Source: Thiobacillus thioparus DSM 505
GTDB lineage: Bacteria > Pseudomonadota > Gammaproteobacteria > Burkholderiales > Thiobacillaceae
Reading direction: 5' to 3'
NCBI RefSeq assembly: GCF_000373385.1
Contig: NZ_KB891316.1
Coordinates: 816,493 to 880,492, forward strand
Length of the DNA stretch: 64,000 bases
Under the pieces are notes generated by a model. The model was not told the origin of the DNA. It did no database searches and saw only the letters and a program-made list of their open reading frames with translations. Position 1 is the first letter of the stretch. Every line of letters begins with the position of its first letter. This document shows positions 1 through 64,000 of this stretch, one piece after another. The position numbers were made by a program, and so were the translations under genes.

Positions 1-481
1 GAAAGGGGCGGAAACCAACAGCGGCGATGCCACGCTCAACATCAATCGGCGCACCAAGCTGTATGTACGGGTGCCCAAGGCGCGGCTGGACGACATGCAG
101 CAATTGGTCGGGCAAACGTTCGACCTGGCGGGGCACAGCCTGCAGATCGGCAGTTTCAAGACGCGCGAGTTCACTGCATTTGCCAACATCTACGCGCACT
201 TCGTTGACACGGGTGGTGCCACTGAAGAACAATTCGTGCAGGACGTGATGCGCGAACTGGACGGTCATTTCCAGTTGCGTTGCGGATTCATCTGCGGCAA
301 GCGGCAAACCCTGCAAAGCGCGTCCGGCCCCATCCATGGCTACAGTCTGATGTTGCACGACGTTCCCCCGCACAAGTCCCTGCAACTGCAGGACGAAGGC
401 ATGGGACGCAACCGTTTGTTAGGCTGCGGGATTTTCATCCCGCATAAATCCATCGCACCGGTGATGCCGGCGAACCATTAA
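1..481 (+). CDS. Cas6/Cmx6-like CRISPR-associated family protein (3' part)
   Basis: The frame is open from the left edge, so the start lies outside the window; about 159 C-terminal residues are visible. The C-terminus carries a glycine-rich stretch (MGRNRLLGCGIFIPHKSI) that I associate with the Cas6/Cmx6 (type I-MYXAN) family of CRISPR repeat endoribonucleases. That assignment is from memory of the family. No CRISPR repeat array or other cas gene is seen downstream, and the next gene encodes a DsrC-like protein, so the protein may be a solitary homologue working outside CRISPR. Family confidence is moderate and function is uncertain. Confidence 0.55.
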   Translation, partial: KGAETNSGDATLNINRRTKLYVRVPKARLDDMQQLVGQTFDLAGHSLQIGSFKTREFTAFANIYAHFVDTGGATEEQFVQDVMRELDGHFQLRCGFICGKRQTLQSASGPIHGYSLMLHDVPPHKSLQLQDEGMGRNRLLGCGIFIPHKSIAPVMPANH

Positions 482-538
482 CCAACGGCCGGACATTCCG
501 GCGAATCTTTAAACTTGATCAACCTGAAAGGAGAAAGC

Positions 539-871
539 ATGTCTTATGTTGTAAATGGCGAAGAGCTCGAAACCGGTGAAGAGGACTTTCTGCTGGAAGC
601 CAATTTCAGCGACGACGTCCCCCCCGTCATCGCCGCGGCTGAAAAAATCACGCTGACCGATGATCACTGGACGGTCATCAATTTCATGCGCGAGAAGTAC
701 AAGGAAGACGGCTCTACCCCCAACTTCCGCAATATGCTTGCCGAAATGGATGAACTGCACCCGGGCACCGACTGGAAGAAAAAGCTGTATGAGCTCTTCC
801 CCAACCAGCCCGCACGTCAGTCGGCCCGCATTGCCGGTCTGACCAAGCCTTACGGCAAGGGCGGCTACTGA
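539..871 (+). CDS. DsrC/TusE-family protein lacking the conserved cysteines (RspA-like)
   Basis: This 110-residue protein has the DsrC/TusE/DsvC fold signature: an acidic N-terminus, DDHWTVINFMREKY in the middle and a C-terminal RIAGLTKP arm. Sulfur-carrying DsrC proteins have a penultimate cysteine (CysA) and often a second about ten residues before it (CysB). Here the arm ends in GKGGY and the CysB position (SARIAGL) is alanine, so neither is present. Cysteine-less members have been called RspA and proposed to be regulatory. The ATG at 539 is preceded by a good AAAGGAG ribosome binding site; an upstream TTG is less likely. A strong terminator follows. Confidence 0.85.
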   Translation: MSYVVNGEELETGEEDFLLEANFSDDVPPVIAAAEKITLTDDHWTVINFMREKYKEDGSTPNFRNMLAEMDELHPGTDWKKKLYELFPNQPARQSARIAGLTKPYGKGGY

Positions 872-891
872 TATCCATCAGAAGCGACACC

Positions 892-925
892 AAAACGGGC
901 AGCGTATTTCGCGCTGCCCGTTTTT
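892..925 (+). terminator. Rho-independent terminator after the DsrC-like gene
   Basis: AACGGGCAGCG (894-904) pairs with CGCTGCCCGTT (912-922) around a 7-base loop, with A/T tracts on both sides that extend the stem and give a T run on the + strand. Confidence 0.85.
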
Positions 926-952
926 CCCCAGGCCCCTCTCACAGCCCCAACC

Positions 953-1801
953 ATGTTTTCCAATACCCTCGTTACCACTGAAGACCTGGCCGCACATCTG
1001 AACGATCCGAACTGGGTCATTCTGGACTGCCGCTTCACCCTCACTGACATCGAGGCTGGTCGCCAAGCGTACGAGAAAGCACATATCCCGGGTGCACGCT
1101 ACGTGCATCTGGACGACGACCTTGCTGCCCCCGTAAGCGAAACCACGGGGCGCCATCCGCTGCCCGATCCCCACGTCCTGACCGAAAAGCTGTGCGCGTG
1201 GGGCGTCGGTGTCAACAAGCAGGTCGTGGTGTACGACGACAGTTACGGCGCCATGGCCGGCAGGCTGTGGTGGATGCTGCGCTGGCTCGGCCATCCGGGC
1301 GTGGCCTTGCTGGACGGTGGCTACCCGAAATGGTTGCGCGAAAAGCGCCCGGTCGACGCCGACATCCCTGCGCCGCACAGGGGCGCGTGCGCCTGCCTGC
1401 CCGAACCCACACAGATCGTGATGGCAGACGAGGTGATGCGCGCCTCACAAACCGGCGAACAACTCATCCTCGATGCCCGTCCCGATCGCCGCTTCTCCGG
1501 CGAGTTCGAGCCGCTCGACCCGGTGGCCGGCCACGTGCCGGGTGCCATCAACTACCCGTTCGACGAGAATCTCGATGTGGACGGAACCTTCCTGCCGCCC
1601 GAGGCGCTGCGCGAGAACTACCAGGCCCTGCTGAAAGGCAAACCGGCCTGGCAAGTCATCCACATGTGCGGCTCCGGCGTCACCGCCTGCCATAACGTAC
1701 TGGCGATGGAAATCGCCGGCCTTCCCGGTTCACGGCTTTACCCGGGCTCGTGGAGCGAGTGGATCATCGATCCCGCCCGCCCGGTCGCCACAGGAGAATA
1801 A
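953..1801 (+). CDS. sseA: 3-mercaptopyruvate/thiosulfate sulfurtransferase (two-domain rhodanese)
   Basis: The 282-residue protein has two rhodanese domains: an inactive N-terminal one (about 10-135) and a catalytic C-terminal one (about 160-278). The active-site loop reads CGSGVTA with the persulfide-forming cysteine at residue 239; CG[ST]GV is the pattern typical of mercaptopyruvate sulfurtransferases, while thiosulfate-specific enzymes tend to have CRxGx[RT]. It should move sulfane sulfur from a donor to thiol or cyanide acceptors in the cytoplasm. It heads a tight three-gene run (gaps of 2 and 8 bases) with an unknown protein and a dioxygenase, which suggests linked sulfur-compound metabolism. 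The symbol is by family resemblance. Confidence 0.88.
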   Translation: MFSNTLVTTEDLAAHLNDPNWVILDCRFTLTDIEAGRQAYEKAHIPGARYVHLDDDLAAPVSETTGRHPLPDPHVLTEKLCAWGVGVNKQVVVYDDSYGAMAGRLWWMLRWLGHPGVALLDGGYPKWLREKRPVDADIPAPHRGACACLPEPTQIVMADEVMRASQTGEQLILDARPDRRFSGEFEPLDPVAGHVPGAINYPFDENLDVDGTFLPPEALRENYQALLKGKPAWQVIHMCGSGVTACHNVLAMEIAGLPGSRLYPGSWSEWIIDPARPVATGE

Positions 1802-1803
1802 TC

Positions 1804-2424
1804 ATGGCCATGCCCATCCGCGTCAAAACTGTCTGGTTCAAGAAGGACGGCGAGCGCAGCGCCGAAGAGATCGCCACAGCGGTCGCCACCACCACCTGGC
1901 GTGTCGCCGACAAGGCCGTGGACAACCTCGGCAGAGAGAACTACGACATCATCACGCCAGCGCGTGGCTTCAAGCTGATCGCCGAATTTCTCGCCTTTCT
2001 GGTGCATTACTGCGACCGCATGGCCTACGCAACGCTGACGCCCGAACGCCGCACCGCAGTATTGCAGGCCGTCGCCAACCGGCTCGGCGAAGTAATGGAA
2101 GAGAACATCATCAGCGTGGTCGGTCCCGATCCCGGCCGCAACTTCAAGGCCGAGTTCATCGATTTCCTCAACCGTCGCTTCAACGATTACGCCGAGTTCG
2201 AGTTCCCCGACGACGAAAAGGCCAGCTTCCCCGCATTACGATTCCTCGGCCTGCAGATCCGTGACGAAATGGGCGACAGCGATAAAACCTGGATCATGGA
2301 TCAGATCATGGATATCGAAATGCCCGAGATGATGGGCACAGTGCGCAAGAGCTTCAAGGGGCTGCTGTCCGACGCGCCGGTCAAGCGCGGCTTTGGCTCG
2401 CCCGACATGCTGCCGCCGGAATAA
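1804..2424 (+). CDS. Conserved hypothetical protein
   Basis: I do not recognise this 206-residue protein. It is soluble and mostly helical, with no signal peptide or membrane segment, and has an acidic central part and a methionine-rich stretch near residues 165-180. The ATG at 1804 follows AGGAGAATAATC, a good ribosome binding site, two bases after the sulfurtransferase stop. The dioxygenase starts 8 bases after its stop, so all three are probably translated from one mRNA. No catalytic motif is obvious. Confidence 0.8.
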   Translation: MAMPIRVKTVWFKKDGERSAEEIATAVATTTWRVADKAVDNLGRENYDIITPARGFKLIAEFLAFLVHYCDRMAYATLTPERRTAVLQAVANRLGEVMEENIISVVGPDPGRNFKAEFIDFLNRRFNDYAEFEFPDDEKASFPALRFLGLQIRDEMGDSDKTWIMDQIMDIEMPEMMGTVRKSFKGLLSDAPVKRGFGSPDMLPPE

Positions 2425-2432
2425 GGCGCAAC

Positions 2433-3347
2433 ATGGCGAACTCGCCTTTCGATCTGGGCAACGAAAGCGGCTACCGCGTCTGGCGCGATGCCAAGCTCGC
2501 CGCCTATCCGCGCAGCACCGACGAACTGGTCGTGCCCTTGGCCGATCCACGCCATCTCAGCGCGGACGAAACAGACGCGATCGAGGCGCGCTGCGCGCGC
2601 GCCAACATGGCCATCTACAGCGCACCGCACCTGCCTGCTGCCGACAAGTCGATCCCGCATCGATTGGCACAACAACTCGGCCTTGTCCGCCTCGAAGGCA
2701 ACTACCTGGCCGATGAAGACGGACTTTCCAGCATCACCCCTGCCAGCGACGAAGGCGGCAGCGTGCGCGGCGACTTCATTCCCTATACCCACAAACCGAT
2801 CAACTGGCATACCGACGGCTACTACAACGCGCTCGACCGCCGCATTCTCGGCATGACGCTGCATTGCGTGCAGGATGCCGAATCCGGCGGCGAGAACGCC
2901 CTGCTCGACCACGAAATCGCCTACATCCAGTTGCGCGATGCCAATCCCGATTATGTTGCCGCACTGATGCAACCCGACGCGATGACCATCCCTGCACGCA
3001 TGGACGAGGACAACGTCGCCCGCCCGGAACAGAGCGGCCCGGTGTTCGCGGTCGATCCCGACGAGGGTTTTCTCAGCATGCGCTATACCGCACGCACCCG
3101 CTCTATTGTGTGGAAGGGCGACGCGATCACGCAGGCCGCCGTCAGGGCGCTAGCCGACATACTCGCCGGCTCGGAATACATTCTCACTGCCCGCCTTCTC
3201 CCCGGCATGGGGCTCATCTGCAACAACGTGCTGCACACCCGGAACGGATTCTCCGATTCTCCCGGCCACCGTCGTCTGCTCTATCGCGGACGCTACTATG
3301 ATCGCCTGCGCTTCGATCTGAACACCCGCCCCGCACGCGCCGCTTAG
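2433..3347 (+). CDS. TauD/TfdA-family Fe(II)/2-oxoglutarate-dependent dioxygenase
   Basis: This 304-residue protein has the iron-binding HxD pair in NWHTDGYYN (about residues 125-133) and a distal histidine in NNVLHTRNGF (about 269), followed by RRLLYRGRYY, whose arginines would bind 2-oxoglutarate. This matches the TauD/TfdA superfamily, which oxidatively cleaves substrates such as taurine, alkyl sulfates or aryloxyacetates. The substrate cannot be read from sequence. Clustering with a sulfurtransferase is compatible with organosulfur substrates, but that is inference. It is the last gene of the three-gene run; hemA begins 50 bases later. Confidence 0.82.
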   Translation: MANSPFDLGNESGYRVWRDAKLAAYPRSTDELVVPLADPRHLSADETDAIEARCARANMAIYSAPHLPAADKSIPHRLAQQLGLVRLEGNYLADEDGLSSITPASDEGGSVRGDFIPYTHKPINWHTDGYYNALDRRILGMTLHCVQDAESGGENALLDHEIAYIQLRDANPDYVAALMQPDAMTIPARMDEDNVARPEQSGPVFAVDPDEGFLSMRYTARTRSIVWKGDAITQAAVRALADILAGSEYILTARLLPGMGLICNNVLHTRNGFSDSPGHRRLLYRGRYYDRLRFDLNTRPARAA

Positions 3348-3397
3348 GCGACGGGTAAAGTAAAATAGCGGTCTTCATTTTTCGGCCATCTGCCGTC

Positions 3398-4648
3398 ATG
3401 CAGCTTCTTACCCTCGGGGTCAACCATCACACTGCACCCCTCGCGATCCGCGAGCAGGTGGCGTTCGGCCCCGAAAAGCTGGTGCAGGCACTGCATGAAC
3501 TGACGCAGAGCCAGCGCGCGTCCGAAGTCGCCATCCTGGCGACCTGCAACCGCACAGAACTGTATGTCAACACACCTTCCCCCGACGAAGTGACGCAATG
3601 GCTGGCCGATTTCCACCATATCGACCGCCGCGAGCTCGCGCCCTATCTGTATACGCTGCCACGTGAGCAGGCAGCGCAACATGCCTTCCGCGTCGCGGCC
3701 GGTCTCGATTCGATGGTGCTGGGCGAGACACAGATCCTCGGACAAATGAAACAGGCGGTACAGGCCGCCGAAGAAGCCGGCACCCTCGGCCTGCTGCTGC
3801 ACAAGCTGTTCCAGCGTACCTTCTCGGTCGCCAAGGAAGTGCGCACCAGTACCGAAATCGGCGCCAACTCGGTGTCGATGGCCGCCGCCGCCGTGCGGCT
3901 CGCCGAACGCATCTTCCCCAGCATCCGGGACCAGGCCTGCCTGTTCATCGGCGCCGGCGAGATGATCGAGCTGTGCATCACCCACTTTGCTGCGCAACAC
4001 CCGCGCCGCATGACTGTCGCCAACCGCACGACCGAACGCGCCCGTCCGCTGGCCGAACGCTTCAATGCAGAGGTGATCCCGCTAACCTCGCTGCCCGACG
4101 AGTTGCCCGCCTATGACATCATCATCACCTCCACCGCAAGCCCGCTGCCCATCCTCGGCAAGGGCATGCTGGAGCGTGCAATCAAGCAGCGCCGCCACCG
4201 CCCGATCTTCATCGTCGACCTCGCAGTGCCACGCGACGTCGAAGCTGAAGTCGCCGACATGGACGACGTCTTCCTCTACAGCGTGGACGACCTTGGGCAG
4301 GTCGTGCGCGAGGGCATGGACAATCGCGTGGCGCAGGTCGCGCAGGCCGAGGCCATCATCGAAACCAGCGTGGAAAACTTCGTGCACTGGATGGAAGGCC
4401 GCGAACTGGTGCCGTTGATCCGTTCGCTGCGCGACAATGCCGAACGCCATCGCCGCCACGAAATCGAGAAAGCCGAGAAGGCGCTGGCGCGCGGCGGCGA
4501 CCCGCGTGCGATACTCGACGCGATGAGTCATGCGCTCGCCAACAAGCTGCTGCACGCCCCCACCCACGCGCTCAATCACGCCAACAGCGCCGAACGCGAC
4601 CAGTTGGTCCGCCTCATCAGCCAACTCTACGGGCTGCACCACGAATGA
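3398..4648 (+). CDS. hemA: Glutamyl-tRNA reductase
   Basis: The 416-residue enzyme reduces glutamyl-tRNA to glutamate-1-semialdehyde, the first committed step of tetrapyrrole synthesis. The N-terminus ([16 protein letters not shown]) and ATCNRTELY with catalytic Cys50 are diagnostic. The NADPH-binding domain lies around 170-320 (FIGAGEM) and the C-terminal dimerisation helix near 380-416. Its ATGA overlap with prfA (4 bases) shows translational coupling, and hemA-prfA-prmC is a classical proteobacterial order. The ATG at 3398 gives the usual family N-terminus. Confidence 0.97.
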
Positions 4649-5727
4649 AAGCCTCGCTGGCCGACAAGCTCGCTCGCGCCGACGAGCGGCTCGAGGAACT
4701 CGACGCCTTGCTGTCGCAGCCGGAAATCGCCGGCGACATGGAAAGCTATCGCAAGCTCACCCGCGAGCATGCCGACCTCAGCCCGGTGGTGGCGCTTTAC
4801 CGCCAATACAAGCAAGCCGAGGCCGACCAGAAAACCGCCAGCGAGATGCTTGCCGACCCGGACATGCGCGAACTCGCCGAAGCGGAACTCGCAGATTGCG
4901 CAACGAAAATCGGGCAACTGGAAGCTGAACTGCAGACTGCGCTACTGCCGAAAGATCCCAACGACGAGCGCAACATCTTTCTGGAAATCCGCGCCGGCAC
5001 CGGCGGCGACGAGTCGGCGCTGTTCGCCGGCAACCTGTTGCGCATGTACACGCGCTACGCCGAGCGCCAGGGCTGGAAGGTCGAAATCGTGTCGGAAAAC
5101 CCCGGCGAAGTCGGGGGCTACAAGGAAGCGATCCTCCGCATCGTTGGGCAAGGCGCCTACTCGCGTCTGAAATTCGAATCCGGTGGCCACCGCGTGCAAC
5201 GCGTGCCCGAAACCGAATCGCAGGGCCGCATCCACACCTCGGCCTGCACCGTCGCCGTGATGCCGGAAGCCGACGAAGTCGGCGAAGTCGACATCAACCC
5301 GGCCGACCTGCGCATCGACACCTTCCGCGCCTCGGGCGCCGGTGGCCAGCACATCAACAAGACCGACTCCGCAGTACGCATCACCCACCTGCCCACCGGC
5401 CTGGTGGTCGAATGCCAGGACGACCGCTCCCAGCACCGCAACCGCGCCCAGGCGATGAGCGTACTGGCGGCACGCCTGAAGGATCGCGAAATCCAGGCGC
5501 AGCACGCCACTGAAGCCAGCACTCGCAAGAGCCTGATCGGCAGCGGCGACCGCTCCGATCGGATCCGGACCTACAACTTCCCTCAGGGCCGCATTACCGA
5601 TCATCGCATCAACCTTACGCTGTACAAGATCGACGCGGTAATGGACGGCGATCTCACCGAACTGCTCGATGCGCTGGCGGCCGAACATCAGGCCGAATTG
5701 CTGGCAACGCTGTCCGGCGAGGGGTGA
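4645..5727 (+). CDS. prfA: Peptide chain release factor 1
   Basis: This 360-residue class-I release factor decodes UAA and UAG. The GGQ motif that triggers peptidyl-tRNA hydrolysis is at 233-235 ([16 protein letters not shown]), and the glutamine is the residue methylated by PrmC, whose gene follows directly. The codon-recognition region reads [14 protein letters not shown], with a proline-x-threonine-type tripeptide as expected for RF1. Length and start match the family; the start overlaps the hemA stop by four bases. Confidence 0.97.
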
Positions 5728-5730
5728 CGC

Positions 5731-6594
5731 ATGACACGCGAGGCGATGACCGTCGCCAGCCTGCTCGACGACGCCACAACACGCATTGGCGCGACGCTCG
5801 GACTGGAAACGCGCGAAGCGCGGCTGGAAGCACGCGTGCTCGCCGCGTTTGCCTGGGGCGTAGCGCCTGCCTGGCTGATCGCGCACGACACCGACCTGCC
5901 GGTCCAAGCGCAAATTACGCAATTCGGGACACTGCTCGCGCGCAGGCTGGCAGGCGAGCCAATCGCCTATCTCACCGGCATGCGCGAGTTTTACGGCCGC
6001 AGCTTTCGCGTGTCGCCCGACGTCCTGATCCCTCGGCCCGATACCGAATTGTTGGTGGAACGAGCCCTGGCGCACATGCCAGACGACCTGGCAGTAACGG
6101 TCCTCGATCTCGGCACCGGCAGCGGCTGCATCGCCATCACATTGGCACTGGAACGACCGCTTGCATGCGTGACCGCCGTGGATTGCTCCGCTGCCGCGCT
6201 CGCCACCGCGACACACACCGGCAGCATCCTCAACGCACCTGTCGAGTTTCTGACCAGCGACTGGTTTTCTGCACTGACCGGACGCCGCTTCGACCTCATT
6301 GTCGGCAACCCGCCCTATATCGCCACCGCCGATCCCCACCTGGCGCGTGGGGATGTGCGATTCGAGCCGCTTTCCGCGCTCGCAGCGGGTCCGGACGGTC
6401 TGGCCGACCTGCGCCACCTGATCGCGGCGGCACCCGAACACCTCAAGCCCGGCGGCGCGCTGCTGGTGGAACATGGGTACGATCAGGCAAATGCCGTCCG
6501 AGCCTTGCTCCAAGCCACGGGATTCTCCCATCCGCAAAGCTGGCCGGATCTGTCCGGCATCTGCCGTGTCAGCGGGGGGATCTTGTCGGAATAA
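5731..6594 (+). CDS. prmC: Release factor glutamine methyltransferase
   Basis: The 287-residue SAM-dependent methyltransferase modifies the GGQ glutamine of RF1 and RF2. It has an N-terminal helical domain (about 1-90), the SAM-binding motif [12 protein letters not shown] (about 125-136) and the catalytic NPPY motif at 193-196 (VGNPPYIA). It begins three bases after prfA, its partner's gene, so product and substrate are co-expressed. The ATG at 5731 gives a normal N-terminus. Confidence 0.96.
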
Positions 6595-6737
6595 TTTACA
6601 CTCGTCCTAAGCCAGGGCACGCCCGATAGGCCGGCAGACAGCATAAGATGGGCAATTCAGGCAGGAATGACGTACATTGGTGCGATTCTTGCTGTATTTT
6701 CCGGGGACAGAATCCAGAATGATTATCGAGGCCTGAC

Positions 6738-7403
6738 ATGTCCGACCACACACCCGAAACTCCAGACACCTCGCCCGAGGCAGTGCCAAACAGCGAAATC
6801 AATCCCTCACGTCGAAGGCTGGCGGGAGCCGCACTGGGCGTATCCGCCATTTTCACGCTGGCCAGTCGCCCCGTATTGGCGACCGACCAGTGCATGTCGC
6901 CTTCAGCTGCCGTTTCCGGCAATCTGAGCCAGCATGGCACGCCTACGCTGTGTAGCGGCAGGACGCCGGGTTACTGGAAAACGCATTCAGGATCCTGGCC
7001 GTCGCCTTATCTTCCCGGGAGCTGCAACGCGGGGAATAGCTGTAACCTGGTCCAGAACTGGAAAGGCGGCACCCTGTTCCACCCGCTTTTTTCCGGCACC
7101 CAGTTCATGGCGGATCTCGATGGCAAGCCCGGCACGCCCAATACCTCGCTTTCCTTAATGCAGGTTCTGATGCTGAGCAATGGTTCCAACCCTTGGGGGC
7201 TGACCGACCCTGACAATTTGGGTGCGCATATCGTTGCCGCACTGTTGAATGCCAAAGCCGGTTTAACTCCGGTCCTCTCGGAAACGGACGTGATCGGCAT
7301 CTGGAACGAATGGGTCAGCAAAGGCTACTTCGAGCCCACAGCCAACGTACAATGGAATTCGGCGCAGATCGTGGATTACCTCAAGACCACCATGCCCGTA
7401 TGA
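6738..7403 (+). CDS. Secreted protein with twin-arginine-like signal and GYWKTH motif; candidate substrate of the HprK-related cluster
   Basis: The 221-residue product starts with a polar segment, then SRRRLAGAALG and a hydrophobic stretch ending ALASRP..LATDQ-like near residues 48-52, which resembles a Tat signal peptide. The predicted mature part has five cysteines early on and the motif TPGYWKTHSGSWP (about 80-92); GYWKxHxxxWP-type motifs occur in various exported proteins of unknown function. The gene sits upstream of PqqD-like, HprK-related and nucleotidyltransferase-like genes in the same direction, which makes it the natural candidate for the target they modify. That role is inference; no enzyme family is recognised. 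Confidence 0.75.
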   Translation: MSDHTPETPDTSPEAVPNSEINPSRRRLAGAALGVSAIFTLASRPVLATDQCMSPSAAVSGNLSQHGTPTLCSGRTPGYWKTHSGSWPSPYLPGSCNAGNSCNLVQNWKGGTLFHPLFSGTQFMADLDGKPGTPNTSLSLMQVLMLSNGSNPWGLTDPDNLGAHIVAALLNAKAGLTPVLSETDVIGIWNEWVSKGYFEPTANVQWNSAQIVDYLKTTMPV

Positions 7404-7441
7404 CCTGAGCTTTCCTCCAATACGCTTCCCGTCAAACACGA

Positions 7442-7696
7442 TTGGCACGTTTTCAGATCAAATCCTTTGAACAGGAAGCTGTTGTATTCGATACGGCATC
7501 CGGCGACACACACTATCTCGCTCCGTTCAACGTAACGCTGTTCCAGCTGGTCCAGGACAATCCGGGCATGACTTTGGACGAATTGCATGGCACCCTGGCT
7601 TCCCGGCTATCACTCGAGCCGGGCCCGGATCTCGTCCATCAAACGGATCAAGCGCTCGCAAGCCTGCGTCGGATCGGCCTGCTGGAAACACCATGA
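7442..7696 (+). CDS. PqqD-like protein of the HPr-rel-A type
   Basis: This 84-residue protein resembles PqqD-like peptide chaperones: an N-terminal strand pair with FDTASGDTHYLAPFNVTLFQLV, followed by helices and a C-terminal RRIGLLE segment. PqqD proteins bind a substrate peptide and present it to a modifying enzyme. I associate this clade with the HprK-related kinase A (HPr-rel-A) system. It starts with TTG at 7442; an in-frame stop at 7406 leaves no ATG upstream. Its stop overlaps the kinase start by four bases, so the two are translationally coupled. Confidence 0.78.
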   Translation: MARFQIKSFEQEAVVFDTASGDTHYLAPFNVTLFQLVQDNPGMTLDELHGTLASRLSLEPGPDLVHQTDQALASLRRIGLLETP

Positions 7697-8613
7697 AACT
7701 GCTCCAGCTCTCTCCGTCCGATTTGCGGCATCAGCTCGCCGGTAATGGCGTATGGTTGCGCACCGGCCCTTTCTCGCTCCGGATCCGTTCGCGCCTGCCG
7801 CGCGTCGCCGAGGGGCTGACTGAGCTCTATGGCCAATTTGAAGTGCGCAGCGCGCACCAGGCTTTTGCGGATTTCCATGTCGAACTGAACCCCCCTTCCC
7901 GCCTGCGGCGCTGGTTCCGGCCCCAGGTCAATTTTTCCTTCGATGGCGCCCAGCCCTTCAAGCCGCTCCCGCTGGACCAGGCCTACCCCATGCTGGAATG
8001 GGGTCTGAACTGGTGCGTCTCAATGCACGCGCACCATTACCTGATCATTCATGCCGCCGTAGTAGAGAAGAATGGCCTGGCAGCCATTCTTCCGGCGCCG
8101 CCCGGCTCGGGGAAAAGCACCCTGACCGCAGGACTGGTGTTGTCGGGCTGGCGCCTGCTTTCCGACGAGCTGACCCTGATCGATCGCAGGACAGGCCTGC
8201 TCCATGCGTTGCCGCGCCCCGTCAGCCTGAAAAACCAATCGATCGATGTCATCCGCCAGTTCAGCCCTGAAGCCTTCATCAATCGCGTCTCCCACGACAC
8301 CGCCAAAGGCTCCGTTGCACACATGCGCCCTCCCCGGGACAGCGTATTGCGCCAGCATGAACCGGCCCGCCCCGGCTGGGTGATTTTTCCCAAATGGGAA
8401 GCCGGCGCCGAAACACAACTGACCCCCCGTTCCCGGGCCGAGACCTTCATGTTTCTGGCAGAGAATGCATTCAACTACAGCCATCTGGGCGCGGACGGTT
8501 TTCGCGTCGGCACCACGCTGATCGACCATGCACACTGCTACGATTTCCGCTACAGCGCATTGAGCGAGGCAGTCGCCGCTTTCGATCGCCTGGCCGAACG
8601 CCGGGCTGCGTGA
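7693..8613 (+). CDS. HprK-related kinase A
   Basis: The 306-residue protein has a P-loop APPGSGKSTLTAGL (about residues 135-148) followed by LLSDELTLIDR and RPVSLKNQSIDV, the order seen in the C-terminal domain of HPr kinase/phosphorylase. The N-terminal regulatory domain of true HprK is replaced by an unrelated 100-residue region, and no HPr gene is nearby. It therefore more likely phosphorylates another target, possibly the secreted protein upstream via the PqqD-like chaperone. It overlaps the PqqD-like gene by four bases. Family recognition is good; the substrate is unknown. Confidence 0.82.
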   Translation: MKLLQLSPSDLRHQLAGNGVWLRTGPFSLRIRSRLPRVAEGLTELYGQFEVRSAHQAFADFHVELNPPSRLRRWFRPQVNFSFDGAQPFKPLPLDQAYPMLEWGLNWCVSMHAHHYLIIHAAVVEKNGLAAILPAPPGSGKSTLTAGLVLSGWRLLSDELTLIDRRTGLLHALPRPVSLKNQSIDVIRQFSPEAFINRVSHDTAKGSVAHMRPPRDSVLRQHEPARPGWVIFPKWEAGAETQLTPRSRAETFMFLAENAFNYSHLGADGFRVGTTLIDHAHCYDFRYSALSEAVAAFDRLAERRAA

Positions 8614-8618
8614 AATTC

Positions 8619-9716
8619 ATGAAATCCAGGTCCCGCGATTTGCTCAGTTGCACCTTGCGTTCGCCCGATTCCGTCACGCGCTTTTCGATGGGCGAATGGG
8701 ACCTGCTGGTGCGGCAGGCACGGAGTGCCGGCCTGCTGGCGCGTGTTCGACACGTTCTGGCCCGACACCAGCTGACCGAAACCATCCCGGCCGTCGCACG
8801 CTGGCATTTTGATGCGGCGGCCACATTGGCCGCGAAGCAGCAACTGGCCGTGCGCTGGGAAGTGGACAAGATCCGAACCGCCTTGAAAGGTCTGGCCTTC
8901 CCCTTCATTCTCCTGAAAGGCAGCGCCTACGTCATGGCCAATCTGCCTGCGGCAAGCGGACGCCTGTTCAACGACATCGATATCCTGGTCCCGCGGGCTC
9001 AACTCGGCGCGGTCGAAGCCGCACTCATGCTTGCTGGCTGGCACCCGACCCTGCTGTCGGACTACGACCAGCGCTACTACCGCCGCTGGATGCATGAGAT
9101 CCCGCCGCTGCAACATGCCATCCGTGCCACGGTGATCGACGTGCATCACGCCATCCTGCCCGATACGGCACGTTATCACCCGGATTCCGCCACTCTGCGC
9201 AGCCGTGCCATCGCAGTGGAGGACATGCCTGGCGTCCAAGTGCTGGCGACGGAAGATCGCATCCTGCATTCGGCCACCCACGTATTTCACGACGGCGAAT
9301 TGCCGCACGGCCTGCGCGATCTGACCGACCTCGACCTGTTGCTGCGCGATGCCGCTGCCAACCCCGATTTCTGGCCGCGACTGACGGCGCGCGCCAACGA
9401 GTTGCAACTGGGCCGTTCGCTGTTCTATGCGCTGCGTTATCTACGCTATTTTCTCGATACGCCGATTCCCGACAGTGCAATCGCGGCCCTCGAGCGCGAC
9501 AAGCCACATCGCCTCACCCTCGCCCTGATGGACTGCATCTTCACACGGGTTCTCGCGCCCGACCATGCAAGCTGCGCCGACCGCTTCACGCCAGCCGCGC
9601 GTCTGGCCGCTTTCGTGCGCGCCCACTGGCTGCGCATGCCCGTGCATCTGCTGATCCCGCATCTGCTTCACAAAGCCTTCGTCAGTCCCTATCAGCGAAA
9701 CGAGAAACCAGCTTGA
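8619..9716 (+). CDS. Nucleotidyltransferase-family protein of the HprK-related cluster
   Basis: The 365-residue protein has FILLKGSAY followed by GRLFNDIDILV (about 90-130), the pattern of a nucleotidyltransferase fold with a D-x-D metal pair, as in the uncharacterised nucleotidyltransferase family (PF14907). The remainder is helical with HVFHDGELPHGLRDLTDLDLLL. ATG at 8619 is chosen; GTG at 8610, overlapping the kinase stop, is equally possible, and neither has a clear ribosome binding site. Its position directly after the kinase gene ties it to the same modification system, where it could transfer a nucleotide or phosphosugar; that is inference. Confidence 0.75.
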   Translation: MKSRSRDLLSCTLRSPDSVTRFSMGEWDLLVRQARSAGLLARVRHVLARHQLTETIPAVARWHFDAAATLAAKQQLAVRWEVDKIRTALKGLAFPFILLKGSAYVMANLPAASGRLFNDIDILVPRAQLGAVEAALMLAGWHPTLLSDYDQRYYRRWMHEIPPLQHAIRATVIDVHHAILPDTARYHPDSATLRSRAIAVEDMPGVQVLATEDRILHSATHVFHDGELPHGLRDLTDLDLLLRDAAANPDFWPRLTARANELQLGRSLFYALRYLRYFLDTPIPDSAIAALERDKPHRLTLALMDCIFTRVLAPDHASCADRFTPAARLAAFVRAHWLRMPVHLLIPHLLHKAFVSPYQRNEKPA

Positions 9717-9740
9717 CGCCGGTTTCGCCGAGCGTATAAT
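9713..9740 (+). promoter_or_regulatory. Sigma-70-type promoter of grxD
   Basis: TTGACG (9713-9718) and TATAAT (9735-9740) are separated by 16 bases. The -35 box overlaps the stop codon of the preceding gene, and grxD starts 38 bases after the -10 box. Confidence 0.8.
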
Positions 9741-9778
9741 TCCCGACTATTCCAGTCAAGTATTGTCCAGGAGCTCCC

Positions 9779-10099
9779 ATGACCCCTCTCGACCGCATCC
9801 GTGACCAAGTCACCAACAATACCGTCGTGCTGTACATGAAAGGCACGCCCCAGTTTCCGCAGTGCGGCTTCTCGTCGCGCGCGGCGCAAGTGCTGCAAGC
9901 CTGCGGCGTGAAGGATTTTCTGGCGGTCAGCGTGCTGGCCGACCCGGAAATTTTCGAAAACCTGAAGTACTACGCCAACTGGCCGACTTTCCCGCAACTG
10001 TATGTGAAGGGCGAGCTGATCGGCGGCTCCGACATCATGATCGAGATGTACCAGAAAGGCGAAATCCAGAAGCTTCTGGAAGAAGCCCAGGCCGCCTGA
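9779..10099 (+). CDS. grxD: Monothiol glutaredoxin (CGFS type)
   Basis: The 106-residue protein carries the CGFS active site with Cys29 (PQFPQCGFSSRAAQVL), plus WPTFPQLYVKGELIGGSDI, the glutathione-binding part of the fold. CGFS glutaredoxins bind and hand over 2Fe-2S clusters, often with BolA partners, rather than reducing disulfides. It is monocistronic here, with its own promoter and a strong terminator after it. Confidence 0.96.
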   Translation: MTPLDRIRDQVTNNTVVLYMKGTPQFPQCGFSSRAAQVLQACGVKDFLAVSVLADPEIFENLKYYANWPTFPQLYVKGELIGGSDIMIEMYQKGEIQKLLEEAQAA

Positions 10100-10119
10100 T
10101 CTACTCTATGCGCCTCCGC

Positions 10120-10147
10120 AAAAAAGCCGACCCAGGTCGGCTTTTTT
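10120..10147. terminator. Bidirectional terminator between grxD and ntrC
   Basis: AAAAAAGCCGACC pairs with GGTCGGCTTTTTT around a CA loop. A/T runs on both flanks let it serve the converging grxD (+) and ntrC (-) transcripts. Confidence 0.9.
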
Positions 10148-10178
10148 GTTGCGTGAACTCCGCCCGTCAAGCGGATGG

Positions 10179-11597
10179 CTATTTCGGCTCGCCGCCTTCG
10201 GATTCCGCATCCATCCCCAGCTCATGGATTTTCCGCGTGAGCGTATTGCGTCCCCAACCGAGGAGATGCGCCGCTTCGATCCGGCGTCCACCGGTGTGGC
10301 GGAGCGCCACCTCGATCAACGTCTTTTCGTAGGCCTGGGTAAGATCATCCAGAATCGCCGCTTCGCCGCGCGCCAGCCGCGCGCCGGCTTCGGCGGCCAG
10401 TCCCTGCAACCAGTCGCCGCCGCTTGGCTCGACCGTCCCCTGCATCAGATCGGCCGGCAGATCCCCGACCTCGACCACCTGGCCGGGCGCCATCACGGTC
10501 AGATAATGACTGACATTCTCAAGCTGGCGCACGTTGCCGCTCCAGGGCAGATTGACCAGTGTCTTCATCGCTGCGTCCGACACGCCCTTGGTCTCCATAC
10601 CCAGTTCGCGCGCGCTTTTCTGCATGAAATGGCGCACCAGCAGGGGAATGTCCTCGCGCCGCTCGCGCAGCGCCGGCAGGCGCAGGCGGATCACGTTGAG
10701 GCGGTGAAACAGGTCTTCGCGGAACAATCCCTCGCGCACCCGCACTTCCAGATCCTGATGGGTGGCGGCGATCACCCGCACGTTGACCTTGATCGGCGTA
10801 TGCCCACCGACCCGGTAAAACTGGCCGTCGGCCAGCACGCGCAGCAAACGGGTCTGCAACTCGGCCGGCATGTCGCCGATCTCGTCCAGAAACAGCGTGC
10901 CGCCGTCGGCCTGCTCGAAACGGCCGCGCCGCTGCGCCGCCGCGCCCGTGAAGGCGCCGCGCTCGTGACCGAAGAGTTCCGACTCCAGCAAATCCCTGGG
11001 GATGGCCGCAGTATTCAGCGCGATGAACGGCGCGCCGGCACGCGGGCTGTGACGATGCAGCGCACGCGCCACCAGTTCCTTGCCGCTGCCCGATTCGCCC
11101 GTGATCAGCACGGTGGCATGCGACTGCGCCAGTCGCCCGATGGCGCGAAACACCTCCTGCATGGCAGGTGCCTGTCCGAGAATTTCCGGCACCGGCGCAT
11201 CGCTGCTGGCAGGCACGTCCCGGCTCGCATTTTCCGCCAGCGCGCGGCGCACCAGTTCGAGCGCCTGGTCGACGTCGAAAGGCTTGGGCAGGTACTCGAA
11301 TGCGCCGCCCTGGAAGGCCGCCACCGCGCTGTCGAGATCGGAATATGCCGTCATGATGATGACGGGCACCTTAGGCAGCCGCTCCTTCAGCGCCTGTAGC
11401 AATTCCAGGCCGCTCACCCCCGGCATGCGGATGTCGGACAGCACGGCGGTGGGCGTGCTGCGTTCCAGTTCGCGCAGCGCATCGCTGCCCGAACTGAAAG
11501 TCATGCACGCGATATCTTCGCGCAGCAGGGCTTTTTCGAGCACCCAGCGGATGGAGCGGTCGTCGTCAATGATCCAGACGCAGCTTGATTTCGACAT
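10179..11597 (-). CDS. ntrC: Nitrogen regulation response regulator NtrC (NR-I)
   Basis: The 472-residue protein has a receiver domain with phospho-acceptor Asp55 (LSDIRMPG), a sigma-54-interacting AAA+ domain with Walker A GESGSGKE and the GAFTGA loop that contacts sigma-54, and a C-terminal Fis-type helix-turn-helix ([20 protein letters not shown]). It activates nitrogen-assimilation promoters when phosphorylated by NtrB. The frame runs on upstream, but [14 protein letters not shown] at 11597 is the family N-terminus, five bases after ntrB. Likely targets in this window are the sites upstream of glnA at 15037-15084. Confidence 0.96.
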
Positions 11598-11602
11598 AGT
11601 GT

Positions 11603-12658
11603 TCAGCCAGGCAAAGGAAGAAAAATGGAAAACGCGGTACGGCCGGGACGGCTTTCGCAATCGATAGTGCCGTGGTTTTGCGCGACCAGCGTCTGCGCAA
11701 CGGCGAGCCCGAGGCCGCTGCCGCCTTCGCGCCCGGACACCAGCGGAAAGAAAATCTGTTCACGGATCTCTTCGGGTATACCCGGGCCGTTATCGATGAT
11801 CTCGACGCGCATGCCGAGCTGGTAGCGCCGGCTTTCCAGCGTGATCTGCCGCGCCACCCGGGTCTTGAAAATGATCTCACCCTGGCCATGCATCGCCTGC
11901 ACGGCATTGCGTGCGATATTGAGCGTCGCTTGAATCAGCTGCTCGGCATCGGCCCGGATTTCGGGCAGGCTAATATCGTAGTCGCGGCGGAGCGACATGC
12001 TCGGGGTTTCAGCCAGAATCAAGCTGCGAACCCGCTCCAGGACCTCGTGAATATTCACCGCACCAAAACGGGGCATGCGATGCGGGGTAAGCAGCCGCTC
12101 CATCAGCGACTGCAAGCGATCGGATTCCTTGATGATGACCTGGGTGTATTCGCGCAAGGATTCGCGCGGCAATTCATGCTCCAGCAACTGCGCCGCGCCG
12201 CGGATGCCGCCGAGCGGATTCTTGATTTCATGTGCGAGGTTGCGCAGCAGTTCGCGGTTGGCTTCCTGTTGCAGGCGCGCCTGTTCCAGCCGGGCAATAC
12301 GAAGATGCGGATCGACCGCGCGCATTTCGATCAGCACGGCGTCCTGAGGCTTGTCCAGCGGCGACACGCTACAACTCAGCCGGATCGGCGGGTGGCCGCT
12401 CACCACCACGTCAAGCTCGTATTCGATGACGGTTTCCTGCTGGGTACATGCTGTCTGGACCGCGGCAAGCAACTCGGGGCTGCGCTCGAACACCGACATG
12501 ACATCATCCCCAAGCAGCAGGGCGCCCGATACGCCCAGCAAGGTCTCGGCTGCAGGATTGACGTATATGATGCGGCGCCCGGCATCCAGAATCATGGTGC
12601 CGGTGGAAAGGTAATCCAGTCCTGAATAATCGGTAGGCGAGAACGGCGGCATGCTCAT
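11603..12658 (-). CDS. ntrB: Nitrogen regulation sensor histidine kinase NtrB (NR-II)
   Basis: This 351-residue soluble kinase has an N-terminal PAS domain (about 10-120), a phosphoacceptor helix with NLAHEIKNPLGGIRG (His near residue 142) and an HATPase domain with DNGPGIPEEI and GSGLGLAVAQ. It phosphorylates or dephosphorylates NtrC under control of PII protein. Two start codons lie six bases apart (12658 and 12652) with little ribosome binding site. A sigma-54-like element ends only about 13 bases upstream, which would give an almost leaderless message. Confidence 0.95.
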   Translation of the reverse strand: MSMPPFSPTDYSGLDYLSTGTMILDAGRRIIYVNPAAETLLGVSGALLLGDDVMSVFERSPELLAAVQTACTQQETVIEYELDVVVSGHPPIRLSCSVSPLDKPQDAVLIEMRAVDPHLRIARLEQARLQQEANRELLRNLAHEIKNPLGGIRGAAQLLEHELPRESLREYTQVIIKESDRLQSLMERLLTPHRMPRFGAVNIHEVLERVRSLILAETPSMSLRRDYDISLPEIRADAEQLIQATLNIARNAVQAMHGQGEIIFKTRVARQITLESRRYQLGMRVEIIDNGPGIPEEIREQIFFPLVSGREGGSGLGLAVAQTLVAQNHGTIDCESRPGRTAFSIFLPLPG

Positions 12659-12670
12659 GCACTCGGATGA

Positions 12671-12686
12671 AGCACTGATTGTGCCA
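12671..12686 (-). promoter_or_regulatory. Sigma-54 (-24/-12) promoter-like element upstream of ntrB
   Basis: The minus strand reads TGGCACAATCAGTGCT, matching the consensus TGGCACRNNNNTTGCW at all but one fixed position, with correct GG-N10-GC spacing. Transcription would begin around 12660, at the ntrB start codon. No NtrC site was noticed upstream, so this is suggestive only. Confidence 0.45.
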
Positions 12687-12715
12687 GAGCGTGGTTATTG
12701 AAGCTTCAGCTTCTT

Positions 12716-12754
12716 ACAACCACGGCCTGCCCCTCGCGGGTGGCGCGTGGTTGT
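12716..12754. repeat. Inverted repeat between ntrB and the DUF4124 gene
   Basis: ACAACCACG (12716-12724) and CGTGGTTGT (12746-12754) form a perfect 9-base stem with a 21-base GC-rich loop. There is no T run, so it is a weak terminator candidate; it could be an operator or RNA hairpin. Confidence 0.4.
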
Positions 12755-12844
12755 TACCGCTTTAGCGGTTCGATAGCCATGGCCGGTTGTTGCGGTGGGG
12801 CAGGGCTGGCGCAGGGCGTCGTCTTGAATGCGTATGCAGGCGCC

Positions 12845-13315
12845 TTACTTCAGATTGGCCAGTTCGCGCTGGATGGAGGTGATGTTCTGATCGTGCTGCT
12901 GCACCGTCGTCCGGAGTTTGCTCACGCGATCGAGATAAGTGGCATCGGTCGCACGCTCACCCGGCTGCAGGCGTTCGCCCAGCGTCATCTGACGGCGCGC
13001 TTCATCGGCATTGCGGCGTTCGCTGGACAATTCATCCTGCAACACTTGGCGCCGGATATCGTCGCGCCGCTTCTGGGTGCCCGGATCGATACGCGGAAAA
13101 TCCGCCGGGCTGGGCGTATAGGCAGCCCGCCTGGGTGCTTTGCCTCTGGCCGGCAGCTGTGCCGGCGCACCGGGCAGGTCGACGCGCTTGGCACCTTTCT
13201 TGTAGACATCGGTAAATGTCACCTGGCCGTTTTCATCGACGTATTTGTAGATTTCCGCCTGCGCGGGCGCAGCCAGTATCAGGCACAGAAGGAAGGGCAG
13301 ACGGGCGATGGGCAT
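12845..13315 (-). CDS. Exported DUF4124-domain protein
   Basis: The 156-residue protein has a cleavable signal peptide (MPIARLPFLLCLILAAPAQA) followed directly by EIYKYVDENGQVTFTD, the core of the DUF4124 domain common in beta- and gammaproteobacterial periplasmic proteins. The C-terminal half is a charged, probably coiled-coil region (SSERRNADEARRQM to IQRELANLK). The start at 13315 is chosen because it opens the signal peptide. It lies between glnA and ntrB on the same strand, after the glnA terminator, as in several related genomes; its function is not known. Confidence 0.85.
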   Translation of the reverse strand: MPIARLPFLLCLILAAPAQAEIYKYVDENGQVTFTDVYKKGAKRVDLPGAPAQLPARGKAPRRAAYTPSPADFPRIDPGTQKRRDDIRRQVLQDELSSERRNADEARRQMTLGERLQPGERATDATYLDRVSKLRTTVQQHDQNITSIQRELANLK

Positions 13316-13399
13316 AGGGCTGAGTGTAGCGTACCCGTTTGCTAACGGACATCGGCCGGCCAATCTTGATCCCGGAACGGCCCGGCCAGTAGGCACATC

Positions 13400-13426
13400 G
13401 AAAAAAAGGGCGGCCGAAGCCGCCCT
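13400..13426 (-). terminator. Rho-independent terminator of glnA
   Basis: On the minus strand AGGGCGGC-TTCG-GCCGCCCT is followed by seven T residues. The stable TTCG tetraloop and T run make this a strong terminator that separates glnA from the DUF4124-ntrB-ntrC run. Confidence 0.9.
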
Positions 13427-13448
13427 ATTATTTGCACACGTCCTGTGT

Positions 13449-14858
13449 TTACAGCGAGTAATACATTGCGAATTCGACCGGGTGCGTGGTCATGCGGAAC
13501 TTGGTGACTTCTTCCATCTTCAGGGCGATGTAGGCGTCGATCATGTCGTTGGTGAACACACCGCCGCGGGTCAGGAACTCGCGATCCTTGTCCAGCTCTT
13601 CCAGTGCCATTTCCAGGCTGTGGCAGACCTTCGGGATCTTCGCGTCTTCTTCCGGGGGCAGGTCGTACAGATCCTTGTCCGACGGATCGCCGGGGTGGAT
13701 CTTGTTCTGGATGCCGTCGAGACCGGCCATCATCAGCGCAGTGAAGCACAGGTAGGGGTTGGCGGTCGGATCCGGGAAGCGGGTCTCGATGCGGCGGGCC
13801 TTCTCGCTGGCGGCGATGGGAATACGGATCGAAGCCGAACGGTTACGTGCAGAGTAGGCCAGCATCACGGGCGCTTCGAAGCCGGGCACCAGACGCTTGT
13901 ACGAGTTGGTCGACGGGTTGGTGATCGCGTTCAGCGCCTTGGCGTGCTTGATCACGCCGCCAATGTAGTACAGGCACAGTTCGGACAGACCGGCATAGCC
14001 ATTGCCCGCGAACAGGTTCTTGCCGTCTTTCCACAGCGACATGTGCACATGCATGCCGGAACCATTGTCGCCGACGATGGGCTTGGGCATGAAGGTCGCG
14101 GTCTTGCCATACGCGTGGGCGACGTTCTGCACGATGTACTTCAACGTCTGGGTCCAGTCGGCACGCTTGGTCAGCGTGCTGAACTGGGTACCGATTTCGC
14201 ACTGGCCGGCGGTCGCCACTTCGTGGTGGAACACTTCAACCGGGATGCCGGCTTCTTCCAGTGCCAGCACCATGGCGGCACGGATGTCCTGCAGGCTGTC
14301 GACCGGGGGCACGGGGAAGTAGCCGCCCTTGACGCCGGGACGGTGGCCGGTGTTGCCGTTCTCGAATTTCTCGGCAGACGACCAGGAGGCTTCCTCGGAA
14401 TTGATCTGCACGCCGCAGCCCGACATGTTGTCGTGCCAGGTGATGGAATCGAAAATGAAGAACTCGGGCTCGGGACCGAAGTAGGCAGTATCGGCGATAC
14501 CAGTCGACTTCAGATAAGCCTCGGCGCGCTTGGCCACCGAACGCGGATCGCGCTCGTAGCCCTTGCCGTCGGACGGCTCGATTACGTCGCAGGTCAGGAT
14601 GAGCGTGGGCTCGTCGAAGAAAGGATCCATGTAGGCCGAATCGGGATCGGCCTTCAGCAGCATGTCGGACGCCTGGATGCCTTTCCAGCCGGCGATCGAG
14701 GAGCCGTCGAACGGATGGCCGTCTTCGAACCAATCCTCAGTCACGATGCGGGCAGGAATCGAAACGTGCTGTTCCTTGCCGCGCGTATCCGTAAAGCGCA
14801 GATCGACGAATTTCACTTCGCCTTCCTTAATCATCTTGATCACATTGGCCACGGCCAT
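13449..14858 (-). CDS. glnA: Glutamine synthetase, type I
   Basis: This 469-residue enzyme condenses ammonia with glutamate using ATP. It shows the GS signatures [20 protein letters not shown] and NRSASIRIP. Tyr398 in DLYDLPPEE is the adenylylation site of GSI-beta enzymes, so activity should be switched by GlnE. The start at 14858 gives the normal [11 protein letters not shown]-terminus after an AGGAG-type site. A sigma-54 promoter and two NtrC sites lie upstream, so transcription should rise on nitrogen limitation. Confidence 0.98.
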
Positions 14859-14947
14859 GCTGAATCTCCTCAAACTGAAATGAATTGAATTACGACGCCG
14901 CATATGGCCCAAATCCGCCACACAAAACGTCACACAGAAAAGGTGTT

Positions 14948-14963
14948 AGCAGCAACCGTGCCA
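14948..14963 (-). promoter_or_regulatory. Sigma-54 promoter of glnA
   Basis: The minus strand reads TGGCACGGTTGCTGCT, 15 of 16 positions of the consensus TGGCACRNNNNTTGCW with the invariant GG and GC ten bases apart. The expected start point is about 14937, giving a leader of about 79 bases before glnA. Confidence 0.85.
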
Positions 14964-15036
14964 TACCCAAAATCGAGCGCCAGCCATTGTGCCATAAGGC
15001 TCAAGCAAGGGGATAGTGCGCCATCATTTTCTCTAT

Positions 15037-15053
15037 CGCACCAAAACAATGCG
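15037..15053. promoter_or_regulatory. Weaker NtrC-binding site upstream of glnA
   Basis: CGCACC-N5-AATGCG is a partial match to TGCACC-N5-GGTGCA. Its centre is about 108 bases upstream of the predicted glnA start point and 31 bases from the stronger site, the same arrangement as the enterobacterial glnAp2 enhancer. Confidence 0.6.
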
Positions 15054-15067
15054 CAAAAACCATTTCG

Positions 15068-15084
15068 TGCACCAATGTGGTGCA
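15068..15084. promoter_or_regulatory. Strong NtrC-binding site upstream of glnA
   Basis: TGCACCAATGTGGTGCA is a perfect palindrome with arms TGCACCA and TGGTGCA and matches the NtrC consensus fully. Its centre lies about 139 bases upstream of the predicted glnA start point. It also ends two bases before the -35 box of the divergent rhodanese gene. Confidence 0.85.
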
Positions 15085-15086
15085 AA

Positions 15087-15114
15087 TTGCATCGGGCAAG
15101 GGGTTTCATATACT
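15087..15114 (+). promoter_or_regulatory. Probable sigma-70 promoter of the rhodanese gene
   Basis: TTGCAT (15087-15092) and TATACT (15109-15114) are 16 bases apart, and the gene starts 30 bases later after AAAAGGA. The strong NtrC site abuts the -35 box. Confidence 0.55.
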
Positions 15115-15143
15115 GAATTGACAATAAATAAAAGGACATCGTC

Positions 15144-15599
15144 ATGGGACGCATCACTGAGTTGCTCGACACCGCCCATCATCGGAGCCAAGCGCATGTC
15201 TGGTCATTCGCCGGCGCGCTATTACCACACGAAGCGCACGAATTGCTGCAGATCACGCCCGGAAGTCGTCTAATCGATGTACGTTCCCATGCAGAACTCG
15301 AATTCAACGGGGTTATCCCCGGGGCGATGCATGTCGAATGGCAATCCTGGCCCGGCTGGGTTCTCAATCCTCATTTTCTGATTCAACTGGCCCAAGCCAC
15401 CGATCCGGAATCCCTGCTGTTCTTCATTTGCCGCAGCGGCGAACGCTCGCACCGTGCCGCCGTTGCCTGCACCGAGGCCGGACGCGGCAGTTGCTACAAC
15501 GTGCTGGAAGGCATCGAAGGCGACCTCAACAAGGCCACCGGCCACCGCAACGAACTCAACGGCTGGAAACACCGAAGCCTGCCCTGGACGCAAAGCTGA
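15144..15599 (+). CDS. Single-domain rhodanese-like sulfurtransferase
   Basis: The 151-residue protein has one rhodanese domain: LIDVRSHAELEFNGVIPGAMHV, then the active-site loop CRSGERS with the persulfide cysteine near residue 98, then VLEGIEGDLN. An N-terminal extension of about 35 residues precedes it. It is probably a cytoplasmic sulfur carrier or thiosulfate-cyanide sulfurtransferase. It is transcribed divergently from glnA and shares the NtrC-site region, so nitrogen control is possible. A good AAGGA site precedes the ATG at 15144. Confidence 0.88.
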   Translation: MGRITELLDTAHHRSQAHVWSFAGALLPHEAHELLQITPGSRLIDVRSHAELEFNGVIPGAMHVEWQSWPGWVLNPHFLIQLAQATDPESLLFFICRSGERSHRAAVACTEAGRGSCYNVLEGIEGDLNKATGHRNELNGWKHRSLPWTQS

Positions 15600-15635
15600 T
15601 CCATATCTCATCGGCGCACTTTAGAATAGCGCGCC

Positions 15636-16433
15636 ATGACCGACCGTTACGCCGTATTCGGGCACCCGATTGCCCACTCCAAATCCCCGCAGATCCATAC
15701 CGCGTTTGCCCGCCAGACCGGCCAGGACATGACGTACGAAGCCATCCTCGCGCCGCTCGACGGCTTTGCGGAGAGCGTCGCTGCGTTCATCGCGGCAGGC
15801 GGGCGCGGCGCCAACGTCACCGTGCCGTTCAAGGAGGAGGCCTTCAGGCTGGCCAGCCGACTGAGTCCGCGCGCCCAACGTGCCGGCGCGGTCAACACGC
15901 TGATGTTCGACGCCGACGGCATCCTCGGCGACAACACCGACGGCGCCGGGCTGGTCGCCGATCTCACTCGCAACCTGCTCTGCACGATCGTTGGCAAACG
16001 CGTCCTGCTGCTCGGCGCCGGCGGCGCGGCGCGCGGCGTGATCGAGCCGTTGCTCGACCAGCAGCCCGCGGCGCTCGTCATCGCCAACCGCACCGTCAGT
16101 CGCGCCGAGGAACTCGCCGAACTGTTCGGCCGCGGCGTCCGTGCATGCAGCTTCGACGCGGCCGACACCCCCTTCGACCTCGTCATCAACGCCACCGCCG
16201 CCAGCCTCGCCGGCGACCTGCCGCCGCTGTCGCCGCGCGTGTTCACCCCGGACACACTGGCCTACGACATGATGTACGGACGCGACACGCCCTTCCTCGA
16301 CTTCGCCCGCACGCACGGCGCGCGCACCGCCGACGGCCTCGGCATGCTGGTCGAACAGGCGGCCGAAGCGTTTTATCTGTGGCGCGGCGTGCGCCCCGAC
16401 ACCGCGCCCGTCATCGCGAGCCTGCGCACATGA
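15636..16433 (+). CDS. aroE: Shikimate dehydrogenase (NADP+)
   Basis: The 265-residue enzyme reduces 3-dehydroshikimate in the aromatic amino acid pathway. The N-terminus [17 protein letters not shown] binds shikimate, [13 protein letters not shown] holds the catalytic lysine and [11 protein letters not shown] the aspartate. The cofactor site is [15 protein letters not shown] followed by [10 protein letters not shown]. It overlaps mtgA by four bases. A TAGAAT hexamer at 15622-15627 may be its -10 box, but no clear -35 is present. Confidence 0.96.
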
Positions 16434-17131
16434 TGCGCACCGCATGGCGCTGGTTCGGCAAGGGCGTCGCAACAGCGGTCACGCTGGTACTGCTGTATCA
16501 GGTGTGGCTGTTCGCGCACGTGCTGTGGTGGATCGATCACAACCCCGCCTCCACCTCCTTCATGGAAGCGGGCCTGGCACGCCAGCAGGAAAAGGACCCC
16601 GACGCCGAACTGCGCCACAAGTGGGTGCCCTACGACCACATCTCCATCCATCTGAAGCGCGCCATCGTCGCCGCCGAGGACGCCAAATTTCTCAACCATG
16701 AAGGCTTCGACGTCGAGGGCATCCAGACCGCAGTCGAGAAGAACCTGAAGAAAGGCCGCCTCGTCGCCGGCGGCTCCACCATCAGCCAGCAGCTCGCCAA
16801 GAACCTCTTCCTCTCCGGCGAGCGCAGCTTCATCCGCAAGGGCCAGGAAGCCGTGATCACGCTCATGATCGAAGCCACCTGGAGCAAGCGCCGCATCCTC
16901 GAGGTCTACCTCAACGTCATCGAATGGGGCAACGGCATCTACGGCGCCGAAGCCGCCGCCCGCCGCTACTACAAGACCTCCGCCGCCAACCTCAGCCGCG
17001 ACCAGGCCGCCCGCCTGGCCGCGATGGTGCCCAACCCGCGCTGGTACGAGAACCACCGCAGCTCGCGCGCGTATCAGCGTCGCGTTGCAGTCATCAGTCG
17101 CTATATGGGGAGTGCGCAGGTGCCGCGCTGA
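16430..17131 (+). CDS. mtgA: Monofunctional biosynthetic peptidoglycan transglycosylase
   Basis: This 233-residue GT51 enzyme polymerises lipid II glycan strands. One N-terminal membrane anchor (about 12-35) is followed by the catalytic region: [14 protein letters not shown] with the essential glutamate, [15 protein letters not shown], and [14 protein letters not shown]. It has no transpeptidase domain, as expected for MtgA. The start codon lies inside the aroE stop region (ATGATG at 16430). An apparently longer open frame upstream runs antisense-like through aroE and is not coding. Confidence 0.96.
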
Positions 17132-17207
17132 GTCGAAAATACCTGTCTATTTATAAAAAACGTCTGGACCCCATGGGTCTCTATATTAACTGTTGGAAAT
17201 TACAGCC

Positions 17208-17726
17208 ATGTCTGAATTCATACCTCAGCAGCTACCAGAAAGGGAAGGCCATTTTCCGAACACAGGAAACACAATTGTTGAGCTACACCGTCTGCTTGCA
17301 ATCTTTCTATCTAGTCGAAATTTCGCAATGCTTTGCGTGGAATTCCCTGGCGAGGGATTTGACCCAATCTACAAAACCCAAGAAGTAGAAGCTGACGAAA
17401 TCACCAGAATTTTGCTGTCCTTGGCAGTTACAGCGCGTGTGGTCGATGATCGGGAAGGGAAAGTGTTTGAACTTGTTGGCTCTGACTGCGGAACGTTGCA
17501 GAAAGATATGGCAATGGCTGATTGTGTCCCTTTAGAAATTCGAGAGGCCTGCAACAAGATAATTCACGCGCAGAAAGTCAGGTTTGATATTGAGGAAATA
17601 GGTGTTCAGAGATATATGAATCCAATCATTTATCTTTACGGCACCATGCAAAATAAGGAATGGCGAGCAACATTGGACGTCATCAAGTTCTGCAAGGAGT
17701 ATGTCACTCTTGTTTGCCATTTCTAA
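17208..17726 (+). CDS. Hypothetical protein of integron cassette 1
   Basis: I do not recognise this 172-residue protein. It lacks a signal peptide or membrane segments and has mixed alpha/beta composition with five cysteines. Low GC and codon use unlike the neighbours point to recent transfer. The stop codon lies inside the first core of the following attC site, as is usual for integron cassettes. ATG at 17208 is preferred over TTG at 17193; the ribosome binding site is weak, so expression may depend on the upstream mtgA transcript. Confidence 0.65.
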   Translation: MSEFIPQQLPEREGHFPNTGNTIVELHRLLAIFLSSRNFAMLCVEFPGEGFDPIYKTQEVEADEITRILLSLAVTARVVDDREGKVFELVGSDCGTLQKDMAMADCVPLEIREACNKIIHAQKVRFDIEEIGVQRYMNPIIYLYGTMQNKEWRATLDVIKFCKEYVTLVCHF

Positions 17727-17791
17727 CACTTCGGTCAAGTGGACGCTCCGCCGGCGAGCGGGCTCCGCACCCCTTACCTCCAACGTTAGGT
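17721..17791 (+). repeat. attC recombination site 1
   Basis: The site starts TTCTAAC and ends GTTAGGT, which pair as outer cores; inner boxes TCAAGTG and CCCTTAC give the second stem. The stretch AACGTTAGG before the next cassette is the standard junction. Only the first base departs from the RYYYAAC/GTTRRRY rule. Confidence 0.8.
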
Positions 17792-17797
17792 TCTCCA

Positions 17798-18583
17798 ATG
17801 ACGTCGATGCCGAATTTACTCAAAGGTCCGAAGTTCGGTGTTTGCAGACTTACGGGGACGCGTGGCCCCTATGTCAAGTCACACATCATTCCTGCCGCAC
17901 TTACTCGCCTTCCAACCAACGGTCAGAAGGCCGTTGAAACCGGTATTGGCCTCGGCGTAAAAAGGAGATTTGTTAGCTGGTATGACAACGAACTGGTTAC
18001 GCGAGTAGGCGAAGACATACTGGAAGAAATTGACACTCCTGCCATTGATGTACTTCGAGAGCACAAACTAATCTGGGGCAGTTGGGGGCCTGAGAACCGG
18101 CTGAAGACTAGTGACCTTCTTGCCGAGCCTGATGAACGAGCATATCGCGTAGTTAAATTCTCCCGCGCTAAGGAGTTACAGCTTTTTTTCCTTAGCGTGG
18201 TCTGGCGCTCCGCGGCAAGTCAACGGCCCGAGTTCTCTGATGTTCAGCTCCCAGCTGAACTCATGGAAGATCTTCGGCGACGTGTCTCCGCTAAGGACCC
18301 TGGTGCTTTTGGTGATTATCCAGTTCAGTTATTCCAAATAATCTCCAAGGGAATCGTGCACAACCGCGCCCCGCTGCTGGAGAGAACGGTTGTGGAGTTG
18401 GAGGCTGGTGACCGCCGCGAAATGGATTACGTTCGAATCTACTTCGATGGTCTGGTCGCGCGCGTGCATTTGGCACTTCGCGAAGTTTCGACGAGCGGTA
18501 TCTCGGAACGTGTCTTCGATCCGGAGAAGGAACCATTGTCTTTGCTCATGAATTTGAGGTGTCACGTACCGCAGCGAATATGA
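17798..18583 (+). CDS. Hypothetical protein of integron cassette 2, probably frameshifted near its 3' end
   Basis: The open frame gives 261 residues beginning MTSMPNLLKGPKFG, with C-x-L-T-G and KSHIIPAALT near the N-terminus, a pattern recalling cassette proteins with an HNH-like or metal-binding start, but I do not recognise the family. It starts six bases after attC site 1. Around 18505-18535 the sequence appears to have lost one base: the -1 frame continues with IVFAHEFEVSRTAA to ALTT and stops at 18678, exactly inside the core of attC site 2, where a cassette gene should end. So the true gene probably spans 17798-18678; this could be a real mutation or a sequencing error. Confidence 0.65.
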   Translation: MTSMPNLLKGPKFGVCRLTGTRGPYVKSHIIPAALTRLPTNGQKAVETGIGLGVKRRFVSWYDNELVTRVGEDILEEIDTPAIDVLREHKLIWGSWGPENRLKTSDLLAEPDERAYRVVKFSRAKELQLFFLSVVWRSAASQRPEFSDVQLPAELMEDLRRRVSAKDPGAFGDYPVQLFQIISKGIVHNRAPLLERTVVELEAGDRREMDYVRIYFDGLVARVHLALREVSTSGISERVFDPEKEPLSLLMNLRCHVPQRI

Positions 18584-18672
18584 AGGAGATGGTCGCGACC
18601 GTTGTAAAGGAAGGCATGAAGCCACCGGCACGACTGACCGCAATTGCCGCAGCCGTCCGCGATGCGCTGACA

Positions 18673-18750
18673 ACCTAACCCTTCAGTCAATCGGACGTCC
18701 ACGAGCGTGCTTCTTCCGCTTGCGGCCGCCGGTTACTTCAAACGTTGAAC
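18673..18750 (+). repeat. attC recombination site 2
   Basis: ACCTAAC (18673-18679) and GTTGAAC (18744-18750) match RYYYAAC and GTTRRRY exactly. Inner boxes GTCAATCGG and CCGGTTACT pair with few mismatches. The 78-base length fits the attC range. Confidence 0.82.
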
Positions 18751-18797
18751 AGCGCGTCGACCGCTTAGGGCCGAAGATCCGACATATGGCATGGTTA

Positions 18798-18836
18798 GCC
18801 TAACCGGCAGCTTCGGCCGAGAACCCGACGTTAGAC
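18798..18836 (+). repeat. Possible short or degenerate attC-like element
   Basis: GCCTAAC and GTTAGAC fit the core rule, but only 25 bases separate them and no inner boxes are evident. It overlaps a nested hairpin in which GGCCGAAG (18769-18776) pairs with CTTCGGCC (18811-18818) and GGTTAG with CTAACC. From 18837 to the CorA-type gene end at 18945 I see nothing recognisable. Confidence 0.4.
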
Positions 18837-18944
18837 TCGGCGAGTCAGACTGACCGCATTGGGTCGATTTGAGCCGTCTACCGAACCCAGTCTTTTTTCA
18901 AAAACGGACGTACTGATTGAAACGAATATCCGTAGAAGGCGCCC

Positions 18945-20315
18945 TCAGGCTTCCTTCCGCTGCCGCGCAGCGAGCGTCTGCTGGGCCTTGCGCTGTTCGA
19001 GATGGCGCAGTGCGTGATAGGTGCCGAAACCGAGCGCGCCCATCGCCAGCGTGAAGGCGCCGTAGGAAATCGGCCACGGGATGCCGGCGGTCATCATCGA
19101 GAATTCAGACATGCCGCCGATGCCGGCGATGATGTTGATCGGCACGAACACGACCGAAATCGCGGTCAGCTTGGACACGCGCTTGTTCTGGTTGATGTTG
19201 ATGAAGCCGACGGTGGCATCCATCAGGAAGTTGATCTTGTTGAAGAGGAAGGACGTGTGGCCGTCGAGCGATTCGATGTCGCGCAGGATCTGCCGTGCGT
19301 CCTCATGCTGCTCCGTCGTGAGCAGGCGGCCGCGCATCAGGAAGGAGAGCGCGCGGCGGGTGTCGAGCACGTTGCGGCGGATGCGGCCGTTCAAGTCCTC
19401 GCCCTTGGCGATCTCGGCGAGGATTTCGGCGGCTTCGTCGTCGGTGACCTGCGGCGACAGCACCTGGCGGCCGACGCGCTCGAATTCGCCGTAGACGTCC
19501 TCGAGCGCGTCGGCCGAGTATTCGACATCGGCACCATAGAGGTCAAGCAGGACGTCCTTGCCGTCGGAAACATAACCGGGCTGGGTGCGGGCGCGCAGCC
19601 GCTGCAGGCGGAAGACCGGCAGTTCCTCGTTGCGCACCGAGAACAGGATGTTGCGGTGGAGAATGAAGGCCACCGGGACGTTGCGCGAATCGCCCTGCTT
19701 GTCGAGCAGGAAGTTCGAGCTCATGTGCACCGCATCGTTGTCGTCGATGTAGAAGCGCGCGCTTTCCTCGATGTCGGTGACCTCTTCCGGGTCGGGCAGG
19801 TAAAGCTCGAAGAACTCGCCTACCCAGGCGCGCACGCTTGCGGTGGGCGCGACGAGGTCGACCCACATCGGGTTGACGTTGGCCAGGTCGGCGCGGCTGT
19901 CGATGCGCACCTGGCTCAGGCGGCCATTCTTCAACTCGAAGGCCGAGAGCATGTTGCGCGCGCTGCTGTGGGGACGCGCCCCCAACAGTTCGGCGCGCAC
20001 GTCGTCCGATACGATTTCCAGGACCAGTTCGCAGCGGTTTTCTTCGACTTCCTGCCAGGCGGCAAGTCGATCTTCTTCCGGCAAGGCCTCGATGACCCGC
20101 GCGATCTCGCCGGCCGACAGTCGGCGCAGCAGGTTGTGCAGTTCGACCAGATGCTGCCGGTGCACCAGGCCTTCGACCAGTTCGTGGCGCGGCATGTCCT
20201 GCTTCTGCACCAGGGCTTCGACGCGCCGCTGGCGCGCGAGCAGCAGTTGCACCTCGCTGAGGTGCTGCTCCAACTGGTTCTGCGCGCGCGGGCGTTGATC
20301 GATGGGTTCCGACAT
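18945..20315 (-). CDS. CorA-family divalent cation transporter with MgtE-N-like domain
   Basis: The 456-residue protein starts with about 110 residues (LVELHNLLRRLSAGEIARVIEAL) that resemble the MgtE N-terminal helical domain, then the CorA cytoplasmic funnel and two C-terminal membrane helices. CorA channels end the first helix in a GMN selectivity motif; here it reads GGMSEFSMM, with serine for asparagine, which may alter ion preference. The basic C-terminal tail (LEQRKAQQTLAARQRKEA) is usual. The start at 20315 (MSEPIDQRPR) is chosen because the frame further upstream has no protein-like character. Confidence 0.88.
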   Translation of the reverse strand: MSEPIDQRPRAQNQLEQHLSEVQLLLARQRRVEALVQKQDMPRHELVEGLVHRQHLVELHNLLRRLSAGEIARVIEALPEEDRLAAWQEVEENRCELVLEIVSDDVRAELLGARPHSSARNMLSAFELKNGRLSQVRIDSRADLANVNPMWVDLVAPTASVRAWVGEFFELYLPDPEEVTDIEESARFYIDDNDAVHMSSNFLLDKQGDSRNVPVAFILHRNILFSVRNEELPVFRLQRLRARTQPGYVSDGKDVLLDLYGADVEYSADALEDVYGEFERVGRQVLSPQVTDDEAAEILAEIAKGEDLNGRIRRNVLDTRRALSFLMRGRLLTTEQHEDARQILRDIESLDGHTSFLFNKINFLMDATVGFININQNKRVSKLTAISVVFVPINIIAGIGGMSEFSMMTAGIPWPISYGAFTLAMGALGFGTYHALRHLEQRKAQQTLAARQRKEA

Positions 20316-20483
20316 GGCGCGTATTCTACGCTCGACGACTCGTTCAAGGCACGGCTTCAGACCGCGAATAGGCGACAAAATGCCATCCCGCCAGCAACCC
20401 GAACCGGAGGCGCTCATCCCGGCAGAATCGACGCCAGCGAACCATGGCGCGTTACAATCGCGGGGCTTTTTAATATCCACCCC

Positions 20484-20636
20484 ATGACCGAAAACCCCGA
20501 AAACCCGTCGCCACACATCAGTCAGGAACGCGTGAAGCACGATCCGGCCATCGGCGCGTCGGTACGGCCCGTTGTCATCCCTGACAGCATGGGCTTCTTC
20601 ATCTTGCACGGGCTCGCCACCCTGTTGCTGCCATGA
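20484..20636 (+). CDS. Small protein of 50 residues upstream of msbA
   Basis: ATG at 20484 opens a 50-residue frame ending in TGA that overlaps the msbA start by four bases, which would couple their translation. The product has a polar, proline-rich N-terminus and a hydrophobic tail (MGFFILHGLATLLLP), possibly membrane-associated. A TACAAT hexamer about 30 bases upstream could be a -10 box. I do not recognise it; coding status rests on the overlap and position only. Confidence 0.45.
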   Translation: MTENPENPSPHISQERVKHDPAIGASVRPVVIPDSMGFFILHGLATLLLP

Positions 20637-22375
20637 CGCCCGCTCCCGACAGCCGCGTGCTATATGGCCGCCTGCTCGGCTATGTAAAGCCGTATTGGCG
20701 CATGTTCGCGCTGTCCCTCGTCGCGCTGGTCCTCACCGCCGCCACCGAGCCGATGCTGCCGGCCTTGTTCAAGCCGTTGCTGGACAAGGGCTTCGTTGCC
20801 AAGGATCAGGATTTCATCCGCTGGGTTCCGATCCTGTTGCTGGCCTTGTTCCTGGTGCGCGGTATCACCAGCTTCATCAGCACCTATTGCATGGCCTGGG
20901 TCGGCAGCCGCCTGGTGATGGATCTGCGCGCCACCATGTTCGACAAGCTGATGACGCTGCCGACGCGCTACTTCGACCAGAACCCGAGTGGCCAGCTGAT
21001 CGCCCATCTGGCTTTCAACGTCACCCAGGTGACGCAGTCGGCCACCAGTTCGCTCACCACGCTGGTGCGCGACACGGTGACGGTGCTGGGGCTGCTCGGC
21101 TATCTGCTGTGGCTGAACTGGCAGCTGACGCTGATCGTGTTCGCGCTGGTGCCGCTCACGCTGTGGGTGGTGCGCGTCGCAAGTAAACGGTTACGGGGCC
21201 TGTCGCGCAAGGCGCAGCAGAACATCGGCGACCTCACCCAGGTGGTCGACGAAGCGGTGGGCGGACACCGTGTGGTCAAGCTGTATGGCGGCGAGGACTA
21301 CGAGCAGACGCGCTTCCGCGCGGCGGCCAATCTGGCGCGACTGTTCGAGATGAAGCGCGTCGCCGCCAACGCGGTGTACGAACCCGTGATCCAGCTGATC
21401 GCCGCGATCGCGCTCGCCATCATCGTCTACATCGCCGCCGACCAGGCGAGCGACAACGCCACCACGGTGGGCGGCTTCGTCGCTTTCTTCATGGCGATGC
21501 TGCTGCTGTTCGCGCCGCTGAAACGGCTCACCTCGGTCAACGACCAGCTGCAGCGCGGGCTGGCCGCGGCCGAGACCATATTCATCATGCTCGACGAGGA
21601 CGCCGAGCGCGACAGCGGCACGCGCACGCTCGAGCGCATCGAAGGCCGGCTGGCGCTGCGCGACGTGGCGCTGACCTATCCCGGCAAGACCGTGCCGGCG
21701 CTGGCCGGCATCACGCTCGACATCGCCCCCGGCGAGACAGTGGCGATGGTCGGTGCGTCGGGCTCGGGCAAGACCACGCTGGCCAATCTGGTGCCGCGCT
21801 TCTACGACCCGGATTCCGGCTCGATCCAGCTCGACGGCTTCGACGTCCGCGACATCCGCCTGCAGAACCTGCGCAGCCACATTGCCCTGGTGTCGCAGGA
21901 CGTGGTGCTGTTCAACGATACGCTGGCGCACAACATCGCCTACGGCCACAAACGCGACGCCACGGTCGACGAGATCCGCGCCGCCTGCGTCGCCGCGCAT
22001 GCCTGGGATTTCATCCAGGCCATGCCCGACGGCCTCGACACGCTGATCGGCGAGAACGGCATGCGACTGTCCGGCGGCCAGCGTCAGCGCATCGCCATCG
22101 CACGCGCTATCCTGAAGAACGCACCGCTGCTGATCCTGGACGAGGCCACCTCGGCCCTGGACAACGAATCCGAACGCCACGTGCAGGCCGCGCTCGAAGC
22201 ACTGATGGCAAACCGCACCACGCTGGTCATCGCGCATCGCCTGTCCACCATCGAACGCGCCGACCGGATTGTCGTTCTGGAAGGCGGTCGCATCGTCGAA
22301 GTCGGCAGTCACGCCGACCTGATCGCCCGGCAGGGCCGTTACGCACAGCTGCACGCGCTGCAGTTTTCCGCATGA
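20633..22375 (+). CDS. msbA: Lipid A export ABC transporter, ATP-binding/permease
   Basis: The 580-residue half-transporter has six membrane helices (about 20-310) and a nucleotide-binding domain with Walker A GASGSGKTT (about 374-382), signature LSGGQRQRIAIARA and Walker B LLILDEATSALD. MsbA flips lipid A-core across the inner membrane as a homodimer. The length and overall pattern match MsbA closely, but related multidrug half-transporters look similar. It overlaps the small upstream gene and ttcA by four bases each. Confidence 0.92.
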   Translation: MTPAPDSRVLYGRLLGYVKPYWRMFALSLVALVLTAATEPMLPALFKPLLDKGFVAKDQDFIRWVPILLLALFLVRGITSFISTYCMAWVGSRLVMDLRATMFDKLMTLPTRYFDQNPSGQLIAHLAFNVTQVTQSATSSLTTLVRDTVTVLGLLGYLLWLNWQLTLIVFALVPLTLWVVRVASKRLRGLSRKAQQNIGDLTQVVDEAVGGHRVVKLYGGEDYEQTRFRAAANLARLFEMKRVAANAVYEPVIQLIAAIALAIIVYIAADQASDNATTVGGFVAFFMAMLLLFAPLKRLTSVNDQLQRGLAAAETIFIMLDEDAERDSGTRTLERIEGRLALRDVALTYPGKTVPALAGITLDIAPGETVAMVGASGSGKTTLANLVPRFYDPDSGSIQLDGFDVRDIRLQNLRSHIALVSQDVVLFNDTLAHNIAYGHKRDATVDEIRAACVAAHAWDFIQAMPDGLDTLIGENGMRLSGGQRQRIAIARAILKNAPLLILDEATSALDNESERHVQAALEALMANRTTLVIAHRLSTIERADRIVVLEGGRIVEVGSHADLIARQGRYAQLHALQFSA

Positions 22376-23226
22376 GTCAGGACTTGAACGTAAGCGCCGT
22401 TCGGCCTGAGCCCTTCGACCCGGCTCAGGACAGGCCTGTGGAAGGCTATGTGTCCGCCCATGCTTCGACAGGCTCAGCACGAACGGATACAGCCTGGGTG
22501 AAACCCGCGCGCTCGCTGCTCACCGCGGCCGGCCGCGCCATCGGCGACTTCCGCATGATCCGCGAAGGCGACCGCATCCTGCTCGGCCTGTCGGGCGGCA
22601 AGGATTCGCTGTCGCTGCTGCATACCCTGCACCATCTGCAACAGAAGGCGCCGGTGAAATTCGAACTGCTCGCCTGCACGGTCGATCCGCAGTCCGACCA
22701 GTTCGATCCCTCGCCGCTCACACCCTACATGGCCGCACTCGGCGTGCCCTACTTCCTTGAATCGCAACCCATCCTGGATGAGGCGCAGAAGACGCTGACC
22801 AAGGACAGCGACTCGTACTGCGCCTATTGCTCGCGCATGCGGCGCGGCATCCTCTATCGCGTCGCGCGCGAACAAGGCTGCAACGTCGTCGCGCTGGCAC
22901 AGCATCTCGACGACCTCGCCGAAACGCTGATGATGTCGATGCTGTTCGGCGGCAAGCTCCGGACCATGTCGCCGCATTACCTGAACGACGCCGGCGACCT
23001 GCGCATCATCCGGCCCTTCGCGTATGCGCGCGAACGCCAGACCCGCGCCTTCGCCGCCGATTCCGGCTTGCCGGTGATCTTCGAGAACTGCCCGGCCTGC
23101 TTCGCCAAGCCGCAGCAGCGCTACGCGATGAAACAGATGCTGGCCGAACAGGAGAAACAGCATCCGCGTATCTTCAACAGCCTGTTGACCGCGATGCGGC
23201 CGCTGATGGGCGAGCCGCCTGCCTGA
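22372..23226 (+). CDS. ttcA: tRNA 2-thiocytidine (C32) synthetase TtcA with inserted repeat peptide
   Basis: TtcA thiolates cytidine 32 of certain tRNAs using an iron-sulfur cluster. The PP-loop SGGKDS is at 74-79 and the cluster cysteines are at 150 and 153 (CAYC), followed by QHLDDLAET. The first 45 residues are longer than usual, because residues about 9-39 are encoded by a REP-like repeat element (22397-22486) that keeps the frame. The conserved domain starts at about residue 43, so function is probably intact. The start overlaps msbA by four bases; a downstream start after the repeat cannot be excluded. Confidence 0.93.
   Translation: MSQDLNVSAVRPEPFDPAQDRPVEGYVSAHASTGSARTDTAWVKPARSLLTAAGRAIGDFRMIREGDRILLGLSGGKDSLSLLHTLHHLQQKAPVKFELLACTVDPQSDQFDPSPLTPYMAALGVPYFLESQPILDEAQKTLTKDSDSYCAYCSRMRRGILYRVAREQGCNVVALAQHLDDLAETLMMSMLFGGKLRTMSPHYLNDAGDLRIIRPFAYARERQTRAFAADSGLPVIFENCPACFAKPQQRYAMKQMLAEQEKQHPRIFNSLLTAMRPLMGEPPA
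22397..22486. repeat. REP-like palindromic element inside ttcA
   Basis: CCGTTCGGCCTGAGCCC at 22397 is inverted to GGCTCAGCACGAACGG ending at 22486, and a third partial copy (CTTCGACCCGGCTCAGGAC) starts at 22413. The motif TTCGACAGGCTCAGCACGAACGG belongs to a widely dispersed bacterial intergenic repeat type. The element is 90 bases long, so it adds 30 codons without frameshift. Confidence 0.8.
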
Positions 23227-23301
23227 TTTCCAGGCACTGTCGTTTCCCCGTAAAATCAACCCTTTGTTTTGGTTGACATTTTCCACAAAGAGAACAAGGT
23301 T

Positions 23302-24417
23302 ATGACCGCTTCCTTTATTCCGCCCAAGCGCATCCTCATGGGTCCGGGGCCCTCCGACGTGCCCCAGCGCGTGCTCGACGCGATGGCACGTCCGACCATC
23401 GGCCACCTCGACCCCGCGTTCGTCGACCTGATGGAACAGATCAAGTCCATGCTGCGCATGGCGTTCCAGACCGAGAACGCGCTGACCTTCCCGGTCTCGG
23501 CACCGGGTTCGGCAGGGATGGAAATGTGTTTCGTCAACCTGGTGGAGCCCGGCGACAAGGTGATCGTCTGCCGCAACGGCGTGTTCGGCGGGCGCATGCT
23601 GGAAAACGTCAAGCGCACCAGCGGCGTGCCGGTGATCGTCGACGACGCCTGGGGCGCACCGGTCGATCCGCAGAAAGTGCGCGACGCCTTCAAAGCGAAT
23701 CCAGATGCAAAAATGCTGGCGTTCGTCCACGCGGAAACCTCGACCGGCGCGCAAAGCGACGCCGAGGCGCTCAGCAAGATCGCGCAGGAATTCGGCGCGC
23801 TCACCATCATGGATTGCGTCACCAGTCTGGGCGGCACGCCGCTGTATATGGACAAATGGGGCATCGATGCAGTGTATTCCGGCAGCCAGAAATGCCTGTC
23901 CTGCACGCCCGGCCTGTCGCCCGTTTCGTTCTCCGAGCGCGCCATCAATCGCATCAAGGCGCGCACAACCGTCGTGCAGAGCTGGTTCCTCGACCTCAAC
24001 CTCGTGCTCGGCTACTGGCAATCCGCCGGCAAGCGCACCTACCACCACACGGCACCGATCAACCCGATGTACGGTCTGCACGAAGCGCTGGTGATCCTGG
24101 AGGAAGAAGGTCTGGAGAACGCCTGGGCGCGCCACCGTGCCATGCACGAAAAACTCAAGGCCGGTCTCGAAGCCCTGGGCTTGAAATACGTGGTGGATGC
24201 GTCCGCGCGCCTGCCGCAGCTCAACTCGATTTACGTGCCCGAAGGCGTCGACGAGGCAGCGATCCGCGCCCGCCTGCTCACTGAGTTCAACCTTGAAATC
24301 GGCGCCGGCCTCGGCGACATGGCCGGCAAGATCTGGCGCATCGGCTTGATGGGCTATTCCGCCAAGCAGGAGAATGTCGACTATTGTCTGAAGGCACTCA
24401 AGGCCTGCCTGCACTGA
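23302..24417 (+). CDS. Class-V aminotransferase, alanine-glyoxylate/serine-pyruvate type
   Basis: The 371-residue PLP enzyme starts with ILMGPGPSDVPQRVLDAM, as in alanine-glyoxylate and serine-glyoxylate aminotransferases. VSAPGSAGMEM binds the cofactor phosphate, HAETSTGA and MDCVTSLGG hold the ring-binding aspartate, and SGSQKCLSCTPGLSP contains the Schiff-base lysine. The amino donor cannot be told from sequence. The start at 23302 gives the family N-terminus; a TTG frame extension upstream is unlikely. An inverted repeat TCAACC/GGTTGA lies at 23256-23276 in its leader. Confidence 0.9.
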   Translation: MTASFIPPKRILMGPGPSDVPQRVLDAMARPTIGHLDPAFVDLMEQIKSMLRMAFQTENALTFPVSAPGSAGMEMCFVNLVEPGDKVIVCRNGVFGGRMLENVKRTSGVPVIVDDAWGAPVDPQKVRDAFKANPDAKMLAFVHAETSTGAQSDAEALSKIAQEFGALTIMDCVTSLGGTPLYMDKWGIDAVYSGSQKCLSCTPGLSPVSFSERAINRIKARTTVVQSWFLDLNLVLGYWQSAGKRTYHHTAPINPMYGLHEALVILEEEGLENAWARHRAMHEKLKAGLEALGLKYVVDASARLPQLNSIYVPEGVDEAAIRARLLTEFNLEIGAGLGDMAGKIWRIGLMGYSAKQENVDYCLKALKACLH

Positions 24418-24446
24418 TCCAGGCACGGTAAGCCACGCAGGTGTTC

Positions 24447-24481
24447 AAAATAAAAACCGGTATCGAACCGGTTTTTATTTT
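24447..24481. terminator. Bidirectional terminator
   Basis: AAAATAAAAACCGGT pairs perfectly with ACCGGTTTTTATTTT around ATCGA. It lies between the converging aminotransferase (+) and CBS-domain (-) genes and overlaps the stop codon of the latter. Confidence 0.9.
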
Positions 24482-25791
24482 TCTTCAGTTGTCGTAGCGC
24501 TTTCCGCTACCTGTGTCGCCAGAACCTGATCCACCCGGTTGCGGTCGACATCCACCACTTCGAACTCCCAGTCTGCCCAGGTGAAGCGCTCCGCCTTGCG
24601 CGGAATGCGGCCCAGCGAGGCCAGCACGAACCCGCCGACCGTGTGATAGTTGCCCAGCGATTCCTGGGGTACATGGCGAATCCCCAGCCGGTCCTTCATC
24701 TCGTCGATGGGCAGCAGGCCATCCAGCAGCCAGGAGCCATCGGCCCGGCGTACGGCCAGGGCGTCTTCGGTGTCATCGGCCAGGGGCATCATGTCGCCCA
24801 CCAGCGAATACATCAGGTCGTCCAGTGTGACGATGCCTTCGGTAAGACCGAATTCGCTCACCACCAGGGCGAAATTGGCGCGCTGCTGGCGGAAGGTACG
24901 CAGCAGGTCGATGAGGGTGAGACTGGACGGCACGAACAGGGGTGGCGCGAGCGGCAGTTCGGCGAAGTCGATGTCGCCTTCCATGGCGGCCTTGAGAATG
25001 TCGTGGCTTTCGGCAATGCCGATCACCTGCTGCAGGTCGCCCTTGCAGATGGGCAGGCGGGAATGCGGTGCCTCCTTCAGGGTGCGCAGGTTGTGCTCGC
25101 GGGGCGAGAGCAGATCCAGCCAGGCCACGTCCGCGACGGGCGTCATGATGGTGGCGAGACGCCAATCCTCCAGGCGCAGCACGTTGCCGAACAGCTCGCT
25201 TTCCTCCGGCGCGATGGTGCCTCTCCGCTCCCCCTCATCCACGAACGCCAGGATGTCCTCGATGCTGGTGACCGCGGGTGCTGACTCAATCGGTAGCAAG
25301 GCCAGTACACGGTCCGCAGCGAAGGACAGAAAACGGATTGCCGGGGACAACAAGTGGATGAACAAGGACATGAAAGGCGCGCAAAACGCTGCCACCTTTT
25401 CCGGATGCGCGAGCGCGATCCGCTTGGGCACGATCTCGCCCAGGATGATGGAAACCGCCGTGACGATCACGATGGTGGCGCCGAAGGCAATGGACTCACG
25501 CCATTCGGCCAGGCCGGGAATCGCGGCCCGGATGGCCGATTCGATGGACGTGGACAGAGCCGACTCGCCATAGATCCCCATCAGTAGTGCGGCGGCGGTG
25601 ATCCCCGTCTGACTGGCGGCCAGGAGCCTGCTCGGATGCTCCTTGATGGCCAGTGCCTTGGCGGCCCCCATGTCGCCGGCCTCGGCAAGCTGGGTCAAGC
25701 GACCGCGGCGGGCGGAGGCGAGCGCCATTTCCGCGAGCGAAAACATGCCGGAAAGCAGGATGAGCAGGATCAGGATCCACAGGGCATTCAT
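24475..25791 (-). CDS. CBS-domain membrane protein of the CorC/HlyC (TlyC) hemolysin family
   Basis: The 438-residue protein has a DUF21/CNNM membrane domain (about 1-190; ILILLILLSGMFSLAEMALASARR), two CBS domains (about 205-335) and a C-terminal CorC_HlyC domain ending in EVVDVDRNRVDQVL. Such proteins are called hemolysin-like, but characterised members act in magnesium or cobalt efflux or resistance. It is the only gene of its kind here and is not obviously linked to metF, which follows after a strong hairpin. Confidence 0.9.
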   Translation of the reverse strand: MNALWILILLILLSGMFSLAEMALASARRGRLTQLAEAGDMGAAKALAIKEHPSRLLAASQTGITAAALLMGIYGESALSTSIESAIRAAIPGLAEWRESIAFGATIVIVTAVSIILGEIVPKRIALAHPEKVAAFCAPFMSLFIHLLSPAIRFLSFAADRVLALLPIESAPAVTSIEDILAFVDEGERRGTIAPEESELFGNVLRLEDWRLATIMTPVADVAWLDLLSPREHNLRTLKEAPHSRLPICKGDLQQVIGIAESHDILKAAMEGDIDFAELPLAPPLFVPSSLTLIDLLRTFRQQRANFALVVSEFGLTEGIVTLDDLMYSLVGDMMPLADDTEDALAVRRADGSWLLDGLLPIDEMKDRLGIRHVPQESLGNYHTVGGFVLASLGRIPRKAERFTWADWEFEVVDVDRNRVDQVLATQVAESATTTEEK

Positions 25792-25860
25792 GATCAGGAA
25801 GCGGGAGCGGGGATGAGGGCGATTCTACCCGTCGCCTCGGACAGAGGACACGGCACGCAC

Positions 25861-25889
25861 GACAAGGCCCGCAGTCAGCGGGCCTTGTC
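25861..25889. terminator. Strong hairpin downstream of metF
   Basis: GACAAGGCCCGC and GCGGGCCTTGTC form a perfect 12-base stem with loop AGTCA between the metF end and the upstream side of the CBS gene. It lacks a T run, so termination is possible but not certain. Confidence 0.6.
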
Positions 25890-25910
25890 GACAACATCAA
25901 GCCGGGGACA

Positions 25911-26741
25911 TCACAAACCCAGTCGCTGCCAGATGGTAGTGCTGGGTCCCGCCTGGTTCATGGTGTAGAAATGCAGGCCCGGCGCACCGCCGGCCAGCAG
26001 GCGGTCGCACAGGTCGGTCACCACGTCGAGGCCGAAGGCACGGATCGACGCCAGATCGTCGCCGTAGGTTTCAAGCTTCTTCCTCAGCCAGCGTGGGATC
26101 TCCGCGCCACAGGCGTCGGAGAAGCGCGCCAGCTGCACGTAGTTGCCGATCGGCATGATGCCGGGGACGATGGGAATGGCGACGCCGAGCGCGCGCGCGT
26201 CTTCGACGAAGTTGAAGTAGGCGTCGGCATTGAAAAAGTACTGCGTGATCGCAGAGTCGGCGCCGGCGTCGACCTTGCGCTTGAAGTTGGCCAGATCTTC
26301 GGTGGCGGAACGCGCCTGCGGGTGGACTTCCGGGTAGGCGGCGACTTCGATCTCGAACCAGTCGCCGGTTTCCTTGCGGATGAAGGCCACCAGTTCGTTG
26401 GCGTAGTTGAATTCGCCGGCGTCCATGGTGCCGGAGGGCAGGTCGCCGCGCAACGCGACCAGATGGCGGATGCCCTGGCTCTTGTATGCGTTGAGGATGT
26501 CGCGGATGCTCTCCTCGGTGGAGCCGATGCACGACAGATGCGGTGCGGCTTCCGAGCCGGAGGTCTGGATCTCGCACACGGTTTCCAGGGTGCGGTCGCG
26601 GGTGGAGCCACCGGCACCGAAGGTGACCGAGAAGAACTTGGGGTTGAGCTGCGCGAGCTGTTTGCGTGTGGCGCGCAACTTCTCCGCCCCTTCAGCCGTC
26701 TTGGGGGGAAAAAATTCAAAGCTGTATGTGCGTTCGGTCAT
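25911..26741 (-). CDS. metF: 5,10-methylenetetrahydrofolate reductase
   Basis: The 276-residue flavoprotein makes 5-methyl-THF for methionine synthesis. The N-terminal YSFEFFPPKT contains the catalytic glutamate; other signatures are SVTFGAGGSTRD, LVALRGDLP and ITQYFFNADAYF. It lies downstream of ahcY and a small membrane protein on the same strand, so methyl-cycle genes form one run from metK to metF. An SAH riboswitch upstream of ahcY could control the whole set. Confidence 0.96.
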   Translation of the reverse strand: MTERTYSFEFFPPKTAEGAEKLRATRKQLAQLNPKFFSVTFGAGGSTRDRTLETVCEIQTSGSEAAPHLSCIGSTEESIRDILNAYKSQGIRHLVALRGDLPSGTMDAGEFNYANELVAFIRKETGDWFEIEVAAYPEVHPQARSATEDLANFKRKVDAGADSAITQYFFNADAYFNFVEDARALGVAIPIVPGIMPIGNYVQLARFSDACGAEIPRWLRKKLETYGDDLASIRAFGLDVVTDLCDRLLAGGAPGLHFYTMNQAGPSTTIWQRLGL

Positions 26742-26744
26742 GCT

Positions 26745-27092
26745 TCAACCTCTGGAATGGGGGATGAGTGCGGACAGCGCCCAGGCAATCACGCCATACA
26801 GGATCGCACCGACCATCGCCGAAACGAAACCCTGCACGTGAAAACCGGGCAGCAGCGCACTGGCAAGCCAGAACAACAGGCCGTTCAGGATCAGATAGAA
26901 GATCCCCAGCGTCAGCACGGTGATCGGTAACGTGAGCAACGCCAGCACTGGCCGCACCAGCGTGTTGATGAAACCCAGCACCAGCGCAGCGGCCAGCGCC
27001 GAGCCGAAGCCCGCCACCTGGATGGTGGGCAGCAGATACGTCACCGCCAACAGGGCGACGGCGTTCAGGATCCACAGCAGCAGCAGACGCAT
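26745..27092 (-). CDS. Phage-holin-4-family (YvlD-like) membrane protein
   Basis: The 115-residue protein has four hydrophobic helices (about 4-22, 30-47, 56-78, 88-108) and GFINTLVRPVLALLTLPITVLTLG, typical of PF04020. Despite the name it is a housekeeping inner-membrane protein of unknown role, not evidence of a prophage. It sits between ahcY (27-base gap) and metF (3-base gap), an arrangement I recall from several betaproteobacteria. Confidence 0.88.
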   Translation of the reverse strand: MRLLLLWILNAVALLAVTYLLPTIQVAGFGSALAAALVLGFINTLVRPVLALLTLPITVLTLGIFYLILNGLLFWLASALLPGFHVQGFVSAMVGAILYGVIAWALSALIPHSRG

Positions 27093-27119
27093 GGCGCCCT
27101 CCTTTTCAGGCGAAACCGA

Positions 27120-28535
27120 TCAATAGCGGTAGTGCTCGGCCTTGTAGGGGCCGGTCTTGGGCACGCCGATATAGGACGCCTGCTGGTCGGTCAGCTCGGT
27201 CAGCTGCGCGTTGAGCTTCTTCAGCTGCAGGCGCGCGACCTTCTCGTCGAGGTGTTTCGGCAAGGTGTAGACGCCGACCGGATATTTGCCGGAATCGCGC
27301 TCCAGCCACAGTTCGATCTGCGCAATGGTCTGGTTGGCGAACGACGACGACATCACATAGGACGGGTGGCCGGTGGCGCAGCCCAGGTTCACTAGACGAC
27401 CCTTGGCCAGCAGGATGATGCGCTTGCCGTCCGGGAAGATGATGTGATCGACCTGAGGCTTGATTTCTTCCCACTGGTATTTCTCGATCGAGGCGACGTC
27501 GATTTCATTATCGAAATGCCCGATATTGCAGACGATGGCCTGGTCCTTCATCTTCGCCATGTGGTCGTGGTTGATGACATGGAAGTTGCCGGTGGCCGTA
27601 ACGAAGATGTCGGCCTTGTCGGCGGCGTATTCCATGGTCACGACGCGGTAGCCTTCCATCGCCGCCTGCAGCGCGCAGATCGGATCGATCTCGGTCACCC
27701 ACACCTGCGCGGAGAGTGCACGCAGCGCCTGCGCCGAACCCTTGCCCACGTCGCCGTAGCCGGCGACCACTGCGACCTTGCCCGCCACCATCACGTCGGT
27801 CGCGCGCTTGATGCCGTCGACCAGCGATTCGCGGCAGCCGTACAGGTTGTCGAACTTCGACTTGGTCACCGAATCGTTGACGTTGATCGCCGGGAACTTG
27901 AGTTCGCCACGCGCGTGCATCTGGTACAGGCGGTGCACGCCGGTGGTGGTCTCCTCCGTCACGCCCTTCACTGCGGCGAGGCGCACCGAATACCAGGTCG
28001 GGTCCTTGGCCAGCTTGGCCTTGATCGCGGCGTAGAGCACGCGCTCCTCCTCGCTGGTCGGGTCAGAGATCACCGAGATGTCCTTTTCCGCACGCGCGCC
28101 AAGGTGCAGCAGCAGCGTGGCGTCGCCGCCGTCGTCGAGGATCATGTTGCTGTAGCCGCCGTCGGTCCATTCGAAGATGCGGTGGGTGTAGTCCCAGTAG
28201 TCTTCGAGCGACTCGCCCTTGACCGCGAACACCGGGATGCCGTCCTTGGCGATCGCGGCGGCGGCGTGGTCCTGGGTCGAGAAGATGTTGCACGACGCCC
28301 AGCGCACCTGCGCGCCGAGCGCGGTCAGCGTCTCGATCAGCACGGCGGTCTGGATGGTCATGTGCAGCGAACCGGTGATGCGCGCGCCCTTCAGCGGTTG
28401 CGAGGCGGCAAACTCCTCGCGGATGGCCATCAGGCCCGGCATTTCGGTTTCGGCGATGCGGATTTCCTTGCGGCCCCAGTCGGCAAGCGCGAGGTCGGCA
28501 ATGACGAAATCGGAGAAATTGGATACTGCATTCAT
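27120..28535 (-). CDS. ahcY: Adenosylhomocysteinase
   Basis: The 471-residue enzyme hydrolyses S-adenosylhomocysteine to adenosine and homocysteine, using bound NAD+. It shows [15 protein letters not shown], the NAD site [16 protein letters not shown] and the C-terminal [10 protein letters not shown], whose lysine-tyrosine closes the neighbour's active site. An insertion of about 40 residues relative to the mammalian enzyme is usual in this bacterial branch. The leader contains an SAH riboswitch, so expression should rise as SAH accumulates. ATG at 28535 follows AAGGAG. Confidence 0.97.
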
Positions 28536-28564
28536 GGTGAAACTCCTTGAATGACAGCAGGGGT

Positions 28565-28664
28565 GCGCTCGTTTGGCCGCAGCCCCAGCTGCAAGTCAAC
28601 GAGCGCCGTTGGAACATCACCTATACCGAGCCTGGCGGGTAAACCGTCGCAGCGCTCCTCGGTA
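28565..28664 (-). promoter_or_regulatory. S-adenosylhomocysteine (SAH) riboswitch upstream of ahcY
   Basis: On the minus strand the leader reads CCGAGGAGCGCTGCGACGG, a short variable loop, CCAGGCTCGG, a linker and AACGGCGCTC. These are the conserved blocks of the SAH aptamer: CCGAG pairs with CTCGG, and GAGCGC with GCGCTC in the pseudoknot. Downstream, GCGCTCGTT can instead pair with AACGAGCGC (28565-28573), giving a mutually exclusive expression platform. No T run follows it, so control may be at translation. Confidence 0.88.
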
Positions 28665-28701
28665 CAAGGGGGCGAAGCCTTCGCCCAAAAAAGAAAGCGG
28701 A

Positions 28702-29868
<1,167 letters not shown>

Positions 29869-29879
29869 GACAGCTCCTG

Positions 29880-29919
29880 TTGTCCCGATTACCGACTGCG
29901 TAACCGGCTCGGGGGACAA
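29880..29919 (-). promoter_or_regulatory. Hairpin in the metK leader
   Basis: TTGTCCC and GGGACAA form the outer stem, and GGTTAC/GTAATC-like segments a possible inner one, ending about 12 bases before the metK start. A TTGACA hexamer lies about 45 bases further upstream. The element could regulate metK, but it matches no riboswitch I can name. Confidence 0.35.
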
Positions 29920-30085
29920 ACGAAGCGGCGACGCTTTAGCTGTATTTGTATCCCGCCCGCAAGTTGTCAAGATTAACGCGGCGGCTCCAACGCGTGCATT
30001 GTGCCCTGCCCCGTCCTTCAGCGTCAATTCCCCCTGCAATACCCTGATCCCCTATGGGCTCTTGCACCCTTCAGGGAGGAAGCCC

Positions 30086-30109
30086 ATGTGGAGTCGCATG
30101 TCCGCATGA
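30086..30109 (+). other. Possible 7-codon upstream ORF overlapping the acyltransferase start
   Basis: ATG at 30086 follows a strong GGGAGGA site and encodes MWSRMSA before a TGA that overlaps the ATG at 30106. The acyltransferase itself has no such site, so translation may be coupled through this leader. Confidence 0.4.
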
Positions 30110-30978
30110 TGTTCCTGTTCAAGTTGCTGGCCCGCCTGCCGCTGCCGTTGCTGCACGCGTTGGGCATCGCCGTGGGCTGGTTCATCTACTGGGCGCCGGG
30201 GCGCCATTCCAGGCGTATGCGCAACAATCTGTTCGACAGCGGCCTCTGCACACCCGGGCGCGACTGCACGCGCTTGCTGCGTCAGACCGTCGGCGAGTCC
30301 GGCAAGGCCATCGTCGAACTGCTGCCGGTATGGCTGCGCCCGTACGACAAGGTCGTGAAACTGGTCAGGGGCACCAGCGGCTGGGCGCATATCGACGCCG
30401 CGCGCGCCGCGGGCAAGGGTATCATCCTGATCGGCCCGCATGTCGGCTGTTTCGAAATCATCAATCTGTATTACGCGTCGCTGCATCCGTTCACGGCCAT
30501 GTACAAGCCGCCGCGCAAGCCGGTACTGGCGGCCCTGATGCTGGCCGGCCGCCAGCGCGGCCAGGCAACGCTGGTGCCGACCGACCTGTCGGGCGTACGT
30601 GCCCAACTGGCGGCGTTGAAACGCCACGAAGCCATCGGCATCCTGCCCGACCAGGTGGCCACCGGGGGCGATGGCGTGTGGGCGCCCTTCTTCGGGCGCC
30701 CGGCCTATACGCCCACGCTGGTTGCCAGCCTGCAGCGTAAGACCGGCGCAGCGGCGTTCTTCGTTGCGGCCGAGCGCCTGAGCTGGGGCCGCGGCTACCA
30801 CATCCATGTCTACCCGCTCGATACCCCGCTGCCCGCAGACAAGACCGCTGCCGCCACCCTGATCAACCGGGGCGTGGAAGACATCGTGCGACGCTTTCCG
30901 GCGCAGTACCTGTGGAGCTACAACCGCCACAAGCGTCCAGGCAGCGTGGCGTATCCGGACGACCCGCCCGAAGAATGA
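30106..30978 (+). CDS. Lipid A biosynthesis acyltransferase (LpxL/HtrB family), first copy
   Basis: The 290-residue protein belongs to the lysophospholipid acyltransferase group that adds secondary acyl chains to lipid A. The catalytic dyad is in GPHVGCFEI (H-x4-E), and ILPDQ and PFFGRPAYTPT are further LpxL-type blocks. One N-terminal hydrophobic anchor spans about 5-25. It is one of two adjacent homologues, so the pair may add two secondary chains or differ in chain specificity. ATG at 30106 is used; a second ATG follows directly. Confidence 0.9.
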   Translation: MMFLFKLLARLPLPLLHALGIAVGWFIYWAPGRHSRRMRNNLFDSGLCTPGRDCTRLLRQTVGESGKAIVELLPVWLRPYDKVVKLVRGTSGWAHIDAARAAGKGIILIGPHVGCFEIINLYYASLHPFTAMYKPPRKPVLAALMLAGRQRGQATLVPTDLSGVRAQLAALKRHEAIGILPDQVATGGDGVWAPFFGRPAYTPTLVASLQRKTGAAAFFVAAERLSWGRGYHIHVYPLDTPLPADKTAAATLINRGVEDIVRRFPAQYLWSYNRHKRPGSVAYPDDPPEE

Positions 30979-31889
30979 GTCCCACCCAATCCAACAAGCT
31001 GATGCGCCCGGCGCTGCTGCCGGTCTGGTTCAGCGTCGGCCTGCTGTGGCTGCTGCACTGGCTGCCGCTACCGTTGCAGGCAGCGCTCGGCAATATCCTG
31101 GGCGGGCTGCTGGCGCTGCTGCCGGGCAAGCGCCGGCACGTCGTCGCCACCAACCTCGCCCTGTGTTTCCCCGATACCCCCAAGCGGGAACGCAATCGCT
31201 GGCTGCGGCAGACCTATCAGGCCTCCATGCGTGCCGTGCTCGAGCACGGCCTGTTGTGGTGGGGGAGCGAGGCGCGTCTGCGGCGGCTGGTCCGCATCGA
31301 CAACCCCGACGCCGTACTGGGGGATGGCAAACGGCCGGTGATCTGGCTGGCGCCGCATTTCGTCGGGCTCGACATGGGCGGCGTGCGCCTCAGCATGGAT
31401 CGCCAGGTCGCCTCGATGTACGCCCCCTCGAAGAACCCCGCCTCGGATTGGCTGATGCTGCGTGGGCGCTCGCGTTTCCATGCACCGGTGCTGATCGCCA
31501 AGTCGGACGGTATCAAGCCGGTGCTGAAGGCGCTGAAGGCCCACCTGCCGTTCTATTACCTGCCGGACCAGGATCAGGGTCGCCTCAATGCCGTATTCGT
31601 TCCATTCTTCGGCATCCAGGCCGCCACCCTCTCGGCGCTGCCGCGGCTGGCCAAACTCACGGGCGCGCAGATCGTCCCCGTCATCACCCGCCAGTTGCCC
31701 GGCGGCCAAGGCTACGCCGTGCGTTTCTACCCGCCGTGGGACAATTTCCCGAGCGACGACGTCGAAGCCGACGTCGCGCGCATGAATGCCTTCATCGAGG
31801 AACGCATCCGCGAAATGCCGCCGCAGTATCTGTGGCTGCATCGCCGATTCAAGACGCGCCCGGAAGGCGAGGCCAGCCTGTATGAATGA
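30975..31889 (+). CDS. Lipid A biosynthesis acyltransferase (LpxL/HtrB family), second copy
   Basis: The 304-residue homologue of the preceding gene has its dyad in APHFVGLDM (H-x4-D), then MYAPSKNPASDWLMLRGRSRF and YLPDQDQG. The N-terminal anchor is at about 14-40. It overlaps the first copy by four bases and the next gene by eight, so they are translated together. Which one acts as LpxL or LpxM cannot be settled from sequence. Confidence 0.9.
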   Translation: MSPTQSNKLMRPALLPVWFSVGLLWLLHWLPLPLQAALGNILGGLLALLPGKRRHVVATNLALCFPDTPKRERNRWLRQTYQASMRAVLEHGLLWWGSEARLRRLVRIDNPDAVLGDGKRPVIWLAPHFVGLDMGGVRLSMDRQVASMYAPSKNPASDWLMLRGRSRFHAPVLIAKSDGIKPVLKALKAHLPFYYLPDQDQGRLNAVFVPFFGIQAATLSALPRLAKLTGAQIVPVITRQLPGGQGYAVRFYPPWDNFPSDDVEADVARMNAFIEERIREMPPQYLWLHRRFKTRPEGEASLYE

Positions 31890-32379
31890 CACGCGCCTGC
31901 ACCGTCTGACGCCGCAGGAGATCGACGCCGTCCGTGCGCTGGCACGCACTGTCTGGCAAGCCACCTATCCGGCGCTGATCTCGCAGGCGCAGATCGACGC
32001 CATGCTGGCCGATCGCTACGCCGCGGACCGCATACGTTCGCAGCTCGACGACCCGGATCACGCCTGGTGGGCCGCACGACAGGGCCAGGTAACGGTGGGG
32101 TTCGCCCATGCAGTATGCGATGGCACGCGTTGCAAACTCGACAAACTGTACGTCGATCCCGGCCACCAGCGCCAGGGCATCGGTGCGGCGCTGCTGCAGG
32201 TCGTCCAGGACTGGGCACGCCAGCGGCAGGCGCGCCGGCTGTGGCTTCAGGTGAATCGCGGCAACACACAGGCTGTCGCCGCCTATCTTAAATACGGGTT
32301 CGGGATCATCGAATCGCGCGTGTTCGACATCGGGCATGGCTTCGTGATGGACGACCACGTCATGGAGTTGCCCCTATGA
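31882..32379 (+). CDS. GNAT-family N-acetyltransferase
   Basis: The 165-residue protein has the acetyl-CoA motif A (LYVDPGHQRQGIGAALLQ, about 92-109) and the later NTQAVAAYLKYGFGI, typical of GNAT enzymes. The acceptor is unknown. It overlaps the acyltransferase upstream by eight bases and the next gene by four, inside a dense run that ends with xerC. Confidence 0.88.
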   Translation: MNDTRLHRLTPQEIDAVRALARTVWQATYPALISQAQIDAMLADRYAADRIRSQLDDPDHAWWAARQGQVTVGFAHAVCDGTRCKLDKLYVDPGHQRQGIGAALLQVVQDWARQRQARRLWLQVNRGNTQAVAAYLKYGFGIIESRVFDIGHGFVMDDHVMELPL

Positions 32380-32795
32380 GCTTCGCCAACCCCGACGACG
32401 CCAGCTTGCGCGCACTGCTCGATCGCGTCAGGACCATCGCGGTCATCGGCTTGTCGCCGCAGCCTGCACGCCCGAGCTACCGCGTGGCGCAGGCGATGCA
32501 GCGCTATGGCTACCGCATCGTTCCGGTGCGCCCGCTGGTCGACGAGGTGCTGGGCGAGAAGGCGTATGCCAGTCTCGCCGACATTCCGTTCGCGGTCGAC
32601 CTGGTCGACGTGTTTCGCGCCGCCGAGCATGTGCCTGCTATCGTCGAACAGTGCCTGGCGCTACACTTGTCCGCTATATGGATCCAGGAAGGCATCATTC
32701 ATGAAGACGCCGCGTTGCGCGCGCAGGCAGGCGATATGAACGTGGTCATGGACCGCTGCCTGCTCAAGGAATACGTCAGACTCAAAACCGAATGA
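32376..32795 (+). CDS. CoA-binding-domain protein (YccU-like)
   Basis: This 139-residue protein is a single Rossmann-like CoA_binding domain: [20 protein letters not shown] at the N-terminus, GYRIVPVRP and [10 protein letters not shown]. Such small proteins resemble the CoA site of succinyl-CoA synthetase alone; their role is unclear. Four-base overlaps join it to the genes on both sides. Confidence 0.88.
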
Positions 32796-33640
32796 ATACC
32801 CAAATGGGCACAAGACTGAAATTCACCAAAATGCACGGCCTCGGCAACGATTTCGTCGTCTTCGACGGCATCGGCCAGATCGTCGCGCTCACCGCCGAGC
32901 AGTGCCGCCGCATCGCCGACCGCCACTTCGGCATCGGCTGCGACCAGATCCTGCTGGTGGAGAAACCCACGCGTGGCGACGTCGATTTCCGCTACCGCAT
33001 CTTCAATGCCGACGGCGGCGAAGTGGAACAATGCGGCAACGGCGCGCGCTGCTTCGTGCGCTTCGTGCGCGACAAGGGGCTGACCGACAAGACGGCGATC
33101 CGCGTGGAAACCGCATCCGGCGTGATCGAGCCGCGACTGCTTGCCAATGGCCAGGTCACGGTCGACATGGGCGCGCCACGCTTCGCGCCCGCCGACATCC
33201 CGTTCGCCGCCGAAGCCGAGGCGATGACGTATGCGCTCAAAGTCGGACAACATGTCATCGACATCGCTGCCCTGTCGATGGGCAACCCGCATGCGGTGCT
33301 GCGGGTGAACGACCTCGACAGCGCGCCGGTGGACATCCTCGGCGCCGCGATCGAATCGCACGCGCGCTTCCCGCAACGGGTCAACGCCGGCTTCATGCAG
33401 GTGCTGACGCCGCACGACATTCGCCTGCGCGTGTACGAGCGCGGCGCCGGCGAAACGCTGGCCTGCGGCACCGGCGCCTGCGCCGCAGCAGTCGCCGGCA
33501 TCCGCCAAGACTGGCTGAAAAGCCCGGTCAGCGTGCATACCCGCGGCGGCGATCTCGTCATCGAATGGGCGGGCAAGGACCAGCCGGTCTATATGACCGG
33601 CCCGGCCGTAACAGTATTTGAAGGGGAGATCGAACTCTAA
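32792..33640 (+). CDS. dapF: Diaminopimelate epimerase
   Basis: The 282-residue racemase converts LL- to meso-diaminopimelate for lysine and peptidoglycan. Its two catalytic cysteines are Cys81 in EQCGNGARC and Cys225 in [12 protein letters not shown]. The start at 32792 overlaps the previous gene by four bases; ATG at 32804 ([16 protein letters not shown]) is also plausible. It precedes DUF484 and xerC, a conserved proteobacterial order. Confidence 0.96.
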
Positions 33641-34302
33641 TGGATATGCAACCCGAACACATCGCCGAGTTCCTCACCCGGCATCCGAATTTCTTCAACG
33701 ACTTCCCCACCCTGCTGGCGGAGCTGCATATCCCGCATCCGCATGGCACTCACGCCGTGTCGATGAGCGAACGCCAGCTGATCGCGATGCGCGACAAGGT
33801 GCGCATGCTGGAAAACAAGCTCGCCGAACTCATTCAATTCGGCGAGGAAAACGACGGCATCTCCGACAAGCTGCATGCGCTGACCCTGGCGCTGCTGGCG
33901 GCACGCACGCCCGAGGACATCCTCGCGGCGCTGAACCTGCATCTGCGGGAAGGCTTCGCGGTACCGCACCATGCAGTGCGGGTGTGGAACCTGCCGGCCG
34001 ACAGCGTGCCCGGCCTCACCGATCCGGTATCGGACACCGCGCGCGCAAGCATCGAATCGATGAGGCAACCGATCTGCGGTCCGCTTGCCGTCGATGACGC
34101 CAGCGACTGGTTCGGCGAGGTGTCGCCGCATCTGCGTGCGTTTGCCTGCATTCCGCTGCGGCCGGCCGCAGCGGCCGCCCCCATCGGCCTGCTTGTTCTG
34201 GCCTCCGAGGAAGCCAAGCGTTTCTACGCCGGCATGGGCACGCTCTACCTCGAACGGCTGGGCCAGCTGGTCGGTGCCGCGCTGGTGCGGATGCAGGATT
34301 GA
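33640..34302 (+). CDS. DUF484-family protein (GAF-like)
   Basis: The 220-residue protein starts with IAEFLTRHPNFFNDFPTLLAELHIPHPHG, the DUF484 signature, followed by a coiled helix and a GAF-like sensor fold. Its start codon shares the last base of the dapF stop, and it overlaps xerC by four bases. The function is not known; the dapF-DUF484-xerC order is widely kept. Confidence 0.9.
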   Translation: MDMQPEHIAEFLTRHPNFFNDFPTLLAELHIPHPHGTHAVSMSERQLIAMRDKVRMLENKLAELIQFGEENDGISDKLHALTLALLAARTPEDILAALNLHLREGFAVPHHAVRVWNLPADSVPGLTDPVSDTARASIESMRQPICGPLAVDDASDWFGEVSPHLRAFACIPLRPAAAAAPIGLLVLASEEAKRFYAGMGTLYLERLGQLVGAALVRMQD

Positions 34303-35189
34303 ACGCAGTCACGTCCTATCTGCAATACATCGCCGCCGAACGGCGGCTGTCGTCGCATACGGTCGCGGCCTATCAACGCGACCTGGCGAATCTTTCCAGC
34401 CTGACCGCGGGCAAGCCGCTTGAAACGCTCGATGTAAGCGATATCCGCGGCGCCATCGTCAAGCTGCGCAGCCAGAACCTGGCCGCCGCCAGCGTGGCGC
34501 GGCAGCTGTCCAGCTGGCGCGGCTTCTATACCTTCGCCTGCCGCCGGCTCGGCTATGCGAACAACCCATGCACCGGCCTGCACCCGCCCAAAGCAGCCAA
34601 GGCCCTGCCGCACATCCTGTCGCCCGACGCCTGCACGCAGCTGCTCGACGGCGGCCTGCCCGCCGAATCCGACGATGCCCTGCTGGCGCGCGATCGCGCC
34701 ATGTTCGAATTGTTCTATTCGTCCGGCCTGCGCCTGTCGGAACTGGTCGGGCTCGATCTCCATGACGTCAATCTGCACGCGGGCGAGGCGCAGGTCACCG
34801 GCAAGGGCAACAAGACTCGCATCGTACCGGTTGGGCACCAGGCCCTGGCCGCCATTGCCGCCTGGCTGCCGCACCGGCAGTCCCTTGCGCAGGCCGATGC
34901 CGCCGCCCTGTTCATCAACCGGCGCGGTACCCGCCTGACCCCGCGCAGCGTGCAATTGCGGCTCAACCGCTGGGCGCAATTGGCCGGGCTGAGCCAGCGC
35001 GTCCACCCGCACATGCTGCGCCACGCATTTGCCACCCATGTACTGCAATCGTCGGGCGACCTGCGTGCCGTACAGGAAATGCTCGGCCACGCCAGCATCA
35101 GCACCACTCAGGTCTACACCCATCTCGACTGGCAGCACCTCGCCAAGGTGTACGACCAGGCGCACCCGCGCGCGCGCAGGAAAAGCTGA
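34299..35189 (+). CDS. xerC: Tyrosine recombinase XerC
   Basis: The 296-residue recombinase resolves chromosome dimers at dif with XerD. The catalytic residues are visible: Arg in SSGLRLSELVGL, Lys in GKGNKTRIVPVG, His-x-x-Arg in HPHMLRHAFATH, His in LGHASISTTQVYTHLD and the nucleophilic Tyr in the same block. It starts with TTG at 34299, overlapping the DUF484 stop. Linkage to dapF and DUF484 favours XerC over XerD. Confidence 0.93.
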   Translation: MNAVTSYLQYIAAERRLSSHTVAAYQRDLANLSSLTAGKPLETLDVSDIRGAIVKLRSQNLAAASVARQLSSWRGFYTFACRRLGYANNPCTGLHPPKAAKALPHILSPDACTQLLDGGLPAESDDALLARDRAMFELFYSSGLRLSELVGLDLHDVNLHAGEAQVTGKGNKTRIVPVGHQALAAIAAWLPHRQSLAQADAAALFINRRGTRLTPRSVQLRLNRWAQLAGLSQRVHPHMLRHAFATHVLQSSGDLRAVQEMLGHASISTTQVYTHLDWQHLAKVYDQAHPRARRKS

Positions 35190-35281
35190 CCTCCTCGCCA
35201 ATAATGTAAGTATTCACATACCCTGAAGCGCACGCATCTGGTTTGGCTTCAGAAAGCAGTCATACGGCCGATTCCTTCCGT

Positions 35282-38101
35282 ATGTCTCGCCGCCTCTCGC
35301 CTCCGCTCGCCCGCTTCGTGAACGCCTTGCGTCCGGCCCGCCTCAGCACTCAAGGTCGCGTGCTGGGGGCGGCCCTGCTCGTCATGCTGATGGTGTCCGT
35401 GCTGGCCGGGCAACAGGCGCTGCATATCGTCCGCCAGGATGCCGACGCCGCCTTGCGTGTGCAGGCAACCGCACAGCTTGCCGCGCTGTCGCAGGCGGTC
35501 GCAGATCCGGCCATCTGGCAGGATTACCTTGCCGTGCGAACGCGATTGCGGATCCCCATCGATCAGGGGAACTTGCAGCACGTGGAATACGTCGCGCCGG
35601 ATGGCCGCGTCATCCGCGAACAAGCCAGCCCGCCCACAGTTGATCGCCCCGACTGGTTCGCCCGGCTGACCCGCCTGGCCCTCCCCGTCATGCAGGAAGA
35701 CCTGATCATCCAGGGCACCTACTACGGTCATCTGCGCATCCAGCCTTCCGCCCACGCATATGAAGATTTCCTGTGGCATCTCGGGACCCGGCTGTTCATT
35801 CTGTTCAGCCTCGCGATGGGTCTGCTCGGCTGGCTGATCCATGCCATGCTGCGGATCAACCTGAAGGACCTGACCCGATTGAGCGCAACCGCCCACCAGA
35901 TCGAGTCCGGAGACTACAGCGTGCGCATTCCCGTCCGTGCCAGCAGCCCGCCCGAGTTGCAGGAATCCACACGCGCTTTCAATTACATGAGCGCGGCCCT
36001 GGAACGGCTGCTTACCGATCTCGGCGAGCAGCAGAAGGCGCTCGACAGCGCGGCCAGCGTGTCCGAATCGGATCTCGCCGGCAACATCACGTTCGCCAAC
36101 GACCTGTTCTGCATCCTCAGCGGCTACACGCGCGAAGAACTGATCGGCCAGAATCACCGTATCCTCAATTCGGGCTGTCACGCTCCCGTATTTTTTACCC
36201 GTCTGTGGAAAACCATCACGAACGGCCGGACCTGGCGCGGAGAAATCTGCAATCGCGCCAAGGATGGGCGATTGTTCTGGACCGCCACGACCATCATTCC
36301 GATCAAGGGCGACGACGACCTGCCGCAGAAGTACCTGTCGATCCGCTTCGACATCACGCAGCGCAAGATCGACGAGACGGCACTCAGCAACGAGAAGGAA
36401 CGCTGGCAGGTCACGCTGCAATCGATCAACGATGCCGTCATCGTCACCAATCCGCACAATCAGGTGACCTATCTCAACCCGGCTGCCGAAAGCCTGCTCG
36501 GCCTCGCCCTCGAGGATGCGCAACTGAATTTGTTGAGCGAGGTGATCCAGTTCGATCGGGTGAACGGCGACGAGGACGCGCCGGCCTGCTTCCTGTCTTC
36601 GACGGCAGCGTTGCACGGCCAGACCGGATCGGCCGAATTGCATACCCGCTATGGCCAGCGCCTGGCTATCAGCTACAGTTGCGCGCCGCTGACCGACCAG
36701 GGCGGCCTGGGTGCCGTCTACGTGCTGCGCGACGAAACCGAGAAGAAGGAACTGCTCGACAACCTGCGTGAGATGGCCTTCCACGACACGCTGACCACCT
36801 TGCCGAATCGCCGCGCGGTGGAAGGGCGTCTGGCCCGTGCGCTACGCACCGCGCGCGATCTCGGGCAGCAGCATGCGTTCTGCTATATCGACCTCGACCA
36901 GTTCAAGCTGGTGAACGACACCTGCGGCCATTCGGTCGGCGATTCCCTGCTGATGGACATTGCCCAGACCATGAAAGCCGCCCTGCCCGCACATGCCTAC
37001 CTGGGCCGTCTGGGCGGGGACGAATTCGGCCTCATCCTGTTCGACACCCGGCCCGACGAGGCAAACCGGATCTGCCGTCAGCTGGTGCAGCGCATCCGCG
37101 ACTTCCGCTTCGAACACAAGGGGCGGCGCTTCACCCTTGGCGCCTGCGCCGGCGTCGCCCCCATCACCCAGGCCGCGACCACGGCCGGCGACCTCATGAT
37201 CCAGGCCGACATGGCGTGCTACCGCGCCAAGTCGGAGGGAAGCGGACGCGTCATGCTGTACGAGGCGGACGAGGTCGGATTCCGCCGCCTTGAAACGGAA
37301 ATGGGCTGGGCGGCCGATTTTGCCCAGGCGCTGGACGCCAACCAGTTCCTGCCCTATCGCCAGTTGATCCGGCCGACGTCGCGCGGCGGCCAGCCGCACT
37401 ACGAAGTACTGATCCGCTGGCAGCGCGATGGTGTGGTCGAAGGACCGGCCAAGCTGCTGCCTGCCCTCGAACGTTACGGACAGGCGCCCATCCTCGACCG
37501 CTGGATGCTGGAAGCCGTGGTGTCCTACCTGGCGGCGCAGCCTGACGACAATGCGGTGTATTTCATCAACCTCTCGGGCAAGACCGTTGCCGACGAATCC
37601 TTCCTCGGCGTGGTCTGCCACATGCTCGATCACTATGGCGTGGAAGGCTCGCGCCTCGGGTTCGAAGTGACGGAAACCGCTGCAGTGGTCAATCTCGGCG
37701 ACGCTCAGCGCCTGATTCACGGCCTGCGCGAACGCGGCTGCCAGTTCGCACTGGACGATTTTGGGCGTGACGCCTCCTCGTTCTTCTATCTCAAGCACCT
37801 GCCCGCCGATTTCCTCAAGATCGACGGCGCCTTCGTGCGCGGCATGCTGGACGACCGGCGCGACCAGGCCATCGTCCGCTCGATCGCCCAGCTGGCACGC
37901 GATTTCGGCATGCATTCGGTGGCCGAGCAGGTGGAAGACGCCGATATGGCGGCACTGCTCGAAGACATGGGCGTGGATTACCTGCAGGGCTATCACATCC
38001 ACCGTCCGGAAGCCTTCCCCTACTGGCAGCCGGTCACCAACACACTGACGGCGGCGGGCGGGTATGCCGTACGCCCTCCCCATCTGACGCTGATCAAATA
38101 G
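35282..38101 (+). CDS. Membrane-bound PAS-GGDEF-EAL cyclic-di-GMP protein
   Basis: The 939-residue protein has a membrane helix near 25-45, a periplasmic sensor part, a second helix near 175-198, HAMP, two PAS domains (about 255-360 and 380-485), GGDEF (RLGGDEFGL at about 578) and a C-terminal EAL domain. The signature EAL reads EVL (YEVLIRW, about 708), while the metal-binding ExTE, DDFG, and KID residues are kept, so phosphodiesterase activity is likely. No RxxD inhibitory site precedes GGDEF. It would both sense and adjust c-di-GMP. ATG at 35282 is preferred over TTG at 35243. Confidence 0.9.
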   Translation: MSRRLSPPLARFVNALRPARLSTQGRVLGAALLVMLMVSVLAGQQALHIVRQDADAALRVQATAQLAALSQAVADPAIWQDYLAVRTRLRIPIDQGNLQHVEYVAPDGRVIREQASPPTVDRPDWFARLTRLALPVMQEDLIIQGTYYGHLRIQPSAHAYEDFLWHLGTRLFILFSLAMGLLGWLIHAMLRINLKDLTRLSATAHQIESGDYSVRIPVRASSPPELQESTRAFNYMSAALERLLTDLGEQQKALDSAASVSESDLAGNITFANDLFCILSGYTREELIGQNHRILNSGCHAPVFFTRLWKTITNGRTWRGEICNRAKDGRLFWTATTIIPIKGDDDLPQKYLSIRFDITQRKIDETALSNEKERWQVTLQSINDAVIVTNPHNQVTYLNPAAESLLGLALEDAQLNLLSEVIQFDRVNGDEDAPACFLSSTAALHGQTGSAELHTRYGQRLAISYSCAPLTDQGGLGAVYVLRDETEKKELLDNLREMAFHDTLTTLPNRRAVEGRLARALRTARDLGQQHAFCYIDLDQFKLVNDTCGHSVGDSLLMDIAQTMKAALPAHAYLGRLGGDEFGLILFDTRPDEANRICRQLVQRIRDFRFEHKGRRFTLGACAGVAPITQAATTAGDLMIQADMACYRAKSEGSGRVMLYEADEVGFRRLETEMGWAADFAQALDANQFLPYRQLIRPTSRGGQPHYEVLIRWQRDGVVEGPAKLLPALERYGQAPILDRWMLEAVVSYLAAQPDDNAVYFINLSGKTVADESFLGVVCHMLDHYGVEGSRLGFEVTETAAVVNLGDAQRLIHGLRERGCQFALDDFGRDASSFFYLKHLPADFLKIDGAFVRGMLDDRRDQAIVRSIAQLARDFGMHSVAEQVEDADMAALLEDMGVDYLQGYHIHRPEAFPYWQPVTNTLTAAGGYAVRPPHLTLIK

Positions 38102-38155
38102 GGCCGCGCCTGTCGGTACGCGCGGCGCATCAGTCGCCTGCTGGGAACTCCGCCG

Positions 38156-38704
38156 TTACAGCATCGCCTTCGGCGGGATCAGGGTGATCCAGTCGCCCAG
38201 CGCCGCCCGGATTTCGCTCAGCCCAAGGTGCCGCATCAACAGCGGGTTGCCAGGGACCATCTGGTTCCACGCACAGGTCATGCCACGCAGATTCGGCTGC
38301 GCGGGATCGTGCAGCCGGAACTCCGTCTTGTAATAGAGAGGGGTCACGTCGCCGTCATCATCGTCCACATACCGGGCCTTCATCAGCGGCGACTTCGCCG
38401 CTGCATAGAAATCCACACTGCGCGTCACCCGCCATATCTGGAAACGTCCCGGTTTGAGCGTCTGCGGCGTGTCGCGCACCGTATTCAGTTCCACCACGCA
38501 ATACGGATCGAACTCCTGCACGCCGTTGCGCGGCACGACCTGGCCATACTGCAGACGAACCGTGGCCGAGCCGGGCGGGATCGTCAGGGGCTGGTTGAGC
38601 TGCGCCAGCCATCCTGGGGGATAGGCGTAGTAGGGCGAAGCCGGGTCGGGCGATTCAAGGCTGGCGCACCCCGCCAGCAGCAATGCGAATACGATCATTT
38701 TCAT
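38156..38704 (-). CDS. Putative lipoprotein of unknown function
   Basis: The 182-residue protein begins MKMIVFALLLAGCASLE; LLAGC is a lipobox, so the cysteine at 13 should be acylated. The rest is beta-rich with no recognised domain: about 45-70 has PGSATVRLQYGQVVPRNG and a later block RGMTCAWNQMV. The aspartate after neither position gives a clear sorting signal, so membrane location is open. It is the last gene of the run on this strand before the RND genes, 26 bases away. Confidence 0.8.
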   Translation of the reverse strand: MKMIVFALLLAGCASLESPDPASPYYAYPPGWLAQLNQPLTIPPGSATVRLQYGQVVPRNGVQEFDPYCVVELNTVRDTPQTLKPGRFQIWRVTRSVDFYAAAKSPLMKARYVDDDDGDVTPLYYKTEFRLHDPAQPNLRGMTCAWNQMVPGNPLLMRHLGLSEIRAALGDWITLIPPKAML

Positions 38705-38730
38705 GATGGTCTCCTTGCACGTTTTGTACC

Positions 38731-41700
38731 TTAGCCCGGTTTTACCCTAAACCAAGCCGCATACAGGGCAGGCAGAAAGAACAGCGTGAGGAAGGTCGCC
38801 GCGATCAGCCCGCCCATGACCGATACAGCCATGGGGCCCCAGAAAATCGAGCGCGACAGCGGGATCATCGCCAGCACCGCGGCGGCGGCGGTGAGGCTGA
38901 TCGGCCGCATCCGTCGCACCGTGGATTCGACGATTGCATCCCACTGCGACAGGCCACGGGCGACGTCCTGCTGGATCTGGTCGACCAGGATCACCGAATT
39001 GCGCATGATCATGCCGGACAGCGAGATGATGCCCAGCAAGGCCACGAAGCCCATCGGCTGGCCGGTCACCAGCAGCGCGACCGCCACACCGATGATGCCG
39101 AGCGGCGCGGTCAGCACCACCAGCAGGGCGCGCGCGACATTGCCGAGTTGCAGCATCAGCAGGGTCAGCGTGGTGACCACGATCAACGGCCACGAGGCGG
39201 CGATGGCGGCATTGGCCTTGGCGCTGCTTTCCACCGGGCCGCCGATTTCCAGCCGGAAACCGGGCGGCAGCTGCGCCTTGAACCGGGCCACCTGCGGCGC
39301 GATCGATTCGATGATCGTCGCCGGCTGCGTGTTGCCCACCGGATCGCCGCGCACCGAAATCGTCGGCAGGCGGTCGCGCCGCCAGATCACGCCGTCCTCG
39401 AATACCGGCTTGAAGGTGGCGATCTGCCCCAGGGTCACGCTCTGGCCGCCGAAGCTGCCGACCGGCAGCGATTTCAGCGCATCGACGTCGCGATGTTCCT
39501 TGCGCGGGATGCGCAATTCGACGTCGATCAGCTGATCGTCCTCCCGGAACTGGGTAACCGTCGTTCCCGACAACTCCAGCGCCAGCAGGCGGCCGACCGC
39601 ATCCGAGCTGAGGCCGAGCGCCTTGATCTTGTCCTGGTCGAGCTGGACCTTGATCGCCAGCGACTGTTCGTTCCAGTCCAGGTTCACGGCCGTCACCTGC
39701 GGCTGGGCCGCGACGATTCTGCGCAGTTTCTCGGCTTCGATCTTGAGCCGCGGGATGTCGGCGCCGGACAACCGGTACTGCACGGGGTAGCCGGCGGGCG
39801 GTCCGTATTCGAAACGCACGGCGCGTCCGCGCACGTTGGGGAAGTCGGTCTCGAACAGCCGACGGATACGCGCAAGTTCGCGTTCCCGCGCCGGCACGTC
39901 CTTCGCTATCACCACCAGCTGCGCAAAATTGCGGTTGTTCAGCCGCTGGTCCAGCGCCAGCACAAAACGCGGCGCGCCCTGGCCGATGTAGTCGAGCACG
40001 TGGGCGACATCCTTGTCCTGCCGCAGCAGGGTTTCGAGCCTGACCGCCTGGGCGCGCGTGGCATCGATGGACGCGCCTTCCGGCAGCCACATTTCGACCA
40101 GGATTTCCAGCCGGTCGGACTGCGGGAAGAACTGTTTCTCGACCCGCTGCATCGCGACGAGCCCGACGACCAGCGCCGCCACCGTCAGCGCAATCACGCT
40201 GCGTCGATGGGTGAGGCACCCGTTCACCATGGCACGGAAACGCCGGTAAAACGGCGTGAGATACGCCGCATTCTCGTCCGTCACGTGGCGAGCCGGTTTC
40301 AGCAGGACATGCCCCAGATAAGGCGTCACCACGACCGCCACCAGCCAGGAGGACAGCAACGCGATCGTCGTCACCGCGAAGATGGCGAAAGTGTATTCGC
40401 CAACCATCGACTTGGCCAGCGCGATCGGCAGAAACGCGGTGGCGGTCAACAAGGTGCCGGTCAGCATGGGGAACGCGGTCGAATGGAAGGCGTAGGTGGC
40501 CGCCTCGAAGCGATTCCAGCCGGCCTCCAGCTTGTGCGCCATCATTTCCACCGCGATGATGGCATCGTCCACCAGCAAGCCGAGGGCGATGATGAGCGCC
40601 CCGGTGGAGATGCGATGCAGGTCGATGTCGAACAGCCACATCGTGGTGAAGGTGATCGCCAGCACCACCGGAATGGATAGCGTCACCACCAGGCCGGCAC
40701 GCCACTTGAGCGCCAGGAAGGTCACCGCCAGCACGATGGCGACGGCTTCGAAGAAACTCTGCATGAAGAGCCGGACCGCGTGGCTGACGATGCTGGGCTG
40801 GTCGTGGATCCGCTGGATCTCCATGCCCACCGGCAGCGTCTTCTGCAAGTCCGCCATGGCGGCGGCCACGGCGCGTCCCATCGCCACCACATCGCCGCCG
40901 TCGGCCAGCGACACCCCAAGCAGCACCGCAGGCTCGCCTTGCGAACGAATTTCGGCGGTGGGCGGATCTTCGTAGCGCCGCGTCACGCTGGCGACATCGC
41001 CCAGCCGGATGCTGCGCGTGCCGATCCGAATGGTTGTCTCGCGCACGCCCTCGACGTCGGAATAGGGCCCCGACACGCGCATCGGGATCGACAGGGTCTC
41101 GTTCTCGATCCGCCCATTCGCCACGACGCCGTTCTGCTCCTGCACGGCCTGCATGATCTGCTGCGGCGTGAGGCCGAGCGTGGCGAGCTTTTGCGCAGGA
41201 ATCTCGACGTAGATTTTTTCCGGGACGATGCCGAACAGCTCGACCTTGCCCACATTGGGCAGGCGGCGGACCTCGCGCTGCGCATCCTCGGCGACGCGGC
41301 GCAGATCGGACCGGCTGAAGCCGTCGCCGGTGAAGGCATAGATCGAGCCGAAGGTGTCGCCGAACTCGTCGTTGAAGAAGGGCCCCTGCACACCGGCCGG
41401 GAGCGTTGTCTTCAGGTCACCGATCTTCTTGCGGACCTGATACCACGCTTCGGCCACGTCGCGCCCCCGCACCGTTTCCTTGAGATTGACGAAAAGCGCG
41501 GTCTCGCCCGCCTTGGCGTAACTCTGCACGTAATCGAGTTCGGGCATTTCCTGCAGCTTCTTCTCGATCCGCTCGGTCAGCTGTTCCGACACCTCCTGCG
41601 CGGTCGCTCCCGGCCATTGCGCCTGGATCAGCATGGTCTTGAAGGTGAACGGCGGATCTTCGGCCTGCCCCAACTGGAAATAAGACCGTACACCGACCAG

Positions 41701-41799
41701 CAGGATCAGCACGATGAAAAAGCGCACCAGCGCCGGATGCTCGATCGCCCAGCGCGACAGGTTGCCGCGCCCAGGTACGAAACGGGGAGCGTCGCTCAT
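38731..41799 (-). CDS. RND-family efflux transporter, inner-membrane permease
   Basis: The 1022-residue AcrB-like pump has the twelve-helix RND plan: helix 1 at about 25-45, a periplasmic loop with GATAQEVSEQLTERIEKKLQ, helices 2-6 with GLLVDDAIIAVEMM (proton-relay aspartates), a second loop, then LLGIISLSGMIMRNSVILVDQI. It exports hydrophobic compounds using proton force. The start at 41799 (MSDAPRFVPG) is chosen by motif; longer open sequence upstream belongs to the other frame of the adaptor gene. It overlaps the adaptor by four bases. No outer-membrane channel gene is next to it. Confidence 0.92.
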   Translation of the reverse strand: MSDAPRFVPGRGNLSRWAIEHPALVRFFIVLILLVGVRSYFQLGQAEDPPFTFKTMLIQAQWPGATAQEVSEQLTERIEKKLQEMPELDYVQSYAKAGETALFVNLKETVRGRDVAEAWYQVRKKIGDLKTTLPAGVQGPFFNDEFGDTFGSIYAFTGDGFSRSDLRRVAEDAQREVRRLPNVGKVELFGIVPEKIYVEIPAQKLATLGLTPQQIMQAVQEQNGVVANGRIENETLSIPMRVSGPYSDVEGVRETTIRIGTRSIRLGDVASVTRRYEDPPTAEIRSQGEPAVLLGVSLADGGDVVAMGRAVAAAMADLQKTLPVGMEIQRIHDQPSIVSHAVRLFMQSFFEAVAIVLAVTFLALKWRAGLVVTLSIPVVLAITFTTMWLFDIDLHRISTGALIIALGLLVDDAIIAVEMMAHKLEAGWNRFEAATYAFHSTAFPMLTGTLLTATAFLPIALAKSMVGEYTFAIFAVTTIALLSSWLVAVVVTPYLGHVLLKPARHVTDENAAYLTPFYRRFRAMVNGCLTHRRSVIALTVAALVVGLVAMQRVEKQFFPQSDRLEILVEMWLPEGASIDATRAQAVRLETLLRQDKDVAHVLDYIGQGAPRFVLALDQRLNNRNFAQLVVIAKDVPARERELARIRRLFETDFPNVRGRAVRFEYGPPAGYPVQYRLSGADIPRLKIEAEKLRRIVAAQPQVTAVNLDWNEQSLAIKVQLDQDKIKALGLSSDAVGRLLALELSGTTVTQFREDDQLIDVELRIPRKEHRDVDALKSLPVGSFGGQSVTLGQIATFKPVFEDGVIWRRDRLPTISVRGDPVGNTQPATIIESIAPQVARFKAQLPPGFRLEIGGPVESSAKANAAIAASWPLIVVTTLTLLMLQLGNVARALLVVLTAPLGIIGVAVALLVTGQPMGFVALLGIISLSGMIMRNSVILVDQIQQDVARGLSQWDAIVESTVRRMRPISLTAAAAVLAMIPLSRSIFWGPMAVSVMGGLIAATFLTLFFLPALYAAWFRVKPG

Positions 41800-42872
41800 G
41801 GGCGGCCGGGGTCGGCCAGACGCACCTGCTGGCCGGGCGCCAGCTTGTGCACGCCTGCCGTCACCACCCACTCGCCGGCAGCCAGCCCCGACACGATGGC
41901 CGCGCGTTCGCCATTCAACTCGCCGATCTGCACGCTGCGCGCCGCCACTTTGCGGGTCTGGGGATTCACCACCCACACCTGTGGCTTGCCGTCGATCCGG
42001 AACAAGGCCGATTGCGCCACCGACAGGCTCGACACCGATTCGCTGCCGACCTCGACCGTGGCCGTCATGCCCAGTTTCACGGCTGCATCGGGATGCAGCA
42101 GGCTGACACGGGCACTGTAAGTACGGCTGCCCGCGTCGGCCACCGGCGACACTTCGCGCAGGCGGCCGGCATAGTCCCGCCCCGGCACAGACCACAGGCG
42201 GATGCGCAGGTTGTGCGCAGCGCGCAATGCATCGAGCGCATTTTCCGGCACGTCGATGCGAACTTCGCGCTCACCGTCGCGCGCCAGTTGCGCCACAGGC
42301 TGGCCAGCCGCCACCACCTGCCCCACCTCGAACGAAATGGCCGTCACCACGCCGGCATGCGGCGCAGTCAGCCGGGTATAGGCCTGCTGGTTGTCCTGGC
42401 GGGCCGCTTCCGCCCGCAACTGGCGGGCCTGCGCCGCGGCTGCCTCGGCAGTGGTCCGGCGGCGATCCAGTTCGGCCTGGGAAATGAAATTCTGCGCGCG
42501 CAGCTCGGTAAAGCGCTGCAAGTCCTGGCGCGCCAGCCGGGCCTCGGCCTCGGCGGCCGTCAGCTGCGCGTGTGCCGCGTGCGACGCCAGCACATAGTCG
42601 TTGGGGTCGAGCGTGGCGATGACCTGCCCCGCCTTGACCTGGCTGCCGACCTCCGCCTTGCGGGTGTCGACCCGTCCCGCCACGCGAAACGCCAGATCGG
42701 TTTCGTAGCGCGCACGTACCTCTCCCGCGTAGCGCGTGCCCTGCTGGGCAGCGTGCATCCCCACCCGCTCCGCGCGTACCGGACGAATATCCTCGGGCGC
42801 CGCCTGCGGCGCGTCGCGTCCGCACGCGGCCAGCAGGAGCAGAAAGACAGTCACCGGAAGGAAGAGATTCAT
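41796..42872 (-). CDS. RND efflux membrane fusion (adaptor) lipoprotein
   Basis: The 358-residue adaptor has a lipoprotein signal MNLFLPVTVFLLLLAAC, then the usual barrel-sandwich halves (GRVDTRKAEVGSQVKAGQ and TRLTAPHAGVVTAISFEVGQ), a coiled-coil hairpin between them (about 100-165) and a beta-barrel domain. It connects the permease to an outer-membrane channel. The start at 42872 opens the signal peptide and is supported by a GGAAG-type site. Confidence 0.9.
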   Translation of the reverse strand: MNLFLPVTVFLLLLAACGRDAPQAAPEDIRPVRAERVGMHAAQQGTRYAGEVRARYETDLAFRVAGRVDTRKAEVGSQVKAGQVIATLDPNDYVLASHAAHAQLTAAEAEARLARQDLQRFTELRAQNFISQAELDRRRTTAEAAAAQARQLRAEAARQDNQQAYTRLTAPHAGVVTAISFEVGQVVAAGQPVAQLARDGEREVRIDVPENALDALRAAHNLRIRLWSVPGRDYAGRLREVSPVADAGSRTYSARVSLLHPDAAVKLGMTATVEVGSESVSSLSVAQSALFRIDGKPQVWVVNPQTRKVAARSVQIGELNGERAAIVSGLAAGEWVVTAGVHKLAPGQQVRLADPGRP

Positions 42873-43062
42873 GCCAGGATTATCGCCTATCGTCCCGGGT
42901 TCGGTCTGCCTGGTCTCCAGCGCATCAAGATCACCTGATGACACCGGCAGCCATGACGGAGTTATGATGCGGGTCGCGCATCTGCCACAGCCGGATCCAT
43001 TTCGGTTGCCCGGGCTCATGCCCGGCCGCATTTTTCAACCATCCTAGACGCCTGGAGTTCCG

Positions 43063-43482
43063 ATGACCACCTCGTCCAAACCCCTTACCGAAGCCGCCCT
43101 GCTGAAGATGCCGGCTTCCGCCTACATGAACGCGGCCCAGCTCACGTTTTTTCGCACCCGCCTCGAAACGCTGCGCGACGAGATGCTCAGCAATGCTGCC
43201 GACACCGGCGAGCACCTGAAGGAAAACGAGAATTTTGCCGATCCCAACGACCGTGCCACCGTGGAAGAAGAGCACATGCTGGAACAGCGCGTGCGCGACC
43301 GTGAGCGCAAACTGCTGAAAAAGATCAATTCCGCCCTGGCACGCATCGACAGCGGCGAATACGGCTGGTGCCTGGAAACCGGCGACCCCATCGGGCTGCC
43401 CCGTCTGCTTGCCCGCCCCACCGCCGAATATTCGATCGAGGCGCAGGAACGCCACGAGAAGAAGGAGCGGCTGCACGCCTGA
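43063..43482 (+). CDS. dksA: DksA-like RNA polymerase-binding regulator with degenerate zinc finger
   Basis: The 139-residue DksA homologue acts at RNA polymerase with ppGpp. The coiled-coil tip has DPNDRATVEEEH, and the C-terminus reads YGWCLETGDPIGLPRLLARPTAEYSIEA. Of the four zinc-finger cysteines of the enterobacterial protein only the first remains; cysteine-poor forms are common in alpha- and betaproteobacteria, so this is not unusual by itself. Its place beside a Zur-like gene and zinc transport genes resembles zinc-independent DksA2 proteins. A strong terminator follows. Confidence 0.88.
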   Translation: MTTSSKPLTEAALLKMPASAYMNAAQLTFFRTRLETLRDEMLSNAADTGEHLKENENFADPNDRATVEEEHMLEQRVRDRERKLLKKINSALARIDSGEYGWCLETGDPIGLPRLLARPTAEYSIEAQERHEKKERLHA

Positions 43483-43487
43483 TCCGG

Positions 43488-43513
43488 CCCCTTCCTGCAC
43501 GAAGGGGTTTTTC
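43488..43513 (+). terminator. Terminator of the dksA-like gene
   Basis: CCCCTTC and GAAGGGG form a 7-base stem with loop CTGCAC and a following TTTTTC tract. Confidence 0.82.
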
Positions 43514-43514
43514 A

Positions 43515-43549
43515 GGGGCCCGAATGCAACTCGGTTGCATTCGGGCCCC
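43515..43549. promoter_or_regulatory. Long palindrome, probable Zur operator
   Basis: GGGGCCCGAATGCAAC and GTTGCATTCGGGCCCC are perfect 16-base arms around TCG. The AATGCAAC-N3-GTTGCATT core has the symmetry of a Fur-family operator and overlaps the -35 box of the Zur-like gene. Confidence 0.6.
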
Positions 43550-43563
43550 ACGTCCCCTAGAAT
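43535..43563 (+). promoter_or_regulatory. Promoter of the Zur-like gene
   Basis: TTGCAT (43535-43540) and TAGAAT (43558-43563) are 17 bases apart. The -35 box lies within the palindrome and the gene starts only 6 bases after the -10 box, so the mRNA would be nearly leaderless. Confidence 0.6.
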
Positions 43564-43569
43564 CGCTCC

Positions 43570-44001
43570 ATGAATTCCGCTTCGCACCACGACAACGCCG
43601 TCCGGCTGATCCGGGAATGCGGCGCAAGCGCGACCGCCGCCCGCGTCCAGGTGCTGCAATTGCTTCTGGCGGCCAACACGACGGTATCCCACCAGGCCCT
43701 GATGCAGGCGGCCACGGACGAAGCACAGCCGCTCGACAAGGTCACCCTGTATCGCGTGCTCGACTGGCTGGTTGCGCAAGGCCTGGCGCACAGCGTGACC
43801 GGCCAGGATCGCGTTCGCCGCTTCGGTGTCGCGCACGTCCACCACGGTCATGCGCATTTCGAATGCGACGCCTGCGGGCGCCTCTTCTGCCTGGCGGACC
43901 GCCCGAGCGCACAACCTCGAACCCCGCCCGGATTCGAGGCACGCCACATCGACGTTACCGTACACGGACGCTGTGCGGATTGTGCGCACGCTGTCGTTTG
44001 A
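43570..44001 (+). CDS. zur: Fur-family zinc-responsive regulator (Zur-like)
   Basis: The 143-residue protein has an N-terminal winged helix (SATAARVQVLQLL, TLYRVLDWLV) and a metal-binding C-terminal part: HVHHGHAHFECDACGRLFCL, with a further CADC near the end giving a two-CxxC structural zinc site. Its place in front of a COG0523 GTPase and zinc transport genes supports Zur rather than Fur. The palindrome over its promoter suggests autoregulation. Metal specificity is inferred from context. Confidence 0.85.
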   Translation: MNSASHHDNAVRLIRECGASATAARVQVLQLLLAANTTVSHQALMQAATDEAQPLDKVTLYRVLDWLVAQGLAHSVTGQDRVRRFGVAHVHHGHAHFECDACGRLFCLADRPSAQPRTPPGFEARHIDVTVHGRCADCAHAVV

Positions 44002-44035
44002 ATCATGCAGCCATTTCCTAGCTTCGGCCGTGGCC

Positions 44036-44095
44036 ATGCTCGCGTCTGATTCCCCTCTGCCGATCACGCTGCTCACCGGCTTTGGCTTCGGCCGC
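44036..44095 (+). pseudogene. Remnant of a second COG0523 (CobW-like) GTPase start
   Basis: ATG at 44036 opens SPLPITLLTGFGFGRRY, which repeats the start of the intact gene at 44179 (LPIPVTLLTGFLGSGKTT) including the DNA CACGCTGCTCACCGG, but the P-loop is lost and the similarity stops. It looks like the 5' stub of a deleted or partly duplicated gene. Confidence 0.5.
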
Positions 44096-44178
44096 CGTTA
44101 CACGGCTTCACGTCGGCTACGCCGACATGAACCTGCACCGAAACCTGTTGCCCATCCGTTGCCAGGGTCAGTGCCGCC

Positions 44179-45243
44179 ATGAAGCCTGACCTACCGATTC
44201 CCGTCACGCTGCTCACCGGTTTTCTGGGCAGTGGCAAGACCACGGTGCTGAACCATCTGGTGCGCACGCTGCCGCGCACGGCCATTCTCATGAACGAGTT
44301 CGGCGAAGTCGCGCTCGATCACCAGTTGCTGCAAGAAATGGACGGGCCGATGGCACTGCTGTCGGGCGGCTGCGTGTGCTGCACGATTTCCGGCAGCCTG
44401 TCGCCGACACTGAAAAACTTGTGGATGGCCCGGCAGAAGGGCGACATTCCGGCATTCGAACGCGTCATCATCGAAACCACTGGCATCGCCGACCCGGCCC
44501 CTGTGCTCGACAACCTGCTGCACGACAACTGGGTCCGCGCACGCTTCCGCCTGGACGGCGTGGTGACCACGGTCGACGCGCTGTTCGGCATGAATCAGCT
44601 GGATGAGCACTTCGAGGCCGTCAAACAGGTGGCGGTGGCCGACCGGCTGCTGCTCACCAAGACCGACCTCGCGCCTGCCGACACGGTCGTCGCCCTGCGC
44701 GAACGCCTTGCCGCGCTCAACCCGGCGGCCGACATCGTGGCCGTGACGCATGGCGAGCTCGACCCCACCGCGATCCAGAACCTGGGATTGTGGAATGCCG
44801 AGACCCGGTCGCCGGAAGCCATGCGCTGGCTGAAGCCGCAACGCTATCAGCCCGCCAGCGCCAGCCCGCTTGCCGGAAAGGCGCGGCCCGATCTGCACGA
44901 CACGCGCATCCAGGCGTTTTCGGTGGTGATCGACGCACCGCTCGACCGCTACGGGCTGCAATCAGCCCTCGGCATGCTGACCTCGTTTCGCGCCGAAAAC
45001 CTGCTGCGCTTCAAGGCCATCGTGAACCTGAAGGATGAACCGCTGCCGGTGGTGCTGCACGGCGTCCAGCATGTGCTGTATCCCGAGGTCCGGCTCGACA
45101 CCTGGCCGGATGACGACCATCGCAGCCGCTTCGTCTTCATCGTGCGCGACCTCGAACCCGAATTCGTCGCCAAGCTCCTGGCCGATTTCAGTGGCGCGAC
45201 ACACCGTCACGCCGAACCGGCCATGCCGGTATCGTCTTCATGA
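44179..45243 (+). CDS. COG0523 (CobW/YjiA-type) GTP-dependent metal chaperone
   Basis: The 354-residue GTPase has Walker A GFLGSGKTT (about 12-20), the metal-binding CxCC in SGGCVCCTI, and the base-recognition LLTKTDL. Family members deliver metals, and those next to zur genes are thought to allocate zinc during starvation. The C-terminal domain (LRFKAIVNLKDEP, RFVFIVRDL) is typical. It overlaps yidD by four bases, so their translation is coupled. A stub of a related gene lies just upstream. Confidence 0.9.
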   Translation: MKPDLPIPVTLLTGFLGSGKTTVLNHLVRTLPRTAILMNEFGEVALDHQLLQEMDGPMALLSGGCVCCTISGSLSPTLKNLWMARQKGDIPAFERVIIETTGIADPAPVLDNLLHDNWVRARFRLDGVVTTVDALFGMNQLDEHFEAVKQVAVADRLLLTKTDLAPADTVVALRERLAALNPAADIVAVTHGELDPTAIQNLGLWNAETRSPEAMRWLKPQRYQPASASPLAGKARPDLHDTRIQAFSVVIDAPLDRYGLQSALGMLTSFRAENLLRFKAIVNLKDEPLPVVLHGVQHVLYPEVRLDTWPDDDHRSRFVFIVRDLEPEFVAKLLADFSGATHRHAEPAMPVSSS

Positions 45244-45479
45244 ACCTGGCTCAGAAAATTCTCGTCGGCGCGATTCGCGCCTACCAGCTGGCACTTTCGC
45301 CCTGGCTGGGCCGGCAATGCCGTTACCTGCCGACCTGCGCGGAATACGGCAAGGAAGCCATCGAAAAACACGGGGCGCTCAAAGGCAGTTGGCTGGCCGC
45401 GAAACGCATCGGCCGCTGCCGCCCCGGCTGCGATCACGGCTATGATCCGGTCCCGCCCGTCGATCCGCCGAGACGTTAG
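45240..45479 (+). CDS. yidD: Membrane protein insertion efficiency factor YidD
   Basis: The 79-residue protein matches YidD: RAYQLALSPWLGRQCRYLPTCAEYGKEAIEKHG and GRCRPGCDHGYDPVP. It helps YidC insert membrane proteins. YidD is normally next to rnpA and yidC at oriC, so its location in a zinc cluster, overlapping the COG0523 gene by four bases, is unusual and may mean a second copy. Confidence 0.93.
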   Translation: MNLAQKILVGAIRAYQLALSPWLGRQCRYLPTCAEYGKEAIEKHGALKGSWLAAKRIGRCRPGCDHGYDPVPPVDPPRR

Positions 45480-45489
45480 AATTCGTCCC

Positions 45490-45786
45490 ATGCCGTCGCG
45501 CCGCCTGCTCTCCTGGCTGTTCGCCCTGACCCTGCTGTTCGGTCAGGCGGCCGCGTTCGCGCATGCGCTGACCCATTTGCGTACGCACGATACGGGCCTG
45601 CCCGACAAGGTCTGCGAAGTCTGCCTCGCGCAGGCCCAACTGGGCACCGCCCTGCCGCCCAGCCTGGTCGTCATGGCGCCGGCGCCGGGCGAATACGCGT
45701 ATGCGCCCGGCGTAACGTTCCAGTGCGCCGATCTTGCCCCCCGCCCTGCGTGCGCCCGCGCGCCCCCCGCTCCGCCCAACGCCTGA
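45490..45786 (+). CDS. Small exported protein with CxxC and histidines
   Basis: The 98-residue protein begins with a signal peptide (MPSRRLLSWLFALTLLFGQAAAFAHA) followed by a histidine-bearing stretch and KVCEVCLAQAQLGTAL. The C-terminal half is proline- and alanine-rich. Histidine and a CxxC pair suggest metal binding in the periplasm, matching the zinc context; it resembles DUF2946-type proteins but I cannot confirm that. It follows yidD after 10 bases. Confidence 0.75.
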   Translation: MPSRRLLSWLFALTLLFGQAAAFAHALTHLRTHDTGLPDKVCEVCLAQAQLGTALPPSLVVMAPAPGEYAYAPGVTFQCADLAPRPACARAPPAPPNA

Positions 45787-45848
45787 GTTCTTTCGAAGCC
45801 TGCGCCGCCGCGTGCGCAGGCGCTCATCTCACGTTGACGGAGTCAAAC

Positions 45849-47195
45849 ATGTTACGTCCCGCCCTCCTGGCGGCCGCGCTGGCGGCCGCCTGTCCGGCCC
45901 ATGCCGACGATGCCGACCTCGCCGCCCTGCGCGCCGAAGTCCAGAAAATGAAGACCGATTACGAAACACGCATCCAGACGCTGGAAGCGCGGCTCGCCCG
46001 TGCCGAAGCGTCCGCTGCCACCCATGCCGCTCCGCCCGCCGCCCCTGTGCAAGACACGGCCAGTGCGGCACCCAGCAACCCAGGCGCCTTCAATCCCGAA
46101 ATCTCGCTCATCCTGCAGGGCGGCTATGCCCATCTGAAGGATCTCCCCGCACGCCGTATCACGGGTTTCCTGCCTGACGGTGCGGCGCCCGGCACCTCGC
46201 GCGGCTTCTCGGTCGACGACAGCGAACTGGTCCTGGCCTCCAATATCGATCCGTATTTCCGCGGCTATTTCAACGCCACGCTGAACGACGGCACCGTCGG
46301 CGTGGAAGAGGCCTGGTTCCAGACCCTGGCGCTGGGCCAGGGCCTGACCGTGAAGGGCGGCCGCTTCCGCTCCGGCATCGGCTACCAGAACGAACAACAC
46401 CCGCATGCTTGGGATTTCGCCACCAACAACCTGATGTACGAAGCCCTGTTCGGCGAAGGCTACGGCAACGACGGCCTGCAGCTGCGGTGGGTGGCGCCGA
46501 CCGATCTCTTCACCGAACTGGGCGCCGAAATCGGGCGCGGGGCGAACTTTCCCGGCACCGACCGCAACACAAACGGCATCGGCAACTACGCGCTGTATGG
46601 CCACATCGGCGGAGATGTGGGCGATTCGCACAGTTGGCGCGGCGGCGTGTCGTATCTGTCGACGCGCGCGGCCGAACGCAGCAGCACACTCACGGACTTC
46701 GCCGGCACCGACGTGACCACCGCCTTCACCGGCAACAGCAAGACCTGGCTGGCGGATTTCGTCTGGAAATGGGCGCCGCGTGGCAACACCACCATCAACA
46801 ACTTCAAGTTCGCTGCCGAGGCATTCCGGCGCGAAGAAAGCGGTAGCCTGGACTGTACGGGTGGCATGTGCGGAGCCAGTCTTGGCACGTACCAGGCCAC
46901 CCAGTACGGCGGCTATGCGCAAGGCGTGTACCAGTTCATGCCGCGTTGGCGCGCCGGTTACCGCTACGACCTGCTCGACCCCGGTTCGCAGGACTTCGGC
47001 CTCAACAACGCCAATCTGCCACGCAGCGATTACAAGCCCACCCGCCATTCGCTGATGGTCGACTACTCGCCCTCGGAGTTCTCTCGCTGGCGCCTGCAGT
47101 ACACGAAAGACAAGGCCGCTGAAGGACAGGACGAGAACCAGTGGTACGTGCAGTACATCTTCAGCCTCGGCACGCATGGCGCGCACTCTTTTTAA
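45849..47195 (+). CDS. Outer-membrane porin-like protein of the zinc cluster
   Basis: The 448-residue protein has a signal peptide (MLRPALLAAALAAACPAHA), a coiled coil at about 22-55 (LAALRAEVQKMKTDYETRIQ) and a long beta-rich domain ending in phenylalanine (GTHGAHSF), as expected for a barrel inserted by the BAM complex. Alternating aromatic strands are seen throughout. Its place before znuA suggests uptake of zinc or a zinc chelate through the outer membrane; that is inference. The start at 45849 opens the signal peptide. Confidence 0.8.
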   Translation: MLRPALLAAALAAACPAHADDADLAALRAEVQKMKTDYETRIQTLEARLARAEASAATHAAPPAAPVQDTASAAPSNPGAFNPEISLILQGGYAHLKDLPARRITGFLPDGAAPGTSRGFSVDDSELVLASNIDPYFRGYFNATLNDGTVGVEEAWFQTLALGQGLTVKGGRFRSGIGYQNEQHPHAWDFATNNLMYEALFGEGYGNDGLQLRWVAPTDLFTELGAEIGRGANFPGTDRNTNGIGNYALYGHIGGDVGDSHSWRGGVSYLSTRAAERSSTLTDFAGTDVTTAFTGNSKTWLADFVWKWAPRGNTTINNFKFAAEAFRREESGSLDCTGGMCGASLGTYQATQYGGYAQGVYQFMPRWRAGYRYDLLDPGSQDFGLNNANLPRSDYKPTRHSLMVDYSPSEFSRWRLQYTKDKAAEGQDENQWYVQYIFSLGTHGAHSF

Positions 47196-47206
47196 AGGAA
47201 CTCCCG

Positions 47207-48106
47207 ATGAAAGCATTCCGTTTATTCGCCTTCCTCGTCGCGGCCTGGCCGGTCTTCGCCCATGCCGCGCTCAATGTCTTTGCCTGCGAGCCTGAATGGG
47301 GCGCACTGGCCACCGAGCTCGGCGGCGACGCCGTCAAGGTCTATACCGCCACCACGGCCTTCCAGGACCCGCACCACATCGAGGCGCGTCCCAGCCTGAT
47401 CGCGCAGATGCGCCGCGCCGACCTGGCGGTCTGTACCGGTGCCGAACTCGAGATCGGTTGGCTGCCGGTGCTGCTGCGGCAGGCCGGCAACGCCGCGATC
47501 CAGCCGGGCCAGCCGGGCTATTTCGAGGCAGCGCGACAGGTCGCGCTGCTGGAAAAGCCGGCCGTCCTCGACCGCGCCCAAGGCGACATCCACGCCGCGG
47601 GCAATCCGCATATCCAGACCGATCCGCGCAACATCGCACGCGTGGCACAGGCCCTCGGCGCACGCCTGGCCGAGATCGATCCGGCCCACGCCGCCGCGTA
47701 CAAGACGCGGCTGGCGGATTTCAATACGCGCTGGAATACGGCAATGGCCCGCTGGCAAGCGCAGGCCGCCCCGCTGAAGGGCATGCCCATCGCCGTGCAG
47801 CACGAGGGCTTCCCCTATCTGGAGAACTGGCTAGGGCTGAAACAGGTGGCCGTACTGGAACCCAAGCCCGGTGTCGCACCTTCGCTCGGCCATCTGGCCG
47901 AAATCGTCGCGCAGCTGAAAACCACCCCCGCCAAGCTCGTCATTCGGGCCGCCTACCAGGATCCGCGCCCGTCGGAATGGCTGGCCGAACACGCCGGCAT
48001 CCCTGCGGTCGCGATGCCGTTCACTGTCGGCGGATCGGACCGGGCCCGCGACCTGTTCGGCCTGTTCGACGATAGCGTCGCGCAACTGCTGAAGGTGGCA
48101 CGATGA
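47207..48106 (+). CDS. znuA: Metal ABC transporter substrate-binding protein (ZnuA-like)
   Basis: The 299-residue periplasmic protein has a signal peptide (MKAFRLFAFLVAAWPVFAHA) and the cluster A-I binding fold. Likely metal ligands are His in FQDPHHIEARPS, His in GNPHIQTDPRN, His in AVQHEGFPY and the acidic residue in YQDPRPSEW. It lacks the long histidine-rich loop of enterobacterial ZnuA. A good AAAGGAA site precedes ATG 47207. It overlaps the permease gene by four bases. Zinc over manganese is inferred from the cluster. Confidence 0.88.
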   Translation: MKAFRLFAFLVAAWPVFAHAALNVFACEPEWGALATELGGDAVKVYTATTAFQDPHHIEARPSLIAQMRRADLAVCTGAELEIGWLPVLLRQAGNAAIQPGQPGYFEAARQVALLEKPAVLDRAQGDIHAAGNPHIQTDPRNIARVAQALGARLAEIDPAHAAAYKTRLADFNTRWNTAMARWQAQAAPLKGMPIAVQHEGFPYLENWLGLKQVAVLEPKPGVAPSLGHLAEIVAQLKTTPAKLVIRAAYQDPRPSEWLAEHAGIPAVAMPFTVGGSDRARDLFGLFDDSVAQLLKVAR

Positions 48107-48888
48107 ACTGGGCCGCACTCGATCCCGGGCTGCTCGGCTGGCCGTTCGTCGCCGGCCTGCTCGTCCTGGCCACGCATGTCCCCTTGGGGCGGCGGGTCCT
48201 GGCGCGCGGGATCATCTTCCTCGATCTCGCCATTGCCCAGATCGCCGTGCTCGGCGTCATCGTCGCCCACACCCTGGGTTGGGAAACCCAGGGCTGGCAG
48301 ACCCAGCTGGCGGCGGCGACAGCAGCACTGGCCGGCGCCGCGTTTCTGGCATGGTGCGAATCGCGCTGGCCCGATATCCAGGAAGCGCTGATCGGCTCGT
48401 CTTTCGCCGTCGCGGCGAGCCTGGCCGTGCTGCTGCTGTCGGGCGATCCGCATGGCGGTGAGCACCTGAACGAGCTGCTGGCCGGGCAGATCCTCTGGGT
48501 CGGACCGTTCCAGCTGGCCCAGATCGCAGTGGTCTATGCATTGCTGCTCGGTTTCTGGCGGTTGCGGGGCATCCGTCTCGGACGGATGGGCTTTTACCTG
48601 ATCTTTGCGCTCGCCATCACCGCCTCGGTGCAGCTCGTCGGCGTCTACCTGGTATTTGCCAGCCTGATCCTGCCCGCCCTGGCGGTGCGCGGCTGGCCGC
48701 CACGGGCGGGATTGCTGATCGGCTGGGGGCTGGGGGCGTTGGCCTACGCTGCAGGACTGGCGGCGTCGGCGCTCTTCGACTGGCCCGCCGGTCCGGCGAT
48801 CGTCATGGCACTTGCCGCGGTTGCCTTGCTTGGCGGCGGGTTATTGCGGTTGCCGGGACGGGGCGACAGCGCTAGTATCCATCACTGA
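48103..48888 (+). CDS. znuB: Metal ABC transporter permease (ZnuB-like)
   Basis: The 261-residue inner-membrane protein has about eight helices and the FLDLAIAQIAVLGVIV and YLVFASLILPALAVR blocks of the ABC-3 permease family. It is coupled to znuA by a four-base overlap. No ATPase gene (znuC) lies between or beside them, so the ATP-binding subunit must be encoded elsewhere or shared. The next gene is unrelated. Confidence 0.87.
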   Translation: MNWAALDPGLLGWPFVAGLLVLATHVPLGRRVLARGIIFLDLAIAQIAVLGVIVAHTLGWETQGWQTQLAAATAALAGAAFLAWCESRWPDIQEALIGSSFAVAASLAVLLLSGDPHGGEHLNELLAGQILWVGPFQLAQIAVVYALLLGFWRLRGIRLGRMGFYLIFALAITASVQLVGVYLVFASLILPALAVRGWPPRAGLLIGWGLGALAYAAGLAASALFDWPAGPAIVMALAAVALLGGGLLRLPGRGDSASIHH

Positions 48889-48912
48889 CTCTGACCCGCG
48901 CACGCATACTCT

Positions 48913-50025
48913 GTGGCTCTTCCGTTTTTCAAAAAAGGCAAGGACAAGGCGCCCGCGCCCAAGCAGGCGCCTGTCTCCGCGCCTGTCGAATCGCATCCCA
49001 CCGAAACCTTGCTGACCATGGACATGGGGGCCAGCGGCATCGTGGTGGAGGAATCCAGCGGTGCGCCCCAATCGCCGGTGGACGAAGCGGCCATCCTGTA
49101 TGCAAGCGGCCAAGCCGACATGGCGGAGCGTCTGTTAAAGGACATCCTGGGCGGCGGCGATCGCCGCGCCTGGCACATGCTGTTCGATCTTTACTGCATC
49201 CAGCGCCGCGAGAAGGAGTTCGAACAACTGGCGCTCGATTATGCGATGCGCTTCGAAACCTCGCCCCCTGTCTGGCAGAAAATGGGGAACAACGGCGCAG
49301 CCGGCGCGCCCCAGCAGGCCGAAGCGGCCAGCCTGGAACTGCCTGGACTGCTCGACAAGAAAGCGACGGCCGCCCTGCGCGAAGGCATCGCCGGCACCGA
49401 CAAGAAGGCCGTGGTGCGGATCGATTTTTCCCGCATCGAGATGGTCGACGAAAGCGGTGCGGACGAATGCGCCCATATATTAAGCGCGGCCCGCAAGGCC
49501 AAGCGCAAACTCCAGGTCAGCGGCGTCGACCGCCTGATCGCCCTGCTGCAGGATCTCAATCGCGCCACCCACAGCCGCGCCGTGCACTGGCTGTTGCTGC
49601 TGGAGCTCTACCAGATACTCGGCCGGCAGGACAATTTCGAAGACCTGGCCGTCGACTATGCCGTCCGCTTCGAGGTCTCGCCGCCATCCTGGAGCGAAGT
49701 ACAGGCAGCCGAGGTGGTCCAGGCCAAACCTGCCGAACCGGCAGATGACGCGCTGCGGCTAGCCGGCGAGATCACCCCGGCCAACGACAGCGCCCTGCAG
49801 CAGTTCGGCAGCTATGCCGCCACGCATAACGACGTGCTGGTCGACCTGACCCAGGTGACCCGGGTCGACTACGGCAGCGTCAGCCAGTTCATCAGCGTAC
49901 TGATGCAATGCCTGGGCAGCGGCAAGGCCATCACCCTGCGCGGCCACAATGCACTCATCCATGAACTTTTCCGCGTCATGGGCATCGATCAGCTGGCGCA
50001 GCTCATTCCGCACCACCCGGACTGA
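48913..50025 (+). CDS. STAS-like protein with two internal repeats
   Basis: The 370-residue protein begins with a lysine-rich segment. Two related units follow, each with a helical block (about 80-125: AWHMLFDLYCIQRREKEFEQLALDYAMRFE; about 225-262: HWLLLLELYQILGRQDNFEDLAVDYAVRFE) and a STAS-like sheet (VVRIDFSRIEMVDESGADECAH; VLVDLTQVTRVDYGSVSQF). STAS folds often act as switches, but serine conservation cannot be judged, so a regulatory role is only a guess. It starts with GTG at 48913, and precedes the heat-shock protease genes. Confidence 0.75.
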   Translation: MALPFFKKGKDKAPAPKQAPVSAPVESHPTETLLTMDMGASGIVVEESSGAPQSPVDEAAILYASGQADMAERLLKDILGGGDRRAWHMLFDLYCIQRREKEFEQLALDYAMRFETSPPVWQKMGNNGAAGAPQQAEAASLELPGLLDKKATAALREGIAGTDKKAVVRIDFSRIEMVDESGADECAHILSAARKAKRKLQVSGVDRLIALLQDLNRATHSRAVHWLLLLELYQILGRQDNFEDLAVDYAVRFEVSPPSWSEVQAAEVVQAKPAEPADDALRLAGEITPANDSALQQFGSYAATHNDVLVDLTQVTRVDYGSVSQFISVLMQCLGSGKAITLRGHNALIHELFRVMGIDQLAQLIPHHPD

Positions 50026-50064
50026 CTCCCTTCCGCTGGTGCAGGCTGTCGACCCCTGCCCACG

Positions 50065-50070
50065 TATAAT
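50065..50070 (+). promoter_or_regulatory. Putative -10 box upstream of hslV
   Basis: TATAAT is perfect, but no good -35 is present. A CTTGAA at 50079-50084 followed by CCCC at 50104 is a weak heat-shock sigma-32 candidate with a too-long spacer; hslVU is classically a heat-shock operon. Confidence 0.4.
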
Positions 50071-50174
50071 TTCCGGCACTTGAACCGAGCCGCGAAAGAC
50101 GCCACCCCGGACACCGTTATCCATCCGCTTGCGTCTTCCACGGTTTACCGCCTTTTTCAGGAAGCATCCCGCAC

Positions 50175-50708
50175 ATGGAACAGTATCGCGGCACCACCAT
50201 CCTCTCCGTTCGCCGGGGCGCCGAAGTCGCCCTAGGCGGAGACGGCCAGGTCACGCTTGGCAACATCGTCATCAAGTCCACCGCACGCAAGATACGGCGG
50301 CTATACCAGGACAAAGTGCTGGCCGGGTTCGCCGGCGGCACCGCCGATGCCTTTACCCTGTTCGAGCGTTTCGAGGCCAAGCTCGACAAGCATTCCGGGC
50401 ACCTGCTGCGCAGTGCGGTCGAGCTCGCCAAGGACTGGCGCACCGACCGCATGCTGCGCCGGCTGGAGGCCATGCTGGCGGTGGCCGACCGCGAGCACTC
50501 GCTCATCATCACCGGCAACGGCGACGTACTGGAGCCCGAACTCGGTATCGCCGCCATCGGCTCCGGCGGCGCCTTCGCCCAGTCCGCCGCAGTGGCGCTG
50601 CTGCAGAACACCGACCTGCCACCGCTTGAAATCGTCAAAAAGAGCCTCACCATAGCGGGCGACATCTGCATTTATTCGAACCAGAATCACGTGATCGAAA
50701 CCCTGTGA
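50175..50708 (+). CDS. hslV: ATP-dependent protease subunit HslV
   Basis: The 177-residue peptidase has the sequence [10 protein letters not shown], where removal of the first residues exposes the catalytic threonine; a six-residue propeptide is usual in betaproteobacteria. [17 protein letters not shown] and [11 protein letters not shown] are characteristic. It forms a double hexameric ring capped by HslU. hslU follows 43 bases later after a short imperfect direct repeat (CGCTCACC, CGCTAACC, CGCTCACC). Confidence 0.96.
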
Positions 50709-50751
50709 GCCCGATTTCCGCTCACCGTTCACCGCTAACCGCTCACCTTTC

Positions 50752-52074
50752 ATGACTCCCAAAGAAATCGTCCACGAACTCGATAAGCACATCGTCGGCC
50801 AGGCTGCGGCCAAACGCGCGGTGGCGGTCGCCCTGCGCAACCGCTGGCGGCGCCAGCAGGTCGACGAACCGCTCCGCCAGGAAATCACGCCGAAGAACAT
50901 CCTCATGATCGGCCCGACCGGTGTCGGCAAGACCGAGATCGCGCGCCGTCTGGCACGGCTCGCCAACGCGCCCTTCATCAAGATCGAGGCAACCAAGTTC
51001 ACCGAGGTCGGCTATGTCGGCCGCGACGTCGACACCATCATCCGCGACCTGATGGAAACCGCAGTCAAGCAGATGCGCGAACAAGCTACGTCCAAGGTAC
51101 AGTTCCGCGCCGAGGAAGCCGCCGAGGAACGCATCCTCGACGCGCTGCTGCCGCCGCCAAGGAGCGTCGGCTTCAATGAGCCCGAACCACCACGCGAGGA
51201 AGGCGCGGCGCGCCAGCGCTTCCGCAAAATGCTGCGCGAAGGCCAGCTCGACGACAAGGAAATCGAGATCGAAGTCGCCGCGGCCAACCCCAGCATGGAA
51301 ATCTTCACTCCGCCGGGGATGGAAGACCTCTCGCAGCAACTACAGGGCATGTTTGCCAATCTCGGACAAAACCGTCGGCAGAGCCGCAAGCTGAAAGTGC
51401 GCGAAGCCATGAAACTCCTGACCGAAGAAGAGGCCGGACGGTTGATCAACGACGAGGAAACCAAGCAGCAGGCGCTCGAAGCGGTCGAGCAGCACGGTAT
51501 CGTGTTCCTCGACGAGATCGACAAGATCGCCACCCGCAGCGACGCCCACGGCAGCGACGTGTCGCGCCAGGGCGTGCAACGCGACCTGCTACCGCTGATC
51601 GAGGGCACCACGGTCTCGACCAAATACGGCATGGTGAAGACCGACCATATCCTGTTCATCGCCAGCGGCGCGTTCCACCTGTCCAAGCCGTCCGACCTCA
51701 TCCCCGAGCTGCAGGGACGGTTGCCGATCCGCGTCGAGCTGCAGGCGCTGTCGGTGGAGGACTTCGAACGCATCCTGACCGCCACCGATGCCTGCCTGAC
51801 CCGGCAATACGAAGCCCTGCTGGCGACCGAAGGCGTGACACTCAAGTTCACCGACGACGGCATCCGTCGCATCGCGGAAATCGCCTTCGAGGTGAACGAG
51901 CGCACCGAGAACATTGGCGCCCGCCGCCTGCACACGGTGATGGAAAAGCTGCTTGAGGATATTTCCTTCGACGCCGGCAGCACCACGGGCGAATACGTGG
52001 TCGACGCCAATGCCGTCACCGCACGGCTTGCCGCCCTGGCCGCGCGCGAGGACCTCGCGCGCTATGTCCTGTAG
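50752..52074 (+). CDS. hslU: ATP-dependent protease ATPase subunit HslU
   Basis: The 440-residue AAA+ unfoldase has Walker [10 protein letters not shown] (55-63), the pore loop region with [10 protein letters not shown], an inserted I-domain (about 105-240), Walker [10 protein letters not shown] and the sensor region [16 protein letters not shown]. The C-terminal tail that docks into HslV ends in YVL. It drives substrates into HslV. Confidence 0.97.
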
Positions 52075-52129
52075 CGCGTTGTGAATTCACGCACTATTCC
52101 TTAGAACTCTGCAACAACACTCTGCACGC

Positions 52130-52663
52130 ATGGACCCAGAAATCATCCAACCCGTTGCGACACGCAACAAGCTCCTCTCCACCATCCTGTTCGGCAGCCG
52201 CTGGCTGCAAGTGCCGCTCTACCTCGGACTGATCGGTGCACAGCTCGTCTACGTCGTGCATTTCATGGTCGAACTGGAACATCTTGTCGTCGGCACCTTC
52301 ACGCTGACCGAAGAGAAGATCATGCTCATCGTGCTGGGCCTGATCGACGTGGTGATGATCTCCAACCTCCTTATCATGGTCATCGTCGGCGGTTACGAAA
52401 CCTTCGTCTCCCGCCTCAATCTCGAAGGCCATCCCGACGAACCCGAGTGGCTGTCGCACGTCAACGCCAATGTGCTGAAAGTCAAACTTGCCACCGCCAT
52501 CATCGGCATCTCGTCGATCCATCTGCTGAAGACCTTCATCAACGCCCCCAACCTGGATGACAAGGTGCTGCTATGGCAGACCGTCATCCACATGGCGTTC
52601 ATCGTGTCGGCGGTGTCGATCGCATATATCGACAAACTGATGCCGCAGACGGCAAGGCATTGA
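52130..52663 (+). CDS. UPF0114/YqhA-family membrane protein
   Basis: The 177-residue protein has four hydrophobic helices (about 26-48, 63-85, 118-135, 147-165) and the pattern FGSRWLQVPLYLGL, GLIDVVMISNLLIMVIVGGYE, SSIHLLKTFI of the UPF0114 family. Its molecular role is unknown. It is preceded by a short gap after hslU and seems to be transcribed alone. Confidence 0.9.
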   Translation: MDPEIIQPVATRNKLLSTILFGSRWLQVPLYLGLIGAQLVYVVHFMVELEHLVVGTFTLTEEKIMLIVLGLIDVVMISNLLIMVIVGGYETFVSRLNLEGHPDEPEWLSHVNANVLKVKLATAIIGISSIHLLKTFINAPNLDDKVLLWQTVIHMAFIVSAVSIAYIDKLMPQTARH

Positions 52664-52795
52664 CCGGGGGGACACGGCAGCGCCGGCAGGACCTGATGCC
52701 GCCGCTAATGCCTCCATCGACATTACTTATTTGGCTGTCCACTCCCGCAGGCGGAAAATCACCCGGTTAAGTTACGTTTATCTGGAGACACCCCC

Positions 52796-54628
52796 ATGGC
52801 CACCCGCGACACCCTCACCCCCAAAGAAGCCCAATGCAGCGGCGGCGCCGATTACGCGGCGCTCGCGCTGGAAGCCCTGCAGGAACCGGCCGATGCTGCC
52901 TACGCCAAGGAGCTGATGGACCGCGTGGCGGACGATTGCCAGTTCACCAAGGACCTGGCGGCCTGCGCCATCGTCTACAAGGCGCTGGGCGAGCAAGGCC
53001 GCGCCGAGGAACTGCTGCAGACTGCCGAGGATTACTGCATGAGCGGTGAAGAGCAGATCGCGCTGGCCGAGGCCAAGTTCAAGGTGCTGGGCGACAAGGC
53101 GGCCGCGGTGGGCGCATATGAGAAGGCGCTGAAGGAAACCAACAACCTCGACCCGCTGATCGACCTGGCGAAGAACGTGATGCACGTCATTGCCGACGGC
53201 GCGTTTGCCAAGAAGATACTGGAAAAGGCCGAAGCGAAAATTTCCCGCGCGGTCGAATACAGCAAACTGGCGGCGGCCTCGGCCGAGCATCTGCTCGACA
53301 AGGATTACGCCGCGGCGATCTTCAACAAGGCCGGCGAGAAGCTTTCCAGCGTGCCCGACCTGCTGTCGCTGGCCGGCGAGGTCACCAAGACGCTGGGCGA
53401 CCCGGCGCGCGCCAAGGCCTTGTACGAGCGCGCCCTGGCCGGCGCCACCGACTTCAGTGCCGCCAAGACGCTGATCGAGTCGGCCAAGCAGGCGGGCGAC
53501 ACTGCATTCATGCAGTCTGCCCTGAAAAAAGCGGGGGACCTGGCGAGCGCCACCGGCGACTACATCGAGCTCGCCGAAGGCCTGGCCGGCGTGGGCGACA
53601 AGCCGGGGGCGGCGGCCCTGCTCGACAAGGCCGAAGACGCCGTGGCCGGACTGGACGAAATGCAGAAGCTGGTGACCGCGGTGGAAGCGCATCTGGCCGA
53701 CGACACCGAACGCCTCGCCCGTGTAAAAATCAAGCTGGAGAAGCGCCAGGCCAACCACGCACGCTATATGGAGTTCCAGCAGCTGGAAAAGGAGGCCGTC
53801 AGCGTCAAGCAATTCCTCGCCCTGGCCGACCGCGTGCGGCTGGAACTGGAAGACCCGTTCTACGCCGCCAAGCTGATCGAGTCGGCCGAAACCCTGCTTG
53901 ACGGTACCGGCTACCAGTTCTCGCGCTACAAACCCATCATGCTGGCGGTGGACAAGAATCTGGATGACACCGACTGGCTCTCCCGCCTGCTCGACCGCGC
54001 CGCGGAAAATGCCACCGATTTCATCGCGTTCAAGGATCTGGTGGCCACCGCCGCGCATCTGCAACACCGCGAACTGGGCGTCTCCAAAGCCCGCGCCTAC
54101 CTCGCCGCGCGCGAAACCGCGCTGGCAGCCGACCCGAATGCCACGGTCTACGACACAGCAAAACTCGCCGAAGCAAGCTTCGCCGCAACGCAGGATGCAA
54201 CCGAAGCAGGCCGTCTGCTCGAGGCCGCGCGCGCCCAGGCCAAGGACCACTTTGCACTCACCCACATCGGCCGCTTGTATGCGTCCATGGGCAACAGCGC
54301 CCGGGCCGATGAACTCTATGCGGCCGCCGCGGCCGCCTGCCCGAATGGCGACGCCTGCATCCAGTTCATCGATCGCCTGAAGGGATTCGCGCTCCCGGCC
54401 GAGACGTTGAAAAAATGGTACGCCCAATGCGGTGCCCACTTGAGCAAGCCTGCCGACAAGCTGCGCTGGGCCGAAGGCATCGCCGACGCGCTCAACGACA
54501 AGACCTGGGCAACCGAGGTGTATGGCCAGCTTGCGGGACAATTCAGCGGTGCCGATGCCGCGCGCTTCGAGCTTTCCCGCCGTTCGCGCGCCGACCTGAA
54601 TTTCTTCGGCACCACCCGCCGTCACTAA
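52796..54628 (+). CDS. Large alpha-helical repeat protein of unknown function
   Basis: The 610-residue protein consists of tandem helix pairs of about 33-37 residues with a pattern LGDxAxAxxLLxKAE, resembling TPR or SEL1-like solenoids, running from residue 15 to 560. It is acidic and has no signal peptide or membrane part. I recognise no domain with a name. A clear CTGGAG site precedes the ATG. It has its own terminator, and the next unknown gene follows on. Confidence 0.75.
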   Translation: MATRDTLTPKEAQCSGGADYAALALEALQEPADAAYAKELMDRVADDCQFTKDLAACAIVYKALGEQGRAEELLQTAEDYCMSGEEQIALAEAKFKVLGDKAAAVGAYEKALKETNNLDPLIDLAKNVMHVIADGAFAKKILEKAEAKISRAVEYSKLAAASAEHLLDKDYAAAIFNKAGEKLSSVPDLLSLAGEVTKTLGDPARAKALYERALAGATDFSAAKTLIESAKQAGDTAFMQSALKKAGDLASATGDYIELAEGLAGVGDKPGAAALLDKAEDAVAGLDEMQKLVTAVEAHLADDTERLARVKIKLEKRQANHARYMEFQQLEKEAVSVKQFLALADRVRLELEDPFYAAKLIESAETLLDGTGYQFSRYKPIMLAVDKNLDDTDWLSRLLDRAAENATDFIAFKDLVATAAHLQHRELGVSKARAYLAARETALAADPNATVYDTAKLAEASFAATQDATEAGRLLEAARAQAKDHFALTHIGRLYASMGNSARADELYAAAAAACPNGDACIQFIDRLKGFALPAETLKKWYAQCGAHLSKPADKLRWAEGIADALNDKTWATEVYGQLAGQFSGADAARFELSRRSRADLNFFGTTRRH

Positions 54629-54680
54629 GCTGCCGTCCGGCCGATGGGATGGCCGCGCCGACAGCCCGCAATACCCCTGG

Positions 54681-54711
54681 AAACAGCCCGGTTACACGGG
54701 CTGTTTTTATT
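54681..54711 (+). terminator. Terminator after the helical repeat gene
   Basis: AAACAGCCCG and CGGGCTGTTT pair around GTTACA, followed by a T-rich tail. Confidence 0.88.
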
Positions 54712-54748
54712 TGTACACTCCAGATAAAGCTGTCTTCAGGAGTGCGTG

Positions 54749-55801
54749 ATGCTTGAACTTTCTGCTCTCATCGACACGGTGCAAAAGAATTGCACCATCG
54801 CCGACGCCCGCCACGCGCGCGACATGACGATGTGTACTTTCCTGCTGGAAATGCGCGAGTACTATCGCTGGGAAATGGAGATCCCCTATGGCGCGCGCCT
54901 TCCCAAGGACGAACTCGGGGACTGGCTGAACGCACGCGAAAGCCTGTGGGACACGGTGGAAGAGGAGGATTTCGCGCCCCTGCCGTTGAACGAAGCCGGC
55001 ATCGACCCCTTCGAGGCCGACGACATCAACCGTGCGCTGATCCCGCAGGGGTTGGTCTACAGCAGTGGGCTGGGGCACTTCCGCAAACCGCACTTCGTGC
55101 TGGCCGAACTCAAGCGCGCCGAAATGCGTGACGGCGTACAGGTGCTAGTGGCCGGCTGCGAATATGCACGCGACCTGATCGCGCCGCCTGCCGCCATGCG
55201 CGACGGCGCCATCTTCCTGCGCATGGACGCGGTACGCCGCCTGCTGTGGAACAAGTACGAAGAATGGCAGTGGAAGGAAAAGGACACGGCGCTGGGCCGC
55301 GCGTTTGCCCACTACGACTTCGAACGCGACATCGATCGCGGCCTCGATCGCATGGCCGAAGCGGAGAGCGAGGCGATGATCCTTCACGAGATCGGCGAGG
55401 CCCGTGCAGAAACGCTGCTGGGCGAGGACTGGAATGCGATGCTCGGCCACCTCAATTCCCGGCATGCCGAGCTGCTGGCGCGCGCGGTGCGCGACCATCT
55501 GGCCGACTGCCTGATCACGCTGCCGACGCTGCTCGAACGCGAAGCCGTCGGTTCGCTGCATTTCTACCTGGCGAATCTGTCCGGGCTGCGCCGCGCCCTG
55601 TTCCCGGCACTCCCGCAGGCATACGACGCCTGGCTCGGCAGCGGCGACACCGCCCGCCTGACTTCTGTGGTAAAGGCGGCCGAATCCCACTGGCTGGATG
55701 CTGCCCGCCTGCTGACGACGACCTACCATCGCGATCCGGCGCAAGCCAACGCGCAACTCAACGCGCTGGCCAGTGGCGATCTCGCCGGCCTCCGGCTCTA
55801 G
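54749..55801 (+). CDS. Conserved hypothetical protein
   Basis: The 350-residue protein has a metalloprotein-like, mostly helical, acidic sequence with YGARLPKDELGDWLNARESLW near residue 50 and DAVRRLLWNKYEEWQWKEK near 160, but I do not recognise the family. ATG 54749 is chosen over GTG 54746 because CAGGAG lies at the right distance. It follows the helical repeat gene's terminator and converges on the pilus chemotaxis genes. Confidence 0.78.
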   Translation: MLELSALIDTVQKNCTIADARHARDMTMCTFLLEMREYYRWEMEIPYGARLPKDELGDWLNARESLWDTVEEEDFAPLPLNEAGIDPFEADDINRALIPQGLVYSSGLGHFRKPHFVLAELKRAEMRDGVQVLVAGCEYARDLIAPPAAMRDGAIFLRMDAVRRLLWNKYEEWQWKEKDTALGRAFAHYDFERDIDRGLDRMAEAESEAMILHEIGEARAETLLGEDWNAMLGHLNSRHAELLARAVRDHLADCLITLPTLLEREAVGSLHFYLANLSGLRRALFPALPQAYDAWLGSGDTARLTSVVKAAESHWLDAARLLTTTYHRDPAQANAQLNALASGDLAGLRL

Positions 55802-55802
55802 A

Positions 55803-55833
55803 CGAAAAAAACGGGCGCCAGGCGCGCCCGTTT
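55803..55833. terminator. Bidirectional terminator, strong for chpA
   Basis: AAACGGGCGC and GCGCCCGTTT pair around CAGGC. On the minus strand the stem is followed by seven T residues, so it suits the chpA transcript; the + strand has only a short T run. Confidence 0.85.
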
Positions 55834-55847
55834 CTACCACCCCGCTT

Positions 55848-58800
55848 TTATGCCAGCACCGCGGCTTCCTGGCCCAGTTGTTCGGCAATGGAATCGAGCA
55901 ACTGCTGTTCCTGGTATGGCTTGCCCAGATACACGTTGACGCCGATTTCCATCGCATGGTTGCGGTGCTTGTCCGCCGTGCGCGAGGTGATCATGATGAT
56001 CGGCACCGTCTTCAAACGTGCGTCGCTGCGCATCACGCGGGCCAATTCAAACCCGTCCATGCGCGGCATTTCGACGTCGAGCAACACCACATCGGGAATC
56101 AGGTCGTGCATTTTTTCCAGCGCGTCGACGCCATCCTTCGCGCTATCGACGCGGAAGCCTTCGCGGGTGAGCAGGCGGGTCGTGATCTTGCGCACAGTGA
56201 GCGAATCGTCGACCACGAGCACCAGCGGTGGCTGCAGTGCGGCGCTGACTTCGGCCGTCTCGGCGGGTACCGTACGCTCCACGGCGGTACGCGGCAAGCT
56301 GGCCCAACGCAATGCCAGCGGCACCGGGTTGAGGATCAGGATCACGCGTCCGTCGCCGCGTACCGTGGCGCCTGCGACGCCAGTGATGCGCGCCATCTGC
56401 GGGCCGATGTTCTTGACGACGATTTCGCGCGTGCCCTCGATCGCATCGAGCAGCACGGCTGCCTGGCTGGAGCCACTTTTCAGCAACACTACCGGATTGT
56501 AGCGCTGCACATCGTGCACCGCCTCGGTATCACCCAGCAGATGCGGCAGGTAGGAGAACGGATAACGCGCACCGCGCCACGTCAGTTCGCCGGCCGCCAT
56601 GGCCTGCTCCAACTCATGCGGCTTCAGTTCCAGCACCTGCTGCACCAAGGGTGCCGGCAGCGCGTAATCGTGCTTGGCGGCCTGGATCATCACCGCCTGG
56701 GTCATCGCCAGGGTGAGCGGCAGATAGATGTTGAAAGCGGTACCCGCGCCAGTCGTGGAGGTGATGTCGATGCGCCCCCCCAGCGCGGAAATTTCGCTCT
56801 TGACGACATCCATGCCGACGCCGCGCCCGGCAACCTGGCTGACAGTTTCGGCGGTGGAGAAGCCGGCGGCAAAAATCATCTGTGCCAGCAGCGATTCGGT
56901 TGGCTCGACGCCCGGCAACAGCAGGCCGTTGGCCTCCGCCTTTTCTCGGATACGCGCATAGTTGAGGCCGGCGCCGTCGTCCTTCACGGTCAGCATCATT
57001 TCGTTGCCGGACTGGCGCGCCGACAGCACGATCTCGCCAAACTCGGCCTTGCCTGCCGCCCGGCGCACCTCGGGGTCTTCAATACCATGTGCCAGTGCAT
57101 TGCGCAGCAAGTGTTCCAGCGGCGCAGTCACCTTCTCCAGCACCGAGCGGTCGATCTCGAGTTCGCCGCCCTGGATGTCGAGCTGGGCGCGCTTGTCGAC
57201 ATCGCGCGCGGTCTGGCGCACGGTCCGATACAGGCGCTCGGCCACCGAATACAGCGGCACCATGCGGACTCGCAGCAGATCCTGCTGCAGTTCGCGGTTC
57301 AGCCGCGTCTGCTGGATCAGCGCAGCATCCGCCTCGCCCAGGCGGGCCAGCAGGATATGTTGCACCGTGGAGATGTCGTTCACGCTTTCGGCCAGGAAAC
57401 GGGTGACTTCCTGGAAACGGGTGAAACGGTCGAACTCCAGCGGGTCGAATTCGTCGGCCGCGCCCTGCGTCTGGAAGGTCGCCTGCATCTGCGACTCGGC
57501 CTGGATCTCGACTTCGCGGATGTGCCCGCGCAGGCGCACCAGCGCTTCCGACAATTCGTTGACGTGACGCTTGAACGCAAACACTTCGCTTTCGATGCGT
57601 GAACGGGCGATCGCCACTTCGCCGGCCTGGTTGACCATGCGATCGACCCAGTCGGCCCGCACACGCAGCGTCAGGGCATTGCTTTCACGCGTGACCGGTG
57701 TCGCAGGCGCAAGCGGATCGGCTGTCGCGGCAGCTGCAGGTTCGGCACGACCCAGCACCGGTTCGACCGGCGCTTCCAATGGGACTTGCGCGTCCTCGAG
57801 CGTCGGCGCAAGGTCGCCCTGTTTCAGATGTTCCACGGCATCGGCGAGCCGGTCGAGCTGGGCTTCCAGCGTATCGAACACGTCGTGGCTTGCTGCCAGA
57901 TGGCCTTCGATCACGGCGATCACGCGCGATTCCATTACGTGGGTCAGTTCGCCCAGACGCATCGCACCGACCATGCGCGCACTGCCCTTGATGGTATGCA
58001 GATTGCGACGGAGCGCGTCGCGCGGGCCTGTTCCGGCGGGTGCCTCTTTCCATGCGCGGAGTTGCGCGCTGGTATCCGGCACCAGCGTATCGGCTTCCTC
58101 GAGGAAGATCGGCAATAGCTGCTGGTCGATTTCATCGGCCACTTCGCGCCGTTCGAATACGGGTGCCGGTGCGGTATGTTTGATGTCGGGGATCAGCGCG
58201 CTGATATCCGGCAGGACCGGCGCCGTTTCGGCTTGCGTGGTGACGCTCGGCTCGACAGCGCGCTCCGACTCGGCTGGCGCTTCCTGTGCCTGGATCTCGG
58301 CGGACGGTACGCCCATCTCGCCCGTTTCATCATGGACTGGAGCGGGCGTCGCGTCGGGCACCCACGATGTCTGTTCATCCTCCAGTTCGCCCAGCGTTGC
58401 GATCAGGTCGTCTGCCGCGTCGGGCAGGTGTCCTTTCTCGATGCTTGCGATCATCTCGTGCAGGCGCGCAACGGTATCCTGGACCAGGGAGAGATGCGAA
58501 GACGGCATGGGCACATGCACGAAGCGGTTCCAATACTGCTCGAAGGCATGCGACAGGTCCGACAGGGCGGTGATGCCGGCAGTCCCCGCAATGCCGCCCA
58601 GAGTATGGATCGCGCGGCGTGCATGCTCGCTGACCGAACTGTGGGCAGCTTCGGCGTGGCGCTCGGCCTCTTCCGTCAGTACGGCCAGTCGCTGATGGGC
58701 TTCGGCCATGAAAATTTCATAAAGACCAATGGAGAGACAAACCGGCCCGATGCAGATCTCGTCCGGAACGGGCGGCTCCGCAGGGATCGCCTCATCGAGC

Positions 58801-61800
58801 GGATCGGAATGCTCTGGTGCCACGACAGCCGGTTCTTCCTGGGTAGGCGGCTCGATGTCGTACACCACTATGGGAGCAATCGCATATTCGATGATCGCGC
58901 CAACGTCCAGCACAGGCAGTTCAGCACGGACCGCTTCGGCTTCAGGCGGAACATCGCCCACCGTGATCGATGCGGCATCGGCATGCGCTTCGCAGCCTAC
59001 CTGTTCGACCAACTCGACCGCAGTTTCAGCGGCGGCAGCCCCGGCATCACCCGTCGCATCATTTTCCAGTGCGGTGACAGCGCCTTCTTGCTCGACCGCT
59101 GACAAGGCCAGCCAATCGCTTTCCGCTTCGGCATCGGCCACAACGTCAATCTCGATTGCGGCCACCGCCTCGCCTTCCGGCATGGCTGCCGCTTCCGTTT
59201 CCCCTACCGTCCCGGTTTCAGCCAACGGCTCGGCTTCTGCAACCATTTCAGACCAGTCCGGCGCATTCGCAACCGGCACTTCGACAACCTGCTCGGCCGG
59301 TGCAGCAGCTGGAACTGGCGCCACATCCAGAGCTTGTCCCTGTGCTACACGATCGACCGCCGCCAGCAAGGCTGGAACTGGCAAGCTCGCAGGCTGATGG
59401 CTCTGTAGGGCGTTCACCCAGTCCTGGAATACCCTGCGTGCACGTCCCACCAGACGCAATAAGTCGCCACTGACGGGCTTGTTCTCGGCCAGCCAGCCGT
59501 TCATCAACTGCTCGTGACGCCATGCGGTTTCGCCCAGTTCGTCCAGACCCACCATGCGTCCACTGCCTTTCAGCGTGTGAAAGCCACGGCGGATGATGGT
59601 CAGGGCAGCCTGGTCGTCGGGATTGGCCTGACAGGCTTCGCTGGCCTCACCCATGGCCGCCAGCACTTCATTGGCTTCCTCCAGGAAGATTTCCAGCAGT
59701 TCCGCCTCGGATCCTTCGGGAACCGTAACGTGAAGCAGGGTTTCGGCAAACGCATCGTCGCCAGACAAACCGGCCACCGCCGCTGATGCTGCCTCGATTG
59801 CAGCCACGGCCAGCGGCTCTGCCGTCTCGATGATTACGCCGTATGCGGACACGGCTGTTTCGTCGGCTTGCGCCTCGACCGGCACGCCACTGTCGAACGC
59901 TTCGTCTGCACGCAACTCGAATGCCGGCAGGGTCGATTCGGTCTCGTCTTCAGGCACCACGGACATGTCGACCGCAACCCGTTCGGGCAGCGGCAGGCCG
60001 GTCAGGGCGGCCACATCGGCATCGAGTTCCAGCGGAGCTTCCGCGGCATCGCGACAGGCATCGAGTGCGGCGCGCGTCTGCTGTTTCAGTGCGGCATCGT
60101 CGATCAACTCGGCGTCGCGACTGAGCTCAGTCAGGGCATCAAGGAATTTTTTTTTTGTGGCGTCGTCGGATTGATCGCGCCACGCCAGATAGTTTTCCTG
60201 TACTTCGGTCTTGCGGGCGGGCAGGCCCGATTCGACGGTGTCGTCGAACGCGCTGTCGTCGGCGCTGTCGGCATCGATCACGCCGAACTCGATCAGCACG
60301 GGTCGCAGGATTCTGGCAGCGTCGGCGCGGCCAGCGCAGTAGGATTCGATATACAGTCCGAGGCTGGAGAACGCATCGGCCAGACGTTGCTGGATCGCAT
60401 CGTCCGGGTAGCCTTCCTCGGCGAAGGTTTGTACCGTCGCGGTCGCCGCACCCAGCAGACTGGCAGCGTCGGGCAATTCCAGCATGGTCAACGCACCCTG
60501 CGCCTGCTGCGCCAGCGCGGGCAAACCCGCCAACGCCTCGCGTTCGCCCGCGTCGCGGAAGAAGGCATCCAGTGCTTCTTCCATCTGCTTCAGGTTCTGG
60601 CCGACTTCCTGCGCCATATGTACCAGCATGTCGCGCTCGGCTTCGCGCTGACTGGTGGCATCCACGACAACGGCCGGCATCTCCCTGCCTTCGATCAAGG
60701 CACGCAGGCGAGCCTGCTGGCCTTCCGCACGCACCGCAAAGTCGCTGTGCAGGACGTCCTCCTGATCGACGGCGTTCTGCATAAAGAGCAGCGTGGCTGC
60801 GACTTCCAGATCCATCTGTTCGCGTGCGTCGCCCTCGCGGGTGACCCGTGCGGCAGCCGCGGCAGCCAATTCCTCCAGCAGGGGTTTCAGCTTGCTGGCT
60901 TCCAGCGCCTGCGCCTGTGGCAGCATGCGCTCCAGGTGTGTCTGGAACTGCGGCAACTGGCCGGCGTCGCCTTCCACATAGGCATGCCAGCTATCGCGTG
61001 CCGCCTTGAGGCTTGTCTGCAGGGCATCCAGGACCGGACGCATGCGTGCCAGCGCCTCGGGGTCGAGCATGCCGCGGCCGGGCAGGTAGCGATCGAGGCC
61101 GAACGTCGCCCGGACTTCGGCAGCGCGCCCATCCAGGGTCTGACTTTTTGCCACGAAAAACAAGGCATCGCGCAGCAGGCGTTCGGCCACCTGCGGCGAG
61201 CCTTCCATCAGGCGGCGCATCTGCAGATCGACCCGGGCCAGCAACTGTTTGACATGAAAATCGGCCTCGACCCCGTGCGCAAGCAGGCTGTCGACAAACC
61301 CGACGCAGGCCCACCAGAAGGTTTGCGATGCTTGCGACGGTGCAATGCGCTCGATCGCGGCCAACGCATCGCGCATCCGTTTCAATCCCTGTTCGGCCTC
61401 GACATTGCGCAGAAAGGCCAGCAGGCCGCGTTGGAACAGGCCGCGCGCGGCCTTGACCTCCGCAGTCAGCGCCTCCTGCGTCATGGCATCGTTGGCCGCC
61501 TTGCCTTGCGCCCGCGTGCGCAAATCAGGGAAAAACAGTTCGCCTTCGAATACCCGCTCCGCGCCTTGCAGCTCGCGTAGACGTTTGTAGAGGGGAAACA
61601 GCGCCAGCTCGCCGCTGCCGCGTCCGTCGGCCAGATCCTTGACCCAGCGCTGCAGGCCTTCGATGGCGTTGCGCAAGGCACGCAGCACGTCGTCGCTCGG
61701 CTGCAGACGGTTCTCATTGACAGCGCCCAGCGCGGATTCGAGCGCGCTCGCCAGCGTGGCCGCGCCTTCGAGGCCCACCATACGGAGCGCCCCGGTCACC

Positions 61801-61955
61801 TGGTGCGCATCGTCGGCCGCCAGGCGCAGGGCATTGGTGAGATCGGCATCCACGCTGTAGGCCTGCACGCGCCCAAGGGCGGCTTGCAGGGCGGCGTCGA
61901 TGTCTCCGCGCACCCAGTTCAACGGTCCGGTATCGTAATCGAGTAAGGCGCTCAT
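55848..61955 (-). CDS. chpA: Type IV pilus chemosensory hybrid histidine kinase ChpA/PilL
   Basis: This 2035-residue CheA-type kinase controls type IV pilus motility and cAMP-type responses. Several Hpt domains are visible: near residues 50, 800 (FHTLKGSGRMVGL), 1118 (IHTLGGIAGTAGI) and 1323 (LHTIKGSARMVGA). Then follow the dimerisation/ATPase core (LLRNALAHGIEDPEVRRAAG near 1615), a CheW-like domain (about 1745-1900) and a receiver domain with Asp near 1957 (VVLLDVEMPRMDG). The acidic, alanine-rich linkers are normal for the family. Ten T bases at 60147-60156 encode three lysines here and could cause slippage. Confidence 0.94.
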   Translation of the reverse strand: MSALLDYDTGPLNWVRGDIDAALQAALGRVQAYSVDADLTNALRLAADDAHQVTGALRMVGLEGAATLASALESALGAVNENRLQPSDDVLRALRNAIEGLQRWVKDLADGRGSGELALFPLYKRLRELQGAERVFEGELFFPDLRTRAQGKAANDAMTQEALTAEVKAARGLFQRGLLAFLRNVEAEQGLKRMRDALAAIERIAPSQASQTFWWACVGFVDSLLAHGVEADFHVKQLLARVDLQMRRLMEGSPQVAERLLRDALFFVAKSQTLDGRAAEVRATFGLDRYLPGRGMLDPEALARMRPVLDALQTSLKAARDSWHAYVEGDAGQLPQFQTHLERMLPQAQALEASKLKPLLEELAAAAAARVTREGDAREQMDLEVAATLLFMQNAVDQEDVLHSDFAVRAEGQQARLRALIEGREMPAVVVDATSQREAERDMLVHMAQEVGQNLKQMEEALDAFFRDAGEREALAGLPALAQQAQGALTMLELPDAASLLGAATATVQTFAEEGYPDDAIQQRLADAFSSLGLYIESYCAGRADAARILRPVLIEFGVIDADSADDSAFDDTVESGLPARKTEVQENYLAWRDQSDDATKKKFLDALTELSRDAELIDDAALKQQTRAALDACRDAAEAPLELDADVAALTGLPLPERVAVDMSVVPEDETESTLPAFELRADEAFDSGVPVEAQADETAVSAYGVIIETAEPLAVAAIEAASAAVAGLSGDDAFAETLLHVTVPEGSEAELLEIFLEEANEVLAAMGEASEACQANPDDQAALTIIRRGFHTLKGSGRMVGLDELGETAWRHEQLMNGWLAENKPVSGDLLRLVGRARRVFQDWVNALQSHQPASLPVPALLAAVDRVAQGQALDVAPVPAAAPAEQVVEVPVANAPDWSEMVAEAEPLAETGTVGETEAAAMPEGEAVAAIEIDVVADAEAESDWLALSAVEQEGAVTALENDATGDAGAAAAETAVELVEQVGCEAHADAASITVGDVPPEAEAVRAELPVLDVGAIIEYAIAPIVVYDIEPPTQEEPAVVAPEHSDPLDEAIPAEPPVPDEICIGPVCLSIGLYEIFMAEAHQRLAVLTEEAERHAEAAHSSVSEHARRAIHTLGGIAGTAGITALSDLSHAFEQYWNRFVHVPMPSSHLSLVQDTVARLHEMIASIEKGHLPDAADDLIATLGELEDEQTSWVPDATPAPVHDETGEMGVPSAEIQAQEAPAESERAVEPSVTTQAETAPVLPDISALIPDIKHTAPAPVFERREVADEIDQQLLPIFLEEADTLVPDTSAQLRAWKEAPAGTGPRDALRRNLHTIKGSARMVGAMRLGELTHVMESRVIAVIEGHLAASHDVFDTLEAQLDRLADAVEHLKQGDLAPTLEDAQVPLEAPVEPVLGRAEPAAAATADPLAPATPVTRESNALTLRVRADWVDRMVNQAGEVAIARSRIESEVFAFKRHVNELSEALVRLRGHIREVEIQAESQMQATFQTQGAADEFDPLEFDRFTRFQEVTRFLAESVNDISTVQHILLARLGEADAALIQQTRLNRELQQDLLRVRMVPLYSVAERLYRTVRQTARDVDKRAQLDIQGGELEIDRSVLEKVTAPLEHLLRNALAHGIEDPEVRRAAGKAEFGEIVLSARQSGNEMMLTVKDDGAGLNYARIREKAEANGLLLPGVEPTESLLAQMIFAAGFSTAETVSQVAGRGVGMDVVKSEISALGGRIDITSTTGAGTAFNIYLPLTLAMTQAVMIQAAKHDYALPAPLVQQVLELKPHELEQAMAAGELTWRGARYPFSYLPHLLGDTEAVHDVQRYNPVVLLKSGSSQAAVLLDAIEGTREIVVKNIGPQMARITGVAGATVRGDGRVILILNPVPLALRWASLPRTAVERTVPAETAEVSAALQPPLVLVVDDSLTVRKITTRLLTREGFRVDSAKDGVDALEKMHDLIPDVVLLDVEMPRMDGFELARVMRSDARLKTVPIIMITSRTADKHRNHAMEIGVNVYLGKPYQEQQLLDSIAEQLGQEAAVLA

Positions 61956-62024
61956 GGTGTGTGTTCCTGACGTTGTATGCTTGGCCTGGGGTCGCTGACC
62001 GCTTGTCTACGCGTTCAGCCCGCT

Positions 62025-64000
62025 TCAGGCGAGCTTGAAGCCTGCAACCGAGTTCTTGAGATCCTGGGCCAGCTGCTTCATGCCGCCGATCGACTCGGCG
62101 GTCTGTTGCGTGCCGCTGCTGGTCTGCGCCGAAATGGACTTGATGTCCTGCATGGTTTCTGCCACCTTGGCGGTCGATTCGGCCTGGCTCTGGGTGGCCG
62201 AGGAGATGTCGGCGATCAGGCCGGCCAGTTTCTTCGACACGTCGCCGATCTCGGCCAGCGTCTGACCTGCGGCATCGGACAGCTTGGCACCCTCGACCAC
62301 GCCTTGGGTCGACACTTCCATCGCCGCCACCGTATCGTGGGTGTCGGATTGAATGGTCTTCACGATCGCGGCAATCTGCTTGGTCGCATCGGCGGAACGT
62401 TCCGCCAGCCGCTGCACCTCTTCCGCAACCACCGAGAAACCGCGGCCGGCTTCGCCCGCGGACGCGGCCTGGATGGCGGCGTTGAGTGCCAGCACGTTGG
62501 TCTGTTCGGTAATGTCGGAAATCAGTTCGACGATTTCACCGATCTCCTGCGAGGATTCGCCGAGACGCTTGATTCGCTTCGAGGTTTCCTGAATCTGTTC
62601 GCGCAGGCCGTTCATACTGGCGATGGCGTTGGCCACCGCCTGCTGGCCCTTCTCGGCGGCGGCCAGCGACTGTTCGGCCACCCGGGCTGACTCGGCGGCA
62701 TTGCCCGACACCTGTTGCACGGACTGCGCCAGGCTCACCACCGCGGCCGAGGTTCCCTCGATTTCCACGGTCTGTCGGCGCGCCGCCTGCTGCAACGAAT
62801 CGGACACCTGGCCCGCCTGGCTGGCGGCCTGGTCCATCTGTTGCGCGGCATTGTTGATCCCGCGCACCAGGGTACGCAATTCCTCGACCGTGTAGTTGAT
62901 CGAGTCGGCCACCGCACCGGTAATGTCTTCGGTCACGCTGGCGTTGATGGTGAGGTTGCCTTCGGCCAGTTCACCCAGTTCGTCCATCAGCCGCAGAATC
63001 GCCTCCTGGTTGCGGCCGTTCTCTTCTTCGCTTCTGCGCGCCCGCGACTTGGTCTCGTTGATGTTGACCAACCCCAACATCACCAGCGAGCCGATCGCCA
63101 GCAGGCCGAACAGGGCGGCCAGCAGATAGCCGGCACCCCCGACGGACTGATAGTCCTTCGACAGCTGATCGGTGTTCGCCAACAGCGTGTCGCTGCCGGT
63201 GAACAGGTTCTTGGCCGACACCTTGGCCTGCAGCAGCGGCTGCGTATTGGCCAGCACCGCGCCCACCACCTCGACCATGTCGCCCATGTTGCTACCAAGG
63301 TCCTCCAGCGTCGCCATGCTGTTCTCGTTGCGGCTTGCCCCGCCAGCCATCAATGCCTGCACGGTATCGCGGAACGACGTCGTGTCTTTCTCCAACTGCA
63401 TCACCACAGCGGGGTCGATCAGTTCGGCCGACAGCAGCAGGTTGGCGTTTTTCGGCAGACGCTGGCTCAACATGACCAGATGGTTGGCACGCGATACTTC
63501 GCGCACGCCAGCACCGGAATCGGCCAGCTGGCTGGCAAGCTGCTCGGCCACTTCCTGCAAGTCGACGCTCAGGTCGTTAATGCGTTTGATATTGACGCTC
63601 ATCGCCACCAGGTTCTTCTGCTGCGCCAGGATCTGCGCGACCTGTGGATTGAACGTCTTCCATTGCGCCTCGATCTTCTCCAGCGTCGCGCGCGCCGCAC
63701 CAGTGGATGCAGGCACGGCATCGTCGCCTTCGCTCAAGCCCTTCAGCGTCGCCTCGAACGAGGCTTTCCCCGCCGCCAGCTTCTTGAAGGCTGCGGCATT
63801 ACCCAGGACAGACTGCTGGGCGGTCAGCGGCAGGCGCTGCGACAACACTTTCAACTCGCCCGCGCGCGTTTCATAACCGGTGCGGTTGTCGAGCTGAAGG
63901 GAACTGTAGATGGTGAAGCCGGCCGCCAGCAGCAGGGAGATGATCAAGGTGCCGCCGGTATAGAGGTATTGCTTCTCGACTGGCAAGCTGCCGATCAGGG
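62025..64000 (-). CDS. pilJ: Type IV pilus methyl-accepting chemotaxis protein PilJ (5' truncated)
   Basis: The frame is open to the window edge, giving 658 residues; the residues before KQYLYTGG read LIGSLPVE, typical of an internal PilJ position, so the true start lies beyond. It has two membrane helices around a periplasmic part with two PilJ-type sensor repeats, and the highly conserved signalling hairpin [25 protein letters not shown]. It signals to ChpA. The gap to chpA is 69 bases and both share the strand. Confidence 0.94.

Follow-up and report, generated by a model that had tools for sequence, protein, structure and literature searches.

A four-gene cassette of an HprK-related kinase, a PqqD-like protein, a nucleotidyltransferase and a candidate exported target in Thiobacillus and other proteobacteria

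Introduction

Published work describes RRE-guided phosphopeptide chemistry in peptides of Bacillota (PMC13381572) and in lasso peptides. The closest known system to the cassette analyzed here is that of the Linear Polyphosphorylated Peptides (LPP) of Bacillota, published in 2026 (PMC13381572), in which Ser3 of the core is phosphorylated by LppK, and deletion of LppN, the nucleotidyltransferase, led to no detectable change. In the lasso peptide pseudomycoidin, PsmN adds a hexose to phospho-Ser. A kinase and a PqqD family chaperone had been named before by NCBI as the HPr-rel-A system (TIGR04352 and TIGR04353); their target had not, and in two annotated plasmid records the partner is annotated simply as "hypothetical protein". 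Among the matches listed in the openly licensed PMC literature, none dealt with the HPr-rel-A cassette or with its target.

Here, we analyzed a stretch of 64,000 nucleotides from Thiobacillus thioparus DSM 505 (hereafter the window), together with kinase loci of other proteobacteria.

Results

Cassette layout and enzymes

ORF calling on the window recovered the four same-direction genes of the original prediction, all on the forward strand:

6738..7403, forward strand: exported partner protein of 221 aa, the proposed substrate (type 1, as defined below); no family, under purifying selection
7442..7696, forward strand: PqqD-like RRE protein (HPr-rel-A system PqqD family peptide chaperone, TIGR04353), TTG start
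7693..8613, forward strand: HprK-related kinase A (TIGR04352)
8610..9716, forward strand: PF14907 nucleotidyltransferase (profile, alignment, AF2), GTG start at 8610, alternative ATG start at 8619

The 4-base overlap that had been described for the chaperone and kinase genes is present as ATGA at 7693-7696, and the kinase and nucleotidyltransferase genes overlap likewise (GTGA, 8610-8613), provided that GTG 8610 is the start codon of the latter. The six flanking genes scanned in the window (hemA, prfA, prmC, grxD, ntrC and ntrB) are all housekeeping genes, and no peptidase, cyclase or transporter is among them.

The profile searches that had been proposed placed all three proteins above their cut-offs: 66.1 bits vs 35 for the PqqD-like protein (TIGR04353), 412.3 bits vs 200 for the kinase (TIGR04352), and 191 bits vs 31 for the product of the fourth gene (PF14907). 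The window's kinase and PqqD-like protein are therefore members of the HPr-rel-A families. The kinase shares the P-loop and the H, K and D residues of the C-terminal domain with HprK/P, whereas its N-terminal half differs and it falls far below the HprK cut-off (TIGR00679, 15.3 bits vs 240, aligning residues 117-166 only), which agrees with the non-HprK N-terminus read earlier. Likewise, no HPr gene is nearby, the sole HPr match of the genome lying ~105 kb before the window start. In an alignment of 155 kinases, H120, K141, D158, E159, K180, T203, K205, G206 and N261 are invariant, and K103-G104, D122, D124 and D177 are invariant in 72 aligned rows of the nucleotidyltransferase; judged from these alignments, the catalytic residues are kept in both enzymes.

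Pol-beta-type nucleotidyltransferases are marked by GS/KG, D-x-D and a third D. The product of the fourth gene has these motifs together with a matching fold, since in model comparison its AF2 model (pLDDT 95) is closest to Pol-beta-type folds, namely nucleotidyltransferases such as ANT(2''). By sequence, no PDB relative of the nucleotidyltransferase was found, and the sole PDB match of the kinase, a lysozyme, was discarded as a chance-level hit (E 0.75). In addition, natural fusions join the kinase to the nucleotidyltransferase in one locus (L166) and PqqD to the kinase in another (L142).

Distribution and linkage

The four-gene cassette is present in many proteobacteria. Of 398 genomes sampled from the phylum of the window, 61 have the kinase above its cut-off, and in an order-level sample all 50 kinase genomes encode a twin-arginine-leader protein beside the kinase (36 assigned by profile A1, the remaining 14 by the leader profile plus reading). 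The leader profile gave 144 matches near a kinase and none elsewhere among 10,437 ORFs of the sources examined. At 149 kinase loci, counted after duplicates had been dropped, PqqD was detected in 134, the nucleotidyltransferase in 135 and the partner in 141. The leader protein was not found in the examined flank of five kinase loci (L162, L163, L169, L176 and L191). Nine loci have a partner and no detectable PqqD (L094-L096, L174, L175 and L177-L180), which implies that either the RRE step is not used everywhere or these loci have a diverged PqqD. The nucleotidyltransferase is missing from the near flank at 14 loci, 3 of them cut by a contig end; longer flanks at 7 loci lacking a near copy contain it further on in 5 and lack it in 2 (L212 and L216). 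The original prediction was to be given up if kinase and chaperone regularly occurred apart from the secreted protein or if the genes were not co-conserved, and the comparison did not refute it, though all four genes were detected in only 119 of the 149 loci.

The exported partner

Pfam and NCBIfam profiles gave no match for the exported protein, which is under purifying selection. Three features were located in it:

6807..6881, forward strand: twin-arginine leader, S24-RRRLAGAALGVSAIFTLASRPVLA48 (leader profile; near-zero dN)
6903..6929, forward strand: serine box S56-x3-S60-GN-x-S64, proposed modification region (alignments, shuffle control)
6969..6986, forward strand: GYWKTH, residues 78-83, within a domain predicted to fold (AF2 model)

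Tat substrates carry a motif of the S-R-R-x-F/L type ahead of a hydrophobic stretch. The partner has such a motif, with R25 and R26 invariant in alignment A1, and TatC is encoded in the genome (241 bits vs 132.7); from the motif alone, the protein is predicted to use the Tat route. In nine close pairs, the dN of the leader is 0 to 0.04.

All 29 rows of alignment A1 and all 60 rows of A2 have S56, S60 and S64. Type 1 partners, including that of the window, have S-x3-S-x3-S after the leader, and type 2 partners have a C-[WFY]-x-S-[LFV]-like box at the C-terminus. The type 1 box was found in 79 of 141 partners (shuffle mean 5.3, maximum 14) and the strict C-terminal pattern C[WFY]xS[LFVIM] in 40 of 141 (shuffle mean 0.2, maximum 3), with 15 partners having neither box and one having both; these patterns, like the promoter thresholds below, were fixed after the sequences had been viewed. 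On the kinase tree (108 rows), the two types are parted by one change. The recurring signature of the partner is thus a leader plus a serine box.

GYWKTH, by which the partner had been described, occurs in only 3 of 141 partner proteins (GYWK in 31 of 141). The AF2 model of the exported protein has high pLDDT from about residue 71, and the domain containing GYWKTH also occurs in giant DUF7507/DUF11 open frames, among them frames of two genomes, G108 and G184, in which no kinase reaches the cut-off. Because of this rarity and the giant frames, GYWKTH was rejected as a signature of the system.

Measured from the leader onward, nearly all complete partners are about 109-289 residues long. Across 32 loci, the median identity is 84% for the leader and 36% for the mature part; between two Thiobacillus substrate subfamilies, it is 80% for the leader, 31% for the mature part and 79% for the kinase. 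Given the kinase, PqqD covaries with the mature part (partial Mantel r=0.43, p=0.001), and the corresponding values for the nucleotidyltransferase are r=0.04 and p=0.19. Swapping of substrate subfamilies among Thiobacillus was also considered and is unsupported, there being one A/B switch per gene tree.

Promoter motifs and exosortase

Two further elements lie upstream of the cassette:

6584..6600, forward strand: PrsR-box-like motif 1, TGTCGGAATAATTTACA, overlapping the end of prmC (sequence reading)
6678..6693, forward strand: sigma-54 (-24/-12) promoter-like site, TGGTGCGATTCTTGCT, 77 nt downstream of motif 1 (matches the consensus at 10 of 12 positions and is also conserved at other loci)

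Motif 1 as given by Haft 2006 has 17 nt with a TTTACA end. Exact TGTCN7TTTACA sites occur 10 times in the genome, that of the window among them, and the reversed pattern once. The PrsR/sigma-54 layout, in which motif 1 is followed after a spacer of 32-92 nt by a -24/-12 site upstream of the gene, is present in the window with a spacer of 77 nt. A PrsR-box with a sigma-54 promoter precedes the cassette in 63 of 76 type 1 loci, with none on the reverse strand, and is absent from most type 2 loci (present in 9 of 47). The genome encodes PrsR (TIGR02915, 773.6 bits vs 502.6) and an exosortase (TIGR02602, 266 bits vs 105.6), and an exosortase at XrtA-type score was found in 47 of 50 kinase genomes vs 25 of 250 others. 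In the field of biofilm or floc formation, one PEP-CTERM gene is reported to be RpoN-dependent (PMC9850573). The motifs before the cassette match those of PEP-CTERM gene promoters, which places the cassette with matrix-building genes under a predicted common regulation, and the cassette probably serves the exopolysaccharide matrix. This promoter arrangement and the exosortase link had not been foreseen in the original prediction.

Comparison with known systems

Like LPP, the cassette combines a discrete RRE, an HprK-like kinase and an NTP transferase (likened at the level of gene kind) with a precursor whose N-terminus is conserved and whose C-terminus is highly variable. LPP also have a serine close to the leader, polyphosphorylated and near the cleavage site, and the invariant S56/S60/S64 appear to occupy a similar place; moreover, LPP often lie near polysaccharide loci, which we count as a likeness. 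However, the LPP leader motif YxxPxVLxHQxIxFETxxS is absent, no Y or W being found in residues 1-51 of the window protein, and alignment A1 has SRRR...LTLASRPVLA instead. LPP are accompanied by an archaeal-type (SpI-like) signal peptidase and an MsbA-like transporter, neither of which is in the flanks of the window's cassette, and they are reported to be restricted to Bacillota, whereas the HPr-rel-A cassette is found in Pseudomonadota. The twin-arginine leader, the predicted folded substrate and the PrsR/sigma-54 promoter motifs are further differences.

The lasso peptide systems of paeninodin (PadeK) and pseudomycoidin (PsmK/PsmN) resemble the cassette in having an HprK-like kinase with a His-Lys-Asp-Asp type site, a B1 RRE and a nucleotidyltransferase, and their modified C-terminal serine resembles the C-terminal box of type 2 partners. 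Unlike them, the window's cassette has no macrolactam cyclase or B2 protease in the flanks scanned. The substrate length given above is another difference, and the amidotransferase found near some type 2 loci does not reach the lasso cyclase cut-off. With the PEP-CTERM/exosortase (XrtA) system and its PrsK/PrsR regulon, the cassette shares motif 1, the sigma-54 layout and co-occurrence in genomes, but the partner has no PEP-CTERM tail and the enzymes of the cassette are a kinase and a nucleotidyltransferase.

Discussion

From these observations we infer, with moderate confidence, a leader-guided protein-modification system that is expressed alongside the PEP-CTERM/exopolysaccharide matrix. PrsR and RpoN would turn the cassette on together with PEP-CTERM genes, and the exported protein would be synthesized with its twin-arginine leader. 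The PqqD-like RRE would bind the leader together with a portion of the variable mature region, delivering the protein to the HprK-like kinase, which may phosphorylate a serine; in type 1 this would lie in the S56/S60/S64 box by the leader, and in type 2 in the CWTSF-like box at the C-terminus. The nucleotidyltransferase might then cap that phosphate with a nucleotidyl or sugar(-phosphate) group; this is the weakest step because deletion of LppN in the LPP system changed nothing detectable. The folded modified protein would exit via Tat, shed its leader and join the cell surface or matrix. The earlier idea of a kinase and a nucleotidyltransferase to which a peptide is presented, the secreted protein being the candidate target, is supported at the level of sequence-based prediction by the joint conservation of the genes, a leader dN near zero, serine boxes whose position follows the kinase clade, the covariation of PqqD with the substrate and the fusions. 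In contrast to that idea, the defining feature is the leader plus serine box and not GYWKTH, and two of the components already had NCBI names.

The exported protein might instead be an operon passenger co-regulated with matrix genes, with the enzymes acting elsewhere, for example on a small molecule, on a precursor of a polysaccharide or on PEP-CTERM proteins. The genome-level correlation of kinase with exosortase would fit such a passenger, as would several distant type 2 cassettes that adjoin amidotransferase genes and genes that by eye look glycosyltransferase-like, but it is made unlikely by the 50/50 linkage of partner with kinase, the near-zero leader dN, a mature part tracked by PqqD and not by the nucleotidyltransferase, and a kinase clade tracked by serine-box position. 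It also seems quite unlikely that the product is a true small RiPP, in which the leader and perhaps the folded part would be removed to leave a short peptide active in signaling or competition: the mature part is a predicted folded domain common to giant open frames, the scanned flanks are housekeeping genes without peptidase, cyclase or transporter, and PEP-CTERM genes have the promoter motifs seen here, although the partner is short with a conserved N-terminus and a variable C-terminus, and the RiPP core of LPP also consists of RRE, kinase and NTP transferase.

A role of the nucleotidyltransferase apart from the substrate, with the kinase phosphorylating the partner and the nucleotidyltransferase regulating the kinase or PqqD by nucleotidylylation, would accord with its nearest model folds (nucleotidyltransferases such as ANT(2'')), with the visibly unaffected LPP after LppN deletion and with the lack of covariation with the mature part. 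Given the kinase-nucleotidyltransferase fusion in L166 and the precedent of PsmK and PsmN, which act sequentially on one serine, we consider this very unlikely.

The leader-guided modification reading proposes what these widespread enzymes, whose NCBI names give no substrate, act on and in which physiological context. It suggests that RRE-guided phosphopeptide chemistry extends to whole folded exported proteins in Gram-negatives and links this chemistry with exosortase, with PEP-CTERM and with the formation of biofilms or flocs. A possible, though doubtful, form of it is a phosphodiester link from a serine of the Tat-exported protein to a precursor, either sugar or polysaccharide, of the XrtA-associated exopolysaccharide; if true, a second protein-to-matrix attachment route would exist beside exosortase, with interchangeable, fast-evolving cargo.

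A lasso-type cyclase was also considered as a fifth component and rejected: amidotransferase-like matches less than ~5 kb from the kinase occur in 15 genomes of the phylum, all below the cyclase cut-off, and in the genome of the window the best lasso cyclase match is on another contig (230 bits vs 525). Two amidotransferases of order genomes were scanned, those of L136 and L139; their best match is the exosortase-system amidotransferase model, at 242 and 201 bits (cut-off 817), against weak scores of 90 and 72 bits for the lasso cyclase model (cut-off 525), and they are read as putative EPS-locus genes.

Cassette genes and linkage of the partner to the kinase

The cassette lies in the window in the gene order hemA-prfA-prmC-[cassette]-grxD-ntrC-ntrB. 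As the original prediction had claimed, its four genes run in the same direction, and three of them match the families proposed there (HprK_rel_A, PqqD_rel and PF14907).

Features of the cassette and its upstream region
6584-6600, PrsR-box-like motif TGTCGGAATAATTTACA, by sequence match
6678-6693, sigma-54 promoter-like site TGGTGCGATTCTTGCT, 77 nt beyond TGTCGGAATAATTTACA, the partner starting at 6738
6738-7403, same strand as the other cassette genes, exported partner protein, matching no family
7442-7696, same strand, PqqD-like protein, PqqD_rel_X (NCBI), over the curated cut-off
7693-8613, same strand, kinase, HprK_rel_A (NCBI), over the curated cut-off
8610-9716, same strand, nucleotidyltransferase, PF14907 match

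In an order sample of 300 genomes, 50 have a kinase over the cut-off. The partner adjoins the kinase by coordinates in 36 of these according to A1 (a 29-row profile of the partner), and the remaining 14, examined in fetched sequence, each have, adjoining the cassette, a short twin-arginine-leader protein whose mature part looks different from that of the window's partner. Therefore, a partner lies beside the kinase in 50 of 50 kinase genomes, and in this sample the constant presence of a secreted protein holds for the leader-bearing partner; it fails for GYWKTH, which was rejected as the defining motif with only 3 of 141 distinct partners containing it. Loci represent 44 of the 50 genomes, and a later leader profile missed three of them (L026 and L027, both found by A1, and L132, called by eye). 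Conversely, A1 matches occur in 39 genomes and nearly always adjoin a kinase. In three of these (G067, G108 and G184) they do not adjoin a kinase and comprise the GYWK domain only, leaderless, in giant open frames of 1046-1597 residues; G088 has a kinase-adjacent match and one more in a giant open frame. The GYWK(N/T)H domain of these frames (L143-L146, in G088, G067, G108 and G184) is an unnamed surface-protein-like module; the two frames scanned, L145 and L146, both from genomes without a kinase over the cut-off, carry DUF7507 and DUF11 repeats.

The 163 fetched sources contain 10,437 six-frame ORFs, many of which overlap one another and many of which lie close to a kinase. Among these, the leader profile gave 144 matches of at least 8 bits, all within 2.6 kb of a kinase. 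It was positive in 142 of 158 kinase loci, a recall that is partly circular because the seeds were drawn from the loci searched. Among the 16 misses, the leader is visible by eye in eight, three run off the end of a contig (L070, L086 and L097), and five have no leader protein in the fetched flank (L162, L163, L169, L176 and L191). The 155 full kinases represent 146 distinct sequences (below 98%) and, at 70%, 82 clusters. Two annotated plasmids that carry both kinase and nucleotidyltransferase label the partner gene as 'hypothetical protein'; the Vibrio plasmid of the two has no PqqD listed.

Two serine boxes in the partner

Constant in the partners is the leader, SRRRx...LTLASRPVLA and variants, and most also have one of two serine boxes, whose patterns were written post hoc with the sequences already seen: S-x3-S-x3-S at most 48 residues past the leader (type 1, as in the window) and [CATS][WFYA]xS[LFVIM] within the final 45 residues (type 2). 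Among the 141 partners, 78 have only the type 1 box, 47 only type 2, one both and 15 neither, while 483 other ORFs contain the two patterns 3 and 8 times, respectively. Against 200 shuffles of the mature part, type 1 was observed 79 times (shuffle mean 5.3, maximum 14), type 2 48 times (6.5 and 15) and the strict C[WFY]xS form 40 times (0.2 and 3). R25, R26, S43, C52, S56, S60, S64, C72 and W87 of the window's partner are invariant in A1. A tree of 124 kinases built with FastTree, which excludes 17 Thiobacillus rows, separates types 1 and 2 by one change with the 16 other rows set aside; with those rows as a third group it needs 14 changes. Partner type is partly correlated with taxonomy; the window's order nonetheless contains both types.

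Completeness of the cassette

Among 149 kinase loci counted after removal of 9 duplicates, PqqD was detected in 134, the nucleotidyltransferase in 135, the partner in 141 and all four genes in 119. The 15 loci without a detected PqqD comprise two cut at a contig start, four that also lack a partner and nine with one (L094-L096, L174, L175 and L177-L180); in these nine, either the RRE has diverged or the kinases work without PqqD. The nucleotidyltransferase was undetected in the near flank of 14 loci, 11 of them type 2 and three cut by a contig end. Longer flanks from seven of these genomes revealed it further along in five, and contained none in L212 and L216.

Several arrangements differ from that of the window. 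The partner gene lies 3' of the nucleotidyltransferase, not before PqqD, on the same strand in L016, L024, L030, L031 and G129. Natural fusions in one open frame join PqqD to the kinase (L142:2663-3991) and the kinase to the nucleotidyltransferase (L166:1444-3564), and the kinase at L058:6203-7126 is split over two ORFs, possibly by a frameshift in a draft assembly. At L163 the kinase stands alone, with PqqD, nucleotidyltransferase and leader protein all absent from the fetched flank, directly behind a gene that we take to be a PEP-CTERM/EPS sugar transferase.

Signs of substrate recognition and proposed mechanism

Median identities between pairs of the 32 Thiobacillus-group loci are 84% for the leader, 36% for the mature part, 50% for PqqD, 80% for the kinase and 74% for the nucleotidyltransferase. 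Between two substrate subfamilies of Thiobacillus (18 and 12 loci), identity is 31% for the mature part, 80% for the leader and 79% for the kinase, and every gene tree has only one switch between them. In nine close pairs, leader dN is 0 to 0.04 with dS up to 0.9, and dN/dS is below 0.35 in all genes and all pairs. With kinase distance removed, PqqD distance correlates with that of the mature part over 68 type 1 loci (Mantel r=0.43, p=0.001), a significance that is inflated for related sequences and has the nucleotidyltransferase as its internal control, for which no correlation was found (r=0.04, p=0.19); that of the leader is weak (r=0.10, p=0.012).

We conclude that PqqD would present the leader-bearing partner to the kinase, which would phosphorylate a box serine; the nucleotidyltransferase would then cap the phosphorylated serine, and Tat would export the modified partner to the surface or matrix. 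In the analogous set of the Linear Polyphosphorylated Peptides (LPP) of Bacillota, the first enzymatic step has been shown for LppK, which places one to four phosphates on core Ser3, and no effect of LppN deletion was found (PMC13381572). Capping has a precedent in pseudomycoidin, where PsmN puts a hexose on phospho-serine (PMC9266682). The LPP leader motif, SpI peptidase and MsbA transporter, which define LPP, were looked for in the window and not found; therefore, the cassette is not classed as LPP; it probably works like one. Kinase and PqqD already belong to a named NCBI system, and the combination of RRE, HprK-like kinase and NTP transferase is a kind of RiPP known since LPP. As far as literature searches show, what is new is the linked exported partner with its twin-arginine leader, the two serine boxes and the predicted PrsR/sigma-54 matrix promoter.

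A predicted PrsR/sigma-54 promoter before the partner

For 99 of 167 proteobacterial PEP-CTERM genes, the upstream region has been described as containing a 17-nt motif that ends in TTTACA, followed after 32-92 nt (mean 62.8) by a sigma-54 site, with PrsR as the predicted activator (Haft et al. 2006, PMC1569441). The window's genome has a PrsR gene and contains TGTCN7TTTACA 10 times, versus once for the reversed pattern. The nine sites outside the cassette fall at eight places; at six of these the C-terminus of the next gene is PEP-CTERM by eye, one precedes an ORF that is GGDEF-like by eye, and one precedes an ORF of no identified kind. At L237, a PEP-CTERM gene, the sigma-54 site scores just 6/12. 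With score thresholds of our own choice, and among loci with sufficient upstream sequence, the motif pair precedes the partner in 63 of 76 of type 1, 9 of 47 of type 2 and 9 of 15 others; in none of these loci was it found on the reverse strand. At L236 (G000:C1:927400-931500), a PrsR box and sigma-54 site precede an ORF whose C-terminus resembles a GGDEF diguanylate cyclase by eye, a hint that c-di-GMP control may lie inside the PrsR/sigma-54 regulon.

Exosortase co-occurrence and neighbouring genes

In the 300-genome sample, an exosortase at E<=1e-10 occurs in 48 of 50 kinase genomes versus 62 of the other 250. With a minimum of 200 bits, a threshold that we set in a gap between 212 and 185 bits, the counts are 47/50 versus 25/250 (Fisher p 1e-32); because genomes are not independent, they were also counted by genus (24/24 versus 9/110, p 2e-19). 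Several distant type 2 loci (L203-L216 set) have two recurrent families, glycosyltransferase-like by eye, upstream of the cassette and an amidotransferase gene near it, neighbours reminiscent of the capsule loci that house LPP and paeninodin clusters. The kinase is followed in L206, L211, L212, L213 and L215 by another recurrent ORF, TPR-like by eye.
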